From an uncultured Pseudomonadota bacterium (GTDB lineage: Bacteria; Pseudomonadota; Alphaproteobacteria; RF32; CAG-239), in NCBI GenBank assembly GCA_949300375.1, contig CASGEB010000013.1:1-41159 (forward strand): a stretch of 41,159 bases of DNA. The letters are read 5' to 3'. The notes beneath the pieces are model-generated. The model saw only the letters and a program-made list of their open reading frames with translations, was not told the origin of the DNA and did not search any database. Made by a program: the position numbers and the translations under genes. Position 1 is the stretch's first letter, and every line of letters starts with the position of its first letter. Positions 1-41,159 of this stretch are shown in pieces.

Positions 1-38
1 GCCAGACCATCTCTCACATAATAGCAAAGGAGTTTTTT

Positions 39-77
39 ATGTGTAAAGCTATAAGCTCTTTGGAACCACGCGCCTAG
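39..77 (+). CDS. possible 12-codon leader-type ORF ending in a hairpin
   Basis: A very short frame (ATG at 39, TAG at 75) is preceded by a strong Shine-Dalgarno AAGGAG six to seven bases upstream. Its last codons and stop lie in a stem-loop: the arms CGCGC (69-73) and GCGCG (77-81) extend, after one mismatch, through AACC/GGTT. The frame reads MCKAISSLEPRA. A good ribosome site on a tiny ORF whose stop sits in a hairpin resembles a leader peptide or attenuator, but no plus-strand gene follows directly, and the part upstream of base 1 is not visible. It may be the tail of a structured element starting outside the window. Low confidence. Confidence 0.25.
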   Translation: MCKAISSLEPRA

Positions 78-96
78 CGCGGGGTTTTCAGAGTAC

Positions 97-124
97 AAAA
101 AATGCCCGATGTTTTTACCGGGCA
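97..124 (-). terminator. intrinsic terminator of the cysteine-rich DUF2769-like gene
   Basis: Inverted repeat TGCCCG (103-108) / CGGGCA (119-124), followed on the minus strand by a run of six T. It lies just downstream of the minus-strand gene ending at 148. Confidence 0.7.
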
Positions 125-147
125 GTTAAAAAGTTTTTTCAGTTCAC

Positions 148-423
148 TTACATTCCGCCGTCTTTCAGGCAATAGTCTTCTTTTTTCAGATTATATTTCT
201 TATGCACCTCGCATTTTTCACAAATGCAGCCCCGGTCTTCATGAATACAGCGGCTATGGTCAAAGGCGCAATACATTCCTTCAAAATGCTCAATATCATC
301 AATCGGCTCCAGCATTTTCAAAAGATTTTCCGGCATATTTTTCATTTTGCAGACCGTTGTATAAGACGGACAATGCAAACATAAACATTCTCGCAGATTT
401 TCCCTTGTTTTTTCTACGCGCAT
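148..423 (-). CDS. small cysteine-rich protein, DUF2769-like
   Basis: A 91-aa protein with about ten cysteines arranged as pairs and spaced singles: C-x-C-x2-C near residue 13, then C25, and a C-terminal cluster around CICEKC. This suggests zinc or iron-sulfur binding, as in DUF2769 proteins; the match is from memory of the cysteine pattern and the N-terminal CLCLHCPSY stretch. No signal peptide or membrane segment is visible, so it is probably cytoplasmic. The ATG at 423 has a good AGGAG seven bases upstream. It has its own terminator and stands 80 bp downstream of acyP on the same strand. The function is unknown. Confidence 0.6.
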   Translation of the reverse strand: MRVEKTRENLRECLCLHCPSYTTVCKMKNMPENLLKMLEPIDDIEHFEGMYCAFDHSRCIHEDRGCICEKCEVHKKYNLKKEDYCLKDGGM

Positions 424-503
424 CCACTTTCTCCTTATCTGATATTGCGATAATTCAAAAATAAGCGCAGAAATGTCTTTTCCAATCTGAACTTATGACT
501 ACA

Positions 504-797
504 TCAAAAGCTGCGCACAAACTTTCCTTCTTCAATCGGAGGCAGCCAGCTGCTGATTCTCCCGACAATAAAAGAAACCCTGTCCACTCTGGCCAAAGGC
601 GGCCCCTTATGACAGGCCAGAATCATGGCATCAATTTTTTCATCTTCCCCGCGCATCAAAATTTCGACCGATCCGTCAGCCGCATTTCTCACCCAGCCGG
701 AAATTCCGCTGATTTCCTCAGCCTTATGAATAGCCCACCAGCGAAAACCAATTCCCTGAACCCGCCCTTCAATTTTTATATAAACTTCTTTTTCCAT
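504..797 (-). CDS. acyP: acylphosphatase
   Basis: Hydrolyses the carboxyl-phosphate bond of acylphosphates in the cytoplasm. From the chosen start the protein is 97 aa, normal for the family. It shows the signature G-R-V-Q-G-I-G-F-R with the phosphate-binding arginine at residue 19, and G-W-V-R-N with the catalytic asparagine at residue 38. An upstream ATG at 824 would add nine residues, but that codon lies in the loop of a perfect 9-bp hairpin and its AAGGAG is only two bases away. The ATG at 797 has AGG nine bases upstream and fits the family length better. It is the last gene of the rluC-asmA-ATP12-acyP run. Confidence 0.9.
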   Translation of the reverse strand: MEKEVYIKIEGRVQGIGFRWWAIHKAEEISGISGWVRNAADGSVEILMRGEDEKIDAMILACHKGPPLARVDRVSFIVGRISSWLPPIEEGKFVRSF

Positions 798-811
798 CTG
801 CTGCAACCTGA

Positions 812-833
812 AAAGGAGCCTCATGGCTCCTTT
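812..833 (-). terminator. 9-bp hairpin between the ATP12 gene and acyP
   Basis: Perfect arms AAAGGAGCC (812-820) and GGCTCCTTT (825-833) with a 4-base loop. On the minus strand it sits right after the ATP12 stop and is followed by TTTTC. It could act as a weak or partial terminator. It also buries the AAGGAG motif in front of the upstream acyP ATG. Confidence 0.45.
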
Positions 834-836
834 AAC

Positions 837-1328
837 TTATTTCAGAAAATCTTCAATTTCATGAAGCTCTTTCTTCAATTCGCTGCGGCGTTTTTCTGCT
901 TCTTCTTCCACGCCCCAGCTTTCGGCCTGCCACAGTTCCTCAAGATAAGCAGCATTAAAAGCCTCATCGGCATTAAGCTTCTTTTTCACCAGCGCAATCG
1001 CCAGCAAAACCGACTTCATATTCAGAGCCGCCACATAAAAAGCGGCAAGCTCTTTGTCGGAAAAACTGTTCAGATAATCCCGCAGTTTCTCTCCTGAAGC
1101 TTTATTTTCGGGAACATCAAGACTTTGCGTCTTAACAAATTTAACGTTCACCTCTTCATTTACCCATTTCAAAATCGGACCCCAGATTTTTTCCTGCCGT
1201 TCAATCAGACCTTTTTCTGGCCCCCAGAACAGCAGCATATCCGTCTGTGAAAAGACGACCAGCCGGTCAATCACATCTTTCCGGCTTTTACCGATTTCAG
1301 TTGTTGCTTTTTCCAAATAACTGATCAT
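837..1328 (-). CDS. ATP12-family F1-ATPase assembly chaperone, short form
   Basis: ATP12 proteins bind the F1 alpha subunit during ATP synthase assembly in alphaproteobacteria and mitochondria. The 163-aa product matches the C-terminal ATP12 domain: a TDML(L)F-W block, then E-R-Q-E-x-I-W-G-P-I-L-x-W, an ALNMKSVLLAIAL helix and the YLEELWQAESWG block. Usual family length is about 240 aa. The N-terminal beta-rich domain of roughly 75 residues is absent, and there is no room for it because the asmA stop lies 12 bp upstream. The start has GAGGG seven bases upstream. The F0 operon lies elsewhere in this window. Either a natural minimal ATP12 or a truncation. Confidence 0.8.
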   Translation of the reverse strand: MISYLEKATTEIGKSRKDVIDRLVVFSQTDMLLFWGPEKGLIERQEKIWGPILKWVNEEVNVKFVKTQSLDVPENKASGEKLRDYLNSFSDKELAAFYVAALNMKSVLLAIALVKKKLNADEAFNAAYLEELWQAESWGVEEEAEKRRSELKKELHEIEDFLK

Positions 1329-1339
1329 ACGTTAGCCCT

Positions 1340-3478
1340 CTATTTTTTGCCGCTCAAAATCCCGAGAATATCCTTTGCGGCGCCTTTAATATCTTTCACG
1401 CTGTCATTAATAGCCTTCTGGGTATCCTGATAAACATCTTGTGTTGCCTGAGAAGCCTTGGACGGCGCCGGAAAACGGCTCTGATAAGGCGTCCCTGCCA
1501 AAGCCGTATAACACGGCGAACTATCGGCATCCAAAACCAGTTTAGATCCCAAATAAGCCGTTCCGCCGGTAGCAGCCACACCGATAAGCGCCTGAACAGC
1601 CTGTGCATCATCCAGCGCAATTTTTGGATTGGTAAGCGTTCCTTTGATTTTGATAAAAGAAGACAAAGCCTGAGCCAGATTCGCGTCAACGACTTTGCCG
1701 GAAAAAGGCCGGAGGCTGAAGTCAATATCATCATTAACCAAGTTAATACTGCCGTCGCTGACCAGATTCAACTGCTCGGCATTCAGAGCAATCCCTTTCG
1801 GGAACACGGCCTTGCCGCCGCTAAGATCAGCCCGCACAACCGCACAAGTCATATTGACATTCCGCACCTTGTCCGATGACAAATTCAGTGTGTTCAACAA
1901 TTGGGTAATAAAATTACCGCTCAGAAAATCAAGCTTTCCGGTCTGGATAACGCTCTCTCCGGCAATGGCGATAACCCTTCCGTTCAGATTGTTAACCAGC
2001 TGGCGATATGTTTTTCCGGCTCCTGATAAATTAATGTCCAAATCCAGATTCCCGCCGGAAACAATTCCAAAATCCTTGCTGTCTTTAACCATAAAATCCT
2101 GATGCAGATTTTGCAGTTTCATATCATTGCTTGTCAGCGTCACCGACACATTGTCGTTAGCCGCGTTGGCGCTTAAAGCCGCTTCGATTTTACCGCCGCC
2201 GAAATCAAGCGTCAGTGGATTCACGTTTAGCAAACCGTTCTGCAAGCGAGCCGTAACCAAAACATTATCCGCCTGCATGGACTGATCAATAATCAACTGC
2301 CCGACACTCAGTTTGGCCTCGGCATTAACGGTTTTTAACAGCTCAAACGGAATGGCCTCATCCGGTACCAACTCGCTGGCATGCGCCGATGCAATCAGAA
2401 CCGGCATTTGCCAGGCCGTATTGCTGTTTTTGGAGAAATTCATCAAATTGATTTTATCGCTCTTTAAATCCGCCCAAATCATCGGAACCGTTCCGGCAAT
2501 ATTTGCCTTAACCTGGCCGGCAATCATATTGTCCACCACATTCAGGCTGGAAATATCGGCCGTAATTTCCTTCAAATCACCGGAAACTGCCGCTATCAGT
2601 GTTGTTTCGGGCGCATTAAAATTCCCGGCCGGATTATACAAATTAACATTCAAGCCAAAGCTCAGATTTTTCAACACATTCTGCAAAGCGCCGTCAATTT
2701 TTAAATCAACACCATAAGCCTGAACAGCTGCTTTGACCGGAAAACTCCTTTCTCCGCTCAACAGCGAATTAACTGATCCGACGGTCATTTCGCCGGCAAT
2801 ATTCTGCTGATTGTAAACCACATCAAAAGTCAGATTGATATTGCTGTCCATACTGGCGGCATTCATCGCAATCTTATTTACTGTTACATCTATATTTTGA
2901 TTGTTTTTCAAATTGCTGTATTTCACAACCGCATTTTCAATAACCACATCTTTCGCGGCAAAACCGGCCAAGACCGCTGCCCCGCTGTTAACTTCAGTTC
3001 CGCTTTTTGCCGGTTCAGTATTCCCGGTCGATGCATTTTCCGCCGGTTTGTCTGCCGTTTTCGCCGTGCTGTCTCCGGCAGGCAGCTCCAGCATCCAGTT
3101 TTGCTTACCCTCGGCATTTTCCGTCAGAAAAATTTCGGTATTCAGCAACGCAATCTTATCAATAACAACTTGTTTTTTCAAAAGCGGCAAAATGGAAAGT
3201 TTAACCTCCAGCTCTCCGATTCTCACCATCTCCGGCTCGGTTGCCCAAGCCGCATTTGCCATCGTAACATCATTCAAAATCAATGTCGGCGTCAAAGAAA
3301 TCCCGAGCGACGCATTTCCGATTGTCACTTCACGCCCGGTTTCTTTCAAAGCCAGTTCGGTAACATAAGGCTTATATTTGTTCAAATCGAAGGTCTTAAT
3401 AAAAATAAACCCGCCGACCAGAACGATAATCACCAATGTGAGCACAACGCCCAGCAAAATTTTTAATAACTTGACCAT
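1340..3478 (-). CDS. asmA: AsmA-family inner-membrane-anchored periplasmic protein
   Basis: AsmA-like proteins are long bridge-like periplasmic proteins with an N-terminal membrane anchor, tied to outer-membrane lipid and protein homeostasis. This 712-aa protein starts with one hydrophobic helix (about residues 5-28), followed by the typical F-D-L-N-K-Y-K-P segment, repeated beta-strand-rich blocks, an Ala/Thr/Ser-rich low-complexity insert around 120-165, and an AsmA C-terminal region (about 460-640) with SGGNLDLDINLSG and a LNGRVIAIAG-type block. AAGGAG seven bases upstream supports the ATG at 3478. It begins four bases after the rluC stop, so the two are probably co-transcribed. Paralogues such as YhjG-type AsmA proteins cannot be told apart from sequence alone. 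Confidence 0.85.
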   Translation of the reverse strand: MVKLLKILLGVVLTLVIIVLVGGFIFIKTFDLNKYKPYVTELALKETGREVTIGNASLGISLTPTLILNDVTMANAAWATEPEMVRIGELEVKLSILPLLKKQVVIDKIALLNTEIFLTENAEGKQNWMLELPAGDSTAKTADKPAENASTGNTEPAKSGTEVNSGAAVLAGFAAKDVVIENAVVKYSNLKNNQNIDVTVNKIAMNAASMDSNINLTFDVVYNQQNIAGEMTVGSVNSLLSGERSFPVKAAVQAYGVDLKIDGALQNVLKNLSFGLNVNLYNPAGNFNAPETTLIAAVSGDLKEITADISSLNVVDNMIAGQVKANIAGTVPMIWADLKSDKINLMNFSKNSNTAWQMPVLIASAHASELVPDEAIPFELLKTVNAEAKLSVGQLIIDQSMQADNVLVTARLQNGLLNVNPLTLDFGGGKIEAALSANAANDNVSVTLTSNDMKLQNLHQDFMVKDSKDFGIVSGGNLDLDINLSGAGKTYRQLVNNLNGRVIAIAGESVIQTGKLDFLSGNFITQLLNTLNLSSDKVRNVNMTCAVVRADLSGGKAVFPKGIALNAEQLNLVSDGSINLVNDDIDFSLRPFSGKVVDANLAQALSSFIKIKGTLTNPKIALDDAQAVQALIGVAATGGTAYLGSKLVLDADSSPCYTALAGTPYQSRFPAPSKASQATQDVYQDTQKAINDSVKDIKGAAKDILGILSGKK

Positions 3479-3482
3479 TACG

Positions 3483-4415
3483 TTACTCCTTGAAATTTAT
3501 ACCCAAATTGTTGAGACTTTTGCGAAAATGCTCCGGCAAAGGTGCCGAAACAACCATTTTTTTATTATATAGGTACGATAAATCAATTTTGTATGCGTGT
3601 AAATGAAGTTTATCGCTTATATTGGATAACCGCACCCGTTCCCTGCCGAAATATTTATCATCCCCGGCAATCGGCGTTCCCAGATACTCCAGATGTGCGC
3701 GGATTTGGTGCGTCCTTCCGGTCAGCGGCCACGCCTCAACCAACGTAAACTTATCGCCCAGCGCATCCAGAACCTGATACACCGTCTCTGCCGGTTTTCC
3801 CCCTTCCGTAACCATAACCTTTTCGCCGATTTTCTCAAGCGGGGCATTAATCACGCCGTTCATCAGCTTTGGACAGCCGCGCACCAGCGCAAGATACGTT
3901 TTTTGCAAACTATGCTCACGAAAAGCTTTTGTCAGCAAATCAGCATATTTGCGGTTCCGCGCCAACACCAACACGCCGCTGGTATTCTTGTCAATCCGGT
4001 GTACCAGCTTTGGCTTTTCGTCTTTTTCAAATTTCAGTGCTTCCAACATCCCGTCAATATGAAAACCGGTATTTGTCCCGCCCTGCACCGCAACTCCGGA
4101 TGGTTTGTTCAAAACCAGAATGTTATCATCCTTATAAATAACCATACTCAAAATAAAATCTGCATCTTTTTTGCTGATTTTGTTTTGCTTCGGCGCCTCT
4201 GCCTCAGCCAGATGCAGCGGTGGAATTCTGACTTCGGAACCCGCCGCAAGTTTCAATGACGTTTCGGCTCTTTTACCGTCAACCTTAATCTGCTTCGTCC
4301 GCAAAAGTTTCTGCAGATGTCCGAGGCTGAGCTTGGGATAATATTTCATAAACCAGCGGTTCAGACGCATCCCGTCATCACTTTCTTTAACTTTTATAAT
4401 TTCCACTCCGGACAT
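3483..4415 (-). CDS. rluC: 23S rRNA pseudouridine synthase, RluC/RluD family
   Basis: Converts uridines to pseudouridine in 23S rRNA. The 310-aa protein has an N-terminal S4 RNA-binding domain (about residues 14-70, with RLNRWFMKYYPKLSLGHLQKLLR-type helices) and an RsuA/RluC/D catalytic domain. The catalytic aspartate is D142 in H-R-I-D-K-N-T-S-G. A G-R-T-H-Q-I-R-A-H block follows near 235. The length and S4 domain fit RluC better than RluA. The start has GGAAAGGA upstream. It is the first gene of a four-gene minus-strand operon. Confidence 0.9.
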   Translation of the reverse strand: MSGVEIIKVKESDDGMRLNRWFMKYYPKLSLGHLQKLLRTKQIKVDGKRAETSLKLAAGSEVRIPPLHLAEAEAPKQNKISKKDADFILSMVIYKDDNILVLNKPSGVAVQGGTNTGFHIDGMLEALKFEKDEKPKLVHRIDKNTSGVLVLARNRKYADLLTKAFREHSLQKTYLALVRGCPKLMNGVINAPLEKIGEKVMVTEGGKPAETVYQVLDALGDKFTLVEAWPLTGRTHQIRAHLEYLGTPIAGDDKYFGRERVRLSNISDKLHLHAYKIDLSYLYNKKMVVSAPLPEHFRKSLNNLGINFKE

Positions 4416-4483
4416 ATTGTTTCCTTTCCAAAACTATTCGGAGTTTAACGGAACAACGCCAAAAACACAAGGAATTTAAACCC

Positions 4484-4513
4484 AAAAAACGCGAATTTTC
4501 ATCCGCGTTTTTT
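4484..4513 (-). terminator. bidirectional-looking intrinsic terminator
   Basis: Stem AAAACGCG (4486-4493) / CGCGTTTT (4504-4511) with a 10-base loop and A/T runs on both sides. It sits 3' of the 70-aa gene and 5' of rluC on the minus strand. Confidence 0.7.
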
Positions 4514-4524
4514 ACAGTTCTTTT

Positions 4525-4737
4525 TCATCTCTTTTTCATCGCCTTACGAGCCTGCTCTCCTCTCTCCCGTCTGGAAATTTTTTTTGGCAAAACCATATTT
4601 TCATCCGGTTTACGTTCAAAAAGCCTGTCTCCGGATGGAAAAATTCCATACTCATCTTTCAAAATACGGAGCAAATCCACGGCTTCCTTGGTCGCTTGCG
4701 AAAGCAACTCTTCTGCTAAATTTTTTAAATCTGCCAT
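4525..4737 (-). CDS. hypothetical 70-aa charged protein
   Basis: Not recognised. It is a highly charged, mostly alpha-helical protein with an acidic and leucine-rich N-terminal half (about residues 4-30) and a strongly basic tail rich in Lys and Arg (about 50-70). There is no signal peptide or membrane segment. It stands alone on the minus strand between rarA and rluC and is followed 12 bp later by a clear terminator, which supports it as a real gene. The basic tail would suit nucleic-acid or ribosome binding, but that is only a guess. Confidence 0.55.
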   Translation of the reverse strand: MADLKNLAEELLSQATKEAVDLLRILKDEYGIFPSGDRLFERKPDENMVLPKKISRRERGEQARKAMKKR

Positions 4738-4848
4738 AAAAATATTTCTATATTAATAATTTGTTTTCATCCAAAATCTAACATTTCAAATCTCCGCTGT
4801 CAAATCAAAAAGCTCCAAAGCTTAACCGACACCGGCTAAAACCCCCGC

Positions 4849-6168
4849 TTAAGTATCCTCAATCCCTTTTTTCTTTTGCTTTTCTCGGCGCAAATTGTCA
4901 AAATAATCCACCCGGCGCTTGATTTCACGCTCAAATCCGCGTTCTACCGGATGATACAGCTTAACCCGCTTAACCCCGTCCGGAAAATAATTGGCACCGG
5001 AAAATCCGTCTTCCGTATCGGGATCATATTCATAGCCTTCACTGTACCCGAGCTGTTTCATAAGCTTCGTCGGCGCATTCAAAATATTTTTCGGCGGCAT
5101 CAGCGAACCGGTCTTGCGTGCCAAATCTTTGGCGGCATACATTGCCTTATACACGCCGACCGACTTTGGCGCCGTCGCCAGATAAGCCGTCAGCTGAAAC
5201 ACGGCCAAATCCCCCTCCGGCGACCCTAAACGGTCATAAGTCTCCCAACAGGCAATCGCCTGCGTAACCGCGTTCGGATCGGCCAGTGAAACGTCTTCCA
5301 CCGCAAAGCGGGTCAACCGCCGCAGAATATACTTCGGGTCTTCGCCGGCTTCAATCATCCGCGCCACCCAGTACAAAGCCGCATCCACATCCGTACCGCG
5401 CAAAGACTTATGCACGGCAGAAATCAGATTATAATGCCCGTCGCGACCCTTATCATAAACCGGCGCCCGTGAACGAATAATCTTGACGATGCTGTCCTTG
5501 TCAAATACTTCGCCCGGTTGGGCATAGGCCCAGACGCTTTCCGCCAGATTTAAAATATAGCGCCCGTCGCCGTCGGCGGTTTCTTTCATAAAACGGCGCG
5601 CCTCGTCATCCACCGGCAGCTTTTTGCCCAATTCGCGTTCAGCCCGCTGCAAAAGCTCTTCAAAATTTTCTTCATTCAGCCGGTTCAACACAAAAACCTG
5701 ACACCGCGACAAAAGCGCCGCATTCAGTTCAAAAGACGGATTCTCCGTTGTCGCGCCGACCAGAATAATTGTTCCGTCTTCCACATAAGGCAGAAAACCG
5801 TCTTGCTGCGACTTGTTAAACCTGTGGATTTCGTCAACAAACAAAAGCGTGCCTTTACCCTGATTTGCCCGCCGCTCCTGCGCATAGGTAAATACCCTTT
5901 TCAAATCGGCCACACCGGAAAAAACGGCGGAAATCTGCTCAAAATAAAGATTGGTATGTTCGGCAATCAGACGCGCAATCGTCGTTTTGCCGCAGCCAGG
6001 CGGACCCCAGAGAATAAAAGACGTAATCTTGCCGGATTTAATCATCCGTCCGAGCGGGGCATCGTCGCCGACAATATGATCCTGCCCCACAACTTCTTTC
6101 AAAGTCCGCGGGCGCAGCCGGTCAGCCAATGGCCGTTTCACTTGTGACGAAAACAGCGTGTCTTCCAT
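4849..6168 (-). CDS. rarA: replication-associated recombination protein A (AAA+ ATPase)
   Basis: RarA/MgsA acts at stalled replication forks with SSB and the recombination machinery. The 439-aa protein has the AAA+ core: Walker A G-P-P-G-C-G-K-T (about residues 55-62), Walker B V-D-E-I-H (111-115), a sensor-1-type GATTENPSF block, and the C-terminal tetramerisation region with SLRGTDVDAALYW and the GYxYxxxxxxxxxxxxYfPd block near the end. Length and motif order are normal. It is transcribed alone; the weak GGGAAA in front of the ATG at 6168 is the only ribosome site visible. Confidence 0.95.
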   Translation of the reverse strand: MEDTLFSSQVKRPLADRLRPRTLKEVVGQDHIVGDDAPLGRMIKSGKITSFILWGPPGCGKTTIARLIAEHTNLYFEQISAVFSGVADLKRVFTYAQERRANQGKGTLLFVDEIHRFNKSQQDGFLPYVEDGTIILVGATTENPSFELNAALLSRCQVFVLNRLNEENFEELLQRAERELGKKLPVDDEARRFMKETADGDGRYILNLAESVWAYAQPGEVFDKDSIVKIIRSRAPVYDKGRDGHYNLISAVHKSLRGTDVDAALYWVARMIEAGEDPKYILRRLTRFAVEDVSLADPNAVTQAIACWETYDRLGSPEGDLAVFQLTAYLATAPKSVGVYKAMYAAKDLARKTGSLMPPKNILNAPTKLMKQLGYSEGYEYDPDTEDGFSGANYFPDGVKRVKLYHPVERGFEREIKRRVDYFDNLRREKQKKKGIEDT

Positions 6169-6330
6169 TTTCCCAATCGATTCTTAAAATTCAAACTGCA
6201 CCTATCATAAACAAATATTCAAAAATTAACAGCACAAATTTTACCGCGCGGAGTCTTTTTTTGCACGCCATTGGCCGGAAACTTCCCGTTTTGCATTTTA
6301 TCTATACTGTTTTCTTCTCTTATAACATAC

Positions 6331-6368
6331 AAAAAAACGCTCTTTTCCACAACAGCATGAGCGTTTTT
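6331..6368 (-). terminator. intrinsic terminator of the pentapeptide-repeat gene
   Basis: Stem AACGCTC (6336-6342) / GAGCGTT (6359-6365), followed on the minus strand by a run of T (6331-6337 read in reverse). Located 20 bp past the gene's stop. Confidence 0.7.
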
Positions 6369-6388
6369 CGGTCAATATTTCAACCACG

Positions 6389-7648
6389 TTATGAACGGGT
6401 ATTTCCCATTGACGATTTTATTCTTCCAAGCGTCGCCGCATCAAATTCCTGCCCTTTGATACGCACTTTCTTTTTTTCTTTCACTTCTTTTTTCTGGGGC
6501 TGAATTTCTTTTTCAATTGTTTTTTCTTCCGGTCCCCGCACGACGGCATTTTCTTTTTTCTTTTCTTTTTCCTGTTTCATCTGCTCAAGAGCTTCGCGTT
6601 TTCTGGCTTCAATAACCTCACGCAGTTCGGCATTGTGCGATTTTTCTTTATCCGCCTTTTCTTTTTGTATCTCCGCCACAATCTCTGCATCCGTCGGTTC
6701 CGGCGCTTGACCGTACCCCATTTTTTGCATAAGTTTCTGCCCCATTTTCATCATGTCTGAAATTTTGGTGCCTTTCATTTTTGTCGTATCAATTACGCCA
6801 AACTCTTTTCGATTATTGAAAAAATCTTCAAAATCAATATTCCAGCCTTTCTTTTGAGCCTTGTTCTTAGGAGCCAGCAGCATTTTCATCTCGGCCGGCG
6901 TCGGAGCTCTCCCCAAAGCCTGGGCTATCTGCTCCGGCGTAATAATACACTGGCTCAGGTCAAGCCCCCACAAATCCACTCCTGTCAAATTGCAGCCGGT
7001 AAAATCAACGCCGCGCAAATCAACCTTGCTCAAATCGATTCTGGACAAGTCCAAAAGCGTCAGATTCAAAAGCGTCAGCTTGAGCTTGTGCGGATAATAT
7101 TTTGCCAGAAACTCTATTAAAGTCTGAAAATCTTCCAACGCCCAATCATCAATTTTAATGTCCAGCAAAATGGCGTCTTCAATATCAATATCTTCAAACT
7201 TAATGCCGGAAAGATTGGCGCCGGTAAAATTGGTATTTTTCAAAACGGCGCCTGACAAAACCGCCCCGGTCAGATCGGCGCCGGAAAGATTGGCGCCGCT
7301 GAGGTTGGAACCGGAAAAATCAACGCCGCGCAAATTAGCCCCCGACAAATCCGTTCCGCTTAAATCCGCACAGGAGAAATTGGCGTTTTCCAGATTCTCG
7401 CCGGCAAAATTTCCGTCTTCCAGCTTTTTGCCTGAAAATTCAATTTTTGAAAGCGGCTGATATATCCTCTCTTCCGCCTTGCGGGCGCCGGGATTAGGCT
7501 TCGTTGCCGAAACGGCGCTCCACTCAAACACCATTCCGTCATCGTCCGGTGTATCTGAAGCCGAGCGCTCATAAGCTACTTTTGAACTCTGAATTTTCTG
7601 CTTCAGAGTTTCTAAACTTTTCTTCTCTGTGTCCTCATTATTACTCAT
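6389..7648 (-). CDS. pentapeptide-repeat protein with charged C-terminal tail
   Basis: A 419-aa protein carrying A(D/N)LSG-type five-residue repeats in two blocks, about residues 70-165 and 190-234. Such repeats fold into a right-handed square beta-helix. The blocks are separated by a non-repeat segment containing W169. After residue 300 the sequence is very rich in Lys and Glu and is predicted to be helical or coiled. No signal peptide is present, so it is probably cytoplasmic. Some pentapeptide proteins mimic DNA and protect gyrase, but many have unknown roles and nothing here decides this. It lies 75 bp downstream of the SPOR lipoprotein gene on the same strand. Confidence 0.85.
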   Translation of the reverse strand: MSNNEDTEKKSLETLKQKIQSSKVAYERSASDTPDDDGMVFEWSAVSATKPNPGARKAEERIYQPLSKIEFSGKKLEDGNFAGENLENANFSCADLSGTDLSGANLRGVDFSGSNLSGANLSGADLTGAVLSGAVLKNTNFTGANLSGIKFEDIDIEDAILLDIKIDDWALEDFQTLIEFLAKYYPHKLKLTLLNLTLLDLSRIDLSKVDLRGVDFTGCNLTGVDLWGLDLSQCIITPEQIAQALGRAPTPAEMKMLLAPKNKAQKKGWNIDFEDFFNNRKEFGVIDTTKMKGTKISDMMKMGQKLMQKMGYGQAPEPTDAEIVAEIQKEKADKEKSHNAELREVIEARKREALEQMKQEKEKKKENAVVRGPEEKTIEKEIQPQKKEVKEKKKVRIKGQEFDAATLGRIKSSMGNTRS

Positions 7649-7723
7649 TGCTTCAGCCTGTTTTTTCCTAAATAGACATTTTTGTCATCATATCCCGAAT
7701 TTCAGTCTTTTGCAAGATTAAAA

Positions 7724-9517
7724 CTATCTGAGGATACAACCTCTTCCGGCTTGTCTCAATTTATTGCAAATCCCGACAAAACCGCCTTTCTCCGATTGCA
7801 CAATCAGTCTGTGGATTTCTCTCCCGTCAACCATAACCGTTTCCACCTGCCCCTGCATTTTAGCCAGTTCGGGATAATTCCGCTGCAGTGTTTTCCACTC
7901 TTTTTCGGCATTATCACACTCTGAAAAAGCTCCGAGCTGCATAACTTTCCGGCTGTTGGCCTCTGCGCCGTATAAGGTAAACGCCCCGGAAAAAGCCGGC
8001 ACTGCCGGACGGCTCGCCTTTTTCTTCGGAGGAATAACAACCCTGCCGCCTTCAACCACTTCTTCAAGCCAGTTTTCGTCTTTATTCCAGTCTGTATCTT
8101 GAATCGGTTGCTTTTTATCCGATTCGGGAGAATTCGCCAGCATCTGAACCAAATCCTGCTTAAATGCCGCCTTCAGAGCCGTTACAATATGTTTAATGTC
8201 TTTATTCATCAGTTTCCGGTCAAACGGTGAAAAGCCGGCGTAAAAATACAAAGCCCGAAGCGCTACAGCTCTTTCGGCCAGCACCTGGCTTTCTTTGCTC
8301 TCCGCCTCCAAAAGCTTGAGTTTCAAATTCAAAACCTCAAGTTTTTCATCCGGCAGCAGATTGTAGTTTTTCTCTTTTCCGCGGATTTCCTGTTTCAGAT
8401 TCTTTACTTTTTCCGCCACAATCTCATAATCCCCGGAAGCTGATTTTACCATATTATAAGCAATCTCGTTCTGAACAAAAATGGCGATTCCCATTTCATC
8501 CAGCACCTTGCGGCGGACAAACTCTTTTTCTTGAACCTTCCTGCCGTCTACCCGGGCATATCCTAAAGTTGCGCTCACCAGATTCTCGGCCGTATTTTTC
8601 GCCCGGGCAATCAGCCCGTTGATATAAATCGGATCTTTGGCGTCATAACCGTTAATTTGCAGCCGTTCCACCTCCGGATAAGCCTTAAAGATATTTGCCC
8701 GAATTCCGTCATACGTCGCAGGGATTTTATCCAGACGGAATTCCTCCCGATTCCCGGCTGCCGATTTTTGAAAAACTTCCAGAACATAATTGCGGTCAAA
8801 ATCCTCAAGCTCATAAAAACGACGTCCTTCAAGCTCAAGTTTTTTGCCGTCAAACTTCACCAGTTTTTCATACTCGTCAACATTTTGCTGCAGCTGTTTT
8901 TTGAAATTGACCAGTTCATAAACAACCACTTCCAAACCTTTTTTATATTCCTTGTCTTCAACGCTTAAAACGCCGTTCTTCTCCTGTTTTTTCTCCAACT
9001 CGGCCAGAATTTTCTGCTGTTTTTTCAAAAGCCGGTCTATCTCGGCAATTTTCTTTGCCGAGAACAAAGCGCTCTGATGCGACCGGATAACCGCCAATGC
9101 CAGATATTGCGAAGCTTTGGCATAAATTTCTTCATTTCTGGCGGCATCGCTGTCTTCCAGATTCGCCGCGGCAAACATAACCGAAAAATCCAAAAGGCGG
9201 ATGGAATTATACAACGGATTCTCCTCGCCCGAGACGGCGCCGCTCACATTGTTCAACAGCTCTCTGGCCGTAAGTTTGCTCGGATTCTTAAGCTTTTTGG
9301 CCATATTTTGCGATGAAAAATCAACATTATATTTCACGGCTCTTGCCATTGACTGATACACGTCCAACCGGCCGCGAACCTTCTCCGGCTCCATGGCAAA
9401 CGGAATCTCCTCGACCTCGATTTTATCGCTCCCCCATTTTGTTTCGTCACCGGCGCACCCCGCCAAAAACAAAGAAAACACAGCCAAAAAGGACAAACAG
9501 GAACGATAATTTCTCAT
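7724..9517 (-). CDS. outer-membrane lipoprotein with C-terminal SPOR-like domain
   Basis: A 597-aa lipoprotein. The signal sequence ends in lipobox L-A-G-C with the acylated cysteine at residue 21. The middle (about 130-470) is long, helical and Lys/Glu-rich, with a likely coiled coil around 165-210. The last 75 residues (FTLYGAEANSRKVMQLGAFS onward, ending in a short V-G-I-C-N-K-L-R block) look like a SPOR domain, which binds denuded septal peptidoglycan. The ATG at 9517 is chosen because AAAGGA lies eight to nine bases upstream and it gives a proper signal peptide; a frame-extending ATG at 9550 does not. SPOR assignment rests on the QLGAF start and the size; the central part is not recognised. 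Confidence 0.7.
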   Translation of the reverse strand: MRNYRSCLSFLAVFSLFLAGCAGDETKWGSDKIEVEEIPFAMEPEKVRGRLDVYQSMARAVKYNVDFSSQNMAKKLKNPSKLTARELLNNVSGAVSGEENPLYNSIRLLDFSVMFAAANLEDSDAARNEEIYAKASQYLALAVIRSHQSALFSAKKIAEIDRLLKKQQKILAELEKKQEKNGVLSVEDKEYKKGLEVVVYELVNFKKQLQQNVDEYEKLVKFDGKKLELEGRRFYELEDFDRNYVLEVFQKSAAGNREEFRLDKIPATYDGIRANIFKAYPEVERLQINGYDAKDPIYINGLIARAKNTAENLVSATLGYARVDGRKVQEKEFVRRKVLDEMGIAIFVQNEIAYNMVKSASGDYEIVAEKVKNLKQEIRGKEKNYNLLPDEKLEVLNLKLKLLEAESKESQVLAERAVALRALYFYAGFSPFDRKLMNKDIKHIVTALKAAFKQDLVQMLANSPESDKKQPIQDTDWNKDENWLEEVVEGGRVVIPPKKKASRPAVPAFSGAFTLYGAEANSRKVMQLGAFSECDNAEKEWKTLQRNYPELAKMQGQVETVMVDGREIHRLIVQSEKGGFVGICNKLRQAGRGCILR

Positions 9518-9542
9518 GAGCAAGGCATCCTTTGCAAAAAAT

Positions 9543-9560
9543 TGTAACAATATGTAACAA
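9543..9560. promoter_or_regulatory. tandem TGTAACAA direct repeat in a divergent intergenic region
   Basis: TGTAACAA occurs at 9543-9550 and again at 9553-9560, exactly one helical turn apart, between the divergent lipoprotein and dehydrogenase genes. The spacing suits a dimeric regulator. No regulator is known for it here. Confidence 0.25.
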
Positions 9561-9636
9561 GAATTTAAAAGCTTTTTATCAAATTTATTGATATATGTAA
9601 ACTAAATTAATCCAAAAACAAACAGAGGCAATTTTA

Positions 9637-10659
9637 ATGACTGATAAAATTAGAGTGGCAGTAATTGGCGCCGGCATGATGGGAAAAAACCATCTTAAGA
9701 CTTACAAGACATTAAACAACGTAGAGCTTGTCGGTGTATATGACATCTTCCCCGACGCGGCCAAAGCGGCTGCCGAAACTTTCGGAATCAAGGCTTTTTC
9801 CTCGATGGAAGAAGTCGCCGCCAATGTTGACGCGGTAAGTGTCGTAACCACTTCCGTTACCCATGCCGATGTCGGCGAATTTTTCTTAACCCGCAAAATT
9901 CATTGTATGATGGAAAAACCGCTGGCCACCACGGAAGAGGAGTGCAACCGGCTGATAAAAGCGGCAAAAGACAACAATGTCGTTTTGCTGGTTGGTCATA
10001 TTGAACAGTTCAATCCGGCGGTAGAACAAATGCACCGCCTGCTTTCCGACACGTCAAAGATTCGTTCTTTAACGGCGCAGCGTATGTCCGCCGCTTCCGG
10101 CCGTATTACCGATGTCGACGTTGCGATGGATTTGATGATTCACGACGCGGAAATCATTCTTTCCCTCGTCAAATCCCCGGTCAAAAGCATCAATGCCTCT
10201 GCGGTAAAAACGCCTGACCATGCCTCCGGCAAAGATTACATTACGGCGCTGATTGAATTTGAAAACGGCGTTACCGCCAACGTAACTGCCAGCCGCATTA
10301 CCCAGGCCCGCGTCCGGACTTTGGCCGTTACGACCGACACCAACTACATTGATATGGACTTCATCAACCAGAGCATCAATGTTCACACCCAGGGACGTAT
10401 GCCTTATGTCAATCAGGAAGAAATCCCGGAATGGATGCATTACGGCTTAAAAGGCAGCGTCGAACAGCTGTTTATTCCGACCAACCAACCGCTGCAGGCT
10501 GAGTTGAACCACTTTATCAACTGCGTCAACGGCCTGGAAACGCCGCGCATCACCGGCGAAGCCGCGCTTGAAGCTCTGCGCGTCATCTGGGGAGTTCAGC
10601 AAAAGCTCGGCTTTTTTATGCAGGACAATAATGCCAATTTGGAAGTCGCTGCGGAATAA
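9637..10659 (+). CDS. Gfo/Idh/MocA-family NAD(P)-dependent sugar dehydrogenase
   Basis: A 340-aa oxidoreductase. The N-terminal Rossmann fold carries G-A-G-M-M-G (about residues 11-16), and the family's E-K-P motif lies near residue 93 (MMEKPLATT), where the lysine contacts the nicotinamide. The G-H-I-E-Q-F-N-P-A block near 128 and the dimer-forming beta sheet follow. The H-I-E-x-F-N-P pattern is often seen in UDP-sugar 3-dehydrogenases such as GnnA, so a role in cell-surface sugar or lipid A precursor metabolism is possible, but no partner gene is nearby to support it. The start has AGAGG eight bases upstream. Its stop overlaps the truA start (TAATG). Confidence 0.85.
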   Translation: MTDKIRVAVIGAGMMGKNHLKTYKTLNNVELVGVYDIFPDAAKAAAETFGIKAFSSMEEVAANVDAVSVVTTSVTHADVGEFFLTRKIHCMMEKPLATTEEECNRLIKAAKDNNVVLLVGHIEQFNPAVEQMHRLLSDTSKIRSLTAQRMSAASGRITDVDVAMDLMIHDAEIILSLVKSPVKSINASAVKTPDHASGKDYITALIEFENGVTANVTASRITQARVRTLAVTTDTNYIDMDFINQSINVHTQGRMPYVNQEEIPEWMHYGLKGSVEQLFIPTNQPLQAELNHFINCVNGLETPRITGEAALEALRVIWGVQQKLGFFMQDNNANLEVAAE

Positions 10660-11399
10660 TGCGTTATAAAATCACCGTAGAATACGACGGCACAAATTTG
10701 CTGGGCTGGCAAAGACAATTGGACGGCCCGAGTGTACAAGAGCATTTGGAAAATGCTCTTTTCGCTTTTACCGGCATCAAAACCGAAGTCGCCGGCGCAG
10801 GCAGAACCGATGCCGGCGTTCATGCCCTCAAGCAGGTTGCCCATTTTGATGTAGAAAAAGAATGGGATGTTTTTCGGATGAGAGAAGCCTATAACGCCCA
10901 TTTGCGCTTAATGGAAGCCCCTGTCTCCGTATTAGAGATTGAAAAGGTTCCTTCAGATTTTCACGCCCGTTTTTCTGCCAAAGGCCGCGGCTATATTTAC
11001 CGGATATTAAATCGCAAAGCGCCGCCCGCCATTGAAAAAAACCGTGTTTGGTGGGTTCCTGTCCCTCTGGATGTTGATAAAATGCGCCAGGGCGCGCAAT
11101 ATCTGCTCGGCAAACACGATTTCACATCTTTCCGCGCCGCCGCCTGCCAGGCCAAATCCCCGGTTAAAACGCTCGACCGGCTGGATATTGAACAGCGCGG
11201 CGAAGAAATCGTCTTTATTGTCGAAGCCCGCTCCTTTTTGCACCATCAGGTTCGCAATATGGTCGGCACCCTGCGCGAAGTCGGCGACGGCAGCCGGCAG
11301 CCGGAAGACATTAAAACGATTCTGGAAGCCTGCGACCGGCGGGTTGCCGGGCCTAATGCCCCCGCCTGCGGACTATACCTGAATCGTGTGGAATATTAA
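10659..11399 (+). CDS. truA: tRNA pseudouridine(38-40) synthase TruA
   Basis: Forms pseudouridine at positions 38-40 of the tRNA anticodon arm. The 246-aa protein has the usual size. It has the catalytic aspartate D51 in A-G-R-T-D-A-G-V-H, the N-terminal YDGTNLLGWQRQ block, and the second-half motif with HHQVRNMVG near residue 195. Translation is probably coupled to the dehydrogenase upstream, since its ATG overlaps that gene's stop codon. Confidence 0.95.
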   Translation: MRYKITVEYDGTNLLGWQRQLDGPSVQEHLENALFAFTGIKTEVAGAGRTDAGVHALKQVAHFDVEKEWDVFRMREAYNAHLRLMEAPVSVLEIEKVPSDFHARFSAKGRGYIYRILNRKAPPAIEKNRVWWVPVPLDVDKMRQGAQYLLGKHDFTSFRAAACQAKSPVKTLDRLDIEQRGEEIVFIVEARSFLHHQVRNMVGTLREVGDGSRQPEDIKTILEACDRRVAGPNAPACGLYLNRVEY

Positions 11400-11428
11400 A
11401 GGTTATCAACAACCTATCCTGAACCACA

Positions 11429-11457
11429 TTGACATCGGTGACACCGGAATATAATAT
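11429..11457 (+). promoter_or_regulatory. consensus sigma-70-type promoter with palindrome in the spacer
   Basis: TTGACA (11429-11434), a 17-base spacer, then TAATAT (11452-11457). The spacer contains CGGTG-A-CACCG (11436-11446), an 11-base inverted repeat placed where a repressor would block the polymerase. It reads into a short transcript ending at tandem terminators. Confidence 0.6.
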
Positions 11458-11463
11458 ATTTTG

Positions 11464-11525
11464 TATGGTGGATAATTTTATCGACCAGATATCAGACTGA
11501 ACGATTTTTTTGTTCAGTCTTTTTT
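11464..11525 (+). ncRNA. candidate small RNA of about 60 nt
   Basis: Directly downstream of the consensus promoter is a short non-coding stretch. A first stem pairs GGTGGATAA (11467-11475) with TTATCGACC (11478-11486), with one mismatch and a 2-base loop. It is followed by a Rho-independent terminator: AGACTGAAC (11494-11502) / GTTCAGTCT (11512-11520) plus a T run. No reading frame fits. The family is not recognised. The alternative is that the stretch is only the 3' end of the truA transcript and the promoter match is fortuitous. Confidence 0.4.
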
Positions 11526-11542
11526 GTTTTAAATTTCTAACC

Positions 11543-11565
11543 GGGAGCTTTGGCTCCCTTTTTTA
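11543..11565 (+). terminator. second intrinsic terminator in tandem
   Basis: GGGAGC (11543-11548) / GCTCCC (11553-11558), TTTG loop, followed by six T. It lies 18 bp after the first terminator and 22 bp before the lysozyme-like gene. Confidence 0.7.
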
Positions 11566-11586
11566 TTACTATAAGGAGACTATAAA

Positions 11587-12486
11587 ATGAAAGAACATGA
11601 GCAATATTTGCTGGACGTTATTCAGGGAAAACGTCCGTTCAAAAATCCCAACCCCAAATTGGGAGAAGGAAAATATTACTATCTTGACCCCAATCAGAAA
11701 TACGACCCTATGGCACCGGCCCGTCCTGATCAAAAAACCTATGTTCCCAGTGAAGATTCGCCCAATCCATATTTGCAGCCCCAGCCGCCGGTTCAACAAC
11801 AAGCGCCGCTTCAGGGCTATGCATCAGCTTCCGGCTCAATCTCCAACGCCGCTGCCGGAGGAATACAGCCTGTAAAATATACGGCGCAAAATATGAAAAA
11901 ACCCAGTCCTGCAATGGCTTCTTTAAAACCATTTCTGAAAAAAAAGGAAGACATTTCTGAACATCCCTACCTTGATATTGAAGGAAACATAACAAGCGGC
12001 TACGGTCATATGGATAAAAATCTTAACAGCTTTGCCCGCCATCCTTGGTATAATCAAACGACTCAAAAACCGGCAACCATGGAAGAAATCCAAAAATATT
12101 ACAACATCCTGAAAACGGCGCCTTACGGACAAAACTATGGGGCAAAATCTTTCGAACAACAAACCCCGCTGCGTTTATCCCGCAGCTACGCCGACCAACT
12201 TCTTGACCATGATATTGCCGTCAGAGAAGAAGAACTTCACCAAACTCATCCCAACTTCAAATACATGAGTCCTGAAATGCAGGTCGCCATTGCCGAACCC
12301 AATTATCACGTCGGCACGCTTAAATGGCCTAAATTAAAAGAAGCAATTAAAAACAAAGACAAAGAGGCCATTTGCCAAAATATTCATCGAAAAGAAACAG
12401 ATAATCAAGGAAATTTCATTAAAGGCTTCCAAGAAAGAAACCAATGGGCTTATGACATGTGTCAAAAGGGATATTTTATAAAATAA
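11587..12486 (+). CDS. GH24 (T4-type) lysozyme-like protein with disordered N-terminus
   Basis: The C-terminal half (about residues 112-299) matches phage T4-type muramidases: E121, D130 and T136 have exactly the E-x8-D-x5-T spacing of the T4 catalytic residues, inside EHPYLD-x2-GN-x-T-x-GYGH. Such enzymes cut the glycan strands of peptidoglycan. The first 110 residues are rich in Pro, Gln, Ala and Ser and look disordered. No signal peptide or membrane segment is visible, so export would need a holin, a secretion system or lysis. AAGGAG sits eight bases upstream of the ATG. Two exported duplicated proteins follow. It is probably phage-derived, but no other phage gene is near. Confidence 0.7.
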   Translation: MKEHEQYLLDVIQGKRPFKNPNPKLGEGKYYYLDPNQKYDPMAPARPDQKTYVPSEDSPNPYLQPQPPVQQQAPLQGYASASGSISNAAAGGIQPVKYTAQNMKKPSPAMASLKPFLKKKEDISEHPYLDIEGNITSGYGHMDKNLNSFARHPWYNQTTQKPATMEEIQKYYNILKTAPYGQNYGAKSFEQQTPLRLSRSYADQLLDHDIAVREEELHQTHPNFKYMSPEMQVAIAEPNYHVGTLKWPKLKEAIKNKDKEAICQNIHRKETDNQGNFIKGFQERNQWAYDMCQKGYFIK

Positions 12487-12490
12487 ACTA

Positions 12491-12519
12491 ATGACAAATT
12501 TATTATACTTGTATATTAT
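12491..12519 (+). promoter_or_regulatory. probable promoter of the duplicated exported-protein genes
   Basis: ATGACA (12491-12496), a 17-base spacer and TATTAT (12514-12519), about 34 bases upstream of the first ATG. Confidence 0.45.
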
Positions 12520-12552
12520 TATGTTATATAATTAAAAATAGAGGACAATATT

Positions 12553-13020
12553 ATGAAAAACTTTTACAATATCCTTTTCCTTTGTTTATTTCTTTATCCG
12601 GCTACGGTATTGAGTTCGCCCTCTCCTCTTCCTGAAAAAAAAGATGTTCCCTGCCCACAATTCTGCCACCTTATGACTGATGAAAAATTTGTTGATCAGC
12701 GCTTTTATGAAACTTTACAGGTTTTCGGAAAAACAAGTTGGCGCACACTACTTTCTCCCATTTTAATAATTCAGGACAATCTCCATGGTACTGTAACCCT
12801 TCAGGAATGCAAACTACTGGAGAACAAAAAGAATTTCATTAAATATGAATGTTATGATAACTTTGCCTTAGAAGGAAAAAGCATTACCGAATATGAAATT
12901 ATGGAATGGGAGCCTCTATATCAGGGGTATCTTGTTCAAGAACGTAATTTCAATATAAAGGGAGAATTTCAAAGCGCCTCTCACTATTTAATCAAAACGC
13001 CCAAACAAGAGAAAGACTAA
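12553..13020 (+). CDS. exported protein of unknown function, tandem copy 1
   Basis: A 155-aa protein with a clear Sec signal peptide (MKNFYNILFLCLFLYPATVLS, cleavage predicted near residue 21), followed by a Pro/Ser-rich start and a soluble domain with cysteines at 34 and 38 and a later C/YEC pair. No known domain is recognised. GAGGA lies upstream of the ATG. It is nearly identical to the next gene in three long blocks but differs sharply around residues 49-65 and in the last 35 residues. Position after a lysozyme-like gene could suggest a periplasmic lysozyme inhibitor or immunity-type partner, but this is conjecture. Confidence 0.75.
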   Translation: MKNFYNILFLCLFLYPATVLSSPSPLPEKKDVPCPQFCHLMTDEKFVDQRFYETLQVFGKTSWRTLLSPILIIQDNLHGTVTLQECKLLENKKNFIKYECYDNFALEGKSITEYEIMEWEPLYQGYLVQERNFNIKGEFQSASHYLIKTPKQEKD

Positions 13021-13022
13021 TT

Positions 13023-13490
13023 ATGAAAAAAATTTACAACATCCTTTTCCTTTGTTTATTTCTTTATCCGGCTACGGTATTGAGTTCGCCCTCTCCTCTT
13101 CCTGAAAAAAAAGATGTTCCCTGCCCGCAATTCTGCCACCTTATGACTGATGAAAAATTTGTTGATTGGCGCTTTTATGAAACGATATATCCCATATGCA
13201 CTAACTGTTGGCGCATTTTACTTTCCCCCATTTTGATAATTCAGGACAATCTCCATGGCACTGTAACCCTTCAGGAATGCAAACTACTGGAGAACAAAAA
13301 GAATTTCATTAAATATGAATGTTATGATAACTTTGCCTTAGAAGGAAAAAGCATCATCGAATATGAAATTATGGAATGGAACGACTTCTATCAAGGATAC
13401 AAAGTTCAAGAACGTAATCTTAACATAAATGGACACTTGGAAAACTCCGGTTACTACGTAATCAAAATGCCCCAACAAGAAAAAGATTAA
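13023..13490 (+). CDS. exported protein of unknown function, tandem copy 2
   Basis: A second 155-aa copy that starts two bases after the first one stops, so the two are co-transcribed. The signal peptide and most of the body are the same. It gains a C-x2-C pair (C59, C62) in the variable patch, where copy 1 has no cysteine, so a different disulfide or metal site is possible. The C-terminal 35 residues also diverge. Only weak ribosome-site sequence precedes it (AGAGAAAG from the end of copy 1), which suggests coupling to translation of copy 1. The function is unknown. Confidence 0.75.
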   Translation: MKKIYNILFLCLFLYPATVLSSPSPLPEKKDVPCPQFCHLMTDEKFVDWRFYETIYPICTNCWRILLSPILIIQDNLHGTVTLQECKLLENKKNFIKYECYDNFALEGKSIIEYEIMEWNDFYQGYKVQERNLNINGHLENSGYYVIKMPQQEKD

Positions 13491-13568
13491 CTGCAAAACA
13501 CCTTATTCTATTGATATTCCATAATAAAAATTTCAATTGCCGTTACATCGCCTACCCAAGGCACAGGT

Positions 13569-14690
13569 TCACAGATTCCTATTTTTCCATCTGTCATAAA
13601 TCGCCAATCGCAGTTTATACGGCAATTTAGCTTTTAAATACTTTGGATTTTTCTCCATAAACTCTTCCCAACTTTGACGCCGCAAAACCTTTTCGCCGAC
13701 TTTTTCCCGAACAATCCAAATTTTCCGCCCGAAGCTGATAATCTCACATTTACCCAACGTCCGATTTTTAAAATTACCTTGCATAAGTGCTGCTTCCAGG
13801 CGTTCCGTTTCTTCCAAACGGGACGGATAAACATTGCCGCCGATTTTTTTTAGCAAAAAAATCAAAACCCGCAAACGCATTTCCTGATGAAGTTTCTGCC
13901 ATTCTGCCGGCAAAAAAGAACATCCGCTGCTTTCCCAGAAAGTAACATAACTTCTGACAAAACAATCCGTCTGTTGTTCCAAATAATCCCGCACTCTGTT
14001 CATTCTGGCTGCCGTCGCTGCCAGACGTTTAACGCTGATGCCGGCCTCTTCTTCCAAAACCGGTAGCAGCTTGCGGATTCTCACCCGCAAATACTCATCG
14101 TCGCGGTTCGAAGGATCTTCCACCCATTGCACCCCCTGCTCCCGCAAATAAGCCCGCAGAGCCTCCGGCGCAATATCCAACAGCGGCCGCAGAATTTCTA
14201 TACCGTTGCGCATTGTTCTTTCCTGCATGGCGGCCAAACCGTCAACACCGCTGCCGCGTTGCAAACGCATTAAAAACGTCTCGGCCTGATCCCGCTGATT
14301 ATGAGCAATCAAAAGCAGCGGCACGCCGTTCTCCGCGCACCATTTCTGTAATAATCCGTACCTGGCCTCCCTGGCAGCTTCCTCAATCCCGCTTTCCGGT
14401 TTAACGCCGACCCATTGCAAAATATGATGTTCGACCCCGATTTTTTTCATAAGCTGCGCGGTATATTCCGCCTCAGCATCAGCTTCCGGACGAAGTTGAT
14501 GATTCACCGTCAGGGCAACCACTCTGACGCAATGCTCATCACTCCAGTTTTTCAGCAAATAAACCAAAGCCAAAGAATCTGCGCCGCCGGAAACGCCGAC
14601 TGCCCAAACCTTTGGCTGTATCTGATACTTGTCAATTATTCTTTTTAAACTTGCGGCAAAATTTTCCCGCAGATTTTCACTCACCGGCAC
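13569..14690 (-). CDS. tilS: tRNA(Ile)-lysidine synthetase
   Basis: Attaches lysine to C34 of the AUA-decoding tRNA-Ile, an essential step. The 373-aa protein has the PP-loop ATP-binding motif S-G-G-A-D-S at residues 34-39, the HNQRDQAETFLMRLQRGSG block near 130-150 and the later DPSNRDDEYLRVRIR block. The C-terminal domain is shorter than in E. coli TilS, as is usual for many alphaproteobacteria. The start is a GTG four bases from the cpoB stop, so it is in the pal-cpoB-tilS run. ftsH, which often follows tilS in this class, is not present here. Confidence 0.93.
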   Translation of the reverse strand: MPVSENLRENFAASLKRIIDKYQIQPKVWAVGVSGGADSLALVYLLKNWSDEHCVRVVALTVNHQLRPEADAEAEYTAQLMKKIGVEHHILQWVGVKPESGIEEAAREARYGLLQKWCAENGVPLLLIAHNQRDQAETFLMRLQRGSGVDGLAAMQERTMRNGIEILRPLLDIAPEALRAYLREQGVQWVEDPSNRDDEYLRVRIRKLLPVLEEEAGISVKRLAATAARMNRVRDYLEQQTDCFVRSYVTFWESSGCSFLPAEWQKLHQEMRLRVLIFLLKKIGGNVYPSRLEETERLEAALMQGNFKNRTLGKCEIISFGRKIWIVREKVGEKVLRRQSWEEFMEKNPKYLKAKLPYKLRLAIYDRWKNRNL

Positions 14691-14693
14691 CCG

Positions 14694-15572
14694 TTAGCAC
14701 CCCAATTTCTTGGCCTCTTCTGCCGCCCGTTTCAAAATAGAAGCTTCTGCTTTCGGAAATTCGGTTTTCAAACTCTCAAACGATTGACAAGCCTCTGTCT
14801 TTTTGCCCAGTTCTTTCATTGACATTCCCAACTTCAACAAGCTGTCCGGCCCTTTTGTACCGTTTTTATATTTTTCGATTCCCTTAGCAAAAGCAATCGC
14901 TGCCCGCTGCCAGTCCTTTTTGGCATAATAAACCTCACCGAGCCAATATTGGGCATTTCCGGCCAGTTTATCATTAGGATACCGTTTCAAAATAGAATTA
15001 AAATTCTGGTCGGCCGTTGCATAATCAGAGGTCTTCAAAGCCTCCAGACCGGCCTGATAAAGTTCTTCTGCGCTTTTGGTCTTAACCGGAGCCAGATCTT
15101 CCCCTTTGGCCACACTCTCGCCGGTAACGGACTTCGGAGCTTCTGCGGCAACCTTCGGCGTAAACTTTTTACTTTTTGCCGCTTCGGAAATAGAAATCGC
15201 CCCTGCGTCGGATGCTGCCGGGGCAACCGGCTTGCCCTCAATCATCTTAATCCTGACGTCAATATCCTTATTAATAACATCGATTTTATCTTCCAATCCC
15301 TTAATTTTGAACTCAATCTCGTCAATACGCCCTGTCATCTTTCGGATTTGCTCGTCAAACTCCCCGATTTTAACGGCAAAATCGGCAGCCGATGTCGGAT
15401 TGACATCATTATTTGCACGATACACCTGCCTCTGCAAAATCTTCAAATCTTCCCGCAGAATGGCAATCTCATCCATCGCCGCACTGGCGCTCTGGGCAGA
15501 AACGTCCGCCGCAGTCATCAAAAAGACAAGACCACCGGCCAGCAAACTCATCGTCAAACTATTTTTTTTCAT
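14694..15572 (-). CDS. cpoB: cell division coordinator CpoB / tol-pal system protein YbgF
   Basis: CpoB is a periplasmic protein that links peptidoglycan synthesis with Tol-Pal-driven outer-membrane constriction. The protein has a signal peptide (cleavage near A-x-S-A-Q, residue 23-25), a coiled-coil trimerisation segment (about 32-105), a linker rich in Ala and Lys, and C-terminal TPR repeats (about 165-290) starting with AEELYQAGLEAL and including NAQYWLGEVYYAKKDW. The ATG at 15572 is preferred: GAGGA lies seven bases upstream and it gives a proper signal peptide, while the open frame further upstream reads through the promoter and terminator region. It is followed directly by tilS. Confidence 0.9.
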   Translation of the reverse strand: MKKNSLTMSLLAGGLVFLMTAADVSAQSASAAMDEIAILREDLKILQRQVYRANNDVNPTSAADFAVKIGEFDEQIRKMTGRIDEIEFKIKGLEDKIDVINKDIDVRIKMIEGKPVAPAASDAGAISISEAAKSKKFTPKVAAEAPKSVTGESVAKGEDLAPVKTKSAEELYQAGLEALKTSDYATADQNFNSILKRYPNDKLAGNAQYWLGEVYYAKKDWQRAAIAFAKGIEKYKNGTKGPDSLLKLGMSMKELGKKTEACQSFESLKTEFPKAEASILKRAAEEAKKLGC

Positions 15573-15676
15573 CATTCCATCCTCAAATTTCGGACTAAAA
15601 CCAATTATTTGTATCCTAAAATGATTCTCCGGCGAGTACAAGCTTAAACTTATATCTGCCCACACCTGCAGTATAA

Positions 15677-15716
15677 CAAAAAAAGAAACGTATCCTTTTA
15701 TCCAAGGATACGTTTC
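15677..15716 (-). terminator. intrinsic terminator downstream of pal
   Basis: A perfect 13-bp stem, GAAACGTATCCTT (15685-15697) / AAGGATACGTTTC (15704-15716), followed on the minus strand by TTTTTTTG. It separates pal from cpoB, so cpoB-tilS may have its own promoter or depend on read-through. Confidence 0.85.
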
Positions 15717-15739
15717 CGGCAATACAGATTCTGGTCAGA

Positions 15740-16201
15740 TTAGCGCAGTTTAACAACTGTAACTGCACGACGGTTCTGAGCCCAGGCTGCTTCATTCTGG
15801 CCTTCTACAGCAGGATGATCTTTACCGTAGGAAATAACGGAAATTCTATCTGCTGCAATACCTTGAGATACCAAATAAGCTTTTACGGCATTGGCGCGGC
15901 GTTCGCCCAAAGCCAGGTTGTATTCTCTTGTACCTCTGTCATCACAGTAGCCTTGAATAACAGCATCAACATTTTCATGATCTTTCAACCAGTTAGCTTG
16001 GCTGTCCAAAGCTTCTCTTGCGTTCAAAGACAGGGCAGAGCTGTCAAATGCAAAGTAAACTCTGTCTTCTGCATTTTCCATAAAGTCGCGCGCAGCTTTG
16101 CTCTCACATTCGCTGCCGCCGAACAGACCGCCGTCAGAACCAACGGAAGAACAGCCGGACAAGACAACAATCGCACAAAACAAACTTAAAAGTTTTTTCA
16201 T
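15740..16201 (-). CDS. pal: peptidoglycan-associated lipoprotein Pal
   Basis: Outer-membrane lipoprotein of the Tol-Pal system. The 153-aa protein has lipobox L-S-G-C with the acylated cysteine at residue 17, and an OmpA-like peptidoglycan-binding domain (about 45-150) with VYFAFDSSAL, the GYCDDRGTREYN diaminopimelate-binding loop, and LGERRANAVKAYL. GGAG lies eight bases upstream of the ATG. tolB, which usually precedes pal, is not here; the upstream gene is the divergent pheA. Confidence 0.96.
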   Translation of the reverse strand: MKKLLSLFCAIVVLSGCSSVGSDGGLFGGSECESKAARDFMENAEDRVYFAFDSSALSLNAREALDSQANWLKDHENVDAVIQGYCDDRGTREYNLALGERRANAVKAYLVSQGIAADRISVISYGKDHPAVEGQNEAAWAQNRRAVTVVKLR

Positions 16202-16502
16202 ATTATTTTCTCCATATGGGTTTATTACTTAATTGCTAAACAACTAATACAGCAATAACTTAAGCAATTAATTTTTATTTTTCAACAACAAAAACATTCT
16301 GCTGACAAAAAAAATAAAAAAACGGCAAAATTTGCTGTCAAAAACATCTGCCGGAGAAAAATTCAATACATAAATAGTCGTAATTTAAACTATTTTTCCG
16401 CAATAAGAGTCCGCTCTTCCGATTCCGAAAATAAAAAAATTTTTCTTGCACAAAAAAAGAAAATTCTTATACTGACCGGCAGAAAAAATAAAGGAAAACT
16501 CA
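16202..16502. other. AT-rich divergent intergenic region between pal and pheA
   Basis: No gene is visible in these 301 bases. It is rich in A and T runs and should hold the pal promoter on the minus strand as well as the pheA promoter listed separately. No clear operator is seen. Confidence 0.6.
16446..16473 (+). promoter_or_regulatory. probable pheA promoter
   Basis: TTGCAC (16446-16451), a 16-base spacer and TATACT (16468-16473), 29 bases upstream of the pheA ATG. Confidence 0.5.
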
Positions 16503-17339
16503 ATGACTATGAAAATCGCATATCAGGGCGTTTCCGGCGCCTATTCCCACATTGCGGCCCGCAGGCTTTTTCCCGGACAAGAATACATTGCCTGCGACAC
16601 GTTTGAAAAAGCCATGAGCCTGGTGCATGAAAAACAAATCGACCTGGCCGTAATTCCGGTAGAAAACTCCAATGCCGGACGCGTAGCCGACGTTCATTTT
16701 CTGCTGCCCAAATCCGGCCTGTACATTGTCGGAGAATATTTCCTGCGGATTGAACATCAGTTATGGGGGCTTCCGGGCAGCCGGCTGGAAAATATCGAAA
16801 CCGCCTATTCCCACCCGCAGGCGCTGGCTCAATGCTCCGAATTTCTGAAAAAAAACTGCATTATGCCCGTTGCACGGATTGATACCGCCAAATCCTGCTC
16901 CGATATCATCCGGGAAAACGATGTAAAACAAGCTGCAGTCGCCTCCCAGCTGGCCGGAGAAATTTACGGACTGCAAAAACTGGCTTCCAATATTGAAAAC
17001 GCCGCCAACAATACCACCCGTTTCCTGATTATGTCGCCGCAAAAGGAAATTCCGGAATACGACGGCGGAAAATACATTACTTCTTTTATTTTTCACGCCA
17101 AAAACATTCCCGCTGCCCTGTATAAGGCTTTGGGCGGTTTTGCCACCAACGGCATAAACATTACAAAACTGGAAAGCTACCTGTTGGACGGCAAATTTGT
17201 TTCAGCGCAGTTTTACGTCGAAATCGAGGCACACCCGGCGCAGCAGGCTTATAAAAACGCCTTTGAAGAACTGGCTTTTTTCTCGCAGGAAGTAAACATT
17301 TTGGGAACCTACCTCGCCAACCCGTACCGCGACTTATAA
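16503..17339 (+). CDS. pheA: prephenate dehydratase
   Basis: Converts prephenate to phenylpyruvate in phenylalanine synthesis. The 278-aa protein is monofunctional: a PDT domain (about 4-180) with G-V-S-G-A-Y-S-H, the VIPVENSNAGRV block and the catalytic T-R-F motif (T172-R173-F174), then a C-terminal ACT domain (about 188-275) for phenylalanine feedback. The ACT motif reads T-K-L-E-S-Y where enterobacterial enzymes have E-S-R-P; to my knowledge the ESY form is normal in alphaproteobacteria. AAAGGA lies nine bases upstream of the ATG. It stands alone and is convergent with the ATP synthase operon. Confidence 0.95.
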   Translation: MTMKIAYQGVSGAYSHIAARRLFPGQEYIACDTFEKAMSLVHEKQIDLAVIPVENSNAGRVADVHFLLPKSGLYIVGEYFLRIEHQLWGLPGSRLENIETAYSHPQALAQCSEFLKKNCIMPVARIDTAKSCSDIIRENDVKQAAVASQLAGEIYGLQKLASNIENAANNTTRFLIMSPQKEIPEYDGGKYITSFIFHAKNIPAALYKALGGFATNGINITKLESYLLDGKFVSAQFYVEIEAHPAQQAYKNAFEELAFFSQEVNILGTYLANPYRDL

Positions 17340-17343
17340 AAAA

Positions 17344-17412
17344 GCGCCGCAGACATCGGCGCAGACAACAGCAAAAAATTCCCCGCTGTCATATCTGAAA
17401 GCGGGGAATTTT
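17344..17412. terminator. two stem-loops between convergent pheA and atpF
   Basis: GCGCCG (17344-17349) / CGGCGC (17357-17362) is a first stem just after the pheA stop. AAAATTCCCCGC (17375-17386) / GCGGGGAATTTT (17401-17412) is a perfect 12-bp stem with A/T runs on both sides, suited to terminate both convergent transcripts. Confidence 0.75.
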
Positions 17413-17421
17413 AACAAAAGG

Positions 17422-18018
17422 TTACTCTGCTTTTTTCAAAAGCTCAATAGACCGGTCAATCAGTTTGTCTTGGGCTGCATCATCCAGCTTTTCGGACAGA
17501 ATTTTTTTGACCGCCCGGATGCTCAGTTCGGAACTGCGCACTCTGATTTCCCGCACGGCTTCCTGCTCTGCCGTAGCAATCCTGTTTTGGGCGTCAGTTT
17601 CACGAACTTTAATCTCTTCTTCCAGCTTTCTGATACGTTCATTTTTTAATTGCTCCATTTCGTTTTCTGATTTTTTCAAAATATCATAAGCTTCATTGGG
17701 AGCATTTAAAAATTTTTTTTCATATTCAACCCACAATTTCTGGGCATCATCTCTCAACTTCTGCGCATCATTAATCCGTCTGGCAATGCCGTCAATCCTT
17801 TTTTCCAACATTGATTTGACCATTCTGCTGACCGGACGTGCTAACAAAACAACAACCAGCACAAAAGCCGTTCCGACCCAAAATTCCGGATTTTCATAAA
17901 AAGCGCCGTAATGATGTGCCGCATTTTCCACGGCGGCAACTGCGGCATCAGCTGTATCTGCCAGCGTATTTTGAATCATATCAAGCTCTTCGTTGCCTGC
18001 CAATACTTCTGACGTCAT
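17422..18018 (-). CDS. atpF: ATP synthase F0 subunit b
   Basis: One of the two peripheral-stalk subunits of the alphaproteobacterial enzyme. The 198-aa protein has an unusually long N-terminal tail of about 45 residues, then one membrane helix (about 47-62, WVGTAFVLVVVLLA) and a long charged helix that forms the dimeric stalk. It begins 11 bases after the b' gene, with GAGGATTGG upstream, and is the last gene of the F0 operon. The F1 genes are not in the window, which is the normal split arrangement in this class. Confidence 0.9.
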   Translation of the reverse strand: MTSEVLAGNEELDMIQNTLADTADAAVAAVENAAHHYGAFYENPEFWVGTAFVLVVVLLARPVSRMVKSMLEKRIDGIARRINDAQKLRDDAQKLWVEYEKKFLNAPNEAYDILKKSENEMEQLKNERIRKLEEEIKVRETDAQNRIATAEQEAVREIRVRSSELSIRAVKKILSEKLDDAAQDKLIDRSIELLKKAE

Positions 18019-18029
18019 CTTCCAATCCT

Positions 18030-18515
18030 CTATTCTTCTGCCGCTGCCGTAACGGCATTTTTAACCTCTTTCCGGGAAATATCATTAATCCCGATTTTTT
18101 TCACAATCTCCCAGCTCAGACTTTCCGACATTTCATTAACCTGCGCCAAAGCCTCTTCCCGGCTCTGACTAATCTTCGCCTCACTGTCCTGAATCTGTTT
18201 GCCCAGTTTCCGGGACAATTCCTCCTGACGCTTGGAAACCATCTCATCCAGTTCTTTCTGCATTGCCTCAAGAGAAGCCTGTGCCTGTGCCGTCGCTTCG
18301 GCAATCGCCTTTTGATAGTTCTCCAGCGACTGCTCGGCCAGCGCTTTATTTTCTCTTGCTTTCTCAAGATAATTGTCAATCTTCCGCTGCCGCTTGTCCA
18401 TAATATAAGCAATCCTGGGCAAAATAATTTTGGACATAATGAGCAACATCATAAAAAAGCAGACAATCAGCCAAAACATTTGCGAAACATACCATGTCGG
18501 ATCTAACTGAGGCAT
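18030..18515 (-). CDS. atpG: ATP synthase F0 subunit b'
   Basis: The second peripheral-stalk subunit, found in alphaproteobacteria, cyanobacteria and plastids. The 161-aa protein opens with the signature M-P-Q-L-D-P-T-W-Y-x-S-Q-x-F-W-L, has one membrane helix (about 12-32), and then a long charged helix to the C-terminus. AGGAG precedes the ATG. In many genomes this gene is named atpF2, atpX or atpG'. Confidence 0.9.
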   Translation of the reverse strand: MPQLDPTWYVSQMFWLIVCFFMMLLIMSKIILPRIAYIMDKRQRKIDNYLEKARENKALAEQSLENYQKAIAEATAQAQASLEAMQKELDEMVSKRQEELSRKLGKQIQDSEAKISQSREEALAQVNEMSESLSWEIVKKIGINDISRKEVKNAVTAAAEE

Positions 18516-18583
18516 TTCAACTCCTGACTGTAAACAATTCTCAAAGGACGGTGCGGCTGCAGCATCCGCACCGTTTTCCGGGC

Positions 18584-18805
18584 TTAATTGCCGGTCAGCA
18601 TAATCAAAGCCACAACCAAAGCATACAAAGCAATGGCTTCAACGGCGGCAAAACCGACCCAGCCATAAATATCAACTTCCTTTTTAACCTGCGGATTGCG
18701 GCCGACAGCCGAAATAATTGCCGTCCACACCTGAGAAACGCCCCAGGCAGAAGCCATCATACTCAAAGCGCACATACCGGCGCCGATATAAGCCATAGGT
18801 TCCAT
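18584..18805 (-). CDS. atpE: ATP synthase F0 subunit c (ring proteolipid)
   Basis: A 73-aa hairpin of two membrane helices joined by the polar loop G-R-N-P-Q. The ion-carrying carboxylate is E56 in V-E-A-I-A-L-Y. The first helix is unusual: the G-x-G-x-G-x-G packing motif of most c subunits is replaced by A18-S-A20-W-G22-V-S24, and a glutamine (Q25) follows. AAAGGA lies upstream of the ATG. It is third in the operon, between atpB and the b' gene. Confidence 0.95.
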   Translation of the reverse strand: MEPMAYIGAGMCALSMMASAWGVSQVWTAIISAVGRNPQVKKEVDIYGWVGFAAVEAIALYALVVALIMLTGN

Positions 18806-18860
18806 TTTTTTTCCTTTCTGTTATGTTTTTACCAAATATAAACTCACACAATGATAATCA

Positions 18861-19583
18861 TCAATGCTCGTGCAAAGCCTCGCTAAGATAAATACAGCTT
18901 AAGACCGTATAAATAAAAGCCTGCAAAAGCCCGATAAAAATCTCAAAAACCACAATTCCGGCGTCAAACACAAACGGCACGACGCCCAGCACGCCGGCCG
19001 CCATAATAAAACCGGCAATAATTTTGAGCATAATATGCCCGACGGTCATATTGGCAACCAAACGTACCGTAAGGCTGAACGGTTTGCTCAAATAGGAAAT
19101 CATTTCAATCGGAATAATAAGCGGAGCCAAAACCAAAGGGATGCCGCGGGGCAGAAACGTCCTGAGATACCCCAGTCTTTTTTTCTTAATCCCGATACCG
19201 ATATTAAACAGCAAAGAAATCACCGAAAGCGTCCCGACCGCCGCCAGATGCGATGTAAAAGTAAACGCGTAGGGAAACAGTCCCAATACATTGCCGAAAG
19301 CCACAAACATAAAAATCGTAAAAATAAACGGAAAATATTTCAGCCCTTCAACGCCCACATTTTCCCGCAGCAATCCGGCAACAAAATCATACAAGCTTTC
19401 CGGTACCGACTGCGCCAACGAAGGAATAATCGTCCGGCGGCGCAAACAAAAGGCCAGCAGCGCAGTTGCCGACACAACCGCCAACACCATAAACAGGGAT
19501 GAATTTGTAAAGGAAATATCATATCCGCCGACCTGGATCGGAATAATCGGTTCGATTTTAAATTGTTCCATCGGACTAGACAC
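18861..19583 (-). CDS. atpB: ATP synthase F0 subunit a
   Basis: Forms the stator half-channels for ion movement against the c ring. The 240-aa protein has five to six membrane helices, and the essential arginine is R174 in S-L-T-V-R-L-V-A-N-M. The C-terminal helices carry the usual F-I-Y-T-V-L-S-x-I-Y-L block. The start codon is GTG at 19583, supported by AAGGAG eight bases upstream; that ribosome site overlaps the end of atpI (AAGGAGTAA). Next in the operon is atpE. Confidence 0.95.
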   Translation of the reverse strand: MSSPMEQFKIEPIIPIQVGGYDISFTNSSLFMVLAVVSATALLAFCLRRRTIIPSLAQSVPESLYDFVAGLLRENVGVEGLKYFPFIFTIFMFVAFGNVLGLFPYAFTFTSHLAAVGTLSVISLLFNIGIGIKKKRLGYLRTFLPRGIPLVLAPLIIPIEMISYLSKPFSLTVRLVANMTVGHIMLKIIAGFIMAAGVLGVVPFVFDAGIVVFEIFIGLLQAFIYTVLSCIYLSEALHEH

Positions 19584-19588
19584 GGCTC

Positions 19589-19891
19589 TTACTCCTTATC
19601 TTTGCCATTGTTTTTTACAAACCTGTAAACATTGAGAAAGCCTGCCGCCCCGCCAAAAAACAAAAAGACAATCAGCAGCCAGGGTCTGGTTCCCAGATAT
19701 TTGTCCGCCATATATCCGATGGCCGCGCCGACCAACACGCCCGAAAGCAATTCGGTTCCCACCCGGAATCCGTTTTTGCTGGCAAGGACAAAAGCTGATT
19801 CCTTTTTGGGTTTTCTGGCTTCAGCCTCCTGTTTTTGAAGGCTTTTTATCCGTTCGTCCATCTGCTTAATATCGTCAGGAACTTTTCTCAT
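19589..19891 (-). CDS. atpI: ATP synthase protein I (AtpI/AtpZ family)
   Basis: A 100-aa protein with a charged helical N-terminus (about 1-35) and two membrane helices (about 42-62 and 70-90), including the glycine-rich G-T-E-L-L-S-G-V-L-V-G-A-A-I-G-Y segment typical of AtpI/AtpZ. It helps c-ring assembly or Mg/Ca handling in other bacteria. It is first in the F0 operon, five bases before atpB, and 48 bp downstream of the DsbA-like gene. Confidence 0.85.
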   Translation of the reverse strand: MRKVPDDIKQMDERIKSLQKQEAEARKPKKESAFVLASKNGFRVGTELLSGVLVGAAIGYMADKYLGTRPWLLIVFLFFGGAAGFLNVYRFVKNNGKDKE

Positions 19892-19939
19892 TTGCCTAAT
19901 ACCTTACAACAATAAATATTACTGACTTATTAAAATGGC

Positions 19940-20683
19940 TTAATTTTTTTCTTTAATGCCGAGTTTTTCATTCAACAGCGCGGCAAACTTGCCATAGCTC
20001 GGCAGCCCGTGCAAAACCTCTCTGTCGTTTCCTTTAACAACCAGAAAAGACGGCGTTCCCTGCAGTCCGAGAAACTCAACTGCATTCCCCCTGTTGACCA
20101 TAATTTCATTGCTGAAAGCATCTTCGTTTCTCAAACAGGCTTTCAGTTCATCATTGCTGAGGCCGCTGAGCAACGCATATTGGGAGATGACCTTTTCATA
20201 TTTGGAAGAAAGCGCCCAATCACGTTGTTTTTTAAAAAGCAGCGTTACAAAGTCATGATATTTGCCGGGTTTCACACAGCGCGAAACCAAAGAACCGTAC
20301 ATTGACTTCCTATCCAGCGGAAAATCGACAAACACCAGCTTGACCAGCCCTTTATCAATAAAATTCTCCTTAATTTTCGGAAGCATATAAATATGAAATT
20401 CCGAACAATGGGAGCAGGCAAAAGAAGAATACTCATAAATGGTAACCGGTGCACTGGCTTTCCCCAGAATATGCCCCTTCGGCAGCGTCATGGTTTTGAT
20501 TTTTGCATCACGTTCGGCCGCGTCGCCGGAAGTTGCGGCCTGCGCGTTTTTCATCAAAACAAAACCTCCGTTCCCGTCCGGCACAAAACCTTTCAGGCTC
20601 AAATAGCCCCCGGCGGCAAACACAAACACAACCACCCCGGCAACCCAGGTGCTGAAAGTTTTAATAATTTCTTCAAATTTCAT
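19940..20683 (-). CDS. DsbA-family membrane-anchored thiol oxidoreductase
   Basis: A 247-aa protein with an N-terminal membrane helix or uncleaved signal (about 12-31), then a thioredoxin/DsbA-type domain (about 75-245). The active site is C90-S-H-C93, the usual C-x-H-C of oxidising DsbA/BdbD proteins, and the cis-proline loop appears as G-T-P-S-F near residue 218. It probably introduces or rearranges disulfides in exported proteins. It follows dciA by 20 bp on the same strand. Confidence 0.85.
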   Translation of the reverse strand: MKFEEIIKTFSTWVAGVVVFVFAAGGYLSLKGFVPDGNGGFVLMKNAQAATSGDAAERDAKIKTMTLPKGHILGKASAPVTIYEYSSFACSHCSEFHIYMLPKIKENFIDKGLVKLVFVDFPLDRKSMYGSLVSRCVKPGKYHDFVTLLFKKQRDWALSSKYEKVISQYALLSGLSNDELKACLRNEDAFSNEIMVNRGNAVEFLGLQGTPSFLVVKGNDREVLHGLPSYGKFAALLNEKLGIKEKN

Positions 20684-20703
20684 TTTTGTAATCCGTATAA
20701 AAA

Positions 20704-21225
20704 TTATGCTTTCTTATTTTCGCTGAACACACTGTAACCCAATTTTATTAATATTTCTTTTAAGTCCTTATTTTTAACGTCTCCCGCCGATTCACGGATA
20801 TAATCCGCCTCTTCCCGGGTTACAACAGGGGACTTGGGCGCATAATCTTTTTTAACAGGTTTCTCAACCGGCTGCATTTCGCTGGTCTGCACGATTCTCA
20901 AAGAAGACACAGCGGCATAGCCGAAAAAAGCGTTTATCCTTTCCAGCACATACTTTTCCCGATGTTTCACCTCCAGGGCAAAAGCGCCGGCCGGCACGCT
21001 CAACAGCAAAATGCCGTTGCTGCGCTGATTGTTTTTGAACTCAATTTTTTCAGGATAGCAATAACTTGCCAATTCCGGCCCGACAATTTTTTCCCAGTTG
21101 ACCAGTATCTCAAATCCCGCCATTCCTTTACGGCCGAGAATTTTTTTCACCAGCGGCAAAATATTCTGGGAAACCGCCGTCAGGTCAAAATTCGTTCGTT
21201 TATTTTTCTGTTGTTCTTTTTCCAT
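20704..21225 (-). CDS. dciA: DciA-type replicative helicase operator (DUF721)
   Basis: DciA helps load the DnaB helicase in bacteria lacking DnaC. The 173-aa protein has the DUF721 core (about 20-105) with a WEKIVGPELA block, then a charged C-terminal extension. The ATG at 21225 gives the family length. A longer open frame runs upstream but crosses the divergent fliO promoter region. No strong ribosome site is visible. It probably shares a transcript with the DsbA-like gene. Confidence 0.75.
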   Translation of the reverse strand: MEKEQQKNKRTNFDLTAVSQNILPLVKKILGRKGMAGFEILVNWEKIVGPELASYCYPEKIEFKNNQRSNGILLLSVPAGAFALEVKHREKYVLERINAFFGYAAVSSLRIVQTSEMQPVEKPVKKDYAPKSPVVTREEADYIRESAGDVKNKDLKEILIKLGYSVFSENKKA

Positions 21226-21288
21226 ATTTTCACATTTAACAAACAAATCGCCAACTTGCAAGAGTATTAACAAGCCGGCGCGATACTG

Positions 21289-21318
21289 TTGACGAACCAG
21301 CAAAAAAAGACCTATACT
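21289..21318 (+). promoter_or_regulatory. probable fliO-fliP promoter
   Basis: TTGACG (21289-21294), an 18-base spacer and TATACT (21313-21318), 37 bases upstream of the fliO ATG. Confidence 0.5.
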
Positions 21319-21355
21319 AAACCGAGGAAAAAACATCCTGACAGGACGCAATTTT

Positions 21356-21655
21356 ATGGAATTAACTTTGATTTTCAAAGCTCTACTGGCATTAATATTT
21401 GTTATTGGCTTGCTCTTCTTAACGCTGTGGCTGTTCAAGGCCTGCCGGCAGCAAGGGGCTAAATGTCGTTTTTTTCAAAAACTGCAAGAAAACAAGCGCA
21501 TAAAAATTATTGAAAATCACAAGCTTGATATGAAAAATTCATTATTGATTTTTCAAAAAGACGATTCTGAATTTCTGCTCCTGCTCGGAAATACGCAGAA
21601 CCTGCTGTTGGAAACAAAAAAAATCTCTGACCGGAACCATAATGCCCATGATTAA
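21356..21655 (+). CDS. fliO: flagellar biosynthesis protein FliO-like
   Basis: A 99-aa protein with one N-terminal membrane helix (about 5-26) and a small cytoplasmic FliO-type domain: K-R-I-K-I-I-E-N-H-x-L-D followed by the F-L-L-L-L-G-N block. FliO helps assemble the FliP/FliQ/FliR core of the flagellar export gate. Identification rests mainly on this short pattern and on its position: its last 14 bases overlap fliP. Confidence 0.75.
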   Translation: MELTLIFKALLALIFVIGLLFLTLWLFKACRQQGAKCRFFQKLQENKRIKIIENHKLDMKNSLLIFQKDDSEFLLLLGNTQNLLLETKKISDRNHNAHD

Positions 21656-22391
21656 AAAACTGTTTATATTCTCCTTTATTTTTGCAATATTTCTGTTTGC
21701 CGGCGCCCATATAGCCGCAGCTCAGTCCATCACGCTGGACGTTGCCGGACAGCCGACCGGTTCCGCCACCGCCCGGATTTTTAACCTTTTAGCCGTCATC
21801 ACCATCCTGTCTTTGGCGCCGTCCATTCTGATTATGATGACCTCTTTTACAAGAATAGCCGTTGTTTTTTCCATCACCCGCAGCGCTCTGGCTACCAACT
21901 CCACACCGCCCAATATGGTGCTGATTTCTCTGGCTTTGTTTCTGACTATGTTTGTGATGGCTCCGACTTTTGAAAAATCGTGGGAGCAGGGAATAAAACC
22001 AATGATTGACGAAAAAGTGGAACTGCTGGAAGGTTTGGAAAAAGCCGCCGTTCCGCTCAAAGAATTTATGGTCAATAACACGAGAGAAAAAGACCTCTTG
22101 CTGTTTTCCGACCTATCTCAAAGTCCCAAAGCGGAAAAAGTAGCTGATGCGCCGCTCAAAGTTGTTGTTCCGGCTTTTATGATTAGCGAACTCCGGCGGG
22201 CTTTCGAAATCGGTTTTCTGATATTCATTCCGTTTTTGATTATTGATATGGTGATTGCCTCCGTCTTAATGTCAATGGGTATGATGATGCTGCCGCCGAC
22301 TGTTTTGGCGATGCCGTTTAAAATAATCTTTTTTGTTTTGGTAGACGGATGGTACTTGCTGGCCGGTTCTCTCGTCCAAAGCTTTAAATAA
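21642..22391 (+). CDS. fliP: flagellar type III export gate protein FliP
   Basis: A 249-aa protein with a cleavable signal peptide (about 1-27, ending A-x-A-Q) and four membrane helices. Family signatures include F-T-R-I-A-V-V-F, the N-S-T-P-P-N-M-V-L-I-S-L-A-L-F-L-T block, V-V-P-A-F-M-I-S-E-L-R-x-A-F, and I-D-M-V-I-A-S-V-L-M-S-M-G-M-M-M-L-P-P. The ATG at 21642 overlaps the end of fliO; a second ATG two codons later is also possible. No other flagellar gene is in the window, so the remaining export genes must be elsewhere if the organism is motile. Confidence 0.95.
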   Translation: MPMIKKLFIFSFIFAIFLFAGAHIAAAQSITLDVAGQPTGSATARIFNLLAVITILSLAPSILIMMTSFTRIAVVFSITRSALATNSTPPNMVLISLALFLTMFVMAPTFEKSWEQGIKPMIDEKVELLEGLEKAAVPLKEFMVNNTREKDLLLFSDLSQSPKAEKVADAPLKVVVPAFMISELRRAFEIGFLIFIPFLIIDMVIASVLMSMGMMMLPPTVLAMPFKIIFFVLVDGWYLLAGSLVQSFK

Positions 22392-22590
22392 AATTATTTT
22401 CACTTGCAAAATCATAGATTCGTTTAAGAAACATCGCGGTCTCTGCGGTACAATATCGACAACCCGCCGCACACCTGCCGTGCAAATCATCCCCGACAAT
22501 GACAGTTTTTTGTACAATCCCCCGTCCGGCACTTTTAACTGCCCTTTGCGAATAGCTTAGGTTTTGGAGCAAAAATCGAAAATAAAGCAC

Positions 22591-22799
22591 CTCTCCCCTC
22601 AAGCCTGAGGGGCAGGGGAGTTGATCCGCCCGATTACCGAATGATTTCTTAGCTTTTGGCCCAAAGGGGTAATAGTGAAGTACAGAGCATTGGAGCGTAG
22701 CGACCTTAACTTTAGGCCGAGAGCTTAGAAAATGAGGTTGGGCTTGACTTTTGCTTACTTTTGGTCAAGCAAAAGTAAGGAAAAACTTTTTTGGCAATC
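22591..22799. repeat. palindrome-rich intergenic repeat, probably dispersed
   Basis: Within the 510-bp gene-free stretch 22,392-22,901 several inverted repeats follow one another: CCCCTCA (22595-22601) / TGAGGGG (22606-22612); 19-base arms 22648-22666 / 22710-22728 around a 43-base loop, with two G-U pairs and two mismatches; and CTTACTTTTG (22754-22763) / CAAAAGTAAG (22770-22779), which competes with GCTTGAC (22742-22748) / GTCAAGC (22764-22770). The makeup is like REP/BIME-type extragenic repeats. Only one copy is in this window, so dispersal is inferred. Bases 22,392-22,590 show nothing convincing. Confidence 0.5.
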
Positions 22800-22852
22800 A
22801 AAAAATAAAAATAAATTATAAAAAACAAGAAAATCCCCCCCGGGGGGATATG

Positions 22853-22880
22853 AAAAAGGGGGAAACAAGTTCCCCCTTTT
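22853..22880 (-). terminator. intrinsic terminator of the outer-membrane protein gene
   Basis: AAAAGGGGGAA (22854-22864) / TTCCCCCTTTT (22870-22880), an 11-bp stem. A C7G6 palindrome (22833-22849) lies just beyond it. Confidence 0.75.
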
Positions 22881-22901
22881 CTCCTTCACACATACAATAA
22901 C

Positions 22902-23531
22902 TTAGAAAGTATAACGGATACCGCCATAAACTTCATGAGCATTAATATTGGCATGTTCAATTTCACCCATATCAATGTAACGGTAACCACCATCAATATT
23001 AATACACTTGTTAATTCTGATTGTCAAACCGGCACCTAAACTCCAGGTAAAGTTAGTCTCATCAAAACTAGGCTGCTTAACAACATTGCCGAAAGTATGG
23101 GTAGTATCTTCCATTTCCAAATATGTCCAACCGATACCGGCATTAATATACGGGCTGATAACATAATTCGGCATAAAGTCAAAATAAGCATTAAACATAA
23201 CAGACTTTGATTTCAAAACCATATGGCTGTATATTTCATTGGCCAATGCGCCGGATGCGGACGAATAAGTATCATCAAAATCATTACGATAGGTATATTC
23301 AATTTCAGCCCGCAGATAATTCCAGCGATAACCTACCGCACCACTGACAAACCAAACATAATCAAAGTCCAGACGATTATCATCAAATGCACTGTCATCA
23401 TCCGAATTCATATTTTCATTAACGGAACCACCGCGGATTGCAAGATAAGCTCCGTCACGGGCAATGGCTGCTGCACTCATCACGCTGCTGAATAAAGCGG
23501 CTGACAATACCATGAAAAAAAACTTTTTCAT
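22902..23531 (-). CDS. outer-membrane beta-barrel protein
   Basis: A 209-aa protein with a signal peptide (cleavage near A-I-A-R, residue about 23) and the alternating hydrophobic strands of an 8-stranded OmpA/OmpW-like barrel: AYLAIRGG, GYRWNYLRAEIEYTYR, SPYINAGIGWTYLE, WSLGAGLTIRINKCINIDGGYRYID, and a last strand ending in phenylalanine (GGIRYTF) for BAM recognition. Ligand or function is unknown; proteins of this type include adhesins and small surface antigens. GGAGA lies upstream of the ATG at 23531. Confidence 0.85.
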   Translation of the reverse strand: MKKFFFMVLSAALFSSVMSAAAIARDGAYLAIRGGSVNENMNSDDDSAFDDNRLDFDYVWFVSGAVGYRWNYLRAEIEYTYRNDFDDTYSSASGALANEIYSHMVLKSKSVMFNAYFDFMPNYVISPYINAGIGWTYLEMEDTTHTFGNVVKQPSFDETNFTWSLGAGLTIRINKCINIDGGYRYIDMGEIEHANINAHEVYGGIRYTF

Positions 23532-23581
23532 CAAATTTAGTCTCCAAGCTATTTTTATGCAAAATTTCTAATTTTGTCCAT

Positions 23582-23610
23582 TTTATACTATATTTCTAAA
23601 AATTAATCAA
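23582..23610 (-). promoter_or_regulatory. promoter of the outer-membrane protein gene
   Basis: On the minus strand TTGATT (23610-23605), a 17-base spacer and TATAAA (23587-23582). This leaves a 5' leader of about 45 nt. Confidence 0.5.
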
Positions 23611-23739
23611 GAATAAAATGCATAAAAATAATTATTTTTGCTATTTTAAGACAAAATAGCACCAATTTTCTTATTATTTTATTAATTAAAACAAAAAAAA
23701 TACAATTTTTTTGGCAAAAACAAAAACGAATCGAGAAAA

Positions 23740-24225
23740 TTAGGCTGTTTTTTTCGATTTACGATAATTATTATGGCAAATTGCAATCGCCAAAGCATCT
23801 GAAGCATCGTTATTTTTAGGCTTGCAGCCGGGTAAAAGGACTTTAACCATCATCTCCACCTGTTTTTTCTCGGCATGGCCGACGCCGACAACGGCTTTTT
23901 TAACCTTGTTCGGCTCATACTCGCTGACCGGGATGCGGTACCTGGCCGGCGCCAACAGGACAACGCCGCGCGCCTGCCCCAGTTTTATGGAAGAAAAAGG
24001 ATTGTTATTGACAAAAGTTTCTTCTATCGCCGCCTCATCCGGTTTATACGAATCAATCACATCGCAAATTCCCTGATGCAAAACAGCCAGCCTTTCCGGC
24101 AAAGGCATCTGAGCCGTTGTCGTAACAATACCGTCTGCCACATAACGCAAACGGTTATTTTCAACCTCAATAATTCCCCAGCCGGTAGAAGATAAACTCG
24201 GGTCAAGCCCTAAAATCCGTATCAT
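23740..24225 (-). CDS. ruvC: crossover junction endodeoxyribonuclease RuvC
   Basis: Resolves Holliday junctions with RuvAB. The 161-aa protein shows the RNase H-like fold with four acidic catalytic residues: D8 in G-L-D-P-S-L-S-S-T-G-W-G, E68 in A-I-E-E-T-F-V, and D140 and D143 in N-N-D-A-S-D-A-L-A-I-A. AGGA precedes the ATG. It lies downstream of yebC, as in many proteobacteria, but a terminator separates them; ruvA and ruvB do not follow. Confidence 0.96.
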   Translation of the reverse strand: MIRILGLDPSLSSTGWGIIEVENNRLRYVADGIVTTTAQMPLPERLAVLHQGICDVIDSYKPDEAAIEETFVNNNPFSSIKLGQARGVVLLAPARYRIPVSEYEPNKVKKAVVGVGHAEKKQVEMMVKVLLPGCKPKNNDASDALAIAICHNNYRKSKKTA

Positions 24226-24242
24226 ATTTTTTTCCTACAAAC

Positions 24243-24278
24243 AAAAAGGCAGAAACTTTTCGCGCCCCTGCCTTTTTT
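24243..24278 (-). terminator. intrinsic terminator between yebC and ruvC
   Basis: AAAAAGGCAG (24243-24252) / CTGCCTTTTT (24268-24277) with a 15-base loop and T run on the minus strand. Confidence 0.65.
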
Positions 24279-24296
24279 CTTACATCAACCGCAATC

Positions 24297-25052
24297 TTAT
24301 TCCTCAGTCAAAGCTGCCAGAATATCCTCGGCGATTTCGGCATTGTGATAAACTTGCTGAACATCATCGTCATCTTCCAAAGCCTCAACAAAAGCCAGGA
24401 ATTTTTCGGCCGTTTCCTTATCGGTAATATCGGTTTTGACCATAGGTTTCCAATCCAGGCGGGAAGCAGACGGCGTTCCGAACTGTTTTTCCAAAGCCTC
24501 GGTTACAGCGCCCAAATCATCAGGCAGAGTTTCAATTTCATGATGTTCATCATCAGAAACCACATCATTGGCGCCGGCTTCCAGCGCAGCTTCAAAAATT
24601 TTGTCGGCATCGGCAACCGAGGCCGGATATTGCACAAAACCGATACGTTCAAAATTAAAAGTAACCGAACCGGTCTCCCCCATAACGCCGCCGCGTTTTC
24701 CAAAGATGGTACGAACGTTTCCCGCCGTCCGGTTTTTATTATCAGTCAGGCCTTCGACGATAATAGCAGCTTTTCCAGGTCCAAACCCTTCATAACGAAC
24801 GGAAACATAATCATCGCCGCCGGCAACCTGGTTGGCTTTTGAAATAGCTCTTTCAATATTGTCCTTCGGCATACTTTCTGCCCGGGCAGCCTGAATAGCC
24901 AGACGCAGCCGGGGATTTTTATCCGGATCCGGCAAACCGCTCTTGGCAGCTACAGTAATTTCACGGGCCAGCTTGGCAAAAACCTTTGCTTTTTTGGCAT
25001 CCTGAGCCCCTTTGCGATACATAATATTTTTAAATTGGGAGTGTCCCGACAT
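24297..25052 (-). CDS. yebC: YebC/PmpR-family protein (TACO1-like)
   Basis: A conserved cytoplasmic protein of the TACO1/YebC family, linked to translation of difficult sequences and to DNA-binding regulation. The protein is 251 aa from the ATG at 25052, which has a strong GGAGG five bases upstream. It starts with the M-S-G-H-S-Q-F-K-N-I-M-Y-R-K signature and has the K-A-K-V-F-A-K-L-A-R-E-I block, the acidic D-D-D-D-V-Q-Q-V-Y-H-N end and the family's usual length. Confidence 0.95.
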   Translation of the reverse strand: MSGHSQFKNIMYRKGAQDAKKAKVFAKLAREITVAAKSGLPDPDKNPRLRLAIQAARAESMPKDNIERAISKANQVAGGDDYVSVRYEGFGPGKAAIIVEGLTDNKNRTAGNVRTIFGKRGGVMGETGSVTFNFERIGFVQYPASVADADKIFEAALEAGANDVVSDDEHHEIETLPDDLGAVTEALEKQFGTPSASRLDWKPMVKTDITDKETAEKFLAFVEALEDDDDVQQVYHNAEIAEDILAALTEE

Positions 25053-25156
25053 TGTTTCCTCCAAAAAAATAACTCTAATTCTCTGCGTTTTTACTCCAAA
25101 AAAAACGCCGAATCAAGAAAAAATCTCATCACGATGCGACAAAAAACAAATGAAAC

Positions 25157-25930
25157 TTATTCCAGAACCATATACTCAATCTTTTGTTCATCCGCACTCA
25201 AAACTTTTATTTTATTGCCGGCCACGTTAATAACGGCGCCGTCACGTTTCGGAAAACCGACATTTTGAAAACTTCCGCCGTTCTCTCCGCTCTGGCTGTA
25301 ATCCAAGACCATAAACCACATTTTACCATCCCGGATACCGTCATATTTAATGTCAAATCCGTTTACCGGCTTGGTTTGTTCAGTCTTTGACGTTTTAACG
25401 GGAAGCATTCTGAGTTCTTCCGGCGTCGGAACAAACGTGGCGTCAAGAACGGCCAACCGCCCGTTGCGGATTTGACCAATCTCATTATATAACTGTCCGT
25501 CCGGCTTAACCATAAACACAAACTTATCAGAAAGGCTCGGAAAAAGTCGGTATTCTACCCCGTCAATTACGACCGTCCCGATAACCCGGTACGTTTTGTT
25601 GGCCAGAATAAGATCCGGTACGGAAGCACTGTTCATAATTCCGTCCATATTGGAACGAAGCAAATTTTCGCGATACTTGTTAATCTGATAAACCTTGCTG
25701 CTCAAAACCGTATTACCGACATAAGTACTCTGCGGTTCATTATATTTTACACTTTTTTCATCAACATACTCGCTGCTGACAAGTTCGGGTTCCGACCCGG
25801 TAAAATTAACCGGATAAGTGCTGAAAGATTCCACCCAGAGGTTTCTTTCCGGCCACAAGTTTAAATCAGAATACTGAAAGGAACAACCGGTCAAAAAAAC
25901 CGCCGCCAGAAACGTTGCTATTTTTTTCAT
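25157..25930 (-). CDS. lipoprotein of unknown function
   Basis: A 257-aa lipoprotein with a short signal ending in lipobox L-T-G-C, cysteine at residue 16. After it comes SFQYSDLNLWPE, then mostly beta-strand-rich sequence with no recognised domain. The start at 25930 is chosen for its proper signal peptide and for AAGG just upstream; a further ATG four codons earlier lacks a ribosome site. It is transcribed alone, divergent from prmA. The function is unknown. Confidence 0.75.
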   Translation of the reverse strand: MKKIATFLAAVFLTGCSFQYSDLNLWPERNLWVESFSTYPVNFTGSEPELVSSEYVDEKSVKYNEPQSTYVGNTVLSSKVYQINKYRENLLRSNMDGIMNSASVPDLILANKTYRVIGTVVIDGVEYRLFPSLSDKFVFMVKPDGQLYNEIGQIRNGRLAVLDATFVPTPEELRMLPVKTSKTEQTKPVNGFDIKYDGIRDGKMWFMVLDYSQSGENGGSFQNVGFPKRDGAVINVAGNKIKVLSADEQKIEYMVLE

Positions 25931-26033
25931 CGCCTTATCCATTATATTTAAGCAGTTTGTTAATGAAATAATAATTTAATTACTATACCATATTTACAAG
26001 ATAGTAAACAACAAATTGAGAGTGTGGAATAAG

Positions 26034-26909
26034 ATGAACAATGCCGGAAGCTGCTGGCAGATAATATTTGCCCCGCAGGAAAATACTTCTCCGCTTTTGG
26101 AAGAATTTTTGGAAGAATATTTTGAGGTCGTCGCCTGCGACTATAACGATAACGGACAAGAAATCCCGATTGGATACACCAGCCGCAACTTTGATGCCAA
26201 AGATTTAAAAGAGCAAGCCGCCGCCCGCGGCATTGAGCTTCCGCAATTCACCGTCAGCCTGCTGTCCAGTGAAAACTGGCTGAAAGACAACGTCATCGAA
26301 TTTGCTCCGGTTGAAGTCGAAGACTTTCTGATTTATGGCATTCATGAAAAACAAGTCCCCAAAACGGCCAAACTGCCGATTAGGATTTATGCCGCCACGG
26401 CTTTCGGTTCTGAACACCAAACCACCAAATCCTGCTTAAAGGCCATTTGCGAACTCAACCGAATGAAAGCTCAGCACGCTAATATTTTGGATGTCGGCTG
26501 CGGTTCGGGAATTTTGTCTTTGGGAGCGGCCAAACTCTGGCAGCCGGATACCCGCATCACGGCCGTCGACATTGACCAAGAGGCCGTTTGGGTAACCCGG
26601 CAAAATGCTATAGACAACAATCTGTCCGAATTTATCACCGCTGAAGTCAGCAATGGTTATGAAGCAGAAATCGTGCAAAAAAACGCTCCTTACGACCTCA
26701 TATTTGCCAATATTCTCGCCCGTCCGCTGATTGAAATGGCGCCGGATTTGGCAGCGCATTTAAAACCGGGCGGCTATGCCGTTCTCTCCGGCTTTATCGC
26801 CGACCAGGAAGAATGGGTAATCAACGCTCACACCAATCAGGGGCTGAACCTTGTCAAAATATATGAACTCGACAACTGGCGCGCCGCTTTAATGGAGAAA
26901 ACGGAATGA
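26034..26909 (+). CDS. prmA: ribosomal protein L11 methyltransferase
   Basis: Trimethylates ribosomal protein L11 using SAM. From the ATG at 26034 the protein is 291 aa. It has an N-terminal substrate-binding domain (to about 120) and a class I methyltransferase domain with D-V-G-C-G-S-G-I-L-S-L-G (motif I), A-V-D-I-D (motif II) and A-N-I-L-A-R-P-L (motif IV, the N-x-x-x-x-P-L type of PrmA). The frame stays open to a TTG at 26016 but the ATG is the better start. It overlaps pepP by four bases (ATGA). Confidence 0.93.
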   Translation: MNNAGSCWQIIFAPQENTSPLLEEFLEEYFEVVACDYNDNGQEIPIGYTSRNFDAKDLKEQAAARGIELPQFTVSLLSSENWLKDNVIEFAPVEVEDFLIYGIHEKQVPKTAKLPIRIYAATAFGSEHQTTKSCLKAICELNRMKAQHANILDVGCGSGILSLGAAKLWQPDTRITAVDIDQEAVWVTRQNAIDNNLSEFITAEVSNGYEAEIVQKNAPYDLIFANILARPLIEMAPDLAAHLKPGGYAVLSGFIADQEEWVINAHTNQGLNLVKIYELDNWRAALMEKTE

Positions 26910-28579
26910 CTCTTTCAGAATTTCAGAACTTAATCAAAAAAAAGGGCTATGACGCCTATATTGTAACTCGCAACAATATGTTTCTCGGCCAAGACATCCT
27001 GCCGGAAGAAAACCGCTTGCGCGAACTCACCGGCTTTAGCGGTTCTGCCGGCAATTTGCTTGTTTTTCCGGATCGGGCCGTTCTGTTTGTTGACGGCCGT
27101 TACGAGCTCCAGGCCGCCCGCGAAGTTGACGCTGAAAAAATACAAGTCGTCGTCACCCGGGAAACCATTGCCGCCTGGCTACAAAACAATATTTTTGACA
27201 ATCTGAAAATCGGATACAACGCCTGGTGCCATTCCGTCAGCGAAACCGATTATTGGAACCGGGTATTAAAACGTTTTAATTTTATTGAAGATAAAGAAAA
27301 CCTGCTCAAAGTCCGCCCGGCCGATAAAAAATGCGAAATTTTTGAACACGACGTCAAATACGCCGGCGTTTCAATGGACGAGAAACTCTCAATGCTCGTT
27401 CCCTACATTCAAAAAAACAAATGCGACGCCTATTTTCTTTCTGCCTGCGACAGTGTCTCCTGGTTGTTGAACCTGCGTTCCGACTGTCTGCCTGACACGC
27501 CGATTCTCCGTGCTTTTGCCTTAATCTCCGCAGACGGCGAAGTCAGTCTGTTTGCCAACGATTTTACCAAACTCGGCAAAGAACTGGCCAAATACAACGG
27601 AAAAAACATCGGCATGGCCTACAACAACACGCCGCGGGCGGTTTTCAGCCTGATGAAAGAACAAAATATCTGGATAGAAAACGTTGCCAACCCGATTCTT
27701 CTGTGGAAGGCGGTTAAAAATCCGGTCGAACTGGATAACCTCAGAAAGGCTCACCGCCGCGATGCCGTTGCATTATGCCGTTTTTTACACTGGCTTGATT
27801 ACAACTGGCAAAACAAAACAGAACTGGACATTGTTGAAAAACTGCACGACTTCCGCCGCCGCGGCAAAAATTTCTTTTCCAACAGCTTTGAGACGATTGC
27901 CGGCTTTGCTCAAAACGGCGCCGTTGTCCATTACCAGCCGTCTCAGGCCGCAAATCTGCCTTTAAGTGAAGGCTCCCTGCTCTTGCTCGACAGCGGCGCA
28001 CAGTATTATGACGGCACAACAGACATCACCCGCACCATCGCCGTCGGCACGCCGGCTCAGGATATGGTTGACGACTTCACCCTTGTCTTAAAAGCCCATA
28101 TTGCCCTGGCTTCTGCCGTTTTCCCGGAAGGCACGTCCGGGCAGGCACTTGATATTCTGGCTCGCAGCCGGCTCTGGCAGCGGGGAAAAGACTACAATCA
28201 CGGCACCGGCCACGGAGTCGGATTCTTTCTAAACGTCCACGAAGGACCGCAGAATATTTCAAGCCGCAGTTCCCAAACGCCGTTTCAGCCGGGAATGATT
28301 ACCTCAATTGAACCAGGCTATTACAAAGAAAACTGCTATGGCATCCGGATTGAAAACCTCGTTGAAACCATTGACGCCGGTTTTGAAACCCCGATGTTTT
28401 GTTTCCGGCCTTTAACACTTGTCCCTCTTGATAAACGCTTGATAAATAAATATCTCCTAACCGAACAGGAAACCGAGTGGGTCAACGGTTATCACCGCCG
28501 GATCTGGACGGAGATTTCTCCGCTGCTGGAAAATGCCGAACTGCAGTCCTGGCTGAAGAAAGCCTGCGCCCCGCTCTGA
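26906..28579 (+). CDS. Xaa-Pro aminopeptidase (M24B family)
   Basis: Removes N-terminal residues ahead of proline. The 557-aa protein has two creatinase N-type domains (about 1-300) and the pita-bread catalytic domain. The five metal ligands are visible: two aspartates in L-D-S-G-A-Q-Y-Y-D-G-T-T-D-I-T (about 361-372), a histidine in N-H-G-T-G-H-G-V-G (about 431-439), and glutamates in S-I-E-P-G-Y-Y (about 469) and R-I-E-N-L (about 483). The size and H-E-G-P block match the long PepP2/APP1 type. The ATG overlaps the prmA stop, so the two are translationally coupled. Confidence 0.93.
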   Translation: MTLSEFQNLIKKKGYDAYIVTRNNMFLGQDILPEENRLRELTGFSGSAGNLLVFPDRAVLFVDGRYELQAAREVDAEKIQVVVTRETIAAWLQNNIFDNLKIGYNAWCHSVSETDYWNRVLKRFNFIEDKENLLKVRPADKKCEIFEHDVKYAGVSMDEKLSMLVPYIQKNKCDAYFLSACDSVSWLLNLRSDCLPDTPILRAFALISADGEVSLFANDFTKLGKELAKYNGKNIGMAYNNTPRAVFSLMKEQNIWIENVANPILLWKAVKNPVELDNLRKAHRRDAVALCRFLHWLDYNWQNKTELDIVEKLHDFRRRGKNFFSNSFETIAGFAQNGAVVHYQPSQAANLPLSEGSLLLLDSGAQYYDGTTDITRTIAVGTPAQDMVDDFTLVLKAHIALASAVFPEGTSGQALDILARSRLWQRGKDYNHGTGHGVGFFLNVHEGPQNISSRSSQTPFQPGMITSIEPGYYKENCYGIRIENLVETIDAGFETPMFCFRPLTLVPLDKRLINKYLLTEQETEWVNGYHRRIWTEISPLLENAELQSWLKKACAPL

Positions 28580-28598
28580 CAACAGGGGAGAAACACGT

Positions 28599-29060
28599 AT
28601 GAAAAAAATCTTGCCGGCTCTTTGTGCCGGAATGGCAGCCTTGTCCGTTGCACCGGTTCAGGCAGCTCTAGTCTATGAAGGAGAATACAATCCGGATCAG
28701 ACAATGCAGGAATATTTTGACGCAGCTTATTATAATTACAACAGGCCGATAATCTTTGTCTTCTTCAACAATGAGCCTTGTTATGATTGCGCCGAAACTG
28801 TTGCGCTGATAGAAAAGGTTTATAATCAGAATTATAAAAATCTGTACAGCTTTTTCCTCATAAATTATCAGAACGACCAAGAATACAATTTCATCGGCAA
28901 TTATAATCTTTCCCGTCCGCTGGAAGTTGTTTTGCAAAATGTTGAAAACGGGCGGGCGCTCGGTTATCGCAAACTTGAAAATCTGCAAAATATGATATCG
29001 GATGCCTTAAGCTTTTCCGACTATCTGACTGAAGAAATAAACAGCTTTTTCAACAATTAG
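28599..29060 (+). CDS. exported thioredoxin-fold protein with C-x2-C
   Basis: A 153-aa protein with a signal peptide (cleavage after A-P-V-Q-A, residue 22) and a small thioredoxin-like domain: a hydrophobic strand IIFVFF followed by N-N-E-P-C61-Y-D-C64, then a helix and a second strand. The cis-proline position reads S-R-P-L near 107. It could be a periplasmic thiol reductase or a redox-active chaperone. It starts 19 bp after the aminopeptidase gene and may share its transcript. Its last 11 bases overlap the convergent gene at 29050. Confidence 0.65.
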   Translation: MKKILPALCAGMAALSVAPVQAALVYEGEYNPDQTMQEYFDAAYYNYNRPIIFVFFNNEPCYDCAETVALIEKVYNQNYKNLYSFFLINYQNDQEYNFIGNYNLSRPLEVVLQNVENGRALGYRKLENLQNMISDALSFSDYLTEEINSFFNN

Positions 29061-30063
29061 GCTTTTCTCTGAGATGAACGAGCTTTTGCTTTTTCTCTTT
29101 CATATACTCAAGCAGGCGCCTGCTCTTAATATAGCGCAGATACCCTTCATAGGTTAACAAAATCACGCCGGAAATAACCAGCGGAAAAAGATAATAAATA
29201 ACCCGGTAAGCCACCAGCGCGCCAAACAACAACACCTGGTTATGCTCGCCGGGAATAATATACATAAACAGTCCCTCAAACACGCCGAGACCGCCGGGAA
29301 CCTGGCTGAATACGCCCAATACCTGCGCAATGATAAACACGCCTATAAAAACATCAAACGGAATCTGCACAAACGGAATCAGAGAAAAATACAACACCAG
29401 CGAAGCCATCAGGATATCCGCCCCGCCGATAAAAACCTGTGCCAAAGCCATTTTCAAAGACGGTATCTCAAAAGCCATGTCTTTAATCATAATCGGCTTT
29501 TTATAAAACAGGCTCATTCCAAAATACAGCGCCAGCCCGGCCGCCGAAACGATTGTAATAATCAGCGTCGTCATATGAGAAATGGAACCTTCGCCGAAAG
29601 CATGATCCGGCGTCAGAAAATAACCGAGAATAATCAAAAAGAAACAGGCAACCAGATAGGTAAAACCGGAAAAAGTCACCATTTTAACAATATCCGAGGC
29701 ATGAAAACGCCAGCGCGTATACAAACGATACCGGATAGCTCCGCCGGAAACAACGGCATGCCCGGCATTATTACTGACCGAAAAGCCGATAAACCCGGCA
29801 AAAATCCATTTCAAAGGAGAAAGTTTGCGTCCGATATATCTGATTGCCAGAAAATCATAAGACGACAAAGCAACATACCCCAAAAACGAAGCCGCGGCTG
29901 CCATCAGCAGATTCTTTCCCGGAATACTGAGTACCGCATTTTGAATATCGGCAAAATCATATTTTGACAACTGATGATACAGCATATACGCTGCCAGACC
30001 AAAGAAAAACAAACCAGACCATGATACAATTTTTTTTACCAGTCTTTTGGCCTTTATCGACAT
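29050..30063 (-). CDS. lysylphosphatidylglycerol synthase TM-region/flippase-like protein (UPF0104)
   Basis: A 337-aa integral membrane protein with about eight helices. It resembles the N-terminal flippase half of MprF and YbhN-type proteins: SFLGYVALSSYDFLAIRYIG, GFIGFSVSNNAGHAVVSGGAIRYRLY and QVPGGLGVFEG are the characteristic conserved blocks. It lacks the cytoplasmic aminoacyl-transferase half, so it probably moves or senses lipids instead of aminoacylating them. It is transcribed alone and is the last core-genome gene before the AT-rich island. Confidence 0.88.
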   Translation of the reverse strand: MSIKAKRLVKKIVSWSGLFFFGLAAYMLYHQLSKYDFADIQNAVLSIPGKNLLMAAAASFLGYVALSSYDFLAIRYIGRKLSPLKWIFAGFIGFSVSNNAGHAVVSGGAIRYRLYTRWRFHASDIVKMVTFSGFTYLVACFFLIILGYFLTPDHAFGEGSISHMTTLIITIVSAAGLALYFGMSLFYKKPIMIKDMAFEIPSLKMALAQVFIGGADILMASLVLYFSLIPFVQIPFDVFIGVFIIAQVLGVFSQVPGGLGVFEGLFMYIIPGEHNQVLLFGALVAYRVIYYLFPLVISGVILLTYEGYLRYIKSRRLLEYMKEKKQKLVHLREKPNC

Positions 30064-30230
30064 CAGCCCTCACATCTTTCATAAAAGCAGTTAACCTAAC
30101 TTATAATATATGGCATAAATAAATTAAATTACAATTAATTTCACAAATAATAGCAAAAAATATTATATTAACAAGTAAACGTCATTAAAAACATTAAAAT
30201 ACTTATCAAAAAATTTTTTTCAAAATAAAC

Positions 30231-30258
30231 TTGAAATTTTGCATGCTTCATTTAATAT
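30231..30258 (+). promoter_or_regulatory. probable promoter of the 302-aa gene
   Basis: TTGAAA (30231-30236), a 16-base spacer and TAATAT (30253-30258), 44 bases upstream of the ATG. Confidence 0.45.
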
Positions 30259-30302
30259 AACGCCCGATATTTATTTTTATAAACTATAATTATTATAATA
30301 TT

Positions 30303-31211
30303 ATGAATAAGCAAGAAGAAAAAAATTTTTTAGATTATTGCAAATCAAAAAATTATCCGCGACAAACTATTTTGTTTGAGTATTTCCTCAAAAATATCTT
30401 TGACACAATAGAAAAAAGAGATGAAACGCAAAGAGCAAAGCAGCCGCTTCATTTGCCTTACACCGCATTATTTCATTTATTTATGTATGCGGGTTTAATA
30501 AATCACTTTGAGATAAAAAAAGGCGCACGAAGTATATTAACCTATTTTCCAGAATGGTTTTTAGAAATTAAAATGGATTTAGGTTGTTATGTACACTGGC
30601 TTCCGAGAGTGGATTTTAAGTATAGTCCATTTTTATCCTTTGTTCACACAAATAACGGATTCTCCCGCAGGACAACGTATTTTTCGCCTGATGAAGACCT
30701 GGCTGTTCGCATCTGCTTTGGACTTCCCGTCAATTGTCGTTGGAACAAAGACGAACTAACTGAGCTAATCCTTTCTCAAGATGAAATTGCTGAGATTAAA
30801 AATGATTTTGATGCGTCATTAGAAATATTGTTACAAAAAACAAAAAATTGGCCAATAAAGTCTTTAAAAAATGTCAAAGCTTTTTCAACAGTCGGATTCT
30901 TAAATTTTCTGGCTTTGCCTCCGGATTTGTTTAAACAAATTTTAGATGGTTCAACCAGCCCCAGTATTGATCTCTCTTGCTATGATGACATATTTTTAGT
31001 TATGGAAAAAGCATTACAAAGCCGCATCAAAGAACAATATAGTTTTATCGATTTGCCATGTCAGCCTTTGATGTTACAATCACCGGAACATGACTATTTT
31101 ATTAGCGGCATTATGGATGAAATTATGTTATCTGCACCGCAAAATGCGTCCCTTGTTTGTAATAAGATGCATAAAAACAGATATGTCTATCTTAAAAAAC
31201 TTGAGCAATAA
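30303..31211 (+). CDS. 302-aa protein of unknown function at the island edge
   Basis: Not recognised. It is a soluble, mostly helical protein with no signal peptide or membrane segment. Aromatic residues are frequent (for example YVHWLPRVDF, FLSFVHTNNGF), and the C-terminal half has a DIFLVMEKAL helix. There is no clear ribosome site; the sequence before the ATG is all A and T. The base composition is more AT-rich than the genes to its left, and an intrinsic terminator follows directly, so it looks like a free-standing accessory gene. Confidence 0.6.
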   Translation: MNKQEEKNFLDYCKSKNYPRQTILFEYFLKNIFDTIEKRDETQRAKQPLHLPYTALFHLFMYAGLINHFEIKKGARSILTYFPEWFLEIKMDLGCYVHWLPRVDFKYSPFLSFVHTNNGFSRRTTYFSPDEDLAVRICFGLPVNCRWNKDELTELILSQDEIAEIKNDFDASLEILLQKTKNWPIKSLKNVKAFSTVGFLNFLALPPDLFKQILDGSTSPSIDLSCYDDIFLVMEKALQSRIKEQYSFIDLPCQPLMLQSPEHDYFISGIMDEIMLSAPQNASLVCNKMHKNRYVYLKKLEQ

Positions 31212-31213
31212 AC

Positions 31214-31244
31214 AAAAAGGCTGTCTGTTGCAGATAGCCTTTTA
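31214..31244 (+). terminator. intrinsic terminator after the 302-aa gene
   Basis: AAAAGGCTGTCTG (31215-31227) / CAGATAGCCTTTT (31231-31243), a 13-bp stem with one G-U pair and a 3-base loop. Confidence 0.8.
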
Positions 31245-31261
31245 AAATTGGAAATAAGAGA

Positions 31262-31336
31262 TTAATTTTCCATCCCCGTTTCCTCGAACCAAGCCACAAA
31301 ACAAAATTGTTTTTTCCAATTTCATTTTCAAATTCA
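31262..31336 (-). pseudogene. 3'-terminal remnant of a macro-domain gene
   Basis: On the minus strand this stretch matches the last 25 or so codons of the intact macro-domain gene at 39897-40502: F-E-N-E-I-G, then K-Q-F, then A-W-x-E-E. A one-base deletion in an A run shifts the frame partway, and the rest of the gene is missing. The right end abuts the arm-type repeat at 31337. The remnant therefore marks an old recombination point shared by both ends of the island. Confidence 0.7.
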
Positions 31337-31384
31337 TTTGCCGGGCTGCCGCGCTAAAACAAGCTGTCACCAGCCTGTTACAGG
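31337..31384. repeat. attachment-arm-like repeat, copy A
   Basis: A 48-bp stretch containing GCTAAAACAAGCT and CCAGCCTGTTACAGG. It is a direct repeat, with a few mismatches and one 11-bp unit fewer, of 36847-36905 next to the tRNA-Thr remnant. The two copies bracket the proS-containing segment. Confidence 0.75.
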
Positions 31385-31438
31385 GAAGAAAATTATTTTA
31401 TTAAAAATTTCTAATAGTATATAATAAAATATTGATAT

Positions 31439-31470
31439 AAAAAGCCTAGATATTACTCTAGGCTTTTTTC
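31439..31470 (-). terminator. intrinsic terminator of proS
   Basis: AAAGCCTAGA (31441-31450) / TCTAGGCTTT (31457-31466) with a 6-base loop and T/A runs on both sides, 19 bp past the proS stop. Confidence 0.8.
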
Positions 31471-31484
31471 AGGGGTGTTTTTAG

Positions 31485-33338
31485 TTAAAAGTTTTGTTTT
31501 TTAGAATTTAAAATTTGTCTGAAAATATCAATTTTGTTATCTACTTTAGGAGCATTTGATATTTCAGCTTGTGGTAATGGTTTTACATTATCCGCATTGG
31601 CATTTAATTTATCCATTTCTGCAGAAAACCATTGAGTTGCAAATTGAGTTACTTCATCAATAGATACAAAACCTTTATTTCCTGTGGCGCGTTCTTTCCA
31701 CTCAATTAACCCTTTTTCAAGATTTCTTGGGCTTACGACAAATTGCATAGGAATACCAAGTAAATCAGCATCAGCAAATTTTTCTCCGGCACTTGCTTTT
31801 CTGTCATCCCAAATCACATCAAGTCCATTAGCACGAAGTGATGTATATATTTTCTTGGCATTATCATCTATGGATGTATCGTTTCCATTTTTCGGAGAAA
31901 GAGAAATTATGCTCATCTTCCATGGAGCAAGAGAAACAGGCCATATAATACCTTTTTCATCATTTCTTACTTCTGCAACGCTAGCCATTAGACGACCAAT
32001 ACCAATACCATAGCATCCCATAATAGGTGTCTGTTGTTTTCCATTTTCGTCAATATAGCGCATATTCATTTTGCTAGTGTATTTTTCTCCTAATTGGAAA
32101 ATATTTCCCACTTCAATACCGCGATTAATTTTTAATTCGCTTCCGCAATTTACGCATCTGTCACGTTCTTTTACCGATGCAACATCAAAGATTCTTGCGT
32201 TAGGCATATCTCTGTTAAGATTGAAATTTGCAATATGATAATCTTTTTCATTTGCTCCAGTGATTAAGTTCTTTTCGTTTTGAATAGATTTATCTACGAT
32301 GACGTGGCATTTGTCTTCAATTCCAAAACCTGATGCAAATCCAACTACAGCCCCTGAATTTTCTATCATTTCATCATTAGCAAATTCAGGAGATACTCCT
32401 AATATTTTTGCTAATTTATTTTCATTTACTTCAATATCCCCTCGAATCATTACAGCAATGGGTTTTCCGTCTTCACTTATAGGTTTATAGAATATTGTTT
32501 TCAAAAAGCGAGATTTGGGTAGATTTAGCATTTCTGAAAGTTCTTCAATGCTTTGAGCGTTTGGAGTATGAATTTTCTGTAAAGGTTTATCTATATCTTG
32601 TCCATTTTCTACAGGAATTTCAGATACAGCAACTTCTTTATTTGCTTTATAATCGCAATCAGGACAAGTTATGATTGTGTCTTCACCGCCTTCGGTTAAA
32701 AGCATGTATTCGTGAGATACATTTCCTCCCATCATACCACTATCTGATTTAATAGCGACTACTTCTGGAACTCCGGCTTTTGCAAAAATTCTGCTGTATG
32801 CTTTGGCACATTTAGCATAGTAGTCTTCAAGGTCTTTCTGATTGGTATGGAAAGAATAAGCATCTTTCATAGTGAATTCTCTGACTCGAATTAATCCGCC
32901 ACGAGGACGAGCTTCATCGCGGAATTTTTTCGCAAATTGATATATCATAAATGGATAATCTTTATAGCTAACAGCTTCGGTGCGAGCTAAAGCGACGGCT
33001 GCTTCTTCATGAGTCATAGCAAGAACCATATCGTGATCGTTGCGGTCTTTTAAGCGAACAAGTTCATCATTAATACTTTGATAGCGGCCGGATTCTTCCC
33101 ACAACTCTTTAGGTTGAACCAATGGCATTTCAACTTCTTGACCTTCAATATCATTCATTTCTTCTCTGACAATTCGTTCTATATTTTTTAGAACCTTTTG
33201 TCCAGGAAACAAAATTGAATAAATACCATTTGAAACAGGGCGTATATATCCACCTCTAATAAGTAATTTATGACTTTTTAATTTAGCGTCGCTAGGATCT
33301 TGCTTCGTACGACGTCCCAGCATATGACTCATTTTCAT
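31485..33338 (-). CDS. proS: prolyl-tRNA synthetase, long form with editing-domain insertion
   Basis: Charges tRNA-Pro. From the ATG at 33338 the protein is 617 aa. It has class II motif 1 (VREEMNDIEGQEVEMPLVQP), motif 2 (FRDEARPRGGLIRVREFTMKDAYSFH), motif 3 (GCYGIGIGRLM), an INS/YbaK-type editing insertion between motifs 2 and 3 (about 225-385), two C-x2-C pairs, and an anticodon-binding domain. The start is chosen because AAAAGGA lies eight bases upstream; an ATG 16 codons earlier has no site. Alphaproteobacteria usually carry a short ProRS of about 440 aa without the insertion. The M-T-H-E-E-A and S-G-M-M-G-G-x-V-S-H-E blocks recall a Firmicutes type. It is AT-rich and lies in an island, so probably acquired. 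Confidence 0.93.
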   Translation of the reverse strand: MKMSHMLGRRTKQDPSDAKLKSHKLLIRGGYIRPVSNGIYSILFPGQKVLKNIERIVREEMNDIEGQEVEMPLVQPKELWEESGRYQSINDELVRLKDRNDHDMVLAMTHEEAAVALARTEAVSYKDYPFMIYQFAKKFRDEARPRGGLIRVREFTMKDAYSFHTNQKDLEDYYAKCAKAYSRIFAKAGVPEVVAIKSDSGMMGGNVSHEYMLLTEGGEDTIITCPDCDYKANKEVAVSEIPVENGQDIDKPLQKIHTPNAQSIEELSEMLNLPKSRFLKTIFYKPISEDGKPIAVMIRGDIEVNENKLAKILGVSPEFANDEMIENSGAVVGFASGFGIEDKCHVIVDKSIQNEKNLITGANEKDYHIANFNLNRDMPNARIFDVASVKERDRCVNCGSELKINRGIEVGNIFQLGEKYTSKMNMRYIDENGKQQTPIMGCYGIGIGRLMASVAEVRNDEKGIIWPVSLAPWKMSIISLSPKNGNDTSIDDNAKKIYTSLRANGLDVIWDDRKASAGEKFADADLLGIPMQFVVSPRNLEKGLIEWKERATGNKGFVSIDEVTQFATQWFSAEMDKLNANADNVKPLPQAEISNAPKVDNKIDIFRQILNSKKQNF

Positions 33339-33389
33339 ATCTGTTATCCTTTTTCTAAAAATTTTAAGATCATTTTTAATTGTCATGAG

Positions 33390-33418
33390 ATGATAATTGA
33401 AGAAAAATATTTTATCAA
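33390..33418 (-). promoter_or_regulatory. probable proS promoter
   Basis: On the minus strand TTGATA (33418-33413), a 17-base spacer and TATCAT (33395-33390). The leader is about 45 nt, too short for a T-box. Confidence 0.45.
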
Positions 33419-33611
33419 TAATTTTTGACTAAAATTTTCTAAATATACATTCGTTGGTTTATTGTTTTTTATAGAAATAGTTAATTTTAAAGTTTATTAG
33501 TGAAAAAAATCCAAATCATGAAATTATGCAACTCTATAAAAATGATTGCGCTTAAATTGTATATTTTATAACTAATTGTAATCTCAATGTTTTTGAAAAT
33601 ATATATTTATT

Positions 33612-34010
33612 TTAACTTAACGTATAAGGATTATTCAAGCCCTCAAAGGGTTGATCCGGTAAGCCATTTCCGACATTGTGTATCGCCATTATAAATGCAT
33701 TTCTAATTAAATTTTCTGATGCATTTAGAGGTATATCAACTTCTGTATCTTTTCGAGACAGACATGGCTTTAATTTTCCATCAGAAGACAGTCTAATATA
33801 CATATAATCCCTACAAACCTTACAAAGCTTGTTGTCACATAGACTCTTCATTACTGTTATATATTTTTGCTTGTCATAGAAATAATATTCTACAGATTCG
33901 CATTGTGACTTCAAAAATTTGTATGTATTTTTTAAATATGTTTTAACTTCATTGAATGCGGTGTGATTATCCTTTACAACGAGGTTTACGCCGAACGCTC
34001 TTTTAGAAGA
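33612..34010 (-). pseudogene. C-terminal fragment of a MoaA-like radical SAM enzyme
   Basis: The frame is open from 34010 to the stop at 33612 and reads G-V-N-L-V-V-K-D-N, similar to the MoaA segment before the second Fe-S site. It then has C-K-V-C and S-S-D-G-K-L-K-P-C-L, the C-terminal cluster of GTP 3',8-cyclase. The spacing to the last cysteine is three residues longer than in typical MoaA. The N-terminal radical SAM half with its C-x3-C-x2-C is missing; the frame is closed by TAA at 34011-34013, where an unrelated plus-strand fragment begins. Confidence 0.65.
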
Positions 34011-34302
34011 TTATGAGATTTATGCTAAAGACTTAGCAAAAATTTTGAAGGATTCCAAATATAATTTGGAAGAATATGAGGAAGAAATTTGGAAATTGGC
34101 GGCGGAATTTCCTTTTGATACTTTTGATTATCCGCCGGAAGTTGAATCTGCCCCTTATAAATTTGCTATTTCTGCCCGAAATCGCTATATGGCTAAAAAT
34201 ACGGATTTTGTTATTGCTTATATTAATAGAGAATATGGCGGAGCTTATGATGCTGTAAATATTGCGCAAAATAATAAAAAAAATGTCTTATTTATTAATT
34301 GA
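33967..34302 (+). pseudogene. C-terminal fragment of a SLOG/DUF1273-like protein
   Basis: The plus-strand frame, open from 33967, ends with R-N-R-Y-M-A-K-N-T-D-F-V-I-A-Y-I and G-G-A-Y-D-A-V-N-I-A, the C-terminal half of a SLOG nucleotide-binding fold. The glycine-rich N-terminal half is absent, and no ATG with a ribosome site exists. It overlaps the 5'-truncated end of the MoaA-like fragment on the other strand, so both lost their N-termini at the same junction. Confidence 0.55.
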
Positions 34303-34325
34303 TTTAAAATAGAGTTTTTTTATCC

Positions 34326-34354
34326 TTGACTTAAATAAGCCCATAATGTAGATT
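34326..34354 (+). promoter_or_regulatory. possible promoter of the 192-aa membrane protein gene
   Basis: TTGACT (34326-34331), a 17-base spacer and TAGATT (34349-34354). Confidence 0.35.
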
Positions 34355-34431
34355 ATTTTTCAATTAATTATCATTATGTTTAACTTAGAGGAACCGGTCA
34401 AATAAGCCTCAATAAATATTCCGGTATAATT

Positions 34432-35010
34432 ATGGATGAAAAAACTATAATTTTTATCTTGCTTGGAATTTGTGCCTTTTTGTTCTGTTTTGTTTTTGTT
34501 GTAGCAATACTCCAAGAAAACCAAACCAAAAAGGAATTATCGGGACAAGCCGGTGTTTATAAAGGTCCTGCTGGTGAGCCAAAATGGAACGGACAATTAC
34601 CGGAAAAAGTGGACGATTATGTTTGTCCTCGCTATGTTTATGAAAATCTGGTTGAAAGTACCGATTATTTACCTGAAAACGGCAGAATTATCGGTTATCG
34701 TATCGCTCCTGATTTAGTCATTCACAGCCGAGTACAATATTGTGTCAATTCTCCCAGTCTTAAGAGTTATATTCTGCGATTGGGCGGAAAGTTATTAACT
34801 CCTGACGAAGTGTTAACACTATTTCATAATTGGAAAGATGTTTCAGCTTTACGCGCTAAAGCCGGAGATACAACTTTAGGCAAATTTCAATTCTGGTGCA
34901 GTTCCAAGGAAGGTCTTCCTGTTTGTTCAAACATCAAATATGGCGACATCATTCTTGAGGATATGGTCGGGTTTACGAAATTTAATGCCCCCCTTATCTT
35001 AAAAAGGTAA
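34432..35010 (+). CDS. 192-aa single-pass membrane protein, unknown function
   Basis: Not recognised. One N-terminal membrane helix (about residues 5-27) is followed by a soluble domain of about 160 residues with cysteines at roughly 64, 103, 155 and 162, in an arrangement that suggests an extracytoplasmic fold. No ribosome site is obvious before the ATG. It is followed by a strong shared terminator and is convergent with the WG-repeat lipoprotein gene. Island location and AT-rich codons suggest an accessory gene. Confidence 0.55.
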   Translation: MDEKTIIFILLGICAFLFCFVFVVAILQENQTKKELSGQAGVYKGPAGEPKWNGQLPEKVDDYVCPRYVYENLVESTDYLPENGRIIGYRIAPDLVIHSRVQYCVNSPSLKSYILRLGGKLLTPDEVLTLFHNWKDVSALRAKAGDTTLGKFQFWCSSKEGLPVCSNIKYGDIILEDMVGFTKFNAPLILKR

Positions 35011-35013
35011 AGT

Positions 35014-35053
35014 AAAAGCCTCTTGCGCTAAACATAGCTCAAGAGGCTTTTTT
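35014..35053. terminator. bidirectional intrinsic terminator
   Basis: AAAAGCCTCTTG (35014-35025) / CAAGAGGCTTTT (35040-35051), a perfect 12-bp stem between two convergent genes. Confidence 0.85.
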
Positions 35054-35054
35054 G

Positions 35055-35399
35055 TTATTTCTGATTTATTTTATTTCCTTGTTTGTCTATATAAAACCAA
35101 TCATCACTATCCCAGTAATGATATTCTCCTTGAGAATTATCAACGGCCTTTTGTTCTCCTTTATAAGTAACTTTGGCTATTCCATTTTCAAAGGGATATC
35201 CGTAGGAAAATTGAGGCTCAATTAATACCTTTCCGTCTGGTGTGGCGTAACCGATTTTTTTACTTTGCATATCAACAATACGAATTGTTCCGTCTTTTAC
35301 ATAATCATCACCATTATCATATTGATAAATAGCATACTGTTTGTTTAGACCGCAAGCTGTGCAAAGCAATATAGCTAAAAGAAAAATTTTATTCTTCAT
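35055..35399 (-). CDS. small lipoprotein with a WG-like repeat
   Basis: A 114-aa protein with a short signal and a cysteine at residue 16 (L-C-T-A-C, a lipobox with an unusual residue at -3). The middle reads I-G-Y-A-T-P-D-G-K-V-L-I-E-P-Q-F-x-Y-G-Y-P-F-E-N-G-I-A-K-V, one WG/KWG-type repeat. The ATG at 35399 is chosen because GAGGA lies nine bases upstream, while the earlier ATG overlaps that site. WG-repeat proteins are common in gut bacteria and mostly uncharacterised. Confidence 0.7.
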   Translation of the reverse strand: MKNKIFLLAILLCTACGLNKQYAIYQYDNGDDYVKDGTIRIVDMQSKKIGYATPDGKVLIEPQFSYGYPFENGIAKVTYKGEQKAVDNSQGEYHYWDSDDWFYIDKQGNKINQK

Positions 35400-35492
35400 A
35401 GGTGCGTTCCTCATTTTCTTATTCGAGATTTTGTTTTATCTTTGCAGATTAAAACAAATTTTCAAAATGATATTTTTTCAACGTCAAATATC

Positions 35493-35907
35493 TTAAAGTT
35501 TCATTCGTAGATATACCATATCTGTTAACTGAATACCTCCTTCTATAATTGGATGTTCATAGTTATCTATGAAAAAGTTTTTTATCGTATGCGATTTTAC
35601 AAATCCGCATTTTTCATAAAAAGGAATTGTTAACGGACTATCTCCTGTTCCAACTTGCAAAATAGAATGACTTCCCTTATATTTTCTTATAATCCATTCT
35701 ATCAATGCTCTACCATATGCTTTTGCCACTAATCTTATATCTGAAAAGGTTATTAAGTGTTTGCTTGACCATGGAGATAAGTCCATTTTCTATGCAATAT
35801 TCAACATCTTTTACACTTCGGTGCCATCTGTTGGACACTTCGTTAAGATAAAAATAGTTCTTTATTGGAAATGGCATTTTTTTACAATCCTTAATACTAA
35901 TTATCAA
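35493..35907 (-). pseudogene. GNAT acetyltransferase pseudogene (frameshift and internal deletion)
   Basis: Two minus-strand frames together resemble one GNAT protein. The upstream frame (from 35907) gives the N-terminus, M-I-I-S-I-K-D-C-K-K-M-P. The downstream frame gives the second half, including Y-G-R-A-L-I-E-W-I, Q-V-G-T-G-D-S-P and F-Y-E-K-C-G-F. They meet near 35760-35790, and the middle strand region of about 35 residues plus a normal Q-x2-G-x-G acetyl-CoA loop are missing. It is therefore inactive. Confidence 0.65.
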
Positions 35908-35985
35908 TTTGCTACTATGAATAGCAAAACTTATTATATATATCCTTTAAGTATAGTCAAGCAACTGATAATTGCATATTAGGAT

Positions 35986-36443
35986 TTAGAAATTTATAAC
36001 TTCCGATAAAGTATTTGCCACATCAAATACCGGTTTACTTGCTAAATGGGCATAATGTTTTACCATGGCTGTAGATTTATGTCCTAGCATTTGTGCGATT
36101 GCCGCTTCGCTATGTCCGTTTGTAATTGCAATACTTGCCGCAGTATGTCTTAAATCGTGAACTCTAAAATTTTTAATTTTGGCATTTCTTATAATAGTGT
36201 ACCAAGCCGTTTTAAAGTCAATATTATGTCCTTGGAAGTTTCGCCCCTTTATAATATATTCGGATAGCTGCTTCTTCTCTCGCTTCTTTGCAACTTAAAT
36301 TTTGAATATCGCCAAAAATATACCAGCGCTGAACGCCGCTTCTTCTTTAAGGCAAAGCCTTTTACCATATCGTCCCATATATAATAAATCTTATCTTTGA
36401 TTTCAGCATTGTTAATGACTGTCGAAGTTAAAACTGTCATCAT
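35986..36443 (-). pseudogene. tyrosine integrase, internally deleted copy 1
   Basis: The minus strand starts with GGAG before an ATG at 36443 and an integrase-type N-terminus (Y-I-W-D-D-M-V-K-G-F-A-L). After a frameshift it continues as arm-binding domain (R-W-Y-I-F-G-D-I-Q-N-L-S-C-K-E-A-R-E-E-A). A second shift leads straight into the end of the catalytic domain: H-D-L-R-H-T-A-A, L-G-H-K-S-T and the catalytic-tyrosine block H-Y-A-H, ending at 35986. The core-binding domain and the first catalytic arginine are gone. It lies next to a tRNA-Thr remnant, as expected for an island integrase. Confidence 0.85.
36064..36345. repeat. direct repeat with 40878-41159
   Basis: These 282 bases recur at 40878-41159, an offset of 4,814 bp. 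The right-hand two thirds differ at only a couple of positions, while the left end is more diverged. Both copies carry the same integrase deletion and frameshifts, so the duplication came after that damage. Confidence 0.9.
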
Positions 36444-36616
36444 TTTTCTCCATAAAATAAATTAACCTTTCGTTAATATTCTAGCTTATGGATGGACGGA
36501 AGCAAGCTCTTTTTTAGGAAAATCAATAACTTACATCTAAAAACAGCTTAATCCATAAAAATATATTGATAAATTTGATGTATCGTAACTTATTGAATTT
36601 TAATGATAATTTCGGG

Positions 36617-36645
36617 GTGGTGGCAACTCGGTGTGGTAGCTTGAG
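36617..36645 (+). promoter_or_regulatory. attachment-arm-like sites, left pair
   Basis: GTGGCAACTCG (36620-36630) and GTGGTAGCTTG (36633-36643), imperfect direct repeats. They are inverted relative to the pair at 36851-36872 and lie on the other side of the tRNA-Thr remnant, as integrase arm sites would. Confidence 0.55.
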
Positions 36646-36735
36646 TCATAAAAAAGAGAGTAAAAACGCTATTTTTGACTTGAACCTAACTGGCTGGATA
36701 AAAGAAAAACTCTTGAAACTCAAGAGCTTGGAAAC

Positions 36736-36792
36736 TGGTGCCGACAGAGAGACTCGAACTCCCGACCCACTGATTACAAATCGACTGCGCTT
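36736..36792 (-). tRNA. 3' remnant of tRNA-Thr(TGT), probable attachment core
   Basis: On the minus strand the 57 nt contain an anticodon loop with TGT, a variable region, a T arm (GGGAG-TTCGAGT-CTCTC), the acceptor 3' strand GTCGGCA and an encoded CCA. The 5' third of a tRNA is missing and the 5' side of the anticodon stem pairs imperfectly, so this is not a working tRNA. Integrases of this kind use tRNA 3' ends as crossover sites, and integration leaves such copies behind. Confidence 0.85.
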
Positions 36793-36846
36793 GTAAAATA
36801 TTATCTTTATAAATCAATGTGTTAATCTTAAAATTTTAGCGATTTT

Positions 36847-36905
36847 TTTGCCGAGCTACCACCGAGCTACCACGCTAAAACAAGCTACAACCAGCCTGTT
36901 ACAGG
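36847..36905. repeat. attachment-arm-like repeat, copy B
   Basis: On the minus strand GTGGTAGCTCG occurs twice in perfect tandem, followed by the 33-bp segment shared with copy A at 31337-31384. It lies about 58 bp from the tRNA-Thr remnant. The rest of 36,444-37,081 holds no gene: a short palindrome near 36461, a CTCTTGA/TCAAGAG hairpin near 36705 and AT-rich filler. Confidence 0.7.
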
Positions 36906-37037
36906 TATCAAAAGTCATCTGTGTAGTGTTTTACTAAAAAACGTCCTTATGAACGGTTTTTGGGGTAGGACTAAAATTAAAAATCCTTTTTTGCAAATAA
37001 ATGATTTTTCAATGCGCTTTAAAATAAAAGATATCTG

Positions 37038-37065
37038 TTGAAATGGCATAAAATTTGCATATAAT
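37038..37065 (+). promoter_or_regulatory. promoter of the STAS-ATPase/STAS/PIN operon
   Basis: TTGAAA (37038-37043), a 16-base spacer and a perfect TATAAT (37060-37065). Transcription should start near 37072, leaving a leader of only about ten bases that begins at the GGAGG ribosome site. Confidence 0.65.
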
Positions 37066-37081
37066 GTGTTCGGAGGATGAT

Positions 37082-37888
37082 ATGCAACATAATTTTATAT
37101 TTAATCGTAGGCTTGTTCTTGAAAATAGGGATGCTTTTGAAAATATAGCTCTATTTGATGATCTTGTTTGTCAGTGCTTTTTGGAAAATATAGTTTTGGA
37201 TTTTAGCTCTGTTTCTTGGATTGAAGGTGAGTTGTGTTGCCTGTTAAGAGCTATTATGAATAAAGGAATGTTGCAAGGTAATTCTTTTTTTTATATTCCT
37301 CCAAGAAATAACAAAGTAGATGAAATTTTTAAAAAAAATGGTTTTATTTCTTTTGAAAAAGAAGATACAAATAACACAGTGGTAAAATGTAAGCAGTTTA
37401 GTAACTCGGATATTGTCTCTTTTATTGATTATATCTCTTTAGAGTTATTTGATACCAACAAGTTTCCTTATCCAACTGTGATTAAAGAAAATTGTAAGGA
37501 GTGTTTGGCTGAACTATTTGATAATGCTGCTTCTCACTCAGGAACTAGCAGTATTTTTACGTGTGGGCAATATTTTCCCAATAAACACGAATTAGCGTTT
37601 TGTATTACGGATATCGGTGTCGGAATAGTAAATAAAGTTCGAACTTATGATGATAAAATCAGTAAAAAAGATGCAATTAAATGGGCTTTTCAGAATAATA
37701 ATACGACAAAAAGCGATGTTGGTGGGTTAGGATTAAAGCTATTTCGTAATTTTGTGCAAAAAAATAATGGTTCAATAGTTGTATTTTCAGATAATATAGT
37801 ATATAAGGTTCTCGAAGATAGCACTTTTATGACAGAAAGACCGTTTAAGGGAACATCAATAATATTTAAATTAAATATAGATAAATAG
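37082..37888 (+). CDS. STAS-like + GHKL ATPase protein (partner-switch-type kinase)
   Basis: From the ATG at 37082, with GGAGG five bases upstream, the protein is 268 aa. The first 95 residues resemble a STAS domain (N-I-V-L-D-F-S-S-V-S-W-I ... I-F-K-K-N-G-F). Residues about 125-265 form a HATPase_c/GHKL domain: N-box E144-L-F-D-N-A-A-S-H-S, G1 box D177-I-G-V-G-I, G2 box G214-G-L-G-L and a final K-G-T-S-I-I-F. RsbW/SpoIIAB-like kinases use such a domain to phosphorylate STAS antagonists. There is no histidine-kinase dimerisation helix or sensor. It is followed 15 bp later by a DUF4325-like gene and then a PIN nuclease, so it probably controls them. Island-borne. Confidence 0.8.
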   Translation: MQHNFIFNRRLVLENRDAFENIALFDDLVCQCFLENIVLDFSSVSWIEGELCCLLRAIMNKGMLQGNSFFYIPPRNNKVDEIFKKNGFISFEKEDTNNTVVKCKQFSNSDIVSFIDYISLELFDTNKFPYPTVIKENCKECLAELFDNAASHSGTSSIFTCGQYFPNKHELAFCITDIGVGIVNKVRTYDDKISKKDAIKWAFQNNNTTKSDVGGLGLKLFRNFVQKNNGSIVVFSDNIVYKVLEDSTFMTERPFKGTSIIFKLNIDK

Positions 37889-37903
37889 GTAAAGGGTTGT
37901 GAT

Positions 37904-38227
37904 ATGGACAATATACCAACGGTAAAACTTGCTGAGATGTTTGATAAAAAATATGCGATATCATTAGAAGATGCAGAGAAGTTATATAGCATTTTAAAAA
38001 CATCGTTAGATGAGAAAAAAAAGGTAATTATTTCTTTTGAAGGAATAGAATTGCTTATTACGGCATTTTTAAATGCTTCTTTTGGAAAGTTATTTAAGGA
38101 TTATGCAGAAAAAGATATTGATTCTTATATTGAGGTGATAAATTTGCCTGAAGATAAAAATACCTTATTGCAATTAGTAAAAGAACGAGCAATTAGCTTT
38201 TATAGAAAAGAAAATGACAGTATATAA
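37904..38227 (+). CDS. DUF4325/STAS-like protein
   Basis: A 107-aa protein with the strand-helix pattern of the STAS-like DUF4325 family: K-K-V-I-I-S-F-E-G-I-E-L-L-I-T-A-F-L-N-A-S-F-G-K-L-F is the core block. Family members are typically next to GHKL ATPases. AAGGG lies seven bases before the ATG. It ends 14 bases inside the PIN gene. The most likely role is the small partner protein that the ATPase modifies or binds; the serine in the usual phosphorylation stretch (I-T-A-F) is a threonine here, which is compatible with phosphorylation. Confidence 0.7.
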   Translation: MDNIPTVKLAEMFDKKYAISLEDAEKLYSILKTSLDEKKKVIISFEGIELLITAFLNASFGKLFKDYAEKDIDSYIEVINLPEDKNTLLQLVKERAISFYRKENDSI

Positions 38228-38747
38228 TCTTTCAAATTTTCCCAAAGAGGATAATAAGTTTTTTATTGATACGAATGTATTACTTAATCTACATGGTCTC
38301 AATGGTGATATCAGTAAAGAAGAGGATTACTCTACTTTAATTGAAATGATTATTGAAAAAAAACAAAATGTTATAATGGATGTTGTAACACTTAGTGAAT
38401 TTGTTAATAGATATGCAAAATCTTTATTAAAAGAAAAAGGTGTTACTGATTTCAAAAAAGAGAGCCTCCGAGCCAATCCTGTTTATCCTAAAATTTTAAA
38501 AATGGTTGGAGAAGCAATTAAAGAAATCAAAAACACTTATCATATCCAATTCTGTTGTGATGGCTATGATTTTTTGAAAGAACTTCATACAATTAATATT
38601 GAAGAAATTTTAACTAAAGTAGATTTTAATGATTATGCAGTATATCACCTTTGTAAAACTCATAATTGTATTTTAGTAACTGATGATACTGATTTTTCTG
38701 TTTATAAAAATGATATAAATATTTTAACTGCAAATAGAAAAATGTAG
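38214..38747 (+). CDS. PIN-domain ribonuclease-like protein
   Basis: A 177-aa protein with the full acidic set of a PIN nuclease: D19 in F-I-D-T-N-V-L-L, E62 in L-S-E-F-V-N-R, D140 in F-N-D-Y-A-V-Y-H-L, and D157/D158/D160 in L-V-T-D-D-T-D-F. PIN domains cut RNA with Mg or Mn and are the toxins of VapBC systems. A helical insert of about 60 residues (70-130) is longer than in VapC. The ATG lies inside the upstream gene's last codons, so translation is coupled and amounts are linked. There is no VapB-like antitoxin; the STAS-like and ATPase proteins take that place. Confidence 0.82.
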   Translation: MTVYNLSNFPKEDNKFFIDTNVLLNLHGLNGDISKEEDYSTLIEMIIEKKQNVIMDVVTLSEFVNRYAKSLLKEKGVTDFKKESLRANPVYPKILKMVGEAIKEIKNTYHIQFCCDGYDFLKELHTINIEEILTKVDFNDYAVYHLCKTHNCILVTDDTDFSVYKNDINILTANRKM

Positions 38748-38750
38748 TTT

Positions 38751-39083
38751 TTAATTAAAATACCCCGTGAGGTTTGCCATTTGTAAATTAGGGGAATCCC
38801 ACGTGGAAAAGATTTCTCCTGATAAGCTATTGCCGTGAATAACGCGAACACTTAGGCCTAATAAGCTAAGTTGCGTATAAGTCATGCAGACACATAACTC
38901 ATCAATATCAGTGGCCTCAATATATAATTTGCCGCCCAGCTTTTCATATCCGCGATTTTGCAGACATTTAACCAATCCCAAAACCATAGCTCCAGATCCG
39001 CAGGTTGGCTCGGCAACGCGACAATATACGAGATTTACAGCATCTTTCTTGATATACTTATCTGCTCTTGAGTTTTTTCCCAC
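38751..39083 (-). pseudogene. C-terminal fragment of an N6-adenine DNA methylase
   Basis: The minus strand carries E-P-T-C-G-S-G-A-M (SAM-binding motif I), E-A-T-D-I-D-E-L-C and G-N-S-L-S-G-E-I-F, the last part of a type of SAM-dependent DNA methylase common on plasmids and phages. The target-recognition part and the N-terminus are missing. The catalytic N/D-P-P-Y motif is not visible. The fragment is cut off near 39083, exactly where a plus-strand isomerase fragment begins. Confidence 0.7.
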
Positions 39084-39084
39084 A

Positions 39085-39819
39085 CTTCTTGAATTTTCTC
39101 ACAATCTAAAACGAATTAAAAATATAGTGGAAAAAAATCATTTGTATTTTTATAGTGGACATCTTCCCATGATGGGCGGTGTTTTGTCAGATGATAGTTC
39201 AACGAGAGAATATTTATGGAAATATATGGAAGAATGGCTGGAAACTTTTGCTGAATTAGGAATAACTACAGCCGTAGCACATCCTGATGATGCTTATTTT
39301 AGCGAGAGTGAATTAGCCTTCAAAATTGAAAATCTTTTAAAATATGCGGATTTTTTAGGTAAAGTTGCGCAAAAGTATAATATGAAGATTGCCGTTGAAA
39401 CACTTTGGGAAAAGGGACAGCTTTTTACTAAGATAGAGGAGCTAGAATATTTTAAGAAAAATCTTCCAAGAGAAAATGTCGGATTTTGCTTTGATACTGG
39501 ACACGTCTTTGGAACGTCTGATAATAGATGTTGGAAAAATCCGCAAAAGCATTTAGAAGACGTATTTATGCTTATAAAAGATAATATTTATAATTTTCAC
39601 GTTCATGATACGGATGTTAATAGTGATAAGCATTTACCTCTTGGAGAAGGAAGTATTGATTTTGAAAGATTTTTTAGTTTAATTAAGAATATGCAACCAG
39701 ATTTTCCAATAACTATAGAGATTTCTCCTCGTCATATAAGCGGAAAAATAAACTCTCTAAATATAGATGAAGCATTAGATAATCTTTATAAAACATTTTG
39801 GAAGTTTATAGATGGATAA
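39085..39819 (+). pseudogene. sugar phosphate isomerase/epimerase (TIM barrel), 5'-truncated
   Basis: Plus-strand coding sequence for about 244 residues of an AP-endonuclease-family-2/xylose-isomerase-like TIM barrel. Metal-binding positions are visible: E in V-E-T-L-W-E, D and H in C-F-D-T-G-H, H in F-H-V-H-D-T-D, and E in I-E-I-S-P. The first strands of the barrel and a start codon with a ribosome site are missing; the frame stays open upstream only because it runs antisense to the methylase fragment. A strong terminator follows. Probably inactive, unless a start near 39168 makes a short form. Confidence 0.7.
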
Positions 39820-39840
39820 TTTTTTTATATCTAAAGAAGA

Positions 39841-39879
39841 AAAAAAGTCCTTAGCAATAAAAGCTAAGGACTTTTTTTT
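39841..39879. terminator. bidirectional intrinsic terminator
   Basis: AGTCCTTAGC (39846-39855) / GCTAAGGACT (39863-39872) with A and T runs on the two sides, between the isomerase fragment and the convergent macro-domain gene. Confidence 0.85.
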
Positions 39880-39896
39880 AATTTGTAAATGGTGAA

Positions 39897-40502
39897 TTAG
39901 ATTCTCGCAACCATTTCCTCAAGCCAAGCCTCAAAATTAAATTGTTTTTCTCCAATTTCATTTTCAAATTCAAATGATTGTTTGGATAAAACTGTTTCTG
40001 CCGGCACTGTGGAATTGCGGAAAATAACCAATCTAATTTCCTCTATTTTGGAGTCAGGGTAACGTGTAGAGAATTGGTTGACGGCGCAAAAAATTGCACG
40101 AGCAGATTGCTCTTGAGTCAAATATCCAATAACACCAGTCCCGAGCTCCGGTATTGCGATTGTCTTCATTCCTTGTTTTTCGGCTTCTAACAGCACCATT
40201 AAAACAGCGTCAAAAATGACCTTAAACTGTGTTTCTTTTTGGCTGTTAACGGTTGAAACGTGAGCTAGCTTGATATTTTTTAAGCCGGATTCCGTAATCA
40301 TAACGTGTCCAAACGCAAGAGGTTCTTGTTGAACGGCATTATCATAAAGAGCCAAGCCTTTTTCCATACCGCAAGCAGAAATAGCCGCACCAACTCCGCC
40401 GTAAGAAGCACAATCAGTAAATTCAGGAATTACAATGCAATCAACTTTTTCTCCAGCAATATTACCGTTTTTTACGATAACATTAATACTTCCAATATTC
40501 AT
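39897..40502 (-). CDS. macro-domain (ADP-ribose-binding) protein
   Basis: A 201-aa protein. Residues about 1-150 form a macro domain: an initial strand with V-K-N-G-N-I, the glycine-rich Y-G-G-V-G-A-A-I loop, and I-P-E-L-G-T-G-V-I-G-Y, the phosphate-binding loop. The usual catalytic-loop asparagine pair (N-A-A-N) is replaced by I-P-E-F-T-D-C-A, which suggests binding or a different chemistry. A 50-residue C-terminal tail ends with W-L-E-E-M-V. No ribosome site precedes the ATG, only a T run. Macro proteins remove or read ADP-ribose and occur in NAD-linked defence and toxin modules. A broken copy of its 3' end lies at 31262. Confidence 0.85.
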   Translation of the reverse strand: MNIGSINVIVKNGNIAGEKVDCIVIPEFTDCASYGGVGAAISACGMEKGLALYDNAVQQEPLAFGHVMITESGLKNIKLAHVSTVNSQKETQFKVIFDAVLMVLLEAEKQGMKTIAIPELGTGVIGYLTQEQSARAIFCAVNQFSTRYPDSKIEEIRLVIFRNSTVPAETVLSKQSFEFENEIGEKQFNFEAWLEEMVARI

Positions 40503-40551
40503 AATAAAAAAAAATTAAGATGTTAGACATAATTGTAATTAAATTGTGATT

Positions 40552-40580
40552 TTTATAACATATATTGCTACATTTTTCAA
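40552..40580 (-). promoter_or_regulatory. promoter of the macro-domain gene
   Basis: On the minus strand TTGAAA (40580-40575), a 17-base spacer and TATAAA (40557-40552). The leader of about 45 nt has no Shine-Dalgarno sequence. Confidence 0.6.
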
Positions 40581-40630
40581 GGGAATTCATAGGTTTTTGT
40601 TTAAATATTTTTTTATCTAATATAAATTAA

Positions 40631-40786
40631 CCTTCTTTCGATGATAAAGAACAAAAAGGTTTTATCAAAGGTATGGCCATGCAACGCTTTATAAATGATT
40701 ATTCAAAAGAAATGGAAAATTCTTCAAAAAATCATAGTACCTTAAATCAAAAATATGTCGCACAACAAATGTCTACAACAAGATAA
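40631..40786 (+). pseudogene. 3'-terminal fragment of an unidentified gene
   Basis: An open stretch of 51 codons with biased, protein-like makeup (G-F-I-K-G-M-A-M-Q-R-F-I-N-D-Y and a Lys/Asn/Ser-rich tail) ending at a TAA at 40784. An in-frame TAA lies directly upstream, and there is no start with a ribosome site. A strong terminator follows. It looks like another gene end left by recombination; the family is not recognised. Confidence 0.4.
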
Positions 40787-40814
40787 AATTTTAAAGTAAT
40801 TTTTGATTGGTATA

Positions 40815-40856
40815 AACAAAACACCCTTAACGAGAAAATGTTAAGGGTGTTTTGTT
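40815..40856. terminator. strong 17-bp stem terminator
   Basis: AACAAAACACCCTTAAC (40815-40831) / GTTAAGGGTGTTTTGTT (40840-40856), perfect, with an 8-base loop. It serves the plus-strand fragment and overlaps the end of the second integrase copy. Confidence 0.85.
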
Positions 40857-41159
40857 AGCAGATAATTTGCAATTAATCATGGCCGTTGATTTATGTCCTA
40901 GCATTTTTGCGATTGCCGCTTCACTGTGTCCGTGTGATATCGCCATACTTGCCGCAGTATGTCTTAAATCGTGAACTCTGAAATTTTTAATTTTGGCATT
41001 TCTTATAATAGTGTACCAAGCCGTTTTAAAGTCAATATTATGTCCTTGGAAGTTTCGCCTCTTTATAATATATTCGGATAGCTGCTTCTTCTCTCGCTTC
41101 TTTGCAACTTAAATTTTGAATATCGCCAAAAATATACCAGCGCTGAACGCCGCTTCTTC
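40827..41159 (-). pseudogene. tyrosine integrase, internally deleted copy 2 (runs off the window)
   Basis: A second copy of the broken integrase, with the same deletion and frameshifts as copy 1. It matches copy 1 from 40878 to the window edge. To the left the match stops right after L-G-H-K-S-T-A-M, so the catalytic-tyrosine block is lost and the frame instead ends within the terminator at 40827. It cannot be active as a recombinase. Confidence 0.85.

Follow-up and report, generated by a model that had tools for sequence, protein, structure and literature searches.

The closest described relative of the locus analyzed here is vapKSC, an anti-phage system from Escherichia sp. E4736 (Chambers et al, EMBO J, 9 June 2026, PMC13373217), in which VapC is toxic, loses its toxicity on mutation of D28, and is neutralized by VapS. 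The structure of the VapS–VapC complex (PDB 9Z7O, whose VapS construct presumably bears an 18-residue tag, given 134 rather than 116 residues) belongs to the same work, and the C-terminal region of Escherichia VapS (residues 94–116) reaches the VapC active site; deletion of 94–116, which took out this entire 23-residue region, cost VapS its neutralizing ability, and the S48E substitution abolishes both neutralization and co-purification with VapC (PMC13373217). VapK phosphorylates VapS, freeing VapC, and is thought to be activated by single-stranded DNA, as CapK is (a proposal rather than a direct demonstration, Escherichia included). The operon gives approximately 2-log protection against phage Bas42, which is lost with VapC D28A, VapS S48A, or VapK F54A, and 289 instances were reported from diverse bacteria, 36% of them within 10 kb of other immune genes (PMC13373217).

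The window (the whole stretch of alphaproteobacterial DNA that we analyzed, 41,159 nucleotides) carries three genes that form one operon on the forward strand. The gene vapK (37082..37888, 268 aa, ATG start) encodes an N-terminal STAS domain followed by a GHKL Ser/Thr-kinase domain; vapS (37904..38227, 107 aa) encodes a DUF4325/STAS protein, the putative antitoxin, with a predicted phosphorylation site at Thr53 and a C-terminal region of 9 residues; vapC (38214..38747, 177 aa) encodes a PIN-domain RNase, the putative toxin, with the acids D19, E62, D140, and D158. A gap of 15 bp separates vapK from vapS, and vapS overlaps vapC by 14 bp; the gene positions, gap, and overlap given by an earlier note on this DNA all proved exact on recheck, and its domain assignments (STAS plus GHKL ATPase, DUF4325-like STAS protein, PIN nuclease) were recovered by Pfam and by the kinase model (HATPase_c in the kinase, E = 1.9e-6; DUF4325/PF14213 in the STAS protein, E = 1.4e-15; PIN/PF01850, E = 1.6e-10). 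Upstream lie a GGAGG ribosome-binding site for vapK (37073..37077, +, read from the sequence) and a sigma-70-like promoter, TTGAAA-16-TATAAT (37038..37065, +). The note had called this promoter strong, which holds in that it matches the consensus at 11 of 12 positions and is correctly placed; it does not hold as a statistical statement, as the AT-rich stretch contains 8 promoter-like sites against a shuffle mean of 12.3 (no excess), and the promoter is by itself not significant because shuffles give as many such sites.

Comparison with 9Z7O places the operon within the published system. The STAS family profile matches the Escherichia VapS chain of that entry at 4.6e-27 and the PIN family profile its VapC chain at 2.7e-17; window VapS alone matches at 4e-8, and window VapC reaches 5e-8 (23% identity) as a single pairwise comparison with Escherichia VapC. 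At the residue level, Thr53 of window VapS aligns with the critical Ser48, and Asp19 of window VapC with Asp28. We therefore regard it as very probable that this is a vapKSC system, a divergent member of an anti-phage kind that is already published rather than a new one, and the earlier statement that no system of this composition had been described is superseded by the EMBO J report and 9Z7O. PADLOC 2023 holds no model for the kinase–STAS–PIN trio, and weak matches to DrmA and PDC were read as shared folds only. The Escherichia operon was not found in a plasmid collection, nor in an E. coli collection queried with the DNA of a distant relative.

An AF2 model of VapK (pLDDT 93.9) resolves a STAS domain (residues 1–91), which matches the anti-sigma antagonists 4HYL (Z 10.5) and TM1442 (Z 10.3), and a GHKL domain (residues 97–268), for which the top structural match is the Ser/Thr kinase SpoIIAB (Z 14.8, 24% identity), with histidine kinases behind. 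Across 80 kinases, the N-box residues E144, N148, and H152 and the ATP-binding-motif glycines G179, G215, and G217 are invariant, and D177 is kept in 74; together with the SpoIIAB match, these invariant residues define the active site as that of an anti-sigma-type kinase. For the aromatic residue linked to ssDNA binding in Escherichia VapK (F54), window W46 is a candidate position, with Trp or Phe in 74 of the 80. Neither Pfam nor the secondary structure of the model gives an N-terminal HTH on window VapK, the model starting directly with the STAS domain. One kinase ORF elsewhere (L109:3503-4990) has a long N-terminal extension ahead of the STAS–GHKL part.

In VapS, the position of Thr53, directly ahead of an AFLN motif, is occupied by Thr in 54 and by Ser in 26 of 80 STAS proteins. 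The VapS model (pLDDT 89.9) gives RsbV, RsbS, and SpoIIAA as weaker matches (Z 5.9–6.7, below a decisive level by themselves); 9Z7O is absent from its Foldseek/VIA-align matches, whose library extends to releases of 8 April 2026 and might lack that entry. Pfam and model secondary structure likewise reveal no DNA-binding domain on the 107 residues. Past the equivalent of Escherichia residue 93, window VapS retains only 9 residues (FYRKENDSI) against 15–25 in the 79 other STAS proteins, with a predicted helix that extends to residue 105, and VapS of G312, a genome of the same family, has about 5 residues in this region (sequence read by eye); since two genomes of one family share the short tail, sequencing error is unlikely to account for it. 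Judged from these lengths (9 residues against 23), the mode of VapC inhibition by window VapS may differ from that in Escherichia. It is possible, and we put it forward only tentatively, that the window and G312 belong to a VapKSC branch with short tails, whose VapS would dispense with the C-terminal helix on which the Escherichia antitoxin depends and would inhibit VapC by other means, perhaps through contacts of the STAS domain alone or within a complex that also contains VapK. If such a branch is real, STAS proteins would have two ways of restraining an RNase. The short-tailed VapS itself offers a natural experiment for locating the inhibitory part of the antitoxin.

The four acids of the active PIN site (D19, E62, D140, and D158) are the only invariant columns in 80 PIN proteins, in keeping with the earlier reading that the PIN protein has all its acidic residues; a lack of conservation among its relatives, which would have told against the earlier proposal, is not seen. 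PIN diverges fastest of the three proteins: used as a lone query against plasmids and phages the PIN protein returned no match, an alignment of four PIN proteins scanned against viral sequences found no relative, and the STAS and kinase proteins were for this reason chosen as queries. An initial search with the STAS protein found relatives, each accompanied by kinase and PIN genes, in G312 and on a Deinococcus gobiensis plasmid, and further copies lie on a fecal phage scaffold and viral contigs, where PIN is downstream in all of the first nine viral loci (frameshifted in L012).

With the STAS-protein alignment as sole query against ~85,000 species genomes we obtained 285 relatives, of which the best 80 were kept. 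Kinase, STAS, and PIN genes are complete in the same order and on the same strand in 74 of these best 80 of 285 loci (some with a broken kinase or PIN gene), so that the possibility that the genes are rarely together, which would have undone the earlier proposal, is not borne out. The six seemingly incomplete loci comprise three with PIN remnants (L048, L105, and L108), one cut by a contig edge (L083), and two in which PIN is absent (L097 and L099). Within 700 kb scanned around the kept loci, all 77 PIN-profile ORFs adjoin the STAS gene and none lies away from it, and 40 of 66 intact, non-duplicate genome operons show an overlap between the STAS and PIN genes. The three-gene combination is far beyond chance.

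Several loci depart from the trio. In the flavobacterial pairs L097:4090-5306 and L099:4052-5270, kinase and STAS genes are followed by neither a PIN gene nor a remnant of one, and in L012:5140-5699, L084:5345-5793, L048, L105, and L108 PIN is frameshifted or a remnant while the STAS gene is open, a pattern that fits the expectation for a costly toxin. In Pseudomonadota (L117, L120, L123, L132, L135, L137, and L139), what comes after the kinase–DUF4325 pair is often a small protein (147–219 aa, with a single N-terminally placed hydrophobic segment) rather than PIN, and the STAS protein retains a Ser ahead of FLEE; the small protein may be a further effector on the same switch. A viral contig (L028:1087-3632) encodes first a kinase, then a 408-aa protein that neither Pfam nor PADLOC recognizes, and then a STAS protein, the middle gene being possibly another effector swap. 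Four loci (L116, L118, L119, and L127) encode single proteins of ~335–350 aa resembling HTH–HATPase–DUF4325 fusions (Pfam check on L116 only). Kinase–STAS pairs beside small membrane proteins in the wider DUF4325 family hint at a switch rewired to more effectors.

The best 80 of 285 loci come, by record title, from Bacteroidota, Chlorobiota, Planctomycetota, Verrucomicrobiota, Bacillota, Desulfobacterota, Spirochaetota, and others, and four MAGs labeled archaeal carry the operon (again by record title; MAG contigs can be misbinned). Phage copies have CI-like repressor, RecT, Erf, and terminase genes nearby, while the flanking genes of chromosomal copies include type I restriction–modification and other PADLOC families (a qualitative observation without a background rate); in L035, L050, and L060 the operon sits directly upstream of an hsdR-like gene (sequence read by eye). 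The VapKSC switch is thus widespread: record titles place it in more than a dozen phyla and apparently in archaea as well, and its carriers include phages, a plasmid, and islands, often with restriction systems alongside. This distribution fits a second line of defense triggered by DNA damage.

In the window, the operon occupies a low-GC stretch that resembles an old integration island. Two 287-nt repeats, both encoding C-terminal tyrosine-integrase remnants, flank it: that at 36059..36345 (−) is a 95% direct repeat of 40873-41159 (repeat search and translation), and the contig ends within the latter copy, from which the assembly break is probably repeat-caused. Next to the operon, a decayed tRNA-Thr(TGT) gene copy with its flanks (36590..36875, −), 76% identical to the intact tRNA-Thr region on contig C27 of the same genome, is probably an old attachment site. 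A fragment with a methyltransferase-like EPTCGSG motif (38751-39083, −), recognized by no Pfam model, abuts vapC, and a Macro-domain protein (39897-40502, −; PF01661, 3.8e-8) lies in the same island. A search of six other genomes from the genus did not find window VapS, and across the order the STAS protein is patchy (2 of 153 genomes).

These surroundings raise the question of whether the operon is itself a decayed, non-functional copy left behind in the island, as the integrase, tRNA-Thr, and methyltransferase-like sequences nearby are remnants and the VapS tail is mostly lost. We judge this highly improbable: the three open frames, the active-site residues, the ribosome site, and the promoter are intact, and G312 likewise has a short VapS within an intact operon. 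That the operon instead encodes a CapK/CapS-type regulator, with kinase and STAS protein controlling transcription of an adjacent immune operon and PIN as the regulated cargo, draws on the same kinase–STAS logic and on the location of CapKS pairs next to immune operons (PMC13373217); however, both CapK (N-terminal) and CapS (winged) carry an HTH, whereas the window kinase starts with STAS and its 107-aa partner has no DNA-binding domain, and the window genes overlap and match the VapS–VapC complex, which makes this reading very improbable. Least probable of all, to the point of being barely credible, is a classical sigma-factor partner switch (RsbW/RsbV, SpoIIAB/SpoIIAA) next to which PIN fell by accident; the kinase domain of VapK is indeed closest to SpoIIAB, but the operon holds no sigma factor gene and PIN is the third gene in 74 of the best 80 of 285 loci.

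Taking the operon as vapKSC, a mode of action can be proposed in which VapC, a PIN RNase, would act as a growth-stopping toxin that is bound and held inactive by the STAS domain of VapS. DNA damage or phage infection would activate VapK, in which a STAS domain is joined to a Ser/Thr kinase of the anti-sigma-factor type, probably via single-stranded DNA; active VapK would then phosphorylate VapS at Thr53, the VapS–VapC complex would dissociate, and the released VapC would cleave RNA and halt the infected cell. In support, the window shows the gene order, the folds, the conserved residues (of kinase, phospho-acceptor, and nuclease), and the homology to 9Z7O, and the linked genes recur widely in mobile DNA and next to restriction systems; from these we infer the toxicity of window VapC, its trigger, its RNA target, and phage protection. 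The earlier note was right to propose a GHKL–STAS switch that controls a PIN RNase, with a toxin–antitoxin or defense role in a mobile setting; its suggestion of ATP level as the trigger gives way to the single-stranded DNA (DNA damage or phage infection) to which the published work points.

Set against known systems, the operon resembles VapBC in pairing a PIN RNase toxin with a protein antitoxin encoded immediately upstream; VapB, however, has a DNA-binding domain and often a metal-displacing arginine, whereas the window antitoxin would be a STAS protein under a kinase (a VapB-type antitoxin with a DNA-binding fold was set aside here, the partner being DUF4325/STAS). The DefensePredictor systems DS-3 and DS-5 (PMC13092281) also use a PIN nuclease in anti-phage defense, but DS-3 is a single protein and DS-5 combines PIN with a DUF5830/AcrIF4-like protein, a kinase–STAS pair being described for neither. 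SpoIIAB/SpoIIAA and RsbW/RsbV share the kinase fold, the N-box E-x3-N-x3-H, and the STAS phospho-acceptor, with a sigma factor as their target in place of an RNase. CapK is likewise a GHKL–STAS kinase that phosphorylates its STAS partner on Ser in response to single-stranded DNA (PMC13373217), whereas CapS is a DNA-binding repressor, and the HTH domains of both are absent from the window. VapKSC of Escherichia differs in its 23-residue VapS C-terminal region and in its host, the window proteins being of low identity (as given above for VapC) and encoded in an alphaproteobacterial island; what it has in common with the window is the set of three genes, their order, and their shared strand, together with a STAS–GHKL kinase without HTH, a STAS antitoxin whose position 48 in Escherichia (window 53) is Ser/Thr, and a PIN toxin with matching acids.
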